Assembly (NCBI GenBank): GCA_014384025.1
Contig: JACNGQ010000149.1
Coordinates: 1 to 39,189 of the forward strand
Direction of reading: 5' to 3'
Origin: Planctomycetota bacterium
Lineage (GTDB): Bacteria > Planctomycetota > Phycisphaerae > Sedimentisphaerales > Anaerobacaceae
DNA: 39,189 nucleotides
Shown: positions 1-39,189 of the stretch, one piece after another
Position numbering within the stretch: the stretch's first letter is position 1
Layout: the number at the start of each line of letters is the position of its first letter
Made by a program: the position numbers and the translations under genes
Notes under the pieces: generated by a model
The model's input: the letters and a program-made list of their open reading frames with translations, nothing else
Database searches by the model: none
What the model was told of the DNA's origin: nothing

Positions 1-62
1 CCAATTTAAGCCAAAACAAACCCAATTTAACCCAATTCAAAGCCAATTCAAACCCAATTTGG
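1..62. repeat. Degenerate CCAATT-rich tandem repeat at window edge
   Basis: CCAA(TT) recurs at positions 1, 11, 22, 32, 43 and 54, so units are spaced 10-11 bp with a 21-bp higher-order period (1, 22, 43), which equals three heptads. The array is probably cut by the window edge. It is non-coding by appearance. The following stretch to 302 is AT-rich and shows no convincing gene on either strand. Confidence 0.6.
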
Positions 63-302
63 CGAAAGGGAAAAAATGCTGGAGTTTACCCTCGATGTTA
101 GCTCACTTTCTTTTCTGTCGGGGGCTTTTGCGTGGATAAGGAATCTTAAAATGATATTAATAATGCTACTCGCGGATTTTACCACCCTTAAGGGTGCCAA
201 TTTTGGAATCTTATTAGAGCAGAAAAAAAGCCACAGGTCATTTCCTCCAATTTGGCCCATGGCTCTTAAAATCGAAAAGATGAAAAATAAAATTACAAAA
301 AG

Positions 303-2465
303 CTAATTTTCTAAGTTAGCTAATGCTTCCTTCAGTATCTTCGTCACCCGCTTCGTCTGGACTTCCAGAATCTGCTTCCCAAGCTCCGGACTGGCAAATT
401 TCCGCGGGTCCTTACCGCCGACCCCGACCGGCCAGCGGTCTTCGGACAACCTGTCCATCTGCACCAGCTCCGGCCGAAGAGCCATCACGAGCGAAGTCTC
501 ATTCATCGCCGCATGGTCAACCTGGATACCCATCCCCTGCTTATCGTATTCACTGCCCCAGCATACGAACGTCTCAAGCCCGAACTTCTCCTTCCAGTCG
601 GCTGCGTTACTTCTAAAAAAGCCGGTCGAAGGCCCATGCCCATGCGCAACTACGATACGAAAGCCCGCCCGCTTAAGCTGCTTTAATGTCGCCTCGATAA
701 TCGTCCTGAAAGTCTCCTCCGGCACCCAGTATGCACTGCCCGTAAGCTGGTGGTTCTTATATCGTTTGTCCTCCGACATACCCTCGCCGAGCGTGTCCAT
801 CCCGTACAGCTCTTTTCCGTCAACCTCTTCCATCCGGTCCGGCCCCAAAAAAAGCATCGGAAGAACTATCCCCCCCGCCTTCTGCGCAACGCCAATAAAA
901 AATCCATACGACTGCAATCCGTCCGAGCCGATAGGCAAATGCTCCCCGTGCCACTCCAGCGTCCCAAGCGGCAGATATGCAATCGGAGCCGCCGCAATCC
1001 GCTCGCGAAACTCCGCTGGCGTCAATTCCGCATACAATACCTTCTCACCAGGCTTCTCCGAAATCGAAACCGCACCCCCAGTCGCCTTCGATACCTCCTT
1101 ATCCTTGTCGGCAAACGGCAAAGTCTCCGGAACAACCTTTATCTGCGTCGTGAGCTTATACGGAATTCCTATCCCGCTGTCAAAAGTCAACTCGACAAAA
1201 AAGGCCGTCCAGCCTTTGTCCGGCTCAAGGACCTTTGCCAGATACGTCCCCATGCCCCGGCCGCGAGAACCGATATCAGTGCTCTTCCACGCCTTCCCGA
1301 TTGTCTCAAGACGAAAATCACGCGCATTCTCATTCGACGCCTGCCACAATTTTACGGCCTGCGGCTTTGTTTTCGTATTGACCTCTATCGCGCCGTCGTC
1401 CCGCACCTTCCAGCTAAACTCCGGCAGAGGCGCACCCCGCAATATGGCCGCATAAAACGCCAGCAGGCTCTCAATCGCATCCGAGTCGCCGAGACCGTGG
1501 TCGGTATTTGGAACGTATCGAAGATATTTCGGGCCTATAAGGTCGTGAAAATAAAACTGGGCCGAATCCGAAACAAAAAACTGGTCCCCGCTCGAATTTA
1601 TAAGATACTTTGGAATCGTATATCTATCGCGATAGTTATACGGATCGATAAATGTCCTAAGTTTCGCGCCGCCCGGCGTATCCAGCCGGCTGAAAACATC
1701 CAGGTCCTGATAATCCTTAATGGCATCGGAATAAAAACCGTACGCGCTGAAATGATGTTTCATCTGCTCGGCCATATTCAATACGTCAATGACCGCCGGA
1801 ATTATCGCAACGACCCGCTTATCGACCGCCGCCGTAAGCCAGGTTGTCCAGCCTCGCTTGGAACCACCGGATACCACAAACTCATGTATATGAAGTTTGT
1901 TATCCGTAACCGACGAGATATGGCTGTGAACCGTGTCCATCGCCCGCACGGCGCTTTTAACCATCGGCAAAAGCAGCGGCCACGTACTATCGCCCGTACT
2001 CATATATTTATCGAATGTGTAGGCAATTATCCCATCTTCAGACCGCCCCCCGCCGCCATCGGGAAATACCAGCGGCTCGTTCGGAACCATTTTCAGCTCC
2101 GCTACAACCGTTTTGCTCTTCAAGGCCATACCCGCTATCATAGAATCCGCCTTACTCGGGGCAGGGCTGCCGTTACTTCCACCCGTTATCCAGAGCAGCG
2201 CCTTATCGGAAGCTATCTGGTCCGGCATGACTATCGTCAACCAGTGTTTCCAGATAGTCCTGTCCACCTCGTCCCTGCTTCGCCACGCCTGCGAGGTCAT
2301 ATCCAGAACATAGGCCGTGTAACCTTCTCCTTTGATGGTGTTCACGACACTGTAGCTGTAGTTGTCATCCGGCGCTTTAACATAATCATCCAGCGGCGTG
2401 GCAACCGCAAACCGCCCCGCGACAAGAACCAGCAGTAAAACTATAAGGCTATATCTCGATTTCAT
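303..2465 (-). CDS. PhoPQ-activated pathogenicity-related protein fused to a creatininase-family domain
   Basis: The 720-residue protein starts with a signal peptide (about residues 1-22). Residues about 25-450 match the PhoPQ-activated pathogenicity-related (PqaA-type) alpha/beta-hydrolase family: GGSKRGW at 200-206 gives nucleophile Ser202, GDQFF lies at 293-297 and a TDHGLGD stretch near 321 could give the acid/His. Residues about 475-720 look like the creatininase/amidohydrolase family: LPLGTLEWHGEHLPIGSDG (498-516) with Glu504, His509 and Asp515 as likely metal ligands, AHGHGPS near 607, and HAAMNETS near 651 with Glu656. An exported two-activity enzyme is likely; the substrate is unknown. 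The sugar-isomerase-like gene lies 43-50 bp upstream in the same direction, so co-transcription is plausible. The long open frame on the opposite strand is a shadow. Family calls come from motifs; coupling of the activities is inference. Confidence 0.85.
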   Translation of the reverse strand: MKSRYSLIVLLLVLVAGRFAVATPLDDYVKAPDDNYSYSVVNTIKGEGYTAYVLDMTSQAWRSRDEVDRTIWKHWLTIVMPDQIASDKALLWITGGSNGSPAPSKADSMIAGMALKSKTVVAELKMVPNEPLVFPDGGGGRSEDGIIAYTFDKYMSTGDSTWPLLLPMVKSAVRAMDTVHSHISSVTDNKLHIHEFVVSGGSKRGWTTWLTAAVDKRVVAIIPAVIDVLNMAEQMKHHFSAYGFYSDAIKDYQDLDVFSRLDTPGGAKLRTFIDPYNYRDRYTIPKYLINSSGDQFFVSDSAQFYFHDLIGPKYLRYVPNTDHGLGDSDAIESLLAFYAAILRGAPLPEFSWKVRDDGAIEVNTKTKPQAVKLWQASNENARDFRLETIGKAWKSTDIGSRGRGMGTYLAKVLEPDKGWTAFFVELTFDSGIGIPYKLTTQIKVVPETLPFADKDKEVSKATGGAVSISEKPGEKVLYAELTPAEFRERIAAAPIAYLPLGTLEWHGEHLPIGSDGLQSYGFFIGVAQKAGGIVLPMLFLGPDRMEEVDGKELYGMDTLGEGMSEDKRYKNHQLTGSAYWVPEETFRTIIEATLKQLKRAGFRIVVAHGHGPSTGFFRSNAADWKEKFGLETFVCWGSEYDKQGMGIQVDHAAMNETSLVMALRPELVQMDRLSEDRWPVGVGGKDPRKFASPELGKQILEVQTKRVTKILKEALANLEN

Positions 2466-2514
2466 AATCTACCCTTTCGTTGTGTGCGGCCCGTAAGCCG
2501 TCCCAATGTCGTAT

Positions 2515-3408
2515 TTACACCATGGGCGGAAAAATACCGCGCAGGTATTCAGCGTCATACCGGCAGCTTTCCTCAACACCCAGCGGCATCTTCGTCCCTT
2601 CCATCACAAACCACCCGCGATATCCGATATCATCCATCGCCTCGCGCACCTTTACAAAATCAATCGAGCCCTTGCCGTACAAATCGTCGTAATCCTTTGC
2701 GTGAAACTCGCAGATGTGTTTGCCGAGCTGGCGTATCTCTTTATAAATGTCATAGCCCGCTTTATGGGAGTTCGCCACATCGTAATAGACTTTCACATTT
2801 TTGGAGCCGACACGCTCGATGATATCCATATGCTGGGCGGCACTGAGCCACGATTCGATAGCAAGATACACTCCGGCCTTTTCCGCTTTAGGAGCCACCC
2901 GTTTGAGCCGCTCGACAACAGCGTCGGTACCCTTTTTATCGTCCTTCAAATCACCATTGCCAAAAAACGCCAACAAAACAACGCTTACTCCCAGCGTTTT
3001 GCACACGTCGATACCATCGGCAACCCACTGCTCGGCGCGAGGGTCACTCTTGTAAGGAATGTTATTGAGCACACCCATCGCCAGTGACGCAATCTGTACA
3101 TTTTGCCTGAGCTGCTCATCAAGAAACTGTCTCTGCAAATCGGCATCGAACAACGGCAGGACATCTTCGGCACTTCCGAAATCCACCTGTACGCCGTCAA
3201 GCCCAATCCGCTTGGCCGCCTCGAGTGAGGCCGGGTTCGCCCTGTTTCCTATCGTCCAGTCGCAAACCGCAAGCTTGAAACCACGAGGTTTCTCTTTTCT
3301 CGCCCGGGCAAATGGCCTGCAAGAAGCAGCCACAGAAAGACCCGCCAGGGCCTTTGCCCCATTGACCAGCATCCGCCGCCGAGTTATTCCCGATTGTTTC
3401 ATTTGCAT
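2515..3408 (-). CDS. Tat-exported sugar phosphate isomerase/epimerase-like TIM barrel protein
   Basis: The protein has a twin-arginine signal (ITRRRMLVNGAKALAG) and then a xylose-isomerase-like TIM barrel (AP endonuclease 2-like superfamily). Diagnostic segments include FKLAVCDWTIG, IGLDGVQVDFG, VYLAIESWLS, VYYDVANSHKAG, ICEFHAKDYDDLYG and GWFVMEGTK; the Glu, Asp, His and Glu in these fit the usual metal-binding positions. The frame opens at a TTG at 3414, but the ATG at 3408 is preceded by AAGGA at a 9-nt spacing, so that start is preferred. The ribosome binding site overlaps the stop region of the upstream Gfo/Idh/MocA gene, so the two are probably translated from one message. Such pairs are common in planctomycete catabolic clusters; the substrate cannot be read from sequence. 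Confidence 0.85.
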   Translation of the reverse strand: MQMKQSGITRRRMLVNGAKALAGLSVAASCRPFARARKEKPRGFKLAVCDWTIGNRANPASLEAAKRIGLDGVQVDFGSAEDVLPLFDADLQRQFLDEQLRQNVQIASLAMGVLNNIPYKSDPRAEQWVADGIDVCKTLGVSVVLLAFFGNGDLKDDKKGTDAVVERLKRVAPKAEKAGVYLAIESWLSAAQHMDIIERVGSKNVKVYYDVANSHKAGYDIYKEIRQLGKHICEFHAKDYDDLYGKGSIDFVKVREAMDDIGYRGWFVMEGTKMPLGVEESCRYDAEYLRGIFPPMV

Positions 3409-3419
3409 ACTCAATTTCC

Positions 3420-4673
3420 TTATGCTTTCAAACCTTTGAGGTTGGCATCGAGTTTTTCAGGATTCTTAAGAAGCCGATTCCACGTAACCTTGCGTTTTGT
3501 GTATGCAGCGGTCCTGCCAAGAATCGTCACAAGATTACTGCGAACACTCGGTTCAACTGTCGGATTATCATATTTGCCCTGGACAATACTGTCATAGAAA
3601 GTTTTGATGTTCGTTACTGCGCCGTCCTTATAAATACCGGGGCTTTTGCCGCCGCGATAAAAATTCTCGCCGCGAATAATCACCTGTCCGCCGTATTCCG
3701 TCTCGAGAATACCCTTCGAACCGAACATGCGGTTCCTTATGCCCTCAGGCTGAGTGCCGTGACCTTCCATTTGCCTTGAGCTGAACGTGATACCAATGTT
3801 GTTAGGATACTCAAACACAAGCGTGAAGTGGTCGCTGCACGTTCCGACAGGACGAACCGTCCGGTCACCCGTTCCGACTGCATAAACAGGCTCTGAGTCC
3901 ATAATCCAGCTCATCACATCAAGCGTGTGAATATTCTGCTCGGTAATAATGTCACCTGATATTATCCTGTCCAGCCCCCATGCCCGCAACCGGTTCTCAG
4001 AATCATCCGGGGCTTTTCGCCATGTATCGTACATGCGCCCAAAAGGACAACCTGCGTGATATATCGCCTCGCCAAAAACGAAATCTCCTATTGCGCCATC
4101 GCGAACACGTTTGAGCGCTTCCATATAGAACTCATCGGCACGGGTCTGAAAGTCCACAAGAAAACACTTATTTTTACTCGACGCCTTCCTGCCGCTGTCG
4201 CCGATACTCTGACAGCCCGGCACGTCCACTGCGATTGGCTTGGCAACATATGTATGACAGCCAGCATCGACCGCCGCCGCGGCCTGCTCCGGATGAAAAT
4301 ATGGCGGGCTTTCGATTGCTACTGCATCCACATTTTCAAGGAGTCTGCGATAACCTGAAATGCCCGGATAACGCCGGGATTGCGGTACGCCAAATTTGCC
4401 GCCGCAATTATCAATTCTGTCCTGAAAATAATCCGCGACTCCAACGATATTGTATCCGCCATGGTCATTAAACAGACCGGTTATCCATGTCCCGCGACCT
4501 CCGCAGCCGATTATACCAAGGTTAACCTTCGAGTTGGCATTGAAACCGCGGACCTGCTCGGGTTTGACCACAGTAAACGACAGAGCCGCTGCTCCGGCCC
4601 CGGCAATGAACTTTCGGCGTGTAATCCGCTCTTTTTCCTTATTTACAACTGAAGCTTCTTGATTTTTCGACAT
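3420..4673 (-). CDS. Gfo/Idh/MocA family oxidoreductase, Tat-exported
   Basis: The 417-residue protein begins with a Tat signal (RITRRKFIAGAGAAALSF). A Rossmann fold follows (VNLGIIGCGGRGTWITG), and VAKPIAVD stands at the site of the family's EKP motif. The C-terminal part is the substrate-binding alpha/beta domain. GGAGG lies 8 nt before the start codon. This family uses NAD(P) to oxidise or reduce sugars and related substrates; periplasmic Tat-exported members are abundant in planctomycetes. It sits directly upstream of the TIM-barrel isomerase-like gene. A role in sugar or inositol-like catabolism is inference. Confidence 0.88.
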   Translation of the reverse strand: MSKNQEASVVNKEKERITRRKFIAGAGAAALSFTVVKPEQVRGFNANSKVNLGIIGCGGRGTWITGLFNDHGGYNIVGVADYFQDRIDNCGGKFGVPQSRRYPGISGYRRLLENVDAVAIESPPYFHPEQAAAAVDAGCHTYVAKPIAVDVPGCQSIGDSGRKASSKNKCFLVDFQTRADEFYMEALKRVRDGAIGDFVFGEAIYHAGCPFGRMYDTWRKAPDDSENRLRAWGLDRIISGDIITEQNIHTLDVMSWIMDSEPVYAVGTGDRTVRPVGTCSDHFTLVFEYPNNIGITFSSRQMEGHGTQPEGIRNRMFGSKGILETEYGGQVIIRGENFYRGGKSPGIYKDGAVTNIKTFYDSIVQGKYDNPTVEPSVRSNLVTILGRTAAYTKRKVTWNRLLKNPEKLDANLKGLKA

Positions 4674-4761
4674 CTCGTAGTCCTCCTTTCATAAGGGAAT
4701 ATGTCATAAGCAGCTTTAGCTCTTATGATTGTTTCGATTATCTTCAAAAAATCTCCGTCCC

Positions 4762-4794
4762 AATACAATGGAACATCTGGTGCTCCATTGTATT
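4762..4794. terminator. Perfect-looking 14-bp hairpin, possible terminator
   Basis: AATACAATGGAACA (4762-4775) pairs with TGCTCCATTGTATT (4781-4794), with one A-C mismatch and a 5-nt loop. It lies about 80 nt downstream of the stop of the minus-strand gene ending at 4872. On the minus strand a T6 run appears some 12 nt after the hairpin rather than directly after it, so intrinsic termination is uncertain; a plain palindromic repeat is the alternative. Nothing else is seen in the 4674-4871 gap. Confidence 0.45.
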
Positions 4795-4871
4795 CTTCGA
4801 ATGCAGATATGCAACCCTAATTCCGGTCCGTCGGAACTATCGAATGGACTTCAGCCCACTCAGCTCAGATA

Positions 4872-5783
4872 TTACTTCTTTTCTTTTTTGAAGTCTATAT
4901 CGAACGATGAACTGTCGGAAAGCTCGCCGTTTTCCAGTCCATAGATTGCAACTTTAATGGTGCTATCGTCAACCTTCGAATAAGTGATTCCTACATCCGT
5001 TGCCTCTCCATACTCATCAGTCATTTTGGTCTTGGAAATCGCCTTACCGTACTCGGCTTCCCATGTGGCCTTAGTTACCTGAGCCCGGCTGTCCACGCTG
5101 ATCTGTTTGCCTTGCTGCGCATCAAGGTCAAGATAAATAATTCCCAGCGACTCTCTTTCACCCATCTTGAAACTGCTGATCATTGCATGTCCCTTGACCG
5201 TCCATTGATAGGACAGCAGTATTTCCGTCCCATCATCCGTGGTGGCTTTCCACCGACCCACCATCCATGCAAGCCCCTGCTGCTCAACAATATCCTTGAG
5301 ACTCTCCTGGCCGGTTGATGCTTCCGTCTTCGAAAGCAAGGGCTCCATCTTCTTCTGTTTTTTAAAGTCTATATCGAACGACGAATTGTCAGAAAGCTCG
5401 CCGTTTTCCAGTCCATAGAATGCAACATTCATAGTGGAAGCATCGATCCTTGAAGAAACGACTCCTATATCTGTTGTCTGTCCATACTCATCGGTCATTT
5501 TAGTCTTAGTAATCGCCTTTCCGTCCTGCACTTCCCAGGTGGCCACGGTCGCTTGTCCCCGGCTGTCAACAGTTAACTGTCTGGCTTGCTGTTCATCTGC
5601 TACCAAATATATTATGCCTTGTGACAAGTTATCACCTACTTTTAAATTACTGACTATCGCATGTCCCTTGACTGCCCATCGATAGGTCAGCAATATTTCC
5701 TGTCCATCGTCCATCGTGGCTTTCCACTGCCCCACCATCCATGCAAGCCCTTCCTGCTCAACAATATCCTTGAGACTCTCCTG
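4872..5783 (-). repeat. Intragenic tandem duplication (two units, 474-nt offset)
   Basis: The unit from 5783 down to about 5346 is repeated from 5309 down to 4872. Similarity is visible at the nucleotide level, for example AGCTCGCCGTTTTCCAGTCC occurs in both copies, so the duplication is fairly recent or kept by conversion. Confidence 0.8.
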
Positions 5784-5852
5784 ACCTATTGCCATAGTCC
5801 CCATAGCAACCAACAAGATCATTACTACCAAGCTCTTAGTACACTTATTCAT
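4872..5852 (-). CDS. Secreted protein with two tandem copies of an unknown (lipocalin-like?) domain
   Basis: The frame opens at 5870, but that ATG lies just before AAAGGAG; the Met at 5852 (MNKCTKSLVV) has this ribosome binding site 7 nt upstream and begins a good signal peptide ending near AMAIG-like residues. The mature protein is two copies of one domain of about 145 residues, each starting QESLKDIVEQ and containing GLAWMVG-W-A, GHA, KTKMTDEYG and YGLENGELSD. The start repeats every 158 codons. The pattern of short beta strands recalls lipocalin-like/DUF1579-type domains, but no family is firmly recognised. It is separated by 139+ bp from its upstream neighbour and may be its own transcription unit. 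Confidence 0.75.
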   Translation of the reverse strand: MNKCTKSLVVMILLVAMGTMAIGQESLKDIVEQEGLAWMVGQWKATMDDGQEILLTYRWAVKGHAIVSNLKVGDNLSQGIIYLVADEQQARQLTVDSRGQATVATWEVQDGKAITKTKMTDEYGQTTDIGVVSSRIDASTMNVAFYGLENGELSDNSSFDIDFKKQKKMEPLLSKTEASTGQESLKDIVEQQGLAWMVGRWKATTDDGTEILLSYQWTVKGHAMISSFKMGERESLGIIYLDLDAQQGKQISVDSRAQVTKATWEAEYGKAISKTKMTDEYGEATDVGITYSKVDDSTIKVAIYGLENGELSDSSSFDIDFKKEKK

Positions 5853-6009
5853 CGTTACTTCTCCTTTCATGTTATTAAGATATTCACACGCTACAACTGT
5901 GCAGCGTTAACAACAGCATCATGTTTCACAAATATATTACAGCATATAATAAGATCCCACGAATGTCTGTGCTATTTTTACCTTTTTTCCGGGATCAGTT
6001 AATATGTAC

Positions 6010-8292
6010 TTATGATGTTCCAAGCTCCTTCAGAAGCCGCACCGCCGCTTTGACCATCATCTCGCCTCCACCGGGAGCAATCCGCGAGTTGACCGTCTCA
6101 TAACTGCCTTCGGCGAACGCCTTCTTTGTTGGTATGTAACCGGGAGCATCCTGGCATAACTCGATAACTAACGTGGTCGCAAACGGGCTGGCCCGCTTGA
6201 TGGCAAGACCCAAATCAACAAAAACCTCGCCCGGCAAACCGACCACCGCCACGTCACTGCTCAGCCGAAAAACCTGCACCTCAAGCCCGATTGTCTCGCC
6301 GGGTCGCATTTCGCGTGCCAAAATCTTGTAAGCCTCGACCTGTTCGAGAAACGACAGCTCACTGGTGCCGACTTTCTTTATGCTCTCACGTGCCCAGGCA
6401 ATCTTATCCGGCCCAAAATTCTGAAGAGGAACATGCACGGTTTCGCTCCGTACAGCAAGCGAAGGATCGGCAACATTCTCCATAGAGCTCGCTCCGGCTT
6501 TGACCGTTTGAGCTAAAGTTTTTCCGATGAAGTCCGTCTTGAGCCGCTCCTTCTTCGTTACATCGATATGGTTGATGTCACCGCATGTGCCCGTACCGAA
6601 CAACGAAACAAAATCATCGCCATAAACCTGCTGCAGGGACTGTTCTATATAAAAAGGATAATCGGCTGCATATTTGCTTCCACCGACAGTGTCGAGGTGA
6701 AGGGTGAAATTCACAAGCGCAGCACCGGGGCTGCCGTCCCCGGCCTTATTGAAAAACACAATCCCGACTTCCGGGTCGATTGGACCGGCGACCCGGACAA
6801 TGTCAGGATTCATAACGCCGGGATTAAACCGAACGGTTCCGTTTTTCATATGAAACCGCCGATTGAATGAAAGACCCTCCTGCCGGGCAACTCCAGCTTT
6901 TAACCGGACGGGCTTTGCTTTCGCATTTGCCTGAGATATTACCCTGACGATTTTCTTAACCAGTTCAGAGGAGTAATCTATCTTCTCGTATGGGTCCCTG
7001 CCGTGTTCAGCTACGGCAAGATCATGGAAGTGTTTCCTCAGAGCACCAAAGTAGAGCGGCCCCGTATGGCTATGCGTGGCGGCAATGAGAATATTCTCAG
7101 CCGGAATGCCGGTCTTTTTGGATGCTTTTTGACGAACACGCGATGAAACATCGAGCGACAAACCTATGATGTCACAGAAAACCAAAGCCCCGCTTGCCTC
7201 ACCCTGGCGAAGGACCATCGCTTTGGCTCGCAGCGGATTGGAGGTGCCTGTGCTAAGTCGCTCGCTAAAATATCCGCTCATTCTATAATTAACCGGCGGC
7301 GTTATATCAATCACCGCCAGACCTGCTGTCAATTCAGTATTAACAGAACGCTTACTCGAAGACGAAGTCTTCTGTCCGGTCAGTCCTTCCAGGAACAATC
7401 TGGTTTTTTTGGCCTGGACAAGAGTTTGTTCGGCGTCTCCCGGGTCAAGGCATTCTATGATGAGCGGGCCGCGCGTGAAACCTCCTTTTTTAAGGCGTGC
7501 AAAAACCGCAGGAAAGTCAACTTGCCCCGTTCCCGGCGTTATTGCGACATTCTTCGGGTGCTTGTAATCCTTGATACACATACCGACCACAAGCCCATCG
7601 ACAGTAGCTGCATCATCAACAGGATCGAGTTTCCCGTCTGAATAGTAATATATATTACCCGGATCGTACCATATACCAAAATTCCTGTGGCCGACCATTT
7701 CAATCGTCTTGCGGCACTGCGGCCCGGTGGCATTCAGCCCGCCGTGCGGCTTGATGCTGATACCTAAACCTTTCTCCTGGGCATAATCGCAGCACTCGGC
7801 AATGGCCTTGTAATATAACTTGAAGAGCTTCTCATTGCCTGTCCCGCCCATCAACAGATTCGTCGCCCCACAGGCGGCGCAGTTGTCGATGAGTTTCTTC
7901 ATACCCTCGATGCCAGCCTTAAGCGACTTATCCACCGGAATGCCGCCGCCATATATCGACGGAACCTTCAGGCCGCGTTTCTTCACCTCCTCGCCCACAC
8001 GCCGGGCTTCTTCAAGCGAAGTGTCAACCGAAATTACAAGCCCTCCCTTGGATTTGGTCGTCATCAGGCCGGCATACTTAAAACCCGCCTCTGCGATGGC
8101 ATCGAGCGCAATGCGGTAATCATAATTCGCCCAGGGACGAGTATAGCAGCCGATTTGCCAGCGGTCATCTCTCTCATTCGCCAGGGCCGATTCAATTGTT
8201 GTCGCGGTACACGAAGCTGCGAGGCCTGCGGCGCCAAGTTTTAATGTCCTGTCAAGGAAATCTCTGCGGCTCAGTTGGTCAAAAGAGTTCAT
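6010..8292 (-). CDS. Sugar isomerase-like TIM barrel fused to neutral/alkaline ceramidase-type domain
   Basis: The 760-residue protein has a Tat signal (LSRRDFLDRTLKLGAAGLA). Residues about 45-305 form a xylose-isomerase-like TIM barrel (GCYTRPW, GISIKPHGG, IWYDPGNI, CIKDYKH, GPLIIECLDPG). A Ser/Lys-rich linker (about 306-318) leads to a neutral/alkaline non-lysosomal ceramidase N-terminal-type domain (about 319-760): TAGLAVIDITPPV, ATHSHTGP at 405-412 matching the zinc-binding HTHSGP region, and LFGTGTCGDINHID. In planctomycetes the second domain is usually a stand-alone secreted protein and its substrate need not be ceramide. AAGGAG lies 9 nt before the start. The linker argues for a real fusion, not a sequencing artefact. 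Confidence 0.85.
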   Translation of the reverse strand: MNSFDQLSRRDFLDRTLKLGAAGLAASCTATTIESALANERDDRWQIGCYTRPWANYDYRIALDAIAEAGFKYAGLMTTKSKGGLVISVDTSLEEARRVGEEVKKRGLKVPSIYGGGIPVDKSLKAGIEGMKKLIDNCAACGATNLLMGGTGNEKLFKLYYKAIAECCDYAQEKGLGISIKPHGGLNATGPQCRKTIEMVGHRNFGIWYDPGNIYYYSDGKLDPVDDAATVDGLVVGMCIKDYKHPKNVAITPGTGQVDFPAVFARLKKGGFTRGPLIIECLDPGDAEQTLVQAKKTRLFLEGLTGQKTSSSSKRSVNTELTAGLAVIDITPPVNYRMSGYFSERLSTGTSNPLRAKAMVLRQGEASGALVFCDIIGLSLDVSSRVRQKASKKTGIPAENILIAATHSHTGPLYFGALRKHFHDLAVAEHGRDPYEKIDYSSELVKKIVRVISQANAKAKPVRLKAGVARQEGLSFNRRFHMKNGTVRFNPGVMNPDIVRVAGPIDPEVGIVFFNKAGDGSPGAALVNFTLHLDTVGGSKYAADYPFYIEQSLQQVYGDDFVSLFGTGTCGDINHIDVTKKERLKTDFIGKTLAQTVKAGASSMENVADPSLAVRSETVHVPLQNFGPDKIAWARESIKKVGTSELSFLEQVEAYKILAREMRPGETIGLEVQVFRLSSDVAVVGLPGEVFVDLGLAIKRASPFATTLVIELCQDAPGYIPTKKAFAEGSYETVNSRIAPGGGEMMVKAAVRLLKELGTS

Positions 8293-8349
8293 CAGTACTT
8301 TCTCCTTACTTTGTTATGCAAATTAGGCAAATCCAAAATAACACGAATT

Positions 8350-9600
8350 CTATCCCTTGCGTATTTCACGTCTCTGATGGTCGTATATCATTCGGTCTCC
8401 GGTGTCATAAGACCGCACCGCCATAATAGAGGCGACCGCATGCTGATAACCGGCATCGATGGAGGCGTTCGGCATCTTACGGGTTCGCAGACATTGTAAC
8501 CAGTCAAGGAAGTGGTCGGGTCGCTGAACCTCTTCCACGGGATTTTTGCCGCGTATCTGGCCCATCCTCTTACCTCCGCCTTCGGCCGTTATAAAAGGTG
8601 CATTCCAGTTGACCATGTCCATCACGCCCTGGTCGCCGAAAATCTTAAAGCTGTTCCCGCTTCCGTTGCCGAAGTTCGTCGAGTAACTGACCATAAATCC
8701 TTCCGGATAAATCCACATAGCCTGAACATGGTCGGGACACGTAAACTTGTGCTCGTCTTTCCACGTGAATGTCCCGCCCAGACAAACGCAGCTCTCAGGG
8801 AACTTAGCGCCGGTGATATAATGCACAAGATCGATATAGTGGCTCGCAAGACCCGGTATCGGCCCATCGGAAAACTGCCTGTAACCATACCAGCCCGAAT
8901 ACAACACCGGGTCGAACTTCTGGAAAGGAGTGTCCAAAAGGAATTCTTCCCAGTCCACATCTTTGGCTTTAACATCCTTGACGTATCCATACCAATAGGG
9001 CCGCTCACTGTTACGGCACTGCTCGATACGCCCCACTTTGCCGAGAATCCCTGTCTTGTAAAGCTCCCGGCACCCGGTAAAGGTAGGATAACTTCGCAAC
9101 TGTGTTCCTATCTGAACGACTATCCCCGCCTCTTTGACGGCGTCGCAGGCATCTTTGAGCTTGTCAAGCCTCCTGGCCAGCGGCTTTTCACAGTAGGCGT
9201 CCTTGCCGGCCTCGGCCACCGCCTTAAGGTGCGTGGTGTGCTGGTGGTCACACGAGGCAATCATAATGGCATCAACATCCTTAAGTGCCACGAGGTCACG
9301 ATAAGACGAGAATTTTCGCGCCTCGCGTCCATACCATTCTTTCACCTGGGCCGAGGCCGCATCCTGACGCACCCGCCAGGGATCACAAACAGCGGTGATC
9401 TCAAAGTTTTGGCTGTCGTTATGCGCGTAAATTCCCGGCATATGAGCGCCAACACCACGTCCACCACAGCCTAAAATACCGATAGATATCCGGTCGTTGG
9501 AACCGATAACACGGGAGTAACTCGTAGCCGACATCGCCAGCGCAGCGCTGCCGGCCGCGGCGGTCTTAAGAAAATTACGGCGGGAAATAGAATCTTGCAT
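8350..9600 (-). CDS. Gfo/Idh/MocA family oxidoreductase, Tat-exported
   Basis: The protein has a Tat signal (ISRRNFLKTAAAGSAALAMS), a Rossmann nucleotide-binding start (ISIGILGCGGRGVGAH), the family EKP motif in AYCEKPLARR, and the C-terminal GFO/IDH/MocA domain containing DGPIPGLASHYIDLVHYITG. An AGGAGG ribosome binding site sits 7 nt before the ATG. It is upstream of the isomerase/ceramidase fusion (57-bp gap) and likely heads that transcript. It differs clearly from the other oxidoreductase at 3420-4673, so the two are not a recent duplication. Confidence 0.88.
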   Translation of the reverse strand: MQDSISRRNFLKTAAAGSAALAMSATSYSRVIGSNDRISIGILGCGGRGVGAHMPGIYAHNDSQNFEITAVCDPWRVRQDAASAQVKEWYGREARKFSSYRDLVALKDVDAIMIASCDHQHTTHLKAVAEAGKDAYCEKPLARRLDKLKDACDAVKEAGIVVQIGTQLRSYPTFTGCRELYKTGILGKVGRIEQCRNSERPYWYGYVKDVKAKDVDWEEFLLDTPFQKFDPVLYSGWYGYRQFSDGPIPGLASHYIDLVHYITGAKFPESCVCLGGTFTWKDEHKFTCPDHVQAMWIYPEGFMVSYSTNFGNGSGNSFKIFGDQGVMDMVNWNAPFITAEGGGKRMGQIRGKNPVEEVQRPDHFLDWLQCLRTRKMPNASIDAGYQHAVASIMAVRSYDTGDRMIYDHQRREIRKG

Positions 9601-9728
9601 CGCAAAACCTCCTAAAAGAGACGAATTGATATGAAACTTATATTGTTAAAATCAAAACGATTAAAATACTTTAAACAACGAAATTTCAGAGAATATTTTC
9701 AAGCAGTCGAATCCTCAATATCACATTA

Positions 9729-11450
9729 TCACAACTTCATATAAACTTCTCGTTTAATCTTTCCCGTAGAGGTTTTATGAAATTCTTCTATTCTTATTTC
9801 AAGATTATTCGATGACACCTTTTCATAAGAGGACAACCGCCTGCTCTTCATCTGACATTCATGAACACTTTGCCAGATTAGTGTCTTGAGTACCTTAGGC
9901 TGCTGTACCAAATCATCATACGAAAAACTGGTTTTGGCCTCTATTACGTCCCAGTCCGGCCGGATGATTGCCCTGACCGTCTCCTGTTCTATGCCTATTG
10001 AGTCTTTTCGGATATCAGGGACCACCAATATCTCGCTTACATAATGGGCCTGTGAAAGTGCTGATTCTACTGTTTCAGGATTCACATTTTTACCGCCCGG
10101 CAGAACAATCAGATATTTTTTCCTGCCGGTAATATAAAGGTTCCCGTCCTCATCCAGATACCCCAGGTCGCCCGTATGCAGCCACCGAATGCCCTTATCA
10201 TCCGTGGTAACCACGGCCTGAGTTGCCTTTGGATTCTTATAGTAACCCTTCATAATACAAGGCCCGCCCAGAGCAATCTCCCCCTTTTCTCCGGGCTGGA
10301 GACTTTGACCTTCTTCGTTGATAATCTTTACCAGCATAGTGGTGATGGGTTGACCGACAGAGCCTATTGAATCCGCACTTTCATTGAAGCCATAGACCGG
10401 CGAGTTTTCTGTAGTGCCATAACCTTCATAGTGCAATATGCCTCTGCGCCAGAACACATCCAGTACCCACTTCGGCATCGGTGCCGAGCCTGACAGGAAA
10501 AATCTAAGCCTGTCCCATCCTAATTTTTTTATGATTCTTTTTCCCACCACCTTCGGCAGACAACGGTCAAGAAGTTTGGTGATTGGATTTCTCCTTTTTA
10601 CTGCTGTGAGATTTTCTTCGAACTTTTTGGCAAGGACCGTAAACAAAGCAGGCACCGCAATAAAAATAGTCACCCCTTTGTCTCTTATAAGTTCGGACAC
10701 ATGGCGGTATTGGTTGGTATAAACATTATTGGCACCGACACAGAAAGGCAGCAGCTTGCCGACTGTAAGACCAAAAGAATGATGCGGCGGAAGGATATGT
10801 CCGAGCGTATCCTCCTGGGTTAAGTTTATCTTCTCCACAGATCCCTGGATGTTAGCAATGAAATTGGTATGAGTCAGCTCAACTTCCCGCGGGTCACCCA
10901 TCGTACCCGAAGTGCAGAGAATCGCGGCCGTATCTTCGGCGTTCTTCTTTCCACAGATTTCACTCAGCAATTCATTTGCTTTGGCATCATCCGTACTCAC
11001 TTCCTTAAAAACGGTCATCTCAATCAGACCAACACCCCGGTCGTTGGCCCACTCCTTGAGTTCCCATTGGGAATCGTCGTTCTGATAATCGTCGGCCATC
11101 ACAACCAGCCTGGCGTCCGTATTCATCAGATGCGTTTTTACCCCTTCGACCGGCCTTTCCGGGTCTATCAACACCGGAACAGCACCCGCCAATATAATCC
11201 CCCAAAGAGCAACGTCCCAGTCCACACGGTTCTTCCCCAACACCGCAATTTTGTCATTGATGGCTATGCCCCTGTCCTGAACAAGCCACAAAGCAAAATC
11301 CCGCGCCCGTGTTTGCAATTGTCCGAAAGTGATAGCTTCCCGGCGTTCCGGCCGGAGAATTTCAAGACATTCTTTATCTAAAGATGTGATTTTACTGAGG
11401 GATCCATTAAAAAGCTCGATTAAGTTTCGATATTCAAGCTCGGTTTGCAT
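9729..11450 (-). CDS. AMP-forming acyl-CoA/acyl ligase (ANL superfamily)
   Basis: The 573-residue protein has the adenylate-forming enzyme motifs: CTSGTMGDPREVELTH (the phosphate loop, where the usual TSGTTGxPKG is altered), YEGYGTTENSP (A5), RWLHTGDLGYLDEDG (A7) and the C-terminal catalytic lysine in STGKIKREVY. Length and layout fit long-chain fatty-acid-CoA ligases or acyl-ACP synthetases; the acyl substrate is not clear. AGAGG lies 5 nt before the ATG. It is 258 bp from the barrel-protein gene upstream, so co-transcription is uncertain. A cytoplasmic location is expected, as no signal peptide is visible. Confidence 0.85.
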   Translation of the reverse strand: MQTELEYRNLIELFNGSLSKITSLDKECLEILRPERREAITFGQLQTRARDFALWLVQDRGIAINDKIAVLGKNRVDWDVALWGIILAGAVPVLIDPERPVEGVKTHLMNTDARLVVMADDYQNDDSQWELKEWANDRGVGLIEMTVFKEVSTDDAKANELLSEICGKKNAEDTAAILCTSGTMGDPREVELTHTNFIANIQGSVEKINLTQEDTLGHILPPHHSFGLTVGKLLPFCVGANNVYTNQYRHVSELIRDKGVTIFIAVPALFTVLAKKFEENLTAVKRRNPITKLLDRCLPKVVGKRIIKKLGWDRLRFFLSGSAPMPKWVLDVFWRRGILHYEGYGTTENSPVYGFNESADSIGSVGQPITTMLVKIINEEGQSLQPGEKGEIALGGPCIMKGYYKNPKATQAVVTTDDKGIRWLHTGDLGYLDEDGNLYITGRKKYLIVLPGGKNVNPETVESALSQAHYVSEILVVPDIRKDSIGIEQETVRAIIRPDWDVIEAKTSFSYDDLVQQPKVLKTLIWQSVHECQMKSRRLSSYEKVSSNNLEIRIEEFHKTSTGKIKREVYMKL

Positions 11451-11707
11451 TTATCCTCTGGCTCCTGTAAATTCCTGCGCAATCTGTACCGCAAACATTC
11501 CTGCCATACTGAAAATAACACTTCGTAAAACTGTACCTTTTTCGCTATAATATAGCAAGTCTTTTTTCTCCGCGAGATTACCAATTTATCGTGAAGGTCT
11601 CTTCAGAAATGGAAGCTTTTGCAGAATTTCAGCAACTACTTTGTAACGACCGGCGCAACAACGGCCATTATCGAATACAGGCAGGAAAGAATATGTTGCC
11701 AATAGCA
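11451..11707. other. Intergenic region, no gene seen
   Basis: No convincing coding region was found here. An AT-rich TATAATATAG-type palindrome-like stretch at about 11544-11558 could hold a promoter in either direction but lacks a convincing -35 box. Confidence 0.3.
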
Positions 11708-12562
11708 TCAGAACATAAATCGTACGCCGACAATTACGCCGGCGCCGCGTTCGAGAAGCATGCCCTTCTGGTCCTGCCAGACCGGAATTTGCAGCAAGGC
11801 TTCCAGAATAAACGATGACTTCGTGAACTTAATACCGGGCGAGATATAAAGCACAGACTCTCCCGTATTCGACACATGGTGTCCATAACGCTCATCAGGC
11901 GAAATATTCTTATACGAAACTTCCAGCACCGGAGCTATTGACGCCCGGGAGTCACTGCCCACACTGAACTGATACGCAAGGGCCCAATCCAATGAAAACT
12001 CATTACCCGGATTGATATTATTTCTCCCCCTGTCGGCAAAACCGTTCCAGGCATAGCTGACCCCCAGGTCGGAAGCCCAAGGCCCACTCCGCCACGATGC
12101 GTACAATCCCGGCACTAAATCCCATGTATTCGAAGTAAAAGTTTCCGCCCCCGTCGGGAACTCCATCCCGAGAGTAGCGGCCGTACCGAAAATATACTCA
12201 GAAGTATTTTCCCGATAAATCTTATACTTGCCCAAAACAAACAAGTCGGCCAGTCCCGTAGTTTTGTTACGGCTCCCGCCCATAGCAGAATCCTGATGCA
12301 TGACCGCCTGCTTGACCAATAGTGTAAAATCAGGACGAAGCCCATACGCCACTACCGTCGGAAAGGCATACGTGGTCATCTCTCGACCCATGTGAGTCGG
12401 GTCGCCCTTACGCTTCATATAGCGGGCCTGAGTACGAACAATCCAGCGGTCCTCGGCAGGCGTCAGTCCTGCATCGATACTGATACCAGACGCATTCGCG
12501 CTCGATAAAAATGCACACAAAACAGCACACAAAGCAATAGCGCAGCAGAAGAATCTCTTCAT
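11708..12562 (-). CDS. Predicted outer-membrane beta-barrel (transporter-like, phenol-degradation MetA type)
   Basis: A clear signal peptide (MKRFFCCAIALCAVLCAFLSSANA) precedes about 260 residues of alternating amphipathic strands ending in a terminal Phe (GVIVGVRFMF), as in outer-membrane barrels. Segments such as ADLFVLGKYKIY, LGMEFPTGA, VPGLYASWRSGPWASDLGVSYAW and SIAPVLEVSYK resemble the 'transporter/MetA-pathway of phenol degradation' family, a loose match from memory. GAGAGG lies before the ATG. The metal-binding lipoprotein gene ends 21 bp upstream, so they are likely co-transcribed and may work together in metal handling (inference). Confidence 0.7.
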   Translation of the reverse strand: MKRFFCCAIALCAVLCAFLSSANASGISIDAGLTPAEDRWIVRTQARYMKRKGDPTHMGREMTTYAFPTVVAYGLRPDFTLLVKQAVMHQDSAMGGSRNKTTGLADLFVLGKYKIYRENTSEYIFGTAATLGMEFPTGAETFTSNTWDLVPGLYASWRSGPWASDLGVSYAWNGFADRGRNNINPGNEFSLDWALAYQFSVGSDSRASIAPVLEVSYKNISPDERYGHHVSNTGESVLYISPGIKFTKSSFILEALLQIPVWQDQKGMLLERGAGVIVGVRFMF

Positions 12563-12583
12563 TGTAATCCTCTCCCTCTTGAC

Positions 12584-12907
12584 CTATTTAATCCGCTTTC
12601 CAGGCGTAAAATTCGCACGCCTTATCGCATCCCATACCTGCTCATCATCCAGTTCAACACCCTCTTTCACTACCACAGCCACCTGCTTATCCTCCCAGTT
12701 TGCTTCGGCCTTTTCCACCTCTGGAATCTTCGCAATCAGCTTTTCCACCCCGCCGTGACATCCTGGACAGTCCATCCCGAATACTTCATACACCCGTGTT
12801 TCATACTCCCCCGATGGCAGTGCACCAACACCGGAATTGGTACTGCTGCACCCAATCGTTGCAATCAATACAAAAAAAACTACAACCGATACTTTATATT
12901 TCATCAT
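12584..12907 (-). CDS. Heavy-metal-associated (HMA) domain lipoprotein
   Basis: A lipoprotein signal with lipobox ATIGC (Cys20) is followed by a short linker and one HMA fold: MDCPGC at 45-50 gives the CxxC metal-binding pair, followed by HGGVEKLIAKIPEVEKAEANWEDKQVAVVV. HMA domains bind Cu(I), Hg(II) or Zn(II). Being membrane-anchored rather than a cytoplasmic chaperone or part of an ATPase is less usual. It is the first gene of a pair with the barrel protein downstream. The 12908-13073 gap upstream shows no gene. Confidence 0.85.
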   Translation of the reverse strand: MMKYKVSVVVFFVLIATIGCSSTNSGVGALPSGEYETRVYEVFGMDCPGCHGGVEKLIAKIPEVEKAEANWEDKQVAVVVKEGVELDDEQVWDAIRRANFTPGKRIK

Positions 12908-13073
12908 ATAACTACCCTTCCTATATTTAGCTTGGTTTTTCCATATAGACCAATTATCAGTGTACTAGATTCACACCATGTTATTATATTTATGCCATAA
13001 CTTCAGTCGTTTTGGGCCCTTTTGATAGTAATACGAAAAAATATTCCTTGGGTTCCATTTAATCTCTCCCGGC

Positions 13074-15485
13074 TCAGTTATCTATAGGCCCCGTCGAATT
13101 ATCTCCGCTCATTTCCCACCATAATCTCGGATAACCCGACCTTTCGGTTATCTTCCAAATGTCATAGATTCCATTTACGCTCTCATCAACGAAGTCCCAG
13201 CCGGCTTCTATGAAGGTTTCAGCCGTTTGCATCCCCGCTGTCGTCTTACCTTCTCCACCAAAGCTCGTAGCCTTCCCGCTCGTATCGACATCCCAGAAAC
13301 AACCGCTGATTTCGCGGTTCAAATTGTTCCCTACGAGGCCTCCGGTTTGAAAACCCCCCAGGACGGCTGTTATCGAATAGCAATTATCTATTGTACCTTC
13401 GTGACGTCCGCCGGACCTGGTGTTGCTCCCCACCAGGCCGCCTACATACCACTGGCCGGAAACACTACCCATGGCATAGCAGTTGTTTATCTCGCCGTCG
13501 GAATTCCGTCCCAAAAGACCGCCCACTGCATCTACGCCACTGACGTTTGAATTCGAATAACAAGCCATAACCATGCCGCCGTTTCTCCCCACAAGGCCGC
13601 CGGAAGCGTCACCTTCAGAGCCAATACTGCTGCTCGAACGGCAACTTATAATGGTGCCCGAATTTTCGCCCGCCAATCCACCAACATTATCATATCCATT
13701 GATGTTCCCTGCAGCATAACATCTCTCGATACCGCCCCACTCGGACAGCACAAAATCCAGCCCATCTTCCGGCCGGAATCTGAAACCATCGTTCTTTCCT
13801 ACCAGCCCGCCGATTCGGTCATTGCCGAAAACGTCCGCTGCAGCATAGCAGTCTGTAATTCGGCCGTTATTATTCCCCGCCAGAGCGCCTACGTAATCAT
13901 CTCCTGAAACACTGCCGCCCTCAACGTAACAGTTTGTTATAACCGCCACGTCTGAGTATCCGACAAGACAACTGTTAAAATCGCCTCTTACTATATCCAA
14001 ATCAGGATTAATCAATCCCAAATTTTTGATCTGCGCACTGGCTGCAAAGGCGAAGAGCCCTGCGTAATCTCTATACATGGAAGTGTAGCTGAGGTTTGAA
14101 ATAGTATGACCGTTGCCGTCAAATACACCACGGAATGGATACCATTGACTTCCTATAAAGTAAAACTTAACACCGGCCAAATCAATATCGTCAATTAACC
14201 TGAAATGCGACGACATCAGTTGCAGGTTATCGCCGATACTGTTCAATTCATCGGCAGTCGAAATAAGGTAAGGCTCATCAACCTGCCCTGTTCCACCGGA
14301 AAAAGTCGGCAATTCCGGCAAAGTTGAAAGCTGCCAGAAGAGAATCGGATATCCTCCCCCATCAGACTCCGCCCAGTGATCACCGGGGCCGTCCTGCGCA
14401 CCGACAAAGTCCCATTCTGCGTCTATAAACGTATTTGGATCCTGCATTTTGACCGTCGTCTTACCGAAACCGCCGTCACTTGTTAACTGGCCGCTGGTTT
14501 CAATGTCCCAGAATGACATCCAGACCGCATCTCTTAAGGGTACGCCTGCCCGACTACCTTGATTACTTCCTGATCCCACCAGGCCGCCAACTTTCATTGT
14601 TCCCGAAACGTCGCCAACTGAATAGCAGTTGATGATTGTACCGCCGCTTCCAGCTAAGCCCCCGACGTCTCTATGACCTGAAACGCTCCCTCTCGAATAG
14701 CAATTGACAATTGTGCCGTTGTTATTTCCCACAAGGCCGCCAATAGAGCGGTCAATACCCGTGACATCAGCGGTTGAATAGCAGTGGTTGATGGTGCCGC
14801 GGCTGTCGCCCACCAGGCCGCCGACATCATCACGTCCAAAAACCTCACCTGAACTGAAAGAGTTTGAAATTGAGCTACGATTATTTATCGCTACCAGTCC
14901 CCCGACACTATCACTGCCCGAAACGCTCCCGTTAAAATAGCAATCCGAAATGTTGCTGTTAACATAACACACCCCCACGAGGCCACCGACCCCTATTCCA
15001 CCCGAAATGCCGCCGCCTTCGCAATAGCAGTTGACAATAGAACCTAATTCAAACCAACCCGCTAACGCACCTATGTAGTCTCCTGCTCCAGCATCAACAT
15101 TAAAGCCAATCAATCCCAAATCTTTGATTATCGCATCCATAGCAAAGCCAAAGATACCGGTAAAACCTCTGTACATGGAAGTATAAGTAAAATTTGAAAT
15201 TGTATGACCGTTGCCGTCAAAAATTCCCGTAAAGGCATTAATATGATCGATACCTATTATATTGAAATCCGTTCCCTTATAGCCGCTCAAATCAATGTCC
15301 CCCATGAGCTTGAACTGCTTGTCCCAATCATTGGGTTCGGCACCAATCGTATTCATCTGCTCGCCTGTGTAAATCAAATAGGGATCCTCGGCTGTACCAC
15401 TGCCGCCGCCGTACTTCGCCTGAGCAGGTAAGGTCAGAAACAACACACACAACAGCCATCTTAAAAGATTTGCCTTCCCTCTCAT
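13074..15485 (-). CDS. Large secreted GLUG-motif repeat protein
   Basis: The 803-residue protein starts with a signal peptide (MRGKANLLRWLLCVLFLTLPAQA). It contains many GLUG-type repeats with the core GGLVG-N and units of about 25 residues such as NCYSRGSVSGHRDVGGLAG. It is built as two halves, each opening with a G-GT--DPYLI-T--E-N-IG strand (near residues 26-50 and again mid-protein) and closing with a FWD-(I/V)-(T/S)SG-GKTT--MQ-P/A-TFI-A-WDF cap. GLUG proteins are surface or secreted beta-solenoids, sometimes adhesive. No dockerin, PEP-CTERM or anchoring motif is visible at the C terminus. Confidence 0.88.
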   Translation of the reverse strand: MRGKANLLRWLLCVLFLTLPAQAKYGGGSGTAEDPYLIYTGEQMNTIGAEPNDWDKQFKLMGDIDLSGYKGTDFNIIGIDHINAFTGIFDGNGHTISNFTYTSMYRGFTGIFGFAMDAIIKDLGLIGFNVDAGAGDYIGALAGWFELGSIVNCYCEGGGISGGIGVGGLVGVCYVNSNISDCYFNGSVSGSDSVGGLVAINNRSSISNSFSSGEVFGRDDVGGLVGDSRGTINHCYSTADVTGIDRSIGGLVGNNNGTIVNCYSRGSVSGHRDVGGLAGSGGTIINCYSVGDVSGTMKVGGLVGSGSNQGSRAGVPLRDAVWMSFWDIETSGQLTSDGGFGKTTVKMQDPNTFIDAEWDFVGAQDGPGDHWAESDGGGYPILFWQLSTLPELPTFSGGTGQVDEPYLISTADELNSIGDNLQLMSSHFRLIDDIDLAGVKFYFIGSQWYPFRGVFDGNGHTISNLSYTSMYRDYAGLFAFAASAQIKNLGLINPDLDIVRGDFNSCLVGYSDVAVITNCYVEGGSVSGDDYVGALAGNNNGRITDCYAAADVFGNDRIGGLVGKNDGFRFRPEDGLDFVLSEWGGIERCYAAGNINGYDNVGGLAGENSGTIISCRSSSSIGSEGDASGGLVGRNGGMVMACYSNSNVSGVDAVGGLLGRNSDGEINNCYAMGSVSGQWYVGGLVGSNTRSGGRHEGTIDNCYSITAVLGGFQTGGLVGNNLNREISGCFWDVDTSGKATSFGGEGKTTAGMQTAETFIEAGWDFVDESVNGIYDIWKITERSGYPRLWWEMSGDNSTGPIDN

Positions 15486-15531
15486 TTTCCTTTCCTTTCA
15501 AGAAATATGATTAATTTTATAACGACACTAC
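15456..15531 (-). repeat. Shared 5' leader/signal-start module, copy 1
   Basis: About 75 bp covering the ribosome binding site, MRGKAN start and upstream leader are nearly the same as 17934-18006, including TTTGCCTTCCCTCTCATTTT and a downstream CACTAC (plus-strand reading). It marks a common expression/export module of the two 803-residue proteins. Confidence 0.75.
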
Positions 15532-15551
15532 GACAAAAAAAATGTAGAGTT

Positions 15552-17963
15552 TTAGTAATCACGAACGATAATCGCATCTTCACCTACCAGATAACGGTCT
15601 GAACCTGAGACCTTGAGATTATAGACCTTGCCTGCATAATGTACTGGCCTTTTAGTCACGCTTATAATCCCAATCGGGCCTTCTAACGTCTTCAGTTTTA
15701 TTCCCGATTTTAGATCTTGCAGCGAGAGCCATTGCCCGGATTCCGCCATGAAGTAATGATTTTCAGCTACGCTGATACTGTTTCCACTCTGGAGCAAAAC
15801 ATCATAGCACGCGAATATCCCTTCGTGCTCCTCTAATTTTTCGATTTGCGCAGTAGTGTTTGTCAGCCAGGTGACTTTACCAATTGTCCGGCCTGCGGCA
15901 ACTTTCGAGATTTGCACAAGTGCCCCATCTACCCACACGGGCGTATCAGCGAGAAAACACCCCCTGCCCTTAGGCGGAGGAACTGTTGTAAATGTCCATA
16001 CGTTACCGGTTATTATCTCGCCCTCGCTATCGACCTCATTAATCCGCCAGTAGTAAGGCCCAATGTCCCAACTGAGACCTCCGGGAGGAGTATAGCTGGT
16101 GGCAGCCTGGCGGCCGCGATATACGCCGGTCGTATTTGATGTATCGGCATCAGCAACAGCATCGATATCAACACCGAAGTAAACATCGTGAGATGAGGCA
16201 TTTAAGCCGGAGGTCCAGCTCAATTGAATATATACATCAACGTTAAAAGCTCCGTCTGCCGGACTGGGATTGGAAGCCTGGCCGGACAAATGCGGAAGTA
16301 ACTGTAGTGACAGACTGGCCTGAGGTGTTCCGCCATAGGCCCCCATATTAATTCGGCCCCCATTGGGAAAACGCTCAAGGCCAACGGGCTCGTCAGGACT
16401 GCCCGCATCAATACACGGACTGCCTATCGTATCAACAACCCAGTCTCCGCCATTCGGCTCCCATCGGCCCGCCTGAGATTTCAGATGGAAGTCGCCGTTC
16501 TCGGGATCCGCAAACAATGGATCACTGTCGAGATTGCCTTCGCCGGGCCAGCCATTTTGCACATTACTGTAGATGACCTCTATATTACCGCTTTTACGAC
16601 CTCTTTCTGTGCCTTCAGCCTGTATTTCATCCGGCGTATCAGCCCAGAGAATACAGTTGGCCAGCGTAAGGTGGCCATTCTGGATATTTATTCCGCCCCC
16701 TGCATGTTCTGCGAAGTTTGTACTGAACGTACAATTAAGCAGTATCGAGGTGCTGTTGCTAAGGTTCTCCATCCCACCGCCGTCTCTGGCCCTATTGCCG
16801 CTGAATATACAATTATTCATGCTCGTCTCACTTCCGTTGTAATTGTACAAGCCTCCTCCGCTTCTTAATACCGAGTTTCCATTGAAAATGCAGCTAAGTA
16901 ATGTCGGCTTGCTGCTGTTGTTGTACATTCCACCTCCACTTCCTTCTGTCGAGTTACTACCAAACATACAGTCGGCCAACATTGGAATACTTTCTTCGTT
17001 GTACATCCCACCGCCGCCGCCACCACCTGCCGAGTTATCGGCAATTGTGCAATTGGTCAGCGTTGGATCACTCTTTTCGTTATATATCCCCCCGCCACTC
17101 ATACCTGCAGTGTTTTCGGTAAATATGCAGTTGAGCAATACCGGCTTGCTGTTGTTGTTGTACATCCCGGCGCCACTGCCACCAACGGAATTCCTGCTGA
17201 ACGTGCAATTTGTCAGCATCGGGCTGCTATTATTATTGTACATCCCGGCACCGCCTGCGGGTGCATCGTTGTCGCTGAACGTACAGTTGAATAGTACCGG
17301 ATTACTGTTATTGTTGTACATCCCGGCTCCAATGTCTGTTGCCAGGTTATCACTGAAAGTACAATTCATCACCGTCGGGTTACTATTATCGTTGTACATT
17401 CCGCTGCTGTGATCGTAAGGCGTTATCGTCATCCTTGCACTGATACCACTACCGGTGATAGTGAAACCATCCAGAACAGCCGTCTCATCGGTTCCGCCGG
17501 CCTCTACGACATGATAGCTGTTGTCCTTCACATTATCGATATCGAACAACTCCGGATTATCGTCGGCGTTAAGGTCACCACTTAGAATGCTTTCGTATTG
17601 GTTGATGTCTCTAACGTCAGTCTGTCCCCGATGGCTGCTGAATTGTGCGACATAGCCGCCTTTAATAGTCACACCGTTCATAAGTTGAAACGAAGCCCTG
17701 ATATCTCCCGGCATGATACCAAGCCCCCTATCAGGCGTATAGATACCCTGGGCAACGCGTATCTCCACCGGCTTATCAGAACAACAGGCAATTAATAAGG
17801 CATCCTGCAGGGAGTTAATAGCATTCACCCAGCTTGTACCGAGATTTAAACCGTCGGCATCGTCATCCACATAAATGACCTCGCCTGTCGCAGCCGTGCA
17901 TAACGCTACTAAAAGATACAGCATGCACACCGGCCATCTTACAAAATTTGCCTTCCCTCTCAT
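15552..17963 (-). CDS. Secreted right-handed beta-helix protein with C-terminal Hint (intein-like) domain
   Basis: A signal peptide starts MRGKANFVRW. A DDDADGLNLGTSWVNA segment is followed by about nine beta-helix turns of roughly 24 residues (pattern NP-L-NCTFS-N-A---GGGMYNN), as in polymorphic outer-membrane or parallel beta-helix proteins. Residues about 560-665 form a fibronectin-like domain (SNPSPADGAFNVDV ... YYWRINEVDSEG). Residues 669-803 match a Hint domain: CFLADTPVWVDG with Cys669 at the N-S acyl shift position, block-F-like SVAENHYFM with His736, WLSLQDLKSGIKL, and VYNLKVSGSDRYLVGEDAIIVRDY-type ending. The usual terminal His-Asn is Arg801-Asp802, so Asn-dependent cleavage is unlikely. 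Surface display or thioester-type self-processing is inference. Confidence 0.85.
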   Translation of the reverse strand: MRGKANFVRWPVCMLYLLVALCTAATGEVIYVDDDADGLNLGTSWVNAINSLQDALLIACCSDKPVEIRVAQGIYTPDRGLGIMPGDIRASFQLMNGVTIKGGYVAQFSSHRGQTDVRDINQYESILSGDLNADDNPELFDIDNVKDNSYHVVEAGGTDETAVLDGFTITGSGISARMTITPYDHSSGMYNDNSNPTVMNCTFSDNLATDIGAGMYNNNSNPVLFNCTFSDNDAPAGGAGMYNNNSSPMLTNCTFSRNSVGGSGAGMYNNNSKPVLLNCIFTENTAGMSGGGIYNEKSDPTLTNCTIADNSAGGGGGGGMYNEESIPMLADCMFGSNSTEGSGGGMYNNSSKPTLLSCIFNGNSVLRSGGGLYNYNGSETSMNNCIFSGNRARDGGGMENLSNSTSILLNCTFSTNFAEHAGGGINIQNGHLTLANCILWADTPDEIQAEGTERGRKSGNIEVIYSNVQNGWPGEGNLDSDPLFADPENGDFHLKSQAGRWEPNGGDWVVDTIGSPCIDAGSPDEPVGLERFPNGGRINMGAYGGTPQASLSLQLLPHLSGQASNPSPADGAFNVDVYIQLSWTSGLNASSHDVYFGVDIDAVADADTSNTTGVYRGRQAATSYTPPGGLSWDIGPYYWRINEVDSEGEIITGNVWTFTTVPPPKGRGCFLADTPVWVDGALVQISKVAAGRTIGKVTWLTNTTAQIEKLEEHEGIFACYDVLLQSGNSISVAENHYFMAESGQWLSLQDLKSGIKLKTLEGPIGIISVTKRPVHYAGKVYNLKVSGSDRYLVGEDAIIVRDY
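16660..17410 (-). repeat. Beta-helix coding repeats, about 72-75 nt per unit
   Basis: Recurring plus-strand blocks such as TTGTTGTACATCCC and GTACAATT/GTGCAATT appear roughly every 72-75 nt. They encode the YNNNS and NCTF turns of the beta-helix. Confidence 0.75.
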
Positions 17964-18006
17964 TTTCCTGTCCTTTCAAAAAATGATAAATATAAAATGA
18001 CACTAC
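17934..18006 (-). repeat. Shared 5' leader/signal-start module, copy 2
   Basis: This is the partner of the copy at 15456-15531, with few differences across the ribosome binding site, start codon and leader. Confidence 0.75.
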
Positions 18007-18381
18007 AGCCAAGGTTTCGGCCGCAGCATACTTTCATTATCAGGCAAATCATGCGGTAAGAGACTTATCCTTCCATAGAGACAACGGCACTGTATATCCG
18101 GCCAATGCAGGAACATAATGACATCCCTATTGCGTATATTCGGGCGTTCCTCTGGAACAATCCGGAGAATGCACTACAACGCCGCTAAAAAAGGAAACAG
18201 CTTATCTTAGAAAGGCAGGTTTGGTATGATATAATAAACGTATGAATTATGATGGCACGACAAATATAATAGTTTTAAAGCCTGCCTATCTCTACTTAAA
18301 TATTCCTACTTTTAACACTTTGCTTTTGTTCAATCTTTTTTCGGATTCTTAAAAATTTTTTACACGCTGCCTTGCTTGAAG
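18007..18381. other. Intergenic region with no clear protein gene
   Basis: No convincing coding region was found. The plus strand has a promoter-like signal at 18207-18235 and a possible 35-codon frame starting at 18241 with no Shine-Dalgarno. AGGCAGG (about 18212-18219) and CCTGCCT (about 18282-18288) could pair across a 60-nt loop. Confidence 0.4.
18207..18235 (+). promoter_or_regulatory. Candidate extended -10 promoter facing the polX 3' end
   Basis: TTAGAA (18207-18212), a 17-bp spacer and TGATATAAT (extended -10; TATAAT at 18230-18235) form a sigma-70-like promoter. There is no plus-strand gene downstream, only the 3' end of the convergent polX gene. Confidence 0.4.
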
Positions 18382-20124
18382 TTATCTCGGTCTTTTGCTT
18401 TTGACCCAGCTTTTGATTTTAGCAGCCGAAAGGGTGTTGAGCACATCGCCTTTCGTCGCCCATCCTCGTGCGGCGGTCGCCACACCAAAGCCCATCAGGC
18501 CCAGGCCCCCAATACTGTGCGCATCGGTCCCGATGACTAACTTGACTCCTGAGGCGATTGCCATCCTGCAATGAATGTCCTTTAAATCCAGACGCCACGG
18601 ATTCGCATTGACCTCCAATGCGGTCTGTGTCTGGGCCGCGTGCTTAATGACAGCGGCTATATCAAGGTCCATCGCCTCCCGCTGGCCGATGAGTCTGCCC
18701 GTTGGATGTCCGATGCAGTTAACGTACGGATTGTCCATCGCCTTCAACGTGCGCTTCGTCACCTTCTCGCGCGGGCTCGCCATACCCGAATGTATCGAAG
18801 CTATTACAAAATCCAGCTCAGCGAGTAATTTATCATCGAAATCCATTGACCCGTCGGCAAGGATGTCAACCTCGCTCCCAGCTAAGATAGTAATGCCTTT
18901 TATTTTTTCACTTAGTTTGCGTATCTGCTTTATCTGCTCAGCCAGTTGCCCGGCCGAAAGACCATTGGCAATCGCCGAAGAGCGCGAGTGGTCCGTAATA
19001 CAAATATATTTATAACCAATCTCTTTCGCGGCCTCAGCAATTTCAGATATCTCGCAGTTGCCGTCGGATGCCTTCGTATGCATGTGGAAGTCACCCCTAA
19101 TGTCACCAACCTGAATCAATTCAGGCAGAGAATTTGTCTTTGCCGCCTCAACCTCCCCCCTGTCCTCGCGCAGCAAAGGCTCGATATAAGCGAGCTTGAG
19201 CTCCTGATAAATTTCCTCTTCATCCTCCCCCGCAACCATTTTTTCCCCCTTGAACAGGCCGTATTCATTCAGCTTCAACCCCGCCTTTATGGCAATCTCT
19301 CTCAACCTCACGTTATGCTCTTTTGAGCCCGTAAAATACTGTGCAGCGGCCCCGAAACTCTTCTTCGGTACAACCCGAACATCGACCTGAACAGGCGCAG
19401 TCTCGGTTCGGATAATCGCAGAGCCCTTTGTAGGCCCGGCCGCGAGTACCTCCTCCACAAACTCCGCGCTTGTAAATCCCTCTATAATCCGTTCAGACGC
19501 CTTCTTACTCTTGCCCGAAGAAACAAGTATATCAACATCCCCAATAGTTTCTACCCTGCGTCGCAGCGAGCCGGCCGTTTGAATCCTCTGCGTACCCGCA
19601 AGCTCTCGCAGCAAATCGGTTACAATATACGCCGCCCCCACAGCCTCATCAAGCCGTATCCGGCCCGTTGACTTTTCCAGAAACTCAATCCCCCTGATAA
19701 TCGCCGCCGCCTTTTTATCACCAAAGCCCGGCAGCTCGGCAAAAGAACCGTTCTTTATCGCGCCTTTAAGCTCCGCTATGCTCTTTACATTCAGTTTATC
19801 ATAAACCGCCTTTACTCCCTTCGGCCCCATCCCCGGGACACTGAGCAGTTCCAACAACTTCGGCGGGATTTTTTTCAGCAGCTCCTGATGAGCCTTTATC
19901 GCACCTGTCTTTATAAATTCCTCTATCTTCGCAATACTTGATTTCCCAATACCCGGCACCTTTGCTAATTCACCTGTTGCCAATAGTATCTCGATGTCCG
20001 TCGCAATATCACCGATAACCCGCCCGACCTTTCGATTGCTGTTAATACGAAAACGATCCTCGCCGAGTATCTCCATAATATCGGCCATCTCATTAAATAT
20101 TTCATTCAAAACAACATTCTTCAT
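18382..20124 (-). CDS. polX: DNA polymerase/3'-5' exonuclease PolX
   Basis: The 580-residue form starting at the ATG at 20124 (MKNVVLNEIFNEMADIMEILGE) fits PolX N termini; the frame also runs 17 codons upstream to a GTG at 20175. Domains in order: helix-hairpin-helix regions (VPGIGKSSIAKIEE, VPGMGPKGVKAVYD, LPGFGDKKA), the Pol X palm with GSLRRRVETIGDVDIL carrying the DxD metal ligands, and a C-terminal PHP phosphoesterase domain (GDFHMHTKASDGN, CITDHS, GSEVDI, IASIHSG, IGHPTGR, GTDAHS). It is a cytoplasmic repair polymerase with 3'-5' exonuclease activity. An unusual 13-bp inverted repeat sits over the start region. Confidence 0.92.
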   Translation of the reverse strand: MKNVVLNEIFNEMADIMEILGEDRFRINSNRKVGRVIGDIATDIEILLATGELAKVPGIGKSSIAKIEEFIKTGAIKAHQELLKKIPPKLLELLSVPGMGPKGVKAVYDKLNVKSIAELKGAIKNGSFAELPGFGDKKAAAIIRGIEFLEKSTGRIRLDEAVGAAYIVTDLLRELAGTQRIQTAGSLRRRVETIGDVDILVSSGKSKKASERIIEGFTSAEFVEEVLAAGPTKGSAIIRTETAPVQVDVRVVPKKSFGAAAQYFTGSKEHNVRLREIAIKAGLKLNEYGLFKGEKMVAGEDEEEIYQELKLAYIEPLLREDRGEVEAAKTNSLPELIQVGDIRGDFHMHTKASDGNCEISEIAEAAKEIGYKYICITDHSRSSAIANGLSAGQLAEQIKQIRKLSEKIKGITILAGSEVDILADGSMDFDDKLLAELDFVIASIHSGMASPREKVTKRTLKAMDNPYVNCIGHPTGRLIGQREAMDLDIAAVIKHAAQTQTALEVNANPWRLDLKDIHCRMAIASGVKLVIGTDAHSIGGLGLMGFGVATAARGWATKGDVLNTLSAAKIKSWVKSKRPR

Positions 20125-20132
20125 AGGATTTA

Positions 20133-20190
20133 CCCCGTTAGAAATTGTATTTTTTGACGGTTTGGGTTTGTTCACCCATTTCTAACGGGG
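20133..20190. repeat. 13-bp inverted repeat around the polX start
   Basis: CCCCGTTAGAAAT (20133-20145) and ATTTCTAACGGGG (20178-20190) are exact reverse complements with a 32-bp loop. In the polX message the 3' arm ends 8 nt before the preferred ATG, and its GGGG is the only Shine-Dalgarno-like element, so folding would hide it. It may alternatively be a mobile palindromic repeat. Confidence 0.75.
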
Positions 20191-20262
20191 TTGATTATAT
20201 CCCGGCACAAACAAAATCAAAATGATAATTTACTATCTGTCGAAAAGACCATACGTAATTTC

Positions 20263-20299
20263 GACCGAAGAGAGCGACCCGAACGTAGTGGAGAAATCT
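20263..20299. repeat. 37-bp dispersed repeat, copy 1
   Basis: GACCGAAGAGAGCGACCCGA and the rest to 20299 (ending GTGGAGAAATCT) match 33985-34021 at 33 of 37 positions. It is intergenic between polX and the radical SAM gene. Confidence 0.75.
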
Positions 20300-20339
20300 T
20301 TTTTTTAAAACACTTCCTTTGTCGTTTAACGCCATGTTC

Positions 20340-21242
20340 TTAATCAAGAACGTTCAGTCCCTTTTCAATCGCATACTGCCGGACGGATTCAATCTCTTCG
20401 AAAGTCGGCCTTTGGTTTATTTTCGGATGTGAAGAAGCCTTGTAACATGGGCGGTACTGGTCCATAACATTAATGGTCGTCTTGTCAGAAATCTGCTCAG
20501 CTAAAAAATCTATAACCTCAAAACTCCCGGCCAGATTCTCCGGTAAGACCAGATGCCTGACCAAAAGTCCCCGCGCAGCTAAGCCGTCTGTGACCTGAAG
20601 GTCGCCCACCTGGCGGTGCATCTCTTTGACCGCTGCGAAATTCACCTGCGGATAATCCGGCGCCGCCGATAGCTCCTCAGAAACTTTCGAATCCCCATAT
20701 TTCATATCCGGCATATAAATATCCACGAATCCTTCGAGAAGCTTGAGCGTCTCAACCGAATCATATCCGCCGGTATTATAAACAGTCGGCAGTTTCAGCC
20801 CTCCCTTGCGTGCCAATTCAAGAGCTGCCGTAATTGCAGCAGCAACGTGGGTGGGAGTAACAAAATTAATATTGCTGCATCCGTAATCCTGCAGGCCGAG
20901 CATGGCCTCAGCCAACTGCTCAATCGTCATCTTTCGTCCGGCGCGATGATGGCTGATATCGAAGTTCTGACAGAAAACACAGCCCAAGTTACAACCGGCA
21001 AAAAATATCGTACCCGACCCCCCGCCGCCTACCAGCACGCTTTCCTCGCCGAAATGAGGCCCCACAGAGCTGACCACCGCCCTGCCGCCAATCCCGCAAA
21101 AGCCCACCTGCCCCCTGCCGCGATAGACCTTGCACTGCCGCGGGCATAGTGTGCAGGGATTCATACTTTCCCTCAACTTTCGGACTGGCTCACTAAACGA
21201 ACCGATATTGGCCGGCAAAATCGTCATAGTTTCATATCGCAT
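20340..21242 (-). CDS. PflX-like radical SAM protein (COG1313 type)
   Basis: The 300-residue protein has an N-terminal cysteine cluster (NPCTLCPRQCKVYRGRGQVGFC) and the radical SAM motif CNLGCVFC (CX3CX2C) that binds the 4Fe-4S cluster and SAM. FVTPTHVAAAI, YNTGGYDS and YMPDMKYGD are typical of PflX/pyruvate-formate-lyase-activase-like proteins. The actual target is not known; no pyruvate formate-lyase gene or AmmeMemoRadiSam partner is near. AGGA lies 4 nt before the ATG, and an extended -10 box is placed upstream. Confidence 0.85.
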   Translation of the reverse strand: MRYETMTILPANIGSFSEPVRKLRESMNPCTLCPRQCKVYRGRGQVGFCGIGGRAVVSSVGPHFGEESVLVGGGGSGTIFFAGCNLGCVFCQNFDISHHRAGRKMTIEQLAEAMLGLQDYGCSNINFVTPTHVAAAITAALELARKGGLKLPTVYNTGGYDSVETLKLLEGFVDIYMPDMKYGDSKVSEELSAAPDYPQVNFAAVKEMHRQVGDLQVTDGLAARGLLVRHLVLPENLAGSFEVIDFLAEQISDKTTINVMDQYRPCYKASSHPKINQRPTFEEIESVRQYAIEKGLNVLD

Positions 21243-21266
21243 ACTGTCCTAAAATACACTCAGCTC

Positions 21267-21275
21267 ATTATAGCA
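21267..21275 (-). promoter_or_regulatory. Extended -10 promoter element for the radical SAM gene
   Basis: Reading the minus strand, TGCTATAAT (21275 to 21267) is a perfect extended -10 about 25 nt before the start codon. No good -35 is seen, as expected for an extended -10 promoter. Confidence 0.4.
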
Positions 21276-21337
21276 TATACATATCACCCCTTACAGGCCT
21301 CCATTTAATATTGCGGACAAAGCGGATTTAAGGTACA

Positions 21338-21991
21338 TTGACTTTTTCAGTAAAAAAAGAGCCAAAAATGACGTTAAAAAAAGCAAATTTAACAGAACAG
21401 AAATTCGACTCGGCGCATCCTACAGAAAAACTGCGGGAACTCATCGAGGCGAAGGAGCGCTCGGAGCAAAGGCTGGATTCGCTTGTCCGGCGATTAAGGG
21501 TCGGCGACCATACCGCCGCGGCCGAGCTTGTTGATATATATTACAAGCAGATTTATTTGTTTATGAGAAGGCTTGGGCACGACCGGCAGGTCAGCGAAGA
21601 CCTGACGCAGGAATGCTTTCTTAACGCCTGGCACCATATAGGCCAGTTGAGGGACGGCAAAGCCTTGAACGGCTGGCTCTATCGTATTGCAGGCAACGTT
21701 TCGAAATTATACTGGCGCAGACATAAGCACAAAAAGATAGACGCCCTCGAAAACATTGACGTCTCTGACACTACGAAAGCAGGGCTTGACATTGTCGAAC
21801 ATAACGAACAGTTGGAGCAGTTGAAAAACGCTGTTGCCCGGCTGCCAGTCAAATTAAGGCAAACGGTTGTTTTGCATTACATGCAGCAGTTGACTATCGC
21901 CGAAGCCGCCGATGCAGCAGGCATAAGGGATGGAACCTTCAAAAGCAGGCTCAACAGAGCATTAACAACTTTGAGAAAGCAGGTTATCTAA
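21338..21991 (+). CDS. ECF-type RNA polymerase sigma factor
   Basis: Sigma region 2 spans about residues 60-130 (AAELVDIYYKQIYLFMRRLG ... SEDLTQECFLNAWHHI ... NGWLYRIAGNVSKLYWRRHK) and region 4 about 160-215 (ARLPVKLRQTVVLHYMQQLT, IAEAADAAGIRDGTFKSRLNRAL). The frame opens at a TTG at 21338 with AAGG 4 nt upstream; an ATG at 21368 is an alternative start. The next gene is 32 bp downstream and encodes a small membrane protein, the expected position for an anti-sigma partner. The pair lies ahead of two pseudopilin genes, which are possible regulon members (inference). Confidence 0.9.
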   Translation: MTFSVKKEPKMTLKKANLTEQKFDSAHPTEKLRELIEAKERSEQRLDSLVRRLRVGDHTAAAELVDIYYKQIYLFMRRLGHDRQVSEDLTQECFLNAWHHIGQLRDGKALNGWLYRIAGNVSKLYWRRHKHKKIDALENIDVSDTTKAGLDIVEHNEQLEQLKNAVARLPVKLRQTVVLHYMQQLTIAEAADAAGIRDGTFKSRLNRALTTLRKQVI

Positions 21992-22023
21992 AAAAGTTGT
22001 CCGCACGCAAAGTGAAAGCTGCT

Positions 22024-22560
22024 ATGAAAAAAGAACAAGAGCTAAAAGAACTATTGAATAAATTATCCGAAGCCACCACAGAGCCGGTCCACCCGGCTCT
22101 CGGCGAGGATATCAAACGCCAGATCCCGCACAAACTTTCGCATCACAGGGCCGGGATGGATACCATCAACATTATAATTCACCTGAGAATAAATAAACTT
22201 GCTGCTGCTGTTGCTATAATCATAACAATAATATTCTGTGCAACCTTCCTTGATGGATCAAACTCAACCGGAGGCGGGGTGCTTAAAGACAGCATGCTGT
22301 TTATTAAATATTGGGCCACAGCCGATACTGCCAACATATCAGCCGTAAAATCAAGATATGACCGCCTGCTTGGACGCGGCGAAGACGTCGTATGGTATGG
22401 AGATCGGATCAACACAAAAGACAGCTCCACTTTGCTGATGCAGCGTAAGCTCCCGGATGGCAAGTATGAGGTAATGTTCGTCGATGGGCACGAAAAACAA
22501 GTTACTTCAGAAGAATTAATACCACTGCTCTCCAGGATGCTGCAAAAGAAGGCTAAATAA
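22024..22560 (+). CDS. Small single-pass membrane protein, putative anti-sigma partner
   Basis: From the ATG at 22024 (an in-frame TTG exists at 21997) the protein has a cytoplasmic segment of about 55 residues rich in Lys/Glu (MKKEQELKELLNKLSEAT), one membrane helix (LAAAVAIIITIIFCATFLDG) and an extracytoplasmic domain of about 95 residues (LFIKYWAT, VVWYGDRINT, GKYEVMFVDG). This topology and the place directly after an ECF sigma gene fit an anti-sigma factor. No zinc-binding HxxxCxxC motif is present, so it is not a ZAS-type anti-sigma; the role is inferred from context. Confidence 0.7.
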   Translation: MKKEQELKELLNKLSEATTEPVHPALGEDIKRQIPHKLSHHRAGMDTINIIIHLRINKLAAAVAIIITIIFCATFLDGSNSTGGGVLKDSMLFIKYWATADTANISAVKSRYDRLLGRGEDVVWYGDRINTKDSSTLLMQRKLPDGKYEVMFVDGHEKQVTSEELIPLLSRMLQKKAK

Positions 22561-22596
22561 CAATTATTCAACCTAAAAAATTCGCCGATTTCTCCC

Positions 22597-22625
22597 TTGA
22601 TTTGACACTTATTATATGGTAGAAT
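22597..22625 (+). promoter_or_regulatory. Candidate promoter of the first pseudopilin gene
   Basis: TTGATT (22597-22602), a 17-bp spacer and TAGAAT (22620-22625) lie about 60 nt before the ATG at 22688. A TTGACA at 22602-22607 is also present but only 12 bp from the same -10. Confidence 0.4.
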
Positions 22626-22687
22626 GCCAGAATACGGAATGTAGTTTCCGAAAAACTATTTTTTACAGTAGAAATTGGAGCTTCATC

Positions 22688-23488
22688 ATGAGGAGACAAA
22701 GAGGGTTTACCCTGATAGAACTTTTAGTGGTTATTGCAATTATCGCACTATTGATGGCGATATTGATGCCCGCACTGGCCAGGGTCAAGAAACAGGCCCA
22801 GTCGGTCACCTGCCAGGCGAAACTCAAACAATGGGGTCTTATATTCAAGCTATATACGGACGAGTATGACGGCTATTTCAATGAAGGCTGGGGCGTTGGT
22901 GAGACTACACTCTGGCCGAATGCAATGCGTTCGTATTACAAGAACGACTGGGGTATGCTCCTGTGCCCGACGGCAACCAGAGAAATGTTAAACGATGCCG
23001 ACTGGGGTACATTTAAAGCGGCTGTCCGTACTATGGCAACACCAGAAGGCGGTTCACGCCGTTATGTATTCAGCTACAGTATAAATTCCTGGACCAATTA
23101 TATGCACGCCGCCCGCGGAGACCGCATGGAAGAATGGTTCTGGAAAAATGTCAATAATGCCAAAAATATGAGTCAAATTCCCGTCTTCGGTGATTCCACA
23201 TGGCATGATGCATGGCCGCGCCATACCGACCAGCCCATGGAATTGAGGGATGGTTTCGGGATAGGAGACCAGGGCACAAGCGGGGAAATGAACCATTTCT
23301 GCATTGACAGGCATAACGGATTCATAAACATGCTCTTTATGGACTGGTCCATTAGAAATACAGGCCTAAAAGAGGTGTGGACCTTGAAGTGGCACCGTGA
23401 CTTTAACACGATGGGCCCGTGGACAAGAGCCGGCGGCGTAATGCCAAGCGACTGGCCGCGATGGCTGCAGCGATATAAAGATTACTAA
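22688..23488 (+). CDS. Pseudopilin-like protein (prepilin cleavage/methylation, H-X9-DG type), copy 1
   Basis: The Met at 22688 with GGAG upstream is chosen over an earlier in-frame Met at 22616. MRRQRGFTLIELLVVIAIIA is a class III prepilin signal cut between Gly and Phe, followed by a hydrophobic helix and LMAILMPALARVKKQA. A globular domain of about 220 residues follows, ending DRHNGFINMLFMDWSIR ... WTLKWH ... KDY, like the planctomycete family of type II secretion-type proteins with an H-X9-DG motif. These occur in large paralog sets in this phylum; their assembly role is not settled. It is paralogous to the next gene and ends at an intrinsic terminator. Confidence 0.88.
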   Translation: MRRQRGFTLIELLVVIAIIALLMAILMPALARVKKQAQSVTCQAKLKQWGLIFKLYTDEYDGYFNEGWGVGETTLWPNAMRSYYKNDWGMLLCPTATREMLNDADWGTFKAAVRTMATPEGGSRRYVFSYSINSWTNYMHAARGDRMEEWFWKNVNNAKNMSQIPVFGDSTWHDAWPRHTDQPMELRDGFGIGDQGTSGEMNHFCIDRHNGFINMLFMDWSIRNTGLKEVWTLKWHRDFNTMGPWTRAGGVMPSDWPRWLQRYKDY

Positions 23489-23506
23489 AATTATCTGCCG
23501 AATAAA

Positions 23507-23540
23507 AAAGGCCGGCCTCTCGGGGCTGGCCTTTCTTTTT
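23507..23540 (+). terminator. Intrinsic terminator after first pseudopilin gene
   Basis: AAAGGCCGGCC (23507-23517) pairs with GGCTGGCCTTT (23524-23534) with one wobble, followed by CTTTTT. It lies 19 nt after the stop codon. Confidence 0.85.
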
Positions 23541-23587
23541 GGCTGACACTTTTTGAAAAGAAATCTGAACGGACGAAGGTTTTTCTT

Positions 23588-24337
23588 ATGCGCAAAAGAG
23601 AAGGATTTACATTAATCGAACTTTTGGTCGTCATAGCTATTATCGCCCTGTTGATGGCAATTCTTATGCCCGCCCTCCAGCGGGTAAGAAAACAGGCAAA
23701 GGTGGTTCTCTGTCGAACCAATCTCAAGGAATGGGGTCTCGTCTGGGCAATGTACACAGACGAAAACAACAGCAAATTCCCCGACTATATGGCCGGCGAT
23801 TGGATGCAGAAACTGATAGATTACTACTCTAACAGTGAAAAACTCCTTTACTGCCCGATGACCACCAAAACCATGGAAGAAGGCGCTCCCGTCCGTTATT
23901 CAATTCTCCCTACGGGCGGAAGCTATTCACTGAACGAGTGGATTTATGACAGCGACGATACCGGTGGCGGCCGCAAGCTCGAGGAGTACTGGAGAAGCAC
24001 CAATCATAAAGGCTTGAATAACGTCCCTGTTATGGCAGATGGCGCCTGGCGTGCTGACGGCCAGCCCTACGAAACCGATGCACCTCCGTCATACGATGGA
24101 GAGCCGCGTACAGGAGTTGGCACATCCGGAGATGAAATACGTATTTTCGCAATCAACCGTCACGATGGATTTGTAAACGTCCTCTTTATGGACTGGACCA
24201 CCAGAAAAGTCGGAATCAAAGAATTGTGGACTTTGAAATGGAATACCGACTATAACATTGCCGGCCCCTGGACTACAGCCGGCCTCGCACTACCGGGCGA
24301 CTGGCCGCAATGGATGAGACATTTCAAAGACTACTAA
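23588..24337 (+). CDS. Pseudopilin-like protein (H-X9-DG type), copy 2
   Basis: MRKREGFTLIELLVVIAIIA is a class III prepilin signal. The N-terminal 70 residues and the C-terminal NRHDGFVNVLFMDWTTR ... WTLKWN ... WPQWMRHFKDY region closely match the preceding gene, while the middle is shorter and different (249 against 267 residues). The conserved ends and variable centre suggest a shared assembly scaffold with a divergent exposed part. GAAGG lies upstream of the ATG, and the gene closes with its own terminator. Confidence 0.88.
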   Translation: MRKREGFTLIELLVVIAIIALLMAILMPALQRVRKQAKVVLCRTNLKEWGLVWAMYTDENNSKFPDYMAGDWMQKLIDYYSNSEKLLYCPMTTKTMEEGAPVRYSILPTGGSYSLNEWIYDSDDTGGGRKLEEYWRSTNHKGLNNVPVMADGAWRADGQPYETDAPPSYDGEPRTGVGTSGDEIRIFAINRHDGFVNVLFMDWTTRKVGIKELWTLKWNTDYNIAGPWTTAGLALPGDWPQWMRHFKDY

Positions 24338-24362
24338 AAATAAATTATCATTGAACAAAAAT

Positions 24363-24388
24363 AGCCGGCTTAATAAACCGGCTTTTTT
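24363..24388 (+). terminator. Intrinsic terminator after second pseudopilin gene
   Basis: AGCCGG (24363-24368) pairs with CCGGCT (24378-24383) and runs into T6. It probably also protects the convergent regulator gene that ends at 24417. Confidence 0.75.
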
Positions 24389-24416
24389 CTTGGTCCTGTC
24401 TGTTAGATGTGTGGAA

Positions 24417-25028
24417 CTAATAAATAATTGCAGTGGCTTCTTCAATCCTCCTGATGACCTCTTTGGCATCGGCACAGTAAGATACGTAACCGTCGAAGCC
24501 CTTCTGCAACAGGGCCTCGGACTCAGATTCACTTAAATTATTCACGAGCGCTATAATCTTAATAGTCCTCAAATCCTCATGCGTATGAATGCATTCACAA
24601 ATGCTCATCGCATCTATGTCCTCAGACAACAGGCTCACAAGCAAAACATGAGGGGCAAATTTATGAACTATCGCACCGGTACCAAAATTACTCCGGACGG
24701 TCTTGACTTCGTAGTCTGCTTCGCTTCGCAAAACATCCGCCAGGGCCGATGCAGTCTTATCGTTGCTGTCCGCTACAAGTACCCGGATTTTGCCCACCGG
24801 AAGTGCCGAGGTTGGCATATTATGCATCTTCATAAACCGAACCAGCTCGTTGACAGGTATTCGCCTGTCCTTGCTGCCCGGTATGCGATAGCCCTTGAGT
24901 TGGCCGTTATCAAACCACTTCGAGACCGTTCGTGGAGCAACGTGACAAATCTTGGCTACGTCCCCCGTCGTTAGTACGTCTTTGCCTTTTGCCATTTCAA
25001 GATTCCTACCACTATGAATGATATTCAA
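24417..25028 (-). CDS. HTH (excisionase-like) regulator with degenerate receiver domain
   Basis: The N-terminal domain (about residues 12-65) is a MerR/excisionase-type HTH: MAKGKDVLTTGDVAKICHVA, SKWFDNGQLKGYRIPGSKDRRIP. Residues about 78-203 have a CheY-like fold (KIRVLVADSND, HVLLVSLLSED, KIIALVNN, GFDGYVSYC). The acidic start is present, but the phosphoacceptor Asp of strand 3 is replaced (LLVSLL) and the usual Lys near GADDYLTKP is missing. It is likely an atypical receiver that is not phosphorylated in the normal way. The Met at 24995 (MAKGKD) is an alternative start that fits related proteins better. Targets are unknown; it is convergent with the pseudopilins and divergent from the DegT gene. 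Confidence 0.8.
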   Translation of the reverse strand: MNIIHSGRNLEMAKGKDVLTTGDVAKICHVAPRTVSKWFDNGQLKGYRIPGSKDRRIPVNELVRFMKMHNMPTSALPVGKIRVLVADSNDKTASALADVLRSEADYEVKTVRSNFGTGAIVHKFAPHVLLVSLLSEDIDAMSICECIHTHEDLRTIKIIALVNNLSESESEALLQKGFDGYVSYCADAKEVIRRIEEATAIIY

Positions 25029-25248
25029 ACCGTATCTTTAATCGGTTCTAAATCGAAGGTTGATTAGCATTCAAAATGCAATTTTTAAGTCCCCGCCGTT
25101 TTATTTCGCAAAATCCCTATAGAAGGAACAAATAAACATTTATTTCGTCATCACTACGTCCTATAAAGACAAGAAAGCTTTTCGATTTCAGACGGAAACC
25201 GCAGATATTCAATTGTTCCTCTGCAAACATCGAGTGCTCAAAATATCT

Positions 25249-25276
25249 TTGATTTATCGGTCGGTGGCGGTACAAT
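25249..25276 (+). promoter_or_regulatory. Candidate promoter of the DegT-type aminotransferase
   Basis: TTGATT (25249-25254), a 16-bp spacer and TACAAT (25271-25276) stand about 22 nt before the start codon, leaving a very short leader with AAGGAG (25284-25289). Otherwise 25029-25248 shows no gene. Confidence 0.35.
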
Positions 25277-25297
25277 TGGGGAAAAGGAGTTTTATAT

Positions 25298-26422
25298 ATG
25301 CAGATATTCTTGTCTCGGCCGGACATAACCGCCAAAGAAATCGAAGCGGTCTGTGAGGTGCTTCGCGGCCCAGAGCTTTCGCTTGGCCCCAAGCTAACGG
25401 AATTTGAAAAGGCTTTTACCGACTACACCGGCTCAAAGCGGGCAGTTGCCGTCAACAGTGGGACCAGCGGGCTGTTCTTGTCTATGTTGGCTCTGGGAAT
25501 CGCACCGGGTGATGAAGTTATTACAACGCCTTTTACTTTCATTGCCTCTGCGTCTTCGGTCATGATGGCCGGCGCAAAACCCGTCTTTGTTGATATTGAC
25601 CCGCAAAACCTGAATATCGACCCTGCAAAAATCGAAGCTCGAATTACAGACCGGACAAAAGCCATTTTGCCCGTGGAGGTTTTCGGCAATCCTGCCGGCC
25701 TCGACAAGGTCGCTGAAATTGCTCAAAAACACCATTTGTCCGTAATAGAAGATAGTTGTGAAGCCCTCGGTTCTGAATTGAACGGGAAAAAGACCGGGAC
25801 ATTCGGTACAATGAGCGTATTCGGCTTCTATCCAAACAAGCAGATTACCACCGGCGAAGGCGGGATGATTCTGACCAACAACGATTCTCTGGCCGATATG
25901 TGTGTATCACTTAGAAATCAGGGAAGGGGACCCGACGGCACATGGCTCGGACACGAAAGACTGGGCTATAATTTTCGCCTGAGTGATATAAATTGTGCGC
26001 TCGGAATTGTCCAGCTCTCGAGAATAGACCAAATCAAAGCAAAACGCCTGCAAGTCGCAAAATGGTATCAGCATATGCTCGCTGACGAGTCCAGACTGAT
26101 AGTACCCACCGAGCCCGATGGCTGTGATATGAGTTGGTTTGTCTTTGTCGTTCGACTGGCTGATGGCTTTACTTTGGACCACCGGGAGCGTATTCTGCAC
26201 GCCATGAGAAACGAAAACATCCAGGTCAGCAATTATTTCTCTCCTGTGCACCTGCAGCCGTTTATGGTCGAGAAATTCGGCTATAGCCAGGGCGATTTTC
26301 CTGTTACAGAGGCCGTCTGTAAAAGCACTATCGCCCTGCCGTTTCATAACAATTTGACTAAGGATGAAGTGGCAATTGTCTGCAAAACATTGAAAGAAGT
26401 GTTGGACAAACATCAGCCGTAG
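25298..26422 (+). CDS. DegT/DnrJ/EryC1/StrS family PLP aminotransferase
   Basis: The 374-residue protein has an ideal AAGGAG 8 nt before the ATG. Family motifs: RPDITAKEIEAVCEVL at the N terminus, VNSGTSGLFLSMLALGI, GDEVITTPFTF, IEDSCEALGSELNGKKTG, and GFYPNKQITTGEGGMI with Lys181 as the PLP-binding residue, followed by NFRLSDINCALG. These enzymes aminate nucleotide-linked keto sugars for surface polysaccharides. No sugar-nucleotide gene is adjacent, but a glycosyltransferase operon lies 3-7 kb away on the other strand, which may be related (inference). Confidence 0.9.
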   Translation: MQIFLSRPDITAKEIEAVCEVLRGPELSLGPKLTEFEKAFTDYTGSKRAVAVNSGTSGLFLSMLALGIAPGDEVITTPFTFIASASSVMMAGAKPVFVDIDPQNLNIDPAKIEARITDRTKAILPVEVFGNPAGLDKVAEIAQKHHLSVIEDSCEALGSELNGKKTGTFGTMSVFGFYPNKQITTGEGGMILTNNDSLADMCVSLRNQGRGPDGTWLGHERLGYNFRLSDINCALGIVQLSRIDQIKAKRLQVAKWYQHMLADESRLIVPTEPDGCDMSWFVFVVRLADGFTLDHRERILHAMRNENIQVSNYFSPVHLQPFMVEKFGYSQGDFPVTEAVCKSTIALPFHNNLTKDEVAIVCKTLKEVLDKHQP

Positions 26423-26576
26423 ATACACATCCTGACATCCTCGAAAAAGGTAAAAATCTATTCCTTGATAACTTGCCTGACACCTGCTGTCTAAGAGCAA
26501 AATTGACAGCACTATACCAATAATTCTTGGGAAAATAAGGTAAATATCGCAGTTTTTTACACTTATTGCTTGGCAT

Positions 26577-26604
26577 TTGCGGACTTTTTTGTTAAATTTA
26601 TAAT
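26577..26604 (+). promoter_or_regulatory. Candidate promoter of the small membrane protein gene
   Basis: TTGCGG (26577-26582), a 16-bp spacer and a consensus TATAAT (26599-26604). The leader then holds a GGCTGG/CCAGCC hairpin (26621-26641) before AGGAAGGGAG and the ATG. Confidence 0.45.
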
Positions 26605-26673
26605 AGAGGCAAAATCCAAAGGCTGGCGGAGGAGACCAGCCGATAATATGTTGCTTAGGAAGGGAGAAAATTT

Positions 26674-26988
26674 ATGAGAGGATGGAGAGCTAAACTCGTT
26701 TTTATGCTGGTGGTCTATTTTGGAGGCTTTGCGACTGCGATTTATACTTTGGCGCCCGCCCCTGAAAACAATGCCAATGCTTCTGCTAATTCTTCGTTTT
26801 TTCGAAGTGTAAAGGCTGATGTGGAAGAAAAAAGCTCTGTTTTTTCGGCGGTTAAATCAGACGAGTTCAAAAATTCTGTGAACTCAGGGATACAAAAGTG
26901 TTTTGAGTTTAGTAAGGATGCTGCCTGGCGTACTGCCAGATTCATAAAACAAAAGATTGATGAAAGACAAGCTCGGACTGATAGCTGA
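26674..26988 (+). CDS. Small membrane-anchored or secreted protein of unknown function
   Basis: The 104-residue protein has a strong Shine-Dalgarno (AGGAAGGGAG) 7 nt upstream. Residues 8-27 (LVFMLVVYFGGFATAIYTLA) form a membrane anchor or signal. The rest is a polar, Ser/Lys/Glu-rich helix-prone region (SVKADVEEKSSVFSAVKSDE ... RTARFIKQKIDER) that could form an amphipathic helix or coiled coil. No family is recognised. It appears monocistronic, with its own promoter and an AT-rich inverted repeat 3' to it. Confidence 0.7.
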   Translation: MRGWRAKLVFMLVVYFGGFATAIYTLAPAPENNANASANSSFFRSVKADVEEKSSVFSAVKSDEFKNSVNSGIQKCFEFSKDAAWRTARFIKQKIDERQARTDS

Positions 26989-26998
26989 GAAAATTGCT

Positions 26999-27057
26999 GA
27001 TTTACGATTTGCGATTGCCGATTGAAACCGAAAACCGGAAATTGCAATTCGTAAATC
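26999..27057. repeat. GATT-heptad array with inverted partner
   Basis: Four in-phase heptads (GATTTAC, GATTTGC, GATTGCC, GATTGAA; 26999-27026) are followed by GCAATTCGTAAATC (27044-27057), which is the reverse complement of 26999-27012 with one mismatch, giving a long hairpin 10 nt after the stop of the small membrane protein gene. Confidence 0.65.
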
Positions 27058-27136
27058 GATGTTCCGCCGTTCTTAATTGCTAAATTATAATTCGTATATA
27101 CGTTGCCGGGTTCTTCCGGAGGGGGGCGTATATACA

Positions 27137-27182
27137 ATATTGAATGGCCGTGGGTCACCCAGAGGCTCACGGCTTTCAATAT
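27137..27182 (-). terminator. Long hairpin at the 3' end of the glycosyltransferase operon
   Basis: The plus-strand arms 27137-27152 (ATATTGAATGGCCGTG) and 27168-27182 (CACGGCTTTCAATAT) pair over 15 bp with one bulge. The hairpin starts about 22 nt after the stop of the minus-strand gene at 27204. No U-tract follows on the minus strand, so it may be an mRNA 3' stabiliser or a palindromic repeat and not an intrinsic terminator. Confidence 0.45.
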
Positions 27183-27203
27183 ATCAAGCCAAAGCCCTGA
27201 GTC

Positions 27204-29183
27204 TTATAATCCGAGTTTCACTTGCTCGTTGAATGTTCGCAACTGCACGCTTATAGTGTTTAGCACCCAGTCGATATAGTGCAATTTGTGAGTGGGCCGA
27301 TGGTGCCCTTCGTTCATCAGGCCGTTCCTTACGGTTTTCAAGAATCTGCTTATTGTTTGTGAGCTTATCTTAGTAGGTTCCGCAGCCCATTGCTTTAATT
27401 CTTCATATTCCAGTCGTAATTTCCTGCTGCTGCATAACTGTTCAGCGGTTAAATAATCACCGGGATTGTAATCAAGCTGAAGACCTTTGAGACACATGAT
27501 TAACGGCTCATAATTGGTCTTTTCTCCAAGACGAATAAATTTATACTGATGGACATGCGTAGTCGCCTGGGCCGGCGGCTTATCTGCTATACCCCCTCCG
27601 CCAAGATACCACCTGCGCTTACTCGTTCTGGCAAACACAAGCTCCTCGCCATTCGTTTCTTCGCTCTGTTCCCCGGCGGAATCCGACAAAGCCGATGAAA
27701 AACGATTGGAATATTGTGTTATCTCATCATGACCCATTCTTGAAACCCAAAATCTGCCTGAGTCCTTTCGTTCAGGACCGCCGCCGAGCAAGAGTAAGCA
27801 CTTAACAAAACCCAGAGGCAATATTTTTTGGTTATCAATCTGTCTTTTTCGAAGCTGGAAAGAAAGATGCAGGCTATGTGGGCGAACGTCATAGAAATTG
27901 GTTATCTCGTGTATCAACTTATTGAGAAGCCACGGATCCGAAGTTGCCGGCCGGGAAAGTTCTCCCCGAATGTTCAGCCGTCCCGGAGCAAGTTCCAGAA
28001 AACCGCACCGCCGGCCATGATCGGTTGAGCCTGTGTGATCGTCGATGTATCCACCGAGTTTCCAGGATAAAACATCCAGGTGAAAATCATAGAAATACTT
28101 GAATCCGTCATATATCGCGTCTTTCTTGTTTTGTATGCTCCTTTGGGGATTGACTGCCGCAGGACCAAGATTGCTCAGCTCAATCTCTGCGCCTAATGGA
28201 ACCAGCCCGGGCTGAAGACTCGAATAAATTAGTCTCAGCTTTGCTTGTGCAATGCGTGCATCAAACATACTATTCGATGCACGTACCGCGTATTTGACAT
28301 AATCAATGAGGTCGTGCTTGTCACACGGCATTGTTTGAAGACATTTTCTAATTATCAAATCTACGGCCTTGCTGTTTGCGTTTACCATTTGCAAAGCCGC
28401 AAGAATACTGACTGACTGCTTAAAATATCGCTCTGAAATATGCATATGCTCAAGTTCAAACCGGTATCTGGACTGGATTTGATCATCGAGCTGATTGAGC
28501 AGAACCTGCCTGACAACCAGACTCAGATAGTTCTTCATAAACGGCCTGGTTTCCGGGTCACTGTATAAGTGTTTTATGCTCGGCCGGGGCCTGTCCAGCT
28601 CGTGCTCAAGATAATAATCGCTGACGGCATCGGTGTGATAATGGCTCATAACAAGATCACGCTCGGTCGTCGCGAGCAGCTCCCGGTTCGCACGACGCTC
28701 CGATTCTGCGTCCGCCGTACGCTCGCCGGGACGGACATGTCTTTTGATGAATTTCTCTATGCGTTTTCGAAGCCAAAGCTCGTGTATAAGATTAACATGG
28801 AACCTGTCGCCAAAGTGCTGCTTCATCGAGCTGAGAGTTACAAGGTAAGCATGTGCTTTGACCGATCCATTTGCCGTGTTGACTTGCACCATTTCTCTTT
28901 CATAACGCTTGCCTTCATACCTGTCGATTTCAGCCATCGCCCAGCCGGGAATATCATAGACCACCAGCCCTTCGATTTTTGATGACGGTGCTGAAACGGC
29001 ATAGAAATAGACATTGTCCGGGCTGAGCTTTCGATAATGGGCAAGAAAGGCCGGCTCCGCCCAAAGGGTCTCGCCGTCAACTTTGGATGCCTTCCTGCTA
29101 AAACTTAAACCGCTGACGGATTTGAAGATTCGACTGTCCCGCAGCGAGCCGTAGATAAACAGATTTACCTTTCTCTCGTTCAT
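27204..29183 (-). CDS. Gamma-glutamylcyclotransferase-like domain fused to an amidoligase-like region
   Basis: Residues 5-145 are a GGCT (AIG2-like) domain: LFIYGSLRD (9-17), EGLVVYDIPGWAMAEIDRYE with the candidate catalytic Glu90 in YEGKRYER. The middle (150-320) is helical with no recognised family. The third part has LGAEIELSNLG (330-340), FLELAPGRL (395-403) and HSLHLSFQL (436-444), which resembles the GxExE / E-x-P / HxH order of glutamine-synthetase-fold amidoligases. Amidoligase and AIG2-like genes are known to associate, which supports the reading, but this domain call is an inference. AGGA lies 4 nt before the ATG. It is the last gene of the operon starting with the class I aminotransferase. 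No signal peptide is seen, so it is cytoplasmic. Confidence 0.7.
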   Translation of the reverse strand: MNERKVNLFIYGSLRDSRIFKSVSGLSFSRKASKVDGETLWAEPAFLAHYRKLSPDNVYFYAVSAPSSKIEGLVVYDIPGWAMAEIDRYEGKRYEREMVQVNTANGSVKAHAYLVTLSSMKQHFGDRFHVNLIHELWLRKRIEKFIKRHVRPGERTADAESERRANRELLATTERDLVMSHYHTDAVSDYYLEHELDRPRPSIKHLYSDPETRPFMKNYLSLVVRQVLLNQLDDQIQSRYRFELEHMHISERYFKQSVSILAALQMVNANSKAVDLIIRKCLQTMPCDKHDLIDYVKYAVRASNSMFDARIAQAKLRLIYSSLQPGLVPLGAEIELSNLGPAAVNPQRSIQNKKDAIYDGFKYFYDFHLDVLSWKLGGYIDDHTGSTDHGRRCGFLELAPGRLNIRGELSRPATSDPWLLNKLIHEITNFYDVRPHSLHLSFQLRKRQIDNQKILPLGFVKCLLLLGGGPERKDSGRFWVSRMGHDEITQYSNRFSSALSDSAGEQSEETNGEELVFARTSKRRWYLGGGGIADKPPAQATTHVHQYKFIRLGEKTNYEPLIMCLKGLQLDYNPGDYLTAEQLCSSRKLRLEYEELKQWAAEPTKISSQTISRFLKTVRNGLMNEGHHRPTHKLHYIDWVLNTISVQLRTFNEQVKLGL

Positions 29184-29230
29184 ATTTCCTGTTTCAGAAT
29201 TTGTGTCAATCTTATTTTATATCTGCGAAT

Positions 29231-29953
29231 TCAGTCTTTTCGGATCTGTTTCCACAACCTGAATAGCTCTTTAAATGCACGAAGAATTACATGCAAATTC
29301 GCTCCGGTTTGTGCCCCTGCCGTCCGCGGATAATGATGGACGCCCTGCTGTACCACAAGATAACCTTTGCGAACAGCACGAGCTAAAATTTCAGCATCGA
29401 TAAGGGCCCCGGCACTTACTAACTTAATGTTATCAAATATTTCCCTTTTGTATAACTTGAAAGCACAGTCGATGTCGCGGATTTTCATGCCGAACAGCAG
29501 GCAAACAAGTTTCGTCCAGCACCAGCCGTTGATTTTACGTATGAGGTTGTCCTGGCGGTTCAATCGATAGCAGCTAACAATATCGTATTGACCCATTAAT
29601 CCAAGCAGTGCCGGCATCTCATTAATATCGAACTGGCCGTCCCCGTCGGTATAAAAGACAAGCTCTTTTGTCGCCGCGTTGAAACCCGATTGAAGCGCCG
29701 CCCCGTATCCAAGATTGCCCCGATGATGCACAACTTTGATCCTGTCATTTCCGCGGGCAAGCTCATCGGCAATCTTGCCCGTATCGTCGCTGCTGCCGTC
29801 GTCAACGATAATTACTTCAAAGTCGGCGTTGAGCTTTTCCAGTACGACAACTGCCTTTTCTAATACGCCGGCGATATTGTCCTGTTCGTTATAGCAGGGA
29901 AAAAAAACGCTGATGGAAACATTGTGTGCTGGCTCAGTCATAATAAAAAACAT
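29231..29953 (-). CDS. Family 2 glycosyltransferase (dolichyl/undecaprenyl-phosphate sugar transferase type)
   Basis: The 240-residue protein has the GT2 fold: SVFFPCYNEQDNIAGVLEK, FEVIIVDDGSSDDTGKIA, YTDGDGQFDINEMPAL with the nucleotide-sugar/metal DxD, and DIDCAFKLYKREIF. It lacks C-terminal membrane helices, like single-domain polyprenyl-phosphate mannosyltransferase-like enzymes. It probably makes a lipid-linked sugar donor. An in-frame Met at 29941 (MTEPAHNV) may be the true start, as neither start has a strong ribosome binding site. It follows the GT-C-like membrane protein (28-bp gap), which is the expected user of such a donor. Confidence 0.88.
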   Translation of the reverse strand: MFFIMTEPAHNVSISVFFPCYNEQDNIAGVLEKAVVVLEKLNADFEVIIVDDGSSDDTGKIADELARGNDRIKVVHHRGNLGYGAALQSGFNAATKELVFYTDGDGQFDINEMPALLGLMGQYDIVSCYRLNRQDNLIRKINGWCWTKLVCLLFGMKIRDIDCAFKLYKREIFDNIKLVSAGALIDAEILARAVRKGYLVVQQGVHHYPRTAGAQTGANLHVILRAFKELFRLWKQIRKD

Positions 29954-29981
29954 AGAGCATAAGACTTATGAACTTATTTAC

Positions 29982-32564
29982 TTACCACCTCTTGATTTGA
30001 GACACCCTTATCAATTCACTTACATATTTGCTTTGCAGAGCTCGGTAAAGGTTCACCAACTCCGTGTTTTTCTGAGCTTGGGCGACATTCTCCAGATAAT
30101 AGCCTGCTAACCGTCCCGCTTCAAGCCTGTCACGATAACCGTCCTCATTGGCCCATTTAGCCTCATTGTCTGTAAACCTCTTGATATAATCTTCGCAAAA
30201 CTTTTGAACGTGTGGTCTTATCTCGACGAACCTCGAAGCTAAAAGTATTATTTCAATCATAGCCGCAGGCGATTCATTCAATTCAAAGGCCTTGACGGCA
30301 AAATCAAAACCCTTCTTCTTCTCTAATATCCCTATACGATAGTAAAGCCAGCTGCGGGCGCAAATAAGGTTCCGGTGATAATCGTCCGGGTAAAGGGTTT
30401 TGCCGTCAAATATACCATCAAAGAGCGCCTTGCCCTGCGGTGTTGTTATATCGACGTACAATCTCTGCTTATCATTGAAGAAAACAACACGCCAATTCAT
30501 ATTACGTTCAATACCCTGCAAGGCGTGATAGGATGTTTTAGTATAATATTCATCCCGCGGAGGCATGCTGCAATTTGACTGAGGCATTAACACTAACCAG
30601 ACGCCATATTTCCTTAGCTGCTCATCCATCCACTGACCGATCTTTATATAATCGTCATTAGTTAAATCCTGCCCCCTGGATGCGGCTCGTGCCAGCCTCT
30701 GACCTGTGTCATAGCCCCCACCCATAATATCCGTCCAGACATCAAAGGCTTCCCGGTTATAAGCCGCCTGTGCCCTGCCGTCCATAAATAACTGTAAAGG
30801 TATTTTGCCCGTATTCGGGTCGGGCTCCTGACCGAAAGCTACAAAACCACCCTCTGTCCAGTAATTAAACATATTTCCTTTTAACTTGTTATCTTTTATG
30901 AATTTGCAGGCGTAAAACGGCTTTTGCCCCGAGTCGGTCATCCGCATAAACATCGAAGTTAATTTCGGGTCGCGAGGCCATGAATCCAGATAAATACGCT
31001 TAAATTTAAGGCCCCACCATACGCCGAAATACATCACAAGCATCGCACCCGACAAAACAAAAAATAATTGCTGATTATAACTCATCACCCCAACAGCCAG
31101 ATGTTTGTTTTTCCGAAAGTTTGTAAATGCTGAAATTGCACGAACAAGCTGGTCAATCAACATTGCTATAATCGGGCAGGCCGCGATGGCCGCCACAGGA
31201 ATAAATCTGCGCGAACGAACCGCCATATAAATCGTAAGAGCGGCTATAAGCATCAGTGACATATCTATTTTCGGCCACTGATAACCTATGGGAAGTTTCA
31301 TTTTCCGCCTGGTTTGCTGGTCAACAGACTTGGAAGTTTTTATCAGCACAATAGCCCAGGCCAAAAGAGCCGCCCAGCCCATAATGTACACCACTAAAAA
31401 AGGCACCGCAGTACCGACCGGATTGGTCCAGTCAAAAGCCGGATGCCACTCGTGAATGTTACGCCATCTTGCTGCGTGCTCGCTCACACTGATAGCAAAA
31501 GTATGAGTCAGGTTCGTTAAATGAAAAGGATTGAACACAACCGTAGCCACAAACGCTGCAAAAGCAGCCCCAATAGTATGATACACGCCCTTCCATCCGA
31601 TCGAAACAAGATTGTTCTTGTAAAATACCAGCAGAATATCCAAAACTATCACGAGAATTGAAAACAGAAAGGACGGCAACGTCAAACCCGCCCTGGAAAG
31701 AACGAAATATAAGAAAGGCCAGGCGGTAACATTGTACAAAATAGCAGTCCACTTTTTATTTAAGTTGGTAAACAGATGCAAACCTATAAACGGCACAAGC
31801 ATTATGAACGCGTAGATATATCCGCCGTGGACATTGCACCAGAAAACCGCCACCGGAACAATCAGCCATATATACAAAACGTTGCGATATGTCGTAAGGG
31901 CAAGTATAAGCAAAAAGACTGCCACTAACATATTCGAAAAACCCGCCGGGCGGATATCGAGAAATGAACGTCCCGTAAACATCGCAAAGCAGGAAAAAAC
32001 CGCACACAGCCACGGATGGACACCCAGCAACCGCCCCGTGTAATAAACACAAACCACAGTCAATATGTAAATAGCAAACTTCCAATAGACCAGCGCGTTG
32101 GATGGAAAACTTACTCCGTCCGCATAGGATGATTCGGGAATCAACGAATAGAAGATAATGTGCGTCAGCCAGTTCTGATTTATCCAGCCGGTCGGGTGCC
32201 AGTATTTGACCGTTTCGATGCCGACTTTATCCGTAATCCATTGGGCCCAGTTTGGCCAAGTTTTAATCTCTTCTTCCGTCGGCCCTGCTTTATGTGAATT
32301 CACGCTGAAAGGCTCGACTGTATCAACCCCGTGATTGACAAAATGCCGCCCGCAAGCCATCGCGACCCACGTATCACCCGCGGCCACCATGTGTGTACAC
32401 GCATGAAATGTAAATATAAGCATCGCCACCCAGCAGATGACAATGGAAACACGCCGCAGATCAGAAAACATTTTACTCGTGACATGTACCTCCTGACTTC
32501 TGTCTTCTGACTTCTGTCCTCTGTTTGTCAACTTCTGATTCTTACTTTCTACTGACTCAGCCAT
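29982..32564 (-). CDS. Large polytopic membrane protein, GT-C glycosyltransferase-like
   Basis: The 860-residue protein has about 12 hydrophobic segments (first VSIVICWVAMLIFTFHAC, last near LFFVLSGAMLVMYFGVWW) followed by a soluble region of some 340 residues. The acidic AAGDTWVAMACGRHFVNHG in the first loop is where GT-C enzymes such as ArnT/PMT keep their catalytic Asp. The start overlaps the upstream aminotransferase stop by 16 bp, so translation is coupled. Residues 8-25 are coded by a heptad repeat (SKNQKLTNRGQKSEDRSQ), and Met32 could be the functional start. The GT-C assignment rests on topology and this motif only. Confidence 0.7.
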   Translation of the reverse strand: MAESVESKNQKLTNRGQKSEDRSQEVHVTSKMFSDLRRVSIVICWVAMLIFTFHACTHMVAAGDTWVAMACGRHFVNHGVDTVEPFSVNSHKAGPTEEEIKTWPNWAQWITDKVGIETVKYWHPTGWINQNWLTHIIFYSLIPESSYADGVSFPSNALVYWKFAIYILTVVCVYYTGRLLGVHPWLCAVFSCFAMFTGRSFLDIRPAGFSNMLVAVFLLILALTTYRNVLYIWLIVPVAVFWCNVHGGYIYAFIMLVPFIGLHLFTNLNKKWTAILYNVTAWPFLYFVLSRAGLTLPSFLFSILVIVLDILLVFYKNNLVSIGWKGVYHTIGAAFAAFVATVVFNPFHLTNLTHTFAISVSEHAARWRNIHEWHPAFDWTNPVGTAVPFLVVYIMGWAALLAWAIVLIKTSKSVDQQTRRKMKLPIGYQWPKIDMSLMLIAALTIYMAVRSRRFIPVAAIAACPIIAMLIDQLVRAISAFTNFRKNKHLAVGVMSYNQQLFFVLSGAMLVMYFGVWWGLKFKRIYLDSWPRDPKLTSMFMRMTDSGQKPFYACKFIKDNKLKGNMFNYWTEGGFVAFGQEPDPNTGKIPLQLFMDGRAQAAYNREAFDVWTDIMGGGYDTGQRLARAASRGQDLTNDDYIKIGQWMDEQLRKYGVWLVLMPQSNCSMPPRDEYYTKTSYHALQGIERNMNWRVVFFNDKQRLYVDITTPQGKALFDGIFDGKTLYPDDYHRNLICARSWLYYRIGILEKKKGFDFAVKAFELNESPAAMIEIILLASRFVEIRPHVQKFCEDYIKRFTDNEAKWANEDGYRDRLEAGRLAGYYLENVAQAQKNTELVNLYRALQSKYVSELIRVSQIKRW
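32494..32528. repeat. TGACTTC/TGTCTTC heptad array inside the N-terminal codons of the membrane protein
   Basis: Five in-phase heptads (TGACTTC, TGTCTTC, TGACTTC, TGTCCTC, TGTTTGT on the plus strand) are read through in frame as a polar, low-complexity stretch of the minus-strand membrane-protein gene. Confidence 0.7.
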
Positions 32565-33739
32565 TCTTCCAGTCTGTTTAAACCCTTGGTAATCTGCTCA
32601 AGCGAACAGGCAAAACTCAAACGAACGTTATTATCACAGCCAAACGGCAGCCCCGGAACCACCGCAACATTAGTCTGTTCCAGAAGCGCCTTTGCAAAAT
32701 CCATACTGCCGTTAATCTGCGCACCATTAATATTTCGGCCATAATGCCCCGAAACATCAGGGAAACAGTAAAAAGCACCCGTACTTTCCGGACATTCCAC
32801 ACCATCAATACTGTTCAGCCGTTCACACATATACTTGCCGCGACGCTCGAATTCCTGTCTCATACTCTCTATGGCCTGCTCGGCAGGCTCACCTAAAGCC
32901 GCAATCGCCGCATACTGACCGAAGGTGACGGCATTCGAAGTCATGTGAGACTGAAGGCGCCCCATCGCCTTGATAACATCAAGCGGCCCAGCCGTATATC
33001 CCAGACGCCAGCCCGTCATAGAGAATGTCTTGCTGAAGCCGTTAAGAGTCAAAGTCCTGTTGTAAGCATCATCACTCAGCGATGCAAAACTCACGAACCT
33101 GGTATCACCATAGATTAGCTTCTCATAGATTTCATCCGAGAGCACCATTACCTTTGTCCCTTCGAGTACCGTAGCAATGGCCTTCAGCTCTTCCGGTGTA
33201 TAGGTAAAACCGCCAGGATTACTCGGCGAATTAATCAAAACCATAGCCGTTTTCGGCGTAATGGCCTCTTTCAACTGCGACGGTGTCATCTTGTAGCTGT
33301 TTTTCTTATCGGTTTGAACAATCTTAGCAACCGCCCCGGCCAGCTTTATCGTCTCCGGATAAGTTACCCAGTACGGTGTAGGCAAAATAACCTCGTCACC
33401 CGGGTCAAGCACTGCCTGCATCACAAGATAGACAGAGTGTTTGCCCCCGATATTGACAATAACCTGCTCAGGGCTGTATTCGAGACCGTTTTCCTTTTTA
33501 AGCTTGTCTGCGATAGCGGCCCGCAGCTCAATCAGACCGGATGAAGCCGTGTATTTCGTCTTACCGGCCTTCAGCGCCTCGACAGCCGCCTCCTTGATAT
33601 ATTCCGGCGTATCGAAATCCGGAGCACCTGCCCCAAAACCAACCACGTCCGCTCCTTCTGCTTTTAACTCCTGCGCACGCGCCGAAACCGCCAATGTCGC
33701 CGATGGCGGCACATCCTGAGCTCGTTTACTGACTTTCAT
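32549..33739 (-). CDS. Class I PLP aminotransferase (aspartate aminotransferase type)
   Basis: Start taken at the ATG at 33739 (MKVSKRAQDVPPSATLAVSA), preceded by AAAGG; a TTG three codons upstream is possible. Class I gamma-subgroup aspartate aminotransferase motifs are seen: GAGAPDFDTPEYI, YWVTYPE, INSPSNPGG, LSDEIYEKLIYG, and LNGFSKTFSMTGWRLGY with the PLP Lys in SKT. Substrate is probably aspartate or a related amino acid and 2-oxoglutarate. It is the first gene of the operon with the GT-C-like, GT2 and GGCT/amidoligase-like genes, and its stop overlaps the next start. A housekeeping role riding in the operon is possible. Confidence 0.88.
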   Translation of the reverse strand: MKVSKRAQDVPPSATLAVSARAQELKAEGADVVGFGAGAPDFDTPEYIKEAAVEALKAGKTKYTASSGLIELRAAIADKLKKENGLEYSPEQVIVNIGGKHSVYLVMQAVLDPGDEVILPTPYWVTYPETIKLAGAVAKIVQTDKKNSYKMTPSQLKEAITPKTAMVLINSPSNPGGFTYTPEELKAIATVLEGTKVMVLSDEIYEKLIYGDTRFVSFASLSDDAYNRTLTLNGFSKTFSMTGWRLGYTAGPLDVIKAMGRLQSHMTSNAVTFGQYAAIAALGEPAEQAIESMRQEFERRGKYMCERLNSIDGVECPESTGAFYCFPDVSGHYGRNINGAQINGSMDFAKALLEQTNVAVVPGLPFGCDNNVRLSFACSLEQITKGLNRLEEWLSQ

Positions 33740-33820
33740 CTTATTCAAACCTTTCTAAATTGAATTCTAAACAACTCCTGTATTCTGTTTTAATTTAACC
33801 ACCCGACTATTAAATACAAA

Positions 33821-33900
33821 ACTACAACAACAGTCAAGAAAATTGATACCTGACCAATGCTCTGTATATTGTTTGTAGGGGCGGCTCGCGAACCGCCCTC
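33821..33900. repeat. 80-bp direct repeat, copy A
   Basis: It aligns without gaps to 36846-36925 with 13 differences (about 84% identity). It contains AACAACAGTCAAGAAAATTG, GTTTGTAG and an almost perfect GGCGGCTCGCGAACCGCC palindrome (33880-33897). Confidence 0.85.
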
Positions 33901-33984
33901 ATGAATAATAATCCCACGCACGTGATTTGGCATAACTACATGCTTGCCCCGTTTGAGTGCCGTTTACTCTAATGGGATCATTTA

Positions 33985-34021
33985 GACCGAAGTGAGCGAA
34001 GCGAACGTGGTGGAGAAATCT
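33985..34021. repeat. 37-bp dispersed repeat, copy 2
   Basis: It matches 20263-20299 at 33 of 37 positions and contains AGCGAAGCGAACGTGGTGGA. It lies 133 bp from the 3' end of the glycogen phosphorylase gene. The rest of 33740-34153 shows no gene. Confidence 0.75.
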
Positions 34022-34153
34022 GGCACACGCAATTACGTTTGTACACGTTTACAAAGGCAAGCCTACGAATCTGGAAAGCCGAGGTCGTGGAGTACTTCAC
34101 ATCTGGACGATTCATTTAACGAGGCCGTCGTGGACCCAAGCACAAGAGTGAAA

Positions 34154-36712
34154 CTAAGCTGGATGCCTGTTGGTGGGCTGGGCTTTTTCACCATGCGGCT
34201 CGATTGCCTCCATTCTGACGTGCATCGGTTGTACATGCCAAACCTGCCGGCAGTAATCCCGGATGGATCGGTCGGATGAGAACTTACCCATGCGTGCAAC
34301 ATTGATGATAGATCTTCGTGTCCACGTCTGAGTATCGTACCATAGCGTGCTGATCCGCGTCTGACATTCGATATATGATTGGTAATCAGCCAGCACCAGG
34401 AACGGGTCGCTTTTGAGGAGGTTGTCCACGAGCGGACGAAAGAGGTTCGTGTCACCGCCGGCCAGCGAGCCGGAGGCGATGAAGTCCAGCGCCTCACGCA
34501 AAGCAGAGTTCTCCTCGTAGATACCGAGTGGATAATAGCCGTCTGCCTTGATATCTTGGGCCTGGTCTGCCGTCAGTCCGAACTGGAAGAAGTTCTCGGG
34601 GCCGACCTCTTCACGGATTTCGATATTTGCTCCGTCCAGTGTACCAATGGTAAGGGCGCCGTTTAGGGAGAACTTCATATTGCCCGTGCCGGATGCCTCC
34701 TTGCCGGCCAGGGATATCTGCTCGGAAAGATCGGCGGCGGGATAGACAGGCTGGGCGTTCTTGACGTTGAAGTCTGGGAAGAACACCACCTTCAGGCGTT
34801 CAGATACGGCTGGATCGTTGTTGACGACTTCGGCGATTGCATTAATGAGCTTGATGATGAGCTTGGCCATGAAATAGCCGGGTGCCGCCTTGCCCCCGAA
34901 GATAAATGTTCTGGCCGGTATGTCGGCCCGGGGATCACGTTTAAGACGAAGGTAGAGCGTCAGAATGTGGAGCACATTAAGGTGCTGGCGTTTGTACTCG
35001 TGAATGCGCTTGGCCTGAATGTCGAAGAGCGACGCAGGGTCCACTCTTATACCGACACGCTGCTCAATAAGGTCGCCAAGTCTGCATTTGGCGGTGTGCT
35101 TTACGTCGCGCCATTGCTGCTGGAACTCGGTATCATCGGCAAACGCCTCAAGCTTCCGAAGTCGGTCAAGGTCGTGCAGCCAGTCCTCACCGATCCAATC
35201 ATTGAGGAGTTGGGTAAACGGTGGGTTGCTCACCGCCACGAAACGCCGTGGGGTGACACCATTGGTAACGTTGCAGAATTTCTGGGGCCACATCTCGGCA
35301 AAATCACACATCACGCGCTCTTTCAGGATATTAGAATGCAGCTCGGCCACACCGTTGACACAGTGGCTGCCAACTGTGGCAAGGTTCGCCATGCGCACTG
35401 AGCGCTCGCCGGATTCGTCGATGAGCGACATGCGGCCTACCCGTGCTTCGTCATCAGGGAACCGCGCGCGTACGTTCTGGAGGAATCGATGGTTAATGGC
35501 ATAGATGATTTGCAGATGGCGCGGCAGCAGCCGGCCGAACAGGGATACCGGCCATGTTTCGAGTGCCTCAGGCAAAAGGGTATGGTTGGTATAGGAAAAC
35601 GTATTTCGCGTGACCTCCCACGCCGTGTCCCAGTCTATCAGGTGTTCGTCAACAAGCAGACGCATCATTTCAGCCACTGCAATGGAAGGGTGTGTATCGT
35701 TGAGCTGAACGGCCCAGCGCCTGTGGAATTGCTCAAGCGGACGGCCCAGCCGAAGATGTACGCGGATCATGTCCTGCAAAGAACAAGTGACAAAAAAGAA
35801 CTGTTGCTCTAACCGTAGAGTCTTGCCCGCGCCATGTTCGTCATTCGGGTATAGGACCTTGGTTATGTTTTCTGAGACCATCTTGTTTTCGACCGCGCGA
35901 TAGTAGTCGCCGTGGTTGAACGCCTCGAAGTCGAAGGACTCCAGGGCCTCGGCTTTCCAGAGACGAAGGCGGTTGCAGGTGCCGACACGATAACCAAGAA
36001 TGGGCGTATCATAGGCCACACCCTTGACGACCGTGTCCGGCATCCAACGCACCCGGTAATGACCCTGGTTGTCTGTCCAGTTCTCGGTGCGTCCGCCTAA
36101 CGGCACTTCGAAGGTCAGCTCAGGCCGTATGATTTCCCAGGGATTGCCGAAACGAAGCCATTTATCGGAGATCTCCACCTGCCAGCCATCTCGGATAATC
36201 TGATCGAAGATACCGAATTCGTAGCGGATGCCGTATCCGATGGCTGGTATCTCAACTGAGGCGAGCGAATCCAGATAGCAGGATGCCAGACGACCCATGC
36301 CCCCGTTGCCGAGTCCCGGTTCCTCTTCTTGATCAAACACCTCGTCCAGATTCAAGCCGAGTTCGGTCATTGCCTTATGCGTCTGGTCCATAATCCCCAG
36401 ATTGAGCAGGTTGTTGGCCAGATGCGGTCCTGGGAGGAACTCGGCTGACAAGTAAGCTACGACTCGTGCATCCTGCTCGGTGTAGGCTTCCAGGGTCCGC
36501 ACGCCCTGCTTGAGTACACGGTCACGGACTGTCAACGCCAGGGCTGTGTATAGGTCGTTAAGCGTCGCGGCCCTGGGTACACGGCCTATACTGCAAAACA
36601 GGTTGTCGAGGAATGACTGCTTGATGTCTTCGACACGTGAGCTGGTGCGCATACTGGCGGCCGGTGTGCGCTTGCGTGCATCATGAGGAATTTTTTTCCT
36701 GTCTGCTGGCAT
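34154..36712 (-). CDS. glgP: Glycogen/alpha-glucan phosphorylase
   Basis: The start at 36712 (MPADRKKIPHD) has AAAGGA 7 nt upstream and is preferred over the in-frame 36751. About 852 residues, full length for the family. Motifs: VAYLSAEFLPGPHLANNL, EPGLGNGGMGRLASCYLDS, DTHPSIAVAEMMRLL, FCNVTNGVTPRR, IHEYKRQHLN, FIFGGKAAPGYFMAK, FPDFNV and EASGTGNMKFSLNGALTIGTLDGANIEI-type PLP site with the PLP lysine in NMKF. It releases glucose-1-phosphate from storage glucan in the cytoplasm. The gene looks more GC-rich than the flanks and stands alone, between the 80-bp direct repeats, consistent with arrival as a cassette (inference). Confidence 0.95.
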   Translation of the reverse strand: MPADRKKIPHDARKRTPAASMRTSSRVEDIKQSFLDNLFCSIGRVPRAATLNDLYTALALTVRDRVLKQGVRTLEAYTEQDARVVAYLSAEFLPGPHLANNLLNLGIMDQTHKAMTELGLNLDEVFDQEEEPGLGNGGMGRLASCYLDSLASVEIPAIGYGIRYEFGIFDQIIRDGWQVEISDKWLRFGNPWEIIRPELTFEVPLGGRTENWTDNQGHYRVRWMPDTVVKGVAYDTPILGYRVGTCNRLRLWKAEALESFDFEAFNHGDYYRAVENKMVSENITKVLYPNDEHGAGKTLRLEQQFFFVTCSLQDMIRVHLRLGRPLEQFHRRWAVQLNDTHPSIAVAEMMRLLVDEHLIDWDTAWEVTRNTFSYTNHTLLPEALETWPVSLFGRLLPRHLQIIYAINHRFLQNVRARFPDDEARVGRMSLIDESGERSVRMANLATVGSHCVNGVAELHSNILKERVMCDFAEMWPQKFCNVTNGVTPRRFVAVSNPPFTQLLNDWIGEDWLHDLDRLRKLEAFADDTEFQQQWRDVKHTAKCRLGDLIEQRVGIRVDPASLFDIQAKRIHEYKRQHLNVLHILTLYLRLKRDPRADIPARTFIFGGKAAPGYFMAKLIIKLINAIAEVVNNDPAVSERLKVVFFPDFNVKNAQPVYPAADLSEQISLAGKEASGTGNMKFSLNGALTIGTLDGANIEIREEVGPENFFQFGLTADQAQDIKADGYYPLGIYEENSALREALDFIASGSLAGGDTNLFRPLVDNLLKSDPFLVLADYQSYIECQTRISTLWYDTQTWTRRSIINVARMGKFSSDRSIRDYCRQVWHVQPMHVRMEAIEPHGEKAQPTNRHPA

Positions 36713-36845
36713 AAACGTATCCTTTCGATATATCAGCGTTCTTCCACACAAGTCTAACCATTGTCCGATATGCCGTCAATGGATATCCATCTCGAAATAT
36801 TATGCAAATCCGTATCGTCCTTCCTATTATGAAACATTTTGCCCA

Positions 36846-36925
36846 ACCACAACAACAGTCAAGAAAATTGACATTCCCCAAATACTCCGTACATTGTTTG
36901 TAGCGGCGGTTCGCGAACCGCCCTC
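36846..36925. repeat. 80-bp direct repeat, copy B
   Basis: This is the partner of 33821-33900. It contains a perfect 18-bp palindrome GGCGGTTCGCGAACCGCC (36905-36922) and abuts the truncated 5' end of the RHS remnant. Translating through it gives the false N terminus of the RHS frame. Confidence 0.85.
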
Positions 36926-36956
36926 TGTTTTTTGTAGATCCGGCCTTCCGTGGACG

Positions 36957-37949
36957 GAATCAATAATCACTTACGTATATGACGGCGGTAACGTTATAGC
37001 CGAATACGACGGCAATAACAACCTCACACGCAAATACATCCACGGTGCGCGCGTTGATGAGATGGTCTGTATGATAGACGTCGCAGACAGTAACGCTGTC
37101 TATTACTATCACTACGACGGTCTGGGTTCCGTTAAAAACATTGTCATTGCGAAGGAGCGAAGCGACTTCGGCTTTTCTTCAATACCAACTCAAAACTCAA
37201 CACTAAAAACTCAAAACTAAATTGCCGGCCGAAGATTCGATTACGAAACAGGTCTTTACTACTACCGCGCACGATACTATAATCCATACATCGGCCGGTT
37301 CTTACAGACAGACCCTATCGGCTACGGCAATGGCATTAACTGGTATGCGTATTGTGGAAATAATCCACTGAATTTTGTGGATCCAAGTGGCTTAGTAACA
37401 GTTACTTTCTATGATCCGGATGATGTATTGTATACTTATCTACCAAATGGCGATATTTCTGGACAGGTTAGTGGTGGATTCGAAGAGTATGCCGATGATT
37501 TCAAGTACAATTACGAAATGAAAAATTTTGGCGATATATTAAATGCATTGTATAATCTTCGCCACAAGGAAGGTGCCGAAGTCACTGAAATTTATATCTA
37601 TGATCATTGTATGAACGATGCAGGTCAAAATGTGACAGGTTTGGAATTCGGCAAAAGCAAGTATAAATTTGAAGGTGGTGAACTTGAAAAGTACACGAAA
37701 TTATTTGGATTCCTTAGGGAAAAAGGATATCTTACAGAGGATGCTACTATTAACTTCAGACACTGCTTTCTTGGGTTGGAACAAAATAAGAGCAAGCTCG
37801 AAAATTTAGCCGAATGGACAAAAGGAAATGTGACTGGCGTTAATGGATGGATATTACATAAATCTATTAGCTTTGATAGGAGTAAAGGAGATAATGGGTG
37901 GGATAAAACGAGGGTGCCTTGGCATGCTTATTACTTCATCAATGAATAG
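36957..37949 (+). pseudogene. RHS/YD-repeat protein 3' remnant with an in-frame stop and a possible peptidase-like C-terminal domain
   Basis: Frame-consistent RHS sequence begins near 36957: YVYDGGNVIAEYDGNNNLTRKYIHG and YYYHYDGLGSVKN, then a 35-bp heptad array ending in TAA (37218-37220), then the same frame goes on with AGRRFDYETGLYYYRARYYNPY, IGRFLQTDPIGYGNGINWYA and the conserved NNPLNFVDPSGL. Downstream, about 185 residues form the variable C-terminal domain, containing EIYIYDHCMNDAG (His) and ATINFRHCFLG (Cys), suggesting a caspase-like/DUF4347-type His-Cys peptidase fold (weak). The 5' part is missing. After the TAG at 37947 the frame stays open for 48 codons. It is probably a broken polymorphic-toxin gene. 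Confidence 0.75.
37188..37222. repeat. ACTCAAA-heptad array inside the RHS frame
   Basis: Five in-phase heptads (ACTCAAA, ACTCAAC, ACTAAAA, ACTCAAA, ACTAAAT) interrupt the RHS gene between the DGLGSVKN and AGRRFDYETG segments. The stop codon TAA at 37218-37220 lies in the fifth unit. Confidence 0.8.
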
Positions 37950-38171
37950 CCGAGGGCTGACTACGCGCCCTATCAACCTAACTTAGCCAAATGGATACTA
38001 AGCAGTTACTCTGAAGCTATATATAATAAGAAAACAGGGATAGCTACATGGAACGCAGGTACGACCTATGATGAAGCTTCGAAATATGGATACTGATACG
38101 TGATATTTTAAAAAGCAAAGAAATTAATCGAATATTGATATGCGGCTGAATTTAAATAAAAGGAAAAAGAT
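37950..38171 (+). other. RHS-frame tail and AT-rich intergenic
   Basis: The frame of the RHS remnant continues without a stop from 37950 to a TGA at 38094-38096 (48 codons, including TGIATWNAGTTYDEASKYGY). It may be old coding sequence beyond a premature TAG or chance. No separate immunity gene was recognised. Confidence 0.4.
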
Positions 38172-39189
38172 ATGAAGACGAGAGCGGTGATTATTGTCTT
38201 GATGATCAGTGTGCCTGTTTGGGTTAATATGAGCAAAGGCCAAAACGCTATCAAAAAGCCAGAAAGAAATACTTTTTCTCAATATTATGAGCAATATGAA
38301 GTAGATATCAAAGCCAATGCGTCTGGATATAAGCTGCTGCTGGATATAAGTGACATTGTTAACTTCAAAGACATTGACCAATTTATCGACCTAAATGACA
38401 TATCAGGTCTAATCCGACGAAATGGTTTTATTGTCATAGAGCCAGGAATTTACTCTGAGTTTTCCAGCCACGATTTTGATACTATTTACCAAACCCTCGG
38501 ATGGTTAAAAATTCCTGCATTTGTTACTTCCGACACAGGTCTTTTCATTTACCATACTCTACTTGCTGATTCGCTTAAAGGTATTGAAGAATCGGAACTT
38601 TCAGATATTTGGCTTCACGCCATTGATCCCAAAAGTCAACCGTTCACTATTTATAAGGATGATGCTATTTCCTATGTACGAGGACTCGATCTGATGGCAC
38701 TACTCGGCTCAGGTGAAGCCCTGAAAATTCTGACTAATGAAGGAAATACAGACCACGAAAGGTATGGCCTCCATCTTAGTAAATTGAAGAGCCAAGTGGT
38801 TACTTTGGATCATATTAACTGGCATGCAAACCTATACTGGTCCTGGTTATATTGCATACAAGCCCTATTTCAGGAAGTGCCAGAGGGATATCCTGGATTT
38901 CTACGTACACAAATCTGGAACAAACGACAACTTAACACCGCTCTTGCTTCGTGGACGCAATTTCAAGACGATGTAACTCGACATTATGATCCCGCCGAGC
39001 CACAACCCATGGCTCTTGGTATAACTATGCCGCTACGTCAACAACCTGTACCTGCAGGTTATGTTGAGCCGAATCCATTGTTCTGGGGGCGATTATTATC
39101 ACTAACTCGGATGACATCTAAAGGTCTGGAGGATCTCAATGTGTTGACGTCGGAAGCTCGTCAACGATTCACTGAATTTGAAAAGCTAT
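38172..39189 (+). CDS. DUF3160-like secreted protein, partial (runs off window)
   Basis: The ATG at 38172 has AGGA 7 nt before it; 339 codons stay open to the window end, so the 3' part is missing. A signal peptide (MKTRAVIIVLMISVPVWV ... GQN) is followed by segments typical of DUF3160: RRNGFIVIE, IPAFVTSDTGLFIYHTLLAD, EGYPGFLRTQIWNKRQLNTA and LASWTQFQDDV. The family is widespread in secreted proteins with unknown function. A conserved internal part seems shorter than I recall for the family. It follows the RHS remnant; a link is not implied. Confidence 0.75.
   Translation, partial: MKTRAVIIVLMISVPVWVNMSKGQNAIKKPERNTFSQYYEQYEVDIKANASGYKLLLDISDIVNFKDIDQFIDLNDISGLIRRNGFIVIEPGIYSEFSSHDFDTIYQTLGWLKIPAFVTSDTGLFIYHTLLADSLKGIEESELSDIWLHAIDPKSQPFTIYKDDAISYVRGLDLMALLGSGEALKILTNEGNTDHERYGLHLSKLKSQVVTLDHINWHANLYWSWLYCIQALFQEVPEGYPGFLRTQIWNKRQLNTALASWTQFQDDVTRHYDPAEPQPMALGITMPLRQQPVPAGYVEPNPLFWGRLLSLTRMTSKGLEDLNVLTSEARQRFTEFEKL

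Follow-up and report, generated by a model that had tools for sequence, protein, structure and literature searches.

The window, a 39,189-nt stretch of DNA from a Planctomycetota bacterium (contig JACNGQ010000149.1), contains a gene for a 659-aa protein (27204..29183, minus strand) in which a gamma-glutamylcyclotransferase (GGCT) domain, an all-helical region and a glutamine-synthetase (GS)-fold domain are joined in a single chain. The fusion is a new domain architecture within known folds and represents a strongly conserved, apparently undescribed protein of certain Phycisphaerae. No paper on such a fusion was found in the literature searched; a prior mention in Iyer et al. 2009 (Mol Biosyst) is possible. 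In the explanation that we favour, and to which we give about an even chance, the protein is a soluble, single-copy, bifunctional enzyme that combines an ATP-dependent glutamyl-type amide ligase with a gamma-glutamyl cyclotransferase.

The reading frame runs as a single ORF from ATG to stop, in agreement with an earlier note made from the sequence alone, and it contains all three motifs quoted there (LGAEIEL, ELAPGRL, and HSLHLSF). It is a real gene and not a chance frame, since the fusion is present, by our own count, whole or in large pieces in 55 of the 60 genomes of the window's family, has full-length relatives elsewhere in the class, and shows a dN/dS of approximately 0.08–0.15 against four relatives. 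No TM-like segment was found in the protein, and a search against NCBIfam gave no match. Among 99 related genomes, 68 gave matches to the fusion. The five members of the window's family without it are G008 and G003, in which a contig end cuts the gene for a GT-C-like membrane protein, G024 and G033, which are 74% and 68% complete, respectively, and G049, where the match is a weak GGCT match only and the copy ends near a contig end. The fusion was real in all 12 genomes of families f3, f6, and f7 and was found in none of the 27 genomes of families f2, f4, and f5. A scan of 84,980 species genomes returned 111 relatives, 80 of which were kept; their titles are nearly all Phycisphaerae, Sedimentisphaerales, or Planctomycetota. 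A 392-genome sample across the phylum contained no relatives outside the window's order. A restriction of the fusion to one order was ruled out when a class-level profile search recovered full-length relatives in three families of other Phycisphaerae orders (f108, f111, and f112; E values of about 1e-130 to 1e-215), which are 33–40% identical to the window protein. Overall, full-length Phycisphaerae relatives share 33–92% identity with it. Furthermore, no homologues were found in phage records, plasmid records, or viral contigs. All conservation counts given here refer to 106 sequences, comprising 79 close and 27 distant relatives.

The N-terminal domain (residues 4–122; 28818..29174, minus strand) was assigned to the AIG2/GGACT-like cyclotransferases by both profile and fold. 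The sole Pfam match above cut-off in the whole protein was PF06094 (GGACT), covering residues 8–116 (E = 3.4e-11; 44.2 bits against a gathering threshold of 22.8), and the same family was matched in all 21 relatives scanned. In the AlphaFold2 model, VIA-align matched residues 4–122 to the GGCT fold of At5g39720 (2g0q, Z 13.6) and of human GGCT (3cry, Z 12.9, rmsd 2.2 over 104 residues). The domain shares with GGCT, GGACT, and AIG2 proteins the fold, the YG(S/T) motif, and the glutamate in YEG, and differs from them in being joined to two more domains in a 650-residue chain. Glu90, the catalytic-type glutamate of the D-x-Y-E-G-x-x-Y motif (28914..28916, minus strand), lines up with the IEG/VEG motif in AIG2 structures, and all 106 sequences have it. 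The glutamate at this position is catalytic in human GGCT (E98) and GGACT (E82); the structural matches listed include a GGACT E82Q structure. The cyclotransferase domain proposed previously therefore stands, with a score above the gathering threshold and an intact catalytic-type glutamate.

The C-terminal domain (residues 326–658; 27210..28208, minus strand) was recognized from structure. The whole-protein AlphaFold2 model, built from 79 own and fetched sequences, had a mean pLDDT of 85.3 and a pTM of 0.85, and fold comparisons were made by running VIA-align on Foldseek matches, with Z differences below 1 counted as ties. Residues ~325–657 matched Dop (9cku, Z 11.4, rmsd 4.4 over 243 residues), PafA (4bjr, Z 11.1), GshF (3ln7, Z 10.9), YbdK (1r8g, Z 10.2), GS (Z 9.8), and GshA (2d33, Z 9.6), and the superfamily as a whole spanned Z 9.0–11.4. 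Foldseek itself ranked PafA (E = 0.045) and Dop (E = 0.11). Among the 50 structural matches listed, those to the C-terminal part were all of the GS/GCS/PafA/Dop type and the others were GGCT-fold. As modelled, then, the C-terminal half is a GS fold, with Z up to 11.4, as had been expected from the order of its motifs; the Z gaps are ties and single out no nearest subfamily.

Profile methods placed the domain nowhere. PF12224 (Amidoligase_2), the family that the earlier note had proposed to look for, and other amidoligase families gave no HMM match, including in the 21 members scanned with hmmscan, and PafA/Dop/GCS-type proteins are instead the nearest solved structures; PF12224 also had no match in the window's genome, nor in the control genomes. 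PF03136 (Pup_ligase) was not matched in the fusion protein, the 21 members, or the genome, while a Corynebacterium glutamicum control was positive, and PF04107 (GCS2) was likewise not matched in the protein, the members, or the genome. No ligase relationship was detected in Pfam, NCBIfam, or PDB sequences. Further, hhalign was used to compare the C-terminal, middle, and N-terminal parts (up to 106 sequences) with sets of Pup_ligase and GCS2 sequences from Planctomycetota and with five unrelated sets as controls. Probabilities for Pup_ligase and GCS2 were below 1%, like those of the unrelated controls, with shallow profiles (Neff ~2.1–3.4), and sequence-level homology to a named ligase family was dropped as the scores equalled the negative controls. 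Too few relatives of phage amidoligases were found to build deeper ligase profiles. Because sequence methods are blind to the ligase, the case for it rests on the fold and on ordered conserved motifs.

These motifs were read against the signature that Iyer, Burroughs and Aravind (2008; PMC2588565) gave for the GS-fold superfamily. In it, strand 1 carries GhExE, strands 2 and 3 acidic residues, strand 4 [HDQ]x[NH], strand 5 and the loop preceding it an arginine each, and strand 6 Ex[RK]x2D or [QH]x4D; strands 3 and 6 are each followed by a helix, and four more helices lie C-terminal to these. Strands were assigned from the model's secondary-structure string. On the predicted strands the signature appears in order as G331-x-E333-x-E335, D381, E397, H439, R482, R523, and Q546-x-K548. 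The predicted Mg/ATP site on core strand 1, E333-I-E335 (28179..28187), belongs to G-h-E-x-E, and each of G331, E333, and E335 is kept in 79/79 close and 26/27 distant relatives. The acidic residues of core strands 2 and 3, D381 (28041..28043) and E397 in FLELAPGR (27993..27995), are both kept in 79/79 and 25/27. On core strand 4, H436-S-L-H439 (27867..27878) has both histidines in all 79 close relatives, and in the distant set H436 is found in 27/27 and H439 in 25/27. R482 (27738..27740), a candidate loop arginine finger, is present in 106/106, and R523, on strand 5 by the model, in 78/79 close and 27/27 distant sequences. On core strand 6, Q546-Y-K548-F-I-R551 (27531..27548; all these coordinates on the minus strand), the Q, K, and R are each kept in 79/79 close relatives, and the distant ones have Q546 in 26/27, K/R548 in 27/27, and R551 in 27/27. 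Model helices at 417–430 and 559–571, followed by 580–585, 587–601, 608–623, and 634–658, lie where the signature expects them. The glutamates and histidines singled out earlier are thus invariant in the close set and nearly so in the distant set; E397, H436, and H439 were numbered correctly, and the residues given as Glu332 and Glu334 are really E333 and E335.

Two motifs deviate from the superfamily. On strand 4 the first residue is kept, but [HDQ]x[NH] is replaced by H439-x-S441, with S or T in all 106 sequences, and on strand 6 the first residues fit, but Q546-x-K/R548-x2-R551 carries an arginine where the signature ends in Asp. Because no HMM or profile matched and these two motifs deviate, the domain appears to belong to no named ligase family. 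PafA/Dop (PF03136) proteins are its nearest solved folds (Z 11.1 and 11.4) and share GhExE, and strand 6 of the fusion starts with Q, as does [QH]x4D of PafA, whereas no sequence similarity was detected, the strand-4 and strand-6 motifs deviate, and the genome appears to lack Pup_ligase. YbdK/GCS2 and GshF/GshA (PF04107) proteins have the GS fold, GhExE, the strand-3 Glu, and LH on strand 4 in common with the fusion, but no profile matches, and their second strand-4 His is Ser/Thr here.

The middle region (residues 126–325, including DRFHVNLIHELWLRKRI; 28209..28808, minus strand) is all-helical in the structure models. When residues 126–330 were modelled alone (pLDDT 83), Foldseek gave a best E of 1.2 with none below 1 and VIA-align a best Z of 5.0, so neither matched a known fold, in line with the earlier failure to recognize this part. 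The failed match does not imply a new fold. The helical region may belong to the ligase half, and two full-length relatives of family f111 bear on this. In L265 (7119-9143, plus strand) and L267 (3828-5810, minus strand), a sister pair with support of 1.0, the predicted ligase residues are eroded (E335D or E333D, D381E/R, E397R/V, H439R/A, and further Q546G and E559A in L267 alone) and Glu90 is kept. Near-invariant positions changed in L265 and L267 numbered 0/20 and 1/20 in the GGCT part, 4/14 and 7/14 in the middle, and 13/61 and 17/61 in the ligase part, respectively. Enrichment of changes at the predicted ligase site over other near-invariant positions was weak (Fisher p 0.10 and 0.034). 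Such a pattern points to a cyclotransferase that can persist after loss of the ligase, with the fate of the middle region tied to that of the ligase. Ligase function has possibly been lost in this one family. Apart from these two members, the ligase and cyclotransferase sites are retained together in almost all 106 sequences.

The fusion is the last gene of a minus-strand run whose make-up had been described correctly. Upstream lie a GT2 glycosyltransferase similar to polyprenyl-phosphate sugar synthases (29231..29953; PF00535, E = 2e-28; NCBIfam relatives below cut-off), a multi-TM GT-C-like membrane protein of 860 aa with ~11 hydrophobic segments (29982..32564), and a class I/II aminotransferase (32549..33748; PF00155, E = 5.3e-80), whose gene overlaps that of the membrane protein by 16 bases. 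The membrane protein is conserved across most of the order and has no Pfam match. Operon genes in the window's order overlap or are separated by short gaps. Among the 79 fusion loci of this order, many of them cut by contig ends, the fusion is accompanied by the membrane protein in 67, by the GT2 in 60, and by the aminotransferase in 41, and the GT2 directly adjoins it in 47. None of the three genes was recognized next to the fusion in the 27 loci of other orders, where neighbours are mostly on the opposite strand, and the operon is therefore a lineage feature of the window's order and not a requirement. An alanine racemase gene lies between the GT2 and the fusion in 15 loci. Families f2 and f4 have the run of aminotransferase, GT-C-like protein, GT2, and alanine racemase without the fusion, one f2 locus having no recognized racemase there. 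Canonical alanine racemase (PF00842) is absent from 57 of the 60 genomes in the window's family, among them the window's own, and present in nearly all sister-family genomes; the D-Ala-D-Ala ligase (Ddl) is retained in the window's family, and the best Ala_racemase_N match in the window's genome lies in a 250-aa frame. Replacement of alanine racemase by the fusion was considered and rejected, as f3 and f7 carry both side by side and Ddl is kept.

In the favoured bifunctional reading, the GS-fold domain would bind Mg-ATP and phosphorylate a carboxylate, for which glutamate's gamma-carboxyl is the likeliest candidate, and the activated carboxylate would react with an amine X-NH2 to give gamma-Glu-X. 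The GGCT domain would cyclise the gamma-glutamyl group to 5-oxoproline, with Glu90 as acid/base, and free the amine. GGCT enzymes release 5-oxoproline, and in butirosin synthesis a ligase/GGCT gene pair uses a gamma-glutamyl group as temporary protection on a small amine. Here, the group could protect or mark a small amine temporarily, or could serve to maintain a pool of gamma-glutamyl dipeptides. We infer which way the C-terminal reaction runs, that glutamate is the acyl donor, and that both activities are coupled. Carboxylate-amine ligases of the GS fold activate their acid substrate by phosphorylation, in most cases at the gamma-carboxyl of glutamate, and then transfer it to an amine (PMC2588565). 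Ligase and cyclotransferase functions are also linked elsewhere, given that one GS-fold ligase family in Firmicutes has Aig2 cyclotransferase gene neighbours, for which peptide metabolites were favoured over protein tagging (PMC2588565), that a single stretch of the phage UFV-P2 genome carries genes for a COOH-NH2 ligase, an amidoligase, a GATase, an ATP-grasp protein, and AIG2, and that phage ZRK32 has been reported with amidoligase and GGCT genes. The Clostridium perfringens CJD_1902 ligase family (PMC2588565) and the phage amidoligase and GGCT clusters resemble the fusion in pairing a GS-fold ligase with an Aig2-type cyclotransferase, but do so as separate neighbouring genes, in contrast to the one chain with an extra helical domain seen here.

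The fold cannot separate a ligase from a hydrolase, because PafA and Dop are homologous and catalyse opposite reactions (PMC7947786, PMC8599861). The C-terminal domain could thus be an ATP-dependent amide hydrolase like Dop, its top match at Z 11.4, from which PafA differs by less than 1 and so counts as a tie, so that both domains would break glutamyl-type amides in sequence. We regard this as unlikely, given that most GS-fold members are ligases, that no Pup_ligase (PafA/Dop) gene was found in the window's genome, and that, among the listed ORFs of at least 70–80 aa, none next to the fusion on its own strand is a small, conserved gene of tag-like character. The two deviating motifs, and the loss of several ligase residues in L265 and L267 against 0/20 and 1/20 near-invariant changes in their GGCT part, would also suit a GS-fold part that is a non-catalytic scaffold or sensor, with GGCT the sole enzyme. 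The other 104 sequences, however, keep almost all predicted Mg/ATP residues down to 34% identity, which a dead domain would not need, and we consider the scaffold quite unlikely.

Other roles for the same activities appear very unlikely. A bifunctional gamma-glutamylcysteine synthetase/cyclotransferase that controls how much of a low-molecular-weight thiol the cell contains would fit the structural matches to GshF and GshA (Z 10.9 and 9.6) and a genome in which no GCS2 gene was found, but no second thiol-pathway gene is linked to the fusion, and we hold this role to be improbable. Amidation or de-amidation of a glycoconjugate or peptide of the cell surface, produced by the aminotransferase, GT-C-like, and GT2 proteins, a form of the amide modification hinted at in the earlier note, would account for the tight conserved operon in the window's order and for the GT9 and DUF2062 genes near some loci. 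This idea has been weakened and is now highly doubtful, as relatives in other orders of the class occur without the operon genes, the operon is present in f2 and f4 where the fusion is missing, and the protein lacks a TM-like segment. An equally distant candidate is reversible glutamylation, in which the PafA/Dop-like C-terminal domain would add a single gamma-glutamyl to lysines or another macromolecule amine and the GGCT domain would erase it as 5-oxoproline; if true, it would be a single-amino-acid analogue of pupylation in Phycisphaerae, within one polypeptide. As for the fusion itself, the presence of ligase and cyclotransferase in one chain in several orders suggests that a glutamyl amide's formation and its cleavage are directly linked in function, and makes the protein a tractable test case for the purpose of ligase/cyclotransferase pairs.

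Several other features were observed in the window. A 720-aa ORF (303-2465, minus strand) joins PhoPQ_related (PF10142) and creatininase (PF02633) domains. Two neighbouring ORFs (13074-15485 and 15552-17963, minus strand) have the identical length of 803 aa and resemble each other at the N-terminus (MRGKAN); GLUG repeats occur in one, and the other has helix-like repeats and a C-terminus that is Hint/intein-like by eye. Finally, two adjacent related pseudopilin-like genes (22616-23488 and 23588-24337, plus strand) carry an N-terminal methylation motif.

Follow-up and report, generated by a model that had tools for sequence, protein, structure and literature searches.

A conserved operon of sediment planctomycetes encodes two unnamed protein families on known folds, a GT-C-like membrane protein and a putative cyclotransferase-ligase fusion

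The DNA analysed here, a 39,189-nucleotide stretch of a planctomycete genome (hereafter the window; contig JACNGQ010000149.1 of assembly GCA_014384025.1), carries four closely spaced minus-strand genes. Their products, an aminotransferase, a GT-C-like membrane protein, a GT2 and a protein with predicted amide chemistry, raise the question of whether such a row serves one pathway of the cell envelope, as a first-pass annotation had proposed, or several unrelated ones. The four open reading frames reported there were confirmed, with the overlap (16 bp) and the two gaps (28 bp and 47 bp) exactly as given. The interval assigned to the locus, 29231-33739, accommodates three of the genes; the fourth, at 27204-29183, falls outside it. 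The features are, in order of transcription:

32549-33748, minus strand: AAT, aspartate aminotransferase-like (PF00155, 5.3e-80; match to 1j32; nearest paralogue 39%)
32549-32564, minus strand: 16-bp overlap of the AAT and GT-C reading frames, exact in the window and recurring in relatives
29982-32564, minus strand: GT-C, 860 aa (no Pfam family; model fold; invariant loop residues)
29231-29953, minus strand: GT2, 240 aa (PF00535, 2e-28; ArnC 9hwj and Dol-P-Man synthase 5mlz; NCBIfam matches)
27204-29183, minus strand: fused GGACT-ligase protein, 659 aa (PF06094, 3.4e-11; model fold)

From spacing and conservation we infer one operon, read as a single transcript from the aminotransferase through GT-C and GT2 to the 659-aa protein. 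The overlap between the first two reading frames goes beyond chance because it recurs, at 16 bp in 29 of the 50 loci where the two genes were called on the same strand and at 13 bp in seven more; the same two genes lie no more than 60 bp apart in 38 of the 50. Translation of the aminotransferase may begin at a TTG (33748) or at an in-frame ATG (33739), the latter being the end of the interval originally assigned. Its best solved relative is the aspartate aminotransferase 1j32 (7.1e-118), and the source genome holds no close paralogue, the nearest being 39% identical. By sequence the protein is most likely a housekeeping aspartate aminotransferase that heads the operon. Scanning for promoters performed no better than on shuffled sequence (12 against a mean of 11.2), the terminator scan was likewise uninformative, and Shine-Dalgarno-like motifs were scarce ahead of called starts (7/58, 12/54 and 3/40). 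Upstream of the row by 405 bp, on the same strand, lies a glycogen phosphorylase gene which is not adjacent in most relatives.

Conservation was followed in 80 genomes, the source genome included, belonging to seven families (f1, the source's own, to f7), and in 61 mapped loci, namely the window and 60 stretches from 60 relative genomes. The neighbourhood is conserved in close relatives and across the order, which contig titles give as Sedimentisphaerales; its absence from close relatives had been named at first pass as the observation that would count against the proposal. The 860-aa GT-C was found in 75 of the 80 genomes and the 659-aa protein in 54, distributed as follows:

f1 (own family): GT-C 44/48, ligase protein 44/48
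f2: GT-C 9/9, ligase protein 0/9
f3: GT-C 1/1, ligase protein 1/1
f4: GT-C 4/5, ligase protein 0/5
f5: GT-C 8/8, ligase protein 0/8
f6: GT-C 1/1, ligase protein 1/1
f7: GT-C 8/8, ligase protein 8/8

An alanine racemase gene stands between GT2 and the ligase gene in f3 and f7, and often directly follows GT2 in f2 and f4. Counting only loci with both genes called on the same strand, GT-C and GT2 are at most 60 bp apart in 50 of 55, GT2 and racemase in 18 of 18, and racemase and ligase in 8 of 8. Of 38 loci, 28 place the ligase gene no more than 300 bp from GT2; nine of the other ten pairs are separated by about 1.1-1.2 kb (with a racemase called in eight) and one by 318 bp. These counts are slight underestimates because ORF calling missed GT2 in L081, L090 and L091, three genes (GT-C, GT2 and ligase) in L096, and the racemase in L104. 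The ancestral order looks like aminotransferase, GT-C, GT2, racemase, ligase; on this view f1 has lost the racemase, and f2, f4 and f5 are without the ligase. The operon is real and conserved, comprising two unnamed protein families on known folds, and is named nowhere in the literature searched, which covered few subscription papers. Five loci (L074, L081, L086, L111 and L120) have a gene that by eye resembles a sigma factor between the aminotransferase and GT-C, breaking the overlap. At four f5 loci (L123 to L126) GT-C comes after a gene of the DNA topoisomerase VI subunit A cluster, identified from the L123 member; DNA topoisomerase VI is unusual in bacteria.

The racemase assignment rests on a member at L106, which matches PF01168 and PF00842 and scores above the TIGR00492 cut-off. 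Relatives occur in 33 of 80 genomes, three of the 48 in f1 and 30 of the 32 outside it; among genomes at least 90% complete and at most 5% contaminated the figures, from a rounded table, are 1/18 and 22/22. Searching the source genome with the racemase N-domain profile returned, as identified by eye, nothing beyond one YggS-like protein and some that resemble decarboxylases. D-Ala-D-Ala ligase-type genes are present in 79 of 80 genomes, and a D-amino-acid-transaminase-like gene in all 80, scoring below cut-off (in the source genome, about 250 bits against 277). The latter may supply D-alanine in the racemase-less source genome and its family. Given these two kinds of gene, the idea that racemase-less f1 does without peptidoglycan was set aside.

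The GT-C protein has no Pfam match, and no Pfam family is common to two or more of its 26 aligned members at E<=1. Its AlphaFold model (pLDDT 83.5, pTM 0.84) predicts 13 transmembrane helices, arranged as one helix, a long loop and then twelve helices, with a second long loop separating helix 9 from helix 10. The chain is completed by a mixed domain (periplasmic dome, residues ~538-709) and a C-terminal helical repeat (725-860). Foldseek ranked DPY19 (7zli) best, at 5.1e-7 and 10% identity, with OST/STT3 structures from 3.5e-5. VIA gave STT3 a Z of 20.8 over 453 residues at 4.4 A, followed by PglB (18.1), AglB (17.5), DPY19 (16.9), PMT (15.6) and ArnT (14.3), where rows less than 1 Z apart count as tied and the ranking covers the families that VIA lists. 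From Z 20.8 downward the top rows are nearly all GT-C enzymes, and the GT-C-like label of the first reading is borne out as a predicted STT3/PglB/AglB/DPY19 fold. CeDPY19 likewise has thirteen helices, long EL1 and EL5 loops and a dome (PMC10154233).

Conserved loop residues agree with this placement. According to the literature, GT-C enzymes have an acid in the first loop, R and/or D/E/N/Q in the second and R/K or N/Q in the third, where STT3 and DPY19 carry N or Q, together with a Glu in EL5 and Rx4-14P in EL6 (PMC6801728). The 26-row alignment of the 860-aa family follows that pattern, with D64 (loop 1/EL1) in 25 rows and R199 with D203 (loop 2/EL2), N244 (loop 3), E372 (EL5) and R452, R453 then P464 (EL6; R453-x10-P464) in all 26; the loops were assigned to the outside from the model topology. 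Spacing in EL2 is Rx3D, not Rx6D, and the dome motif is WTxGG. The dome motif of STT3 is WWDYG.

The family thus shares with STT3/PglB/AglB (GT66, PF02516) the 13 transmembrane helices, long EL1 and EL5, a periplasmic C-terminal dome, the EL1 Asp, the EL2 Arg/Asp, the EL5 Glu and the EL6 Arg then Pro, and differs in its dome motif, its extra C-terminal helical repeat and its lack of a PF02516 match. That profile matched none of the 26 members at E<=1 and nothing in the source genome; hhalign against seven planctomycete PF02516 proteins returned a probability of 0.6%, which, given the few sequences behind the STT3 profile, is weak evidence against a relationship. The link to STT3 rests on predicted structure, profile comparison having given no significant match. 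DPY19 C-mannosyltransferases have the same topology, and their lipid-phosphate monosaccharide donor would suit the neighbouring GT2, whereas the 860-aa protein lacks their ExE motif after the first helix, is 10% identical and is without a Pfam match; no DPY19 profile or Pfam family is common to its members at E<=1. Judged on its model, the protein is closer to protein-modifying GT-Cs than to an envelope-polymer enzyme.

GT2 carries a PF00535 GT-A domain, and its nearest relatives are mostly lipid-phosphate-sugar synthases. The PDB relatives are ArnC (9hwj, 1.6e-22) and Dol-P-Man synthase (5mlz, 2.5e-9); with NCBIfam, the set comprises ArnC, dolichyl-phosphate hexose transferase, PgfS, AglJ, PpgS and DPM, of which PgfS, AglJ and PpgS are taken by us to be lipid-phosphate-sugar synthases. 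No NCBIfam equivalog cut-off was reached, the best being ArnC at 93.1 bits against a cut-off of 529. PF00535 is common to ArnC and the dolichyl-phosphate sugar synthases, although GT2 has 240 residues to the 322 of ArnC 9hwj. Sequence relationships place GT2 among putative polyprenyl-phosphate-sugar synthases, and the lipid-linked sugar donor synthase of the first-pass annotation holds for the kind of enzyme. With GT2 adjoining, the donor of GT-C is suggested to be a monosaccharide-phosphate, unlike the oligosaccharide diphosphate of STT3-type enzymes.

The fourth protein had been credited with amidating or cyclising activity, and at fold level both a cyclotransferase and an amide-ligase fold are present. 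Its model (pLDDT 77.5, pTM 0.78) resolves into a GGACT cyclotransferase domain (residues 1-120), a helical region (125-325) and a GS/PafA-Dop-like carboxylate-amine ligase fold (327-657). PF06094 (GGACT) scores 44.2 bits over a cut-off of 22.8 and is matched by all 30 aligned members, window included, across which mean column identity is 67%. Residues 1-120 match AIG2/GGCT proteins including 2g0q (Z up to 14.1) and ChaC2, and the catalytic-type E90, in a DxYEG motif, is invariant (30/30). Residues 327-657 match Dop (9cku, Z 12.0 over 240 residues at 4.1 A), PafA (11.5), GshF (3ln6, 10.2), gamma-glutamylcysteine synthetase (2d32, 9.9) and glutamine synthetases (about 9), so that the rows at Z 8-12 are PafA, Dop, GshF, GshA and GS over 229-274 residues. 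Nine residues of this domain are invariant in all 30 rows (G331, E333, E335, E397, H436, H439, S441, R482 and R551); to judge by their order along the chain, they are probably the residues with which the GS fold binds metal and ATP.

PafA and GS use ATP to activate a gamma-carboxyl, which they then couple to an amine (PMC7947786). Compared with PafA/Dop and the glutamine-synthetase-like ligases, the planctomycete protein has a like fold but no sequence match, together with the GGACT fusion; PF06094 and Glu90 are shared with GGACT/AIG2 gamma-glutamylamine cyclotransferases, which are stand-alone enzymes where here the domain is an N-terminal module. No ligase model, PF03136 or PF04107 matched the 30 members at E<=1. 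The Pup ligase/depupylase family PF03136 has no member in the source genome, and hhalign against planctomycete Pup-ligase proteins gave a probability of 0.2%; the link to PafA/Dop rests on predicted structure, profile comparison having given no significant match. A Pup-like small substrate encoded beside the ligase gene was rejected, as short ORFs within 2.5 kb cluster in at most six loci and none is order-wide. Its model suggests an enzyme that can form as well as cleave a particular kind of amide bond.

Relatives of the 659-aa protein were found in 4 of 246 genomes of the phylum (E<=0.001), all in Sedimentisphaerales. Of 118 GTDB loci with relatives, 80 were listed, and nearly all of these bear the name Planctomycetota or that of a group within it, the exceptions being one uncultured bacterium and one Kuenenia that is possibly mislabelled. 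Within what was searched, the family is confined to Sedimentisphaerales. Viral origin was rejected, there being no relative in viral contigs.

We infer the donor, the sugar, the acceptor and the part of each residue as follows. GT2 would load one sugar onto polyprenyl phosphate at the cytoplasmic face, and the charged carrier would flip across the membrane to serve GT-C. GT-C would then use Asp64, Arg199/Asp203, Glu372 and Arg453 to hand the sugar on to an acceptor in the periplasm, most likely a secreted protein held beneath the C-terminal dome. The 659-aa protein would act in the cytoplasm, where its ligase domain could use ATP to couple an amine to the gamma-carboxyl of a free or peptide-terminal glutamate, and its GGACT domain could free the amine again with formation of 5-oxoproline; these substrates, the direction of the reaction and any tie to glycosylation are read from the fold and conserved residues. 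Within this reading we favour the step in which a polyprenyl-phosphate carrier gives up its sugar to a periplasmic acceptor; of the two halves, sugar transfer has the stronger support because GT-C and GT2 adjoin in 50 of 55 loci. A protein acceptor is favoured because of the GT-C fold and its dome. The ligase half is well supported by its model as an enzyme, and its link to the sugar half is one of neighbourhood only. We hold the joint reading, in which the glycosyltransferase pair sugars a periplasmic acceptor, the 659-aa protein ligates and releases a gamma-glutamyl amine and the aminotransferase keeps house, tentatively and at a little under even confidence. Counting against it are the missing PF02516, Rx3D and WTxGG, heptosyltransferase-like neighbours, the absence of the ligase from three families and a ligase sequence that the PafA/Dop profile fails to match.

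Where the sugar goes could be otherwise. GT-C may be an ArnT-like or LPS-core enzyme passing a polyprenyl-phosphate sugar to an envelope glycolipid such as lipid A or the LPS core, since ArnC is the best match of GT2, ArnT appears in the GT-C fold list (Z 14.3), and LPS-heptosyltransferase-like GT9 genes, often with DUF2062 and NUDIX genes, occur near 22 of 61 loci. An LPS acceptor is favoured by this last line, in which the GT9 call depends on one tested member (PF01075; TIGR02193 at 172 bits against a cut-off of 185). STT3/PglB/AglB and DPY19 nevertheless fit better (Z 15.8-20.8 against 13.2-14.3 for ArnT), the periplasmic dome is common to them and the GT-C model, and within the window the operon has no adjacent heptosyltransferase; we consider a glycolipid acceptor unlikely. 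Doubt of a similar kind attends the 659-aa protein, which might run an entire gamma-glutamyl cycle on one polypeptide, serving a polyamine or a low-molecular-weight thiol and playing no envelope role, its halves performing GshA-like synthesis and GGCT/ChaC-like breakdown. The ligase domain also fits GshF (3ln6) and 2d32 (Z 10.2 and 9.9), the N domain fits GGCT and ChaC2, and the protein has no strong membrane stretch (maximum 19-residue hydropathy 1.25). Three points leave such a cycle somewhat improbable: PafA and Dop fit a little better, at Z 11.5-12.0 against 10.2 for GshF, a margin of no more than about 2; PF04107 is not matched; and the gene shares its operon with glycosyltransferases.

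Whether there is a common pathway at all is a sharper question. Four or five vertically inherited, functionally unrelated genes could share a promoter in one order, with the aminotransferase and racemase as amino-acid housekeeping, the glycosyltransferase pair glycosylating and the fused ligase handling a small molecule. That would account for an ordinary aspartate aminotransferase, a racemase not found in 45 of 48 f1 genomes, a ligase gone from f2, f4 and f5 where the glycosyltransferase pair is retained, and an f5 GT-C placed after a topoisomerase VI subunit gene. The order and close packing of the genes are kept, however, at ligase identities as low as about 54%, with GT-C and GT2 (50/55), GT2 and racemase (18/18) and racemase and ligase (8/8) within 60 bp; a shared promoter without shared function is a substantial possibility that falls short of even. 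The original proposal, one envelope glycoconjugate pathway with sugar transfer and amidation or cyclisation on the same product, can point to the conserved linkage that ties the glycosyltransferase pair to a ligase and, in the ancestral row, to an enzyme making D-alanine. Against it, components were lost independently between families and no shared substrate or export gene was found. A single pathway of all four genes fits poorly with a GT-C kept where the ligase is absent (f2, f4 and f5) and with an ordinary aminotransferase, and an envelope glycoconjugate as product fits poorly with a GT-C nearest to protein-modifying enzymes, though 22 of 61 loci have LPS-heptosyltransferase-like genes in their vicinity. 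We regard the single pathway as improbable.

Bolder still, and the least probable of the readings considered, is a new envelope-modification machine in which an STT3/DPY19-class transferase outside the named families and a write-and-erase ligase-cyclotransferase act in the same pathway. Were it true, an unnamed STT3/DPY19-class enzyme would sugar secreted proteins from a lipid-phosphate monosaccharide, and a PafA/Dop-like ligase with a gamma-glutamylamine cyclotransferase would reversibly put a gamma-glutamyl or peptide tag on an amine. The STT3/DPY19 branch of protein-glycosylating enzymes would extend to an unnamed bacterial family, with a bacterial pair of donor synthase and transferase small enough for testing in one organism, and the making and breaking of gamma-glutamyl amides on one chain would be added to known domain fusions. 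The operon is kept throughout an entire order of planctomycetes from sediments, a group about whose envelope chemistry little is known, and both enzymes are directly testable.

Several further features lie in or near the row. The GT-C gene contains, within its N-terminal tail, a 14-bp tandem repeat of 2.2 copies (32493-32523); the length of this tail varies between relatives. Adjoining the operon is a DegT/PseC-like sugar aminotransferase gene (25298-26422), as also in 4 of 60 fetched loci. A plus-strand ORF of 104 aa (26674-26988) with one hydrophobic stretch adjoins the ligase gene; it has no Pfam match, and its relatives occur in few loci only. Elsewhere in the window, the ORF at 36894-37220 has by eye RHS-repeat-like text and is possibly a fragment, and two successive minus-strand ORFs of 803 aa (13074-15485 and 15552-17963) are possibly a duplicated pair.
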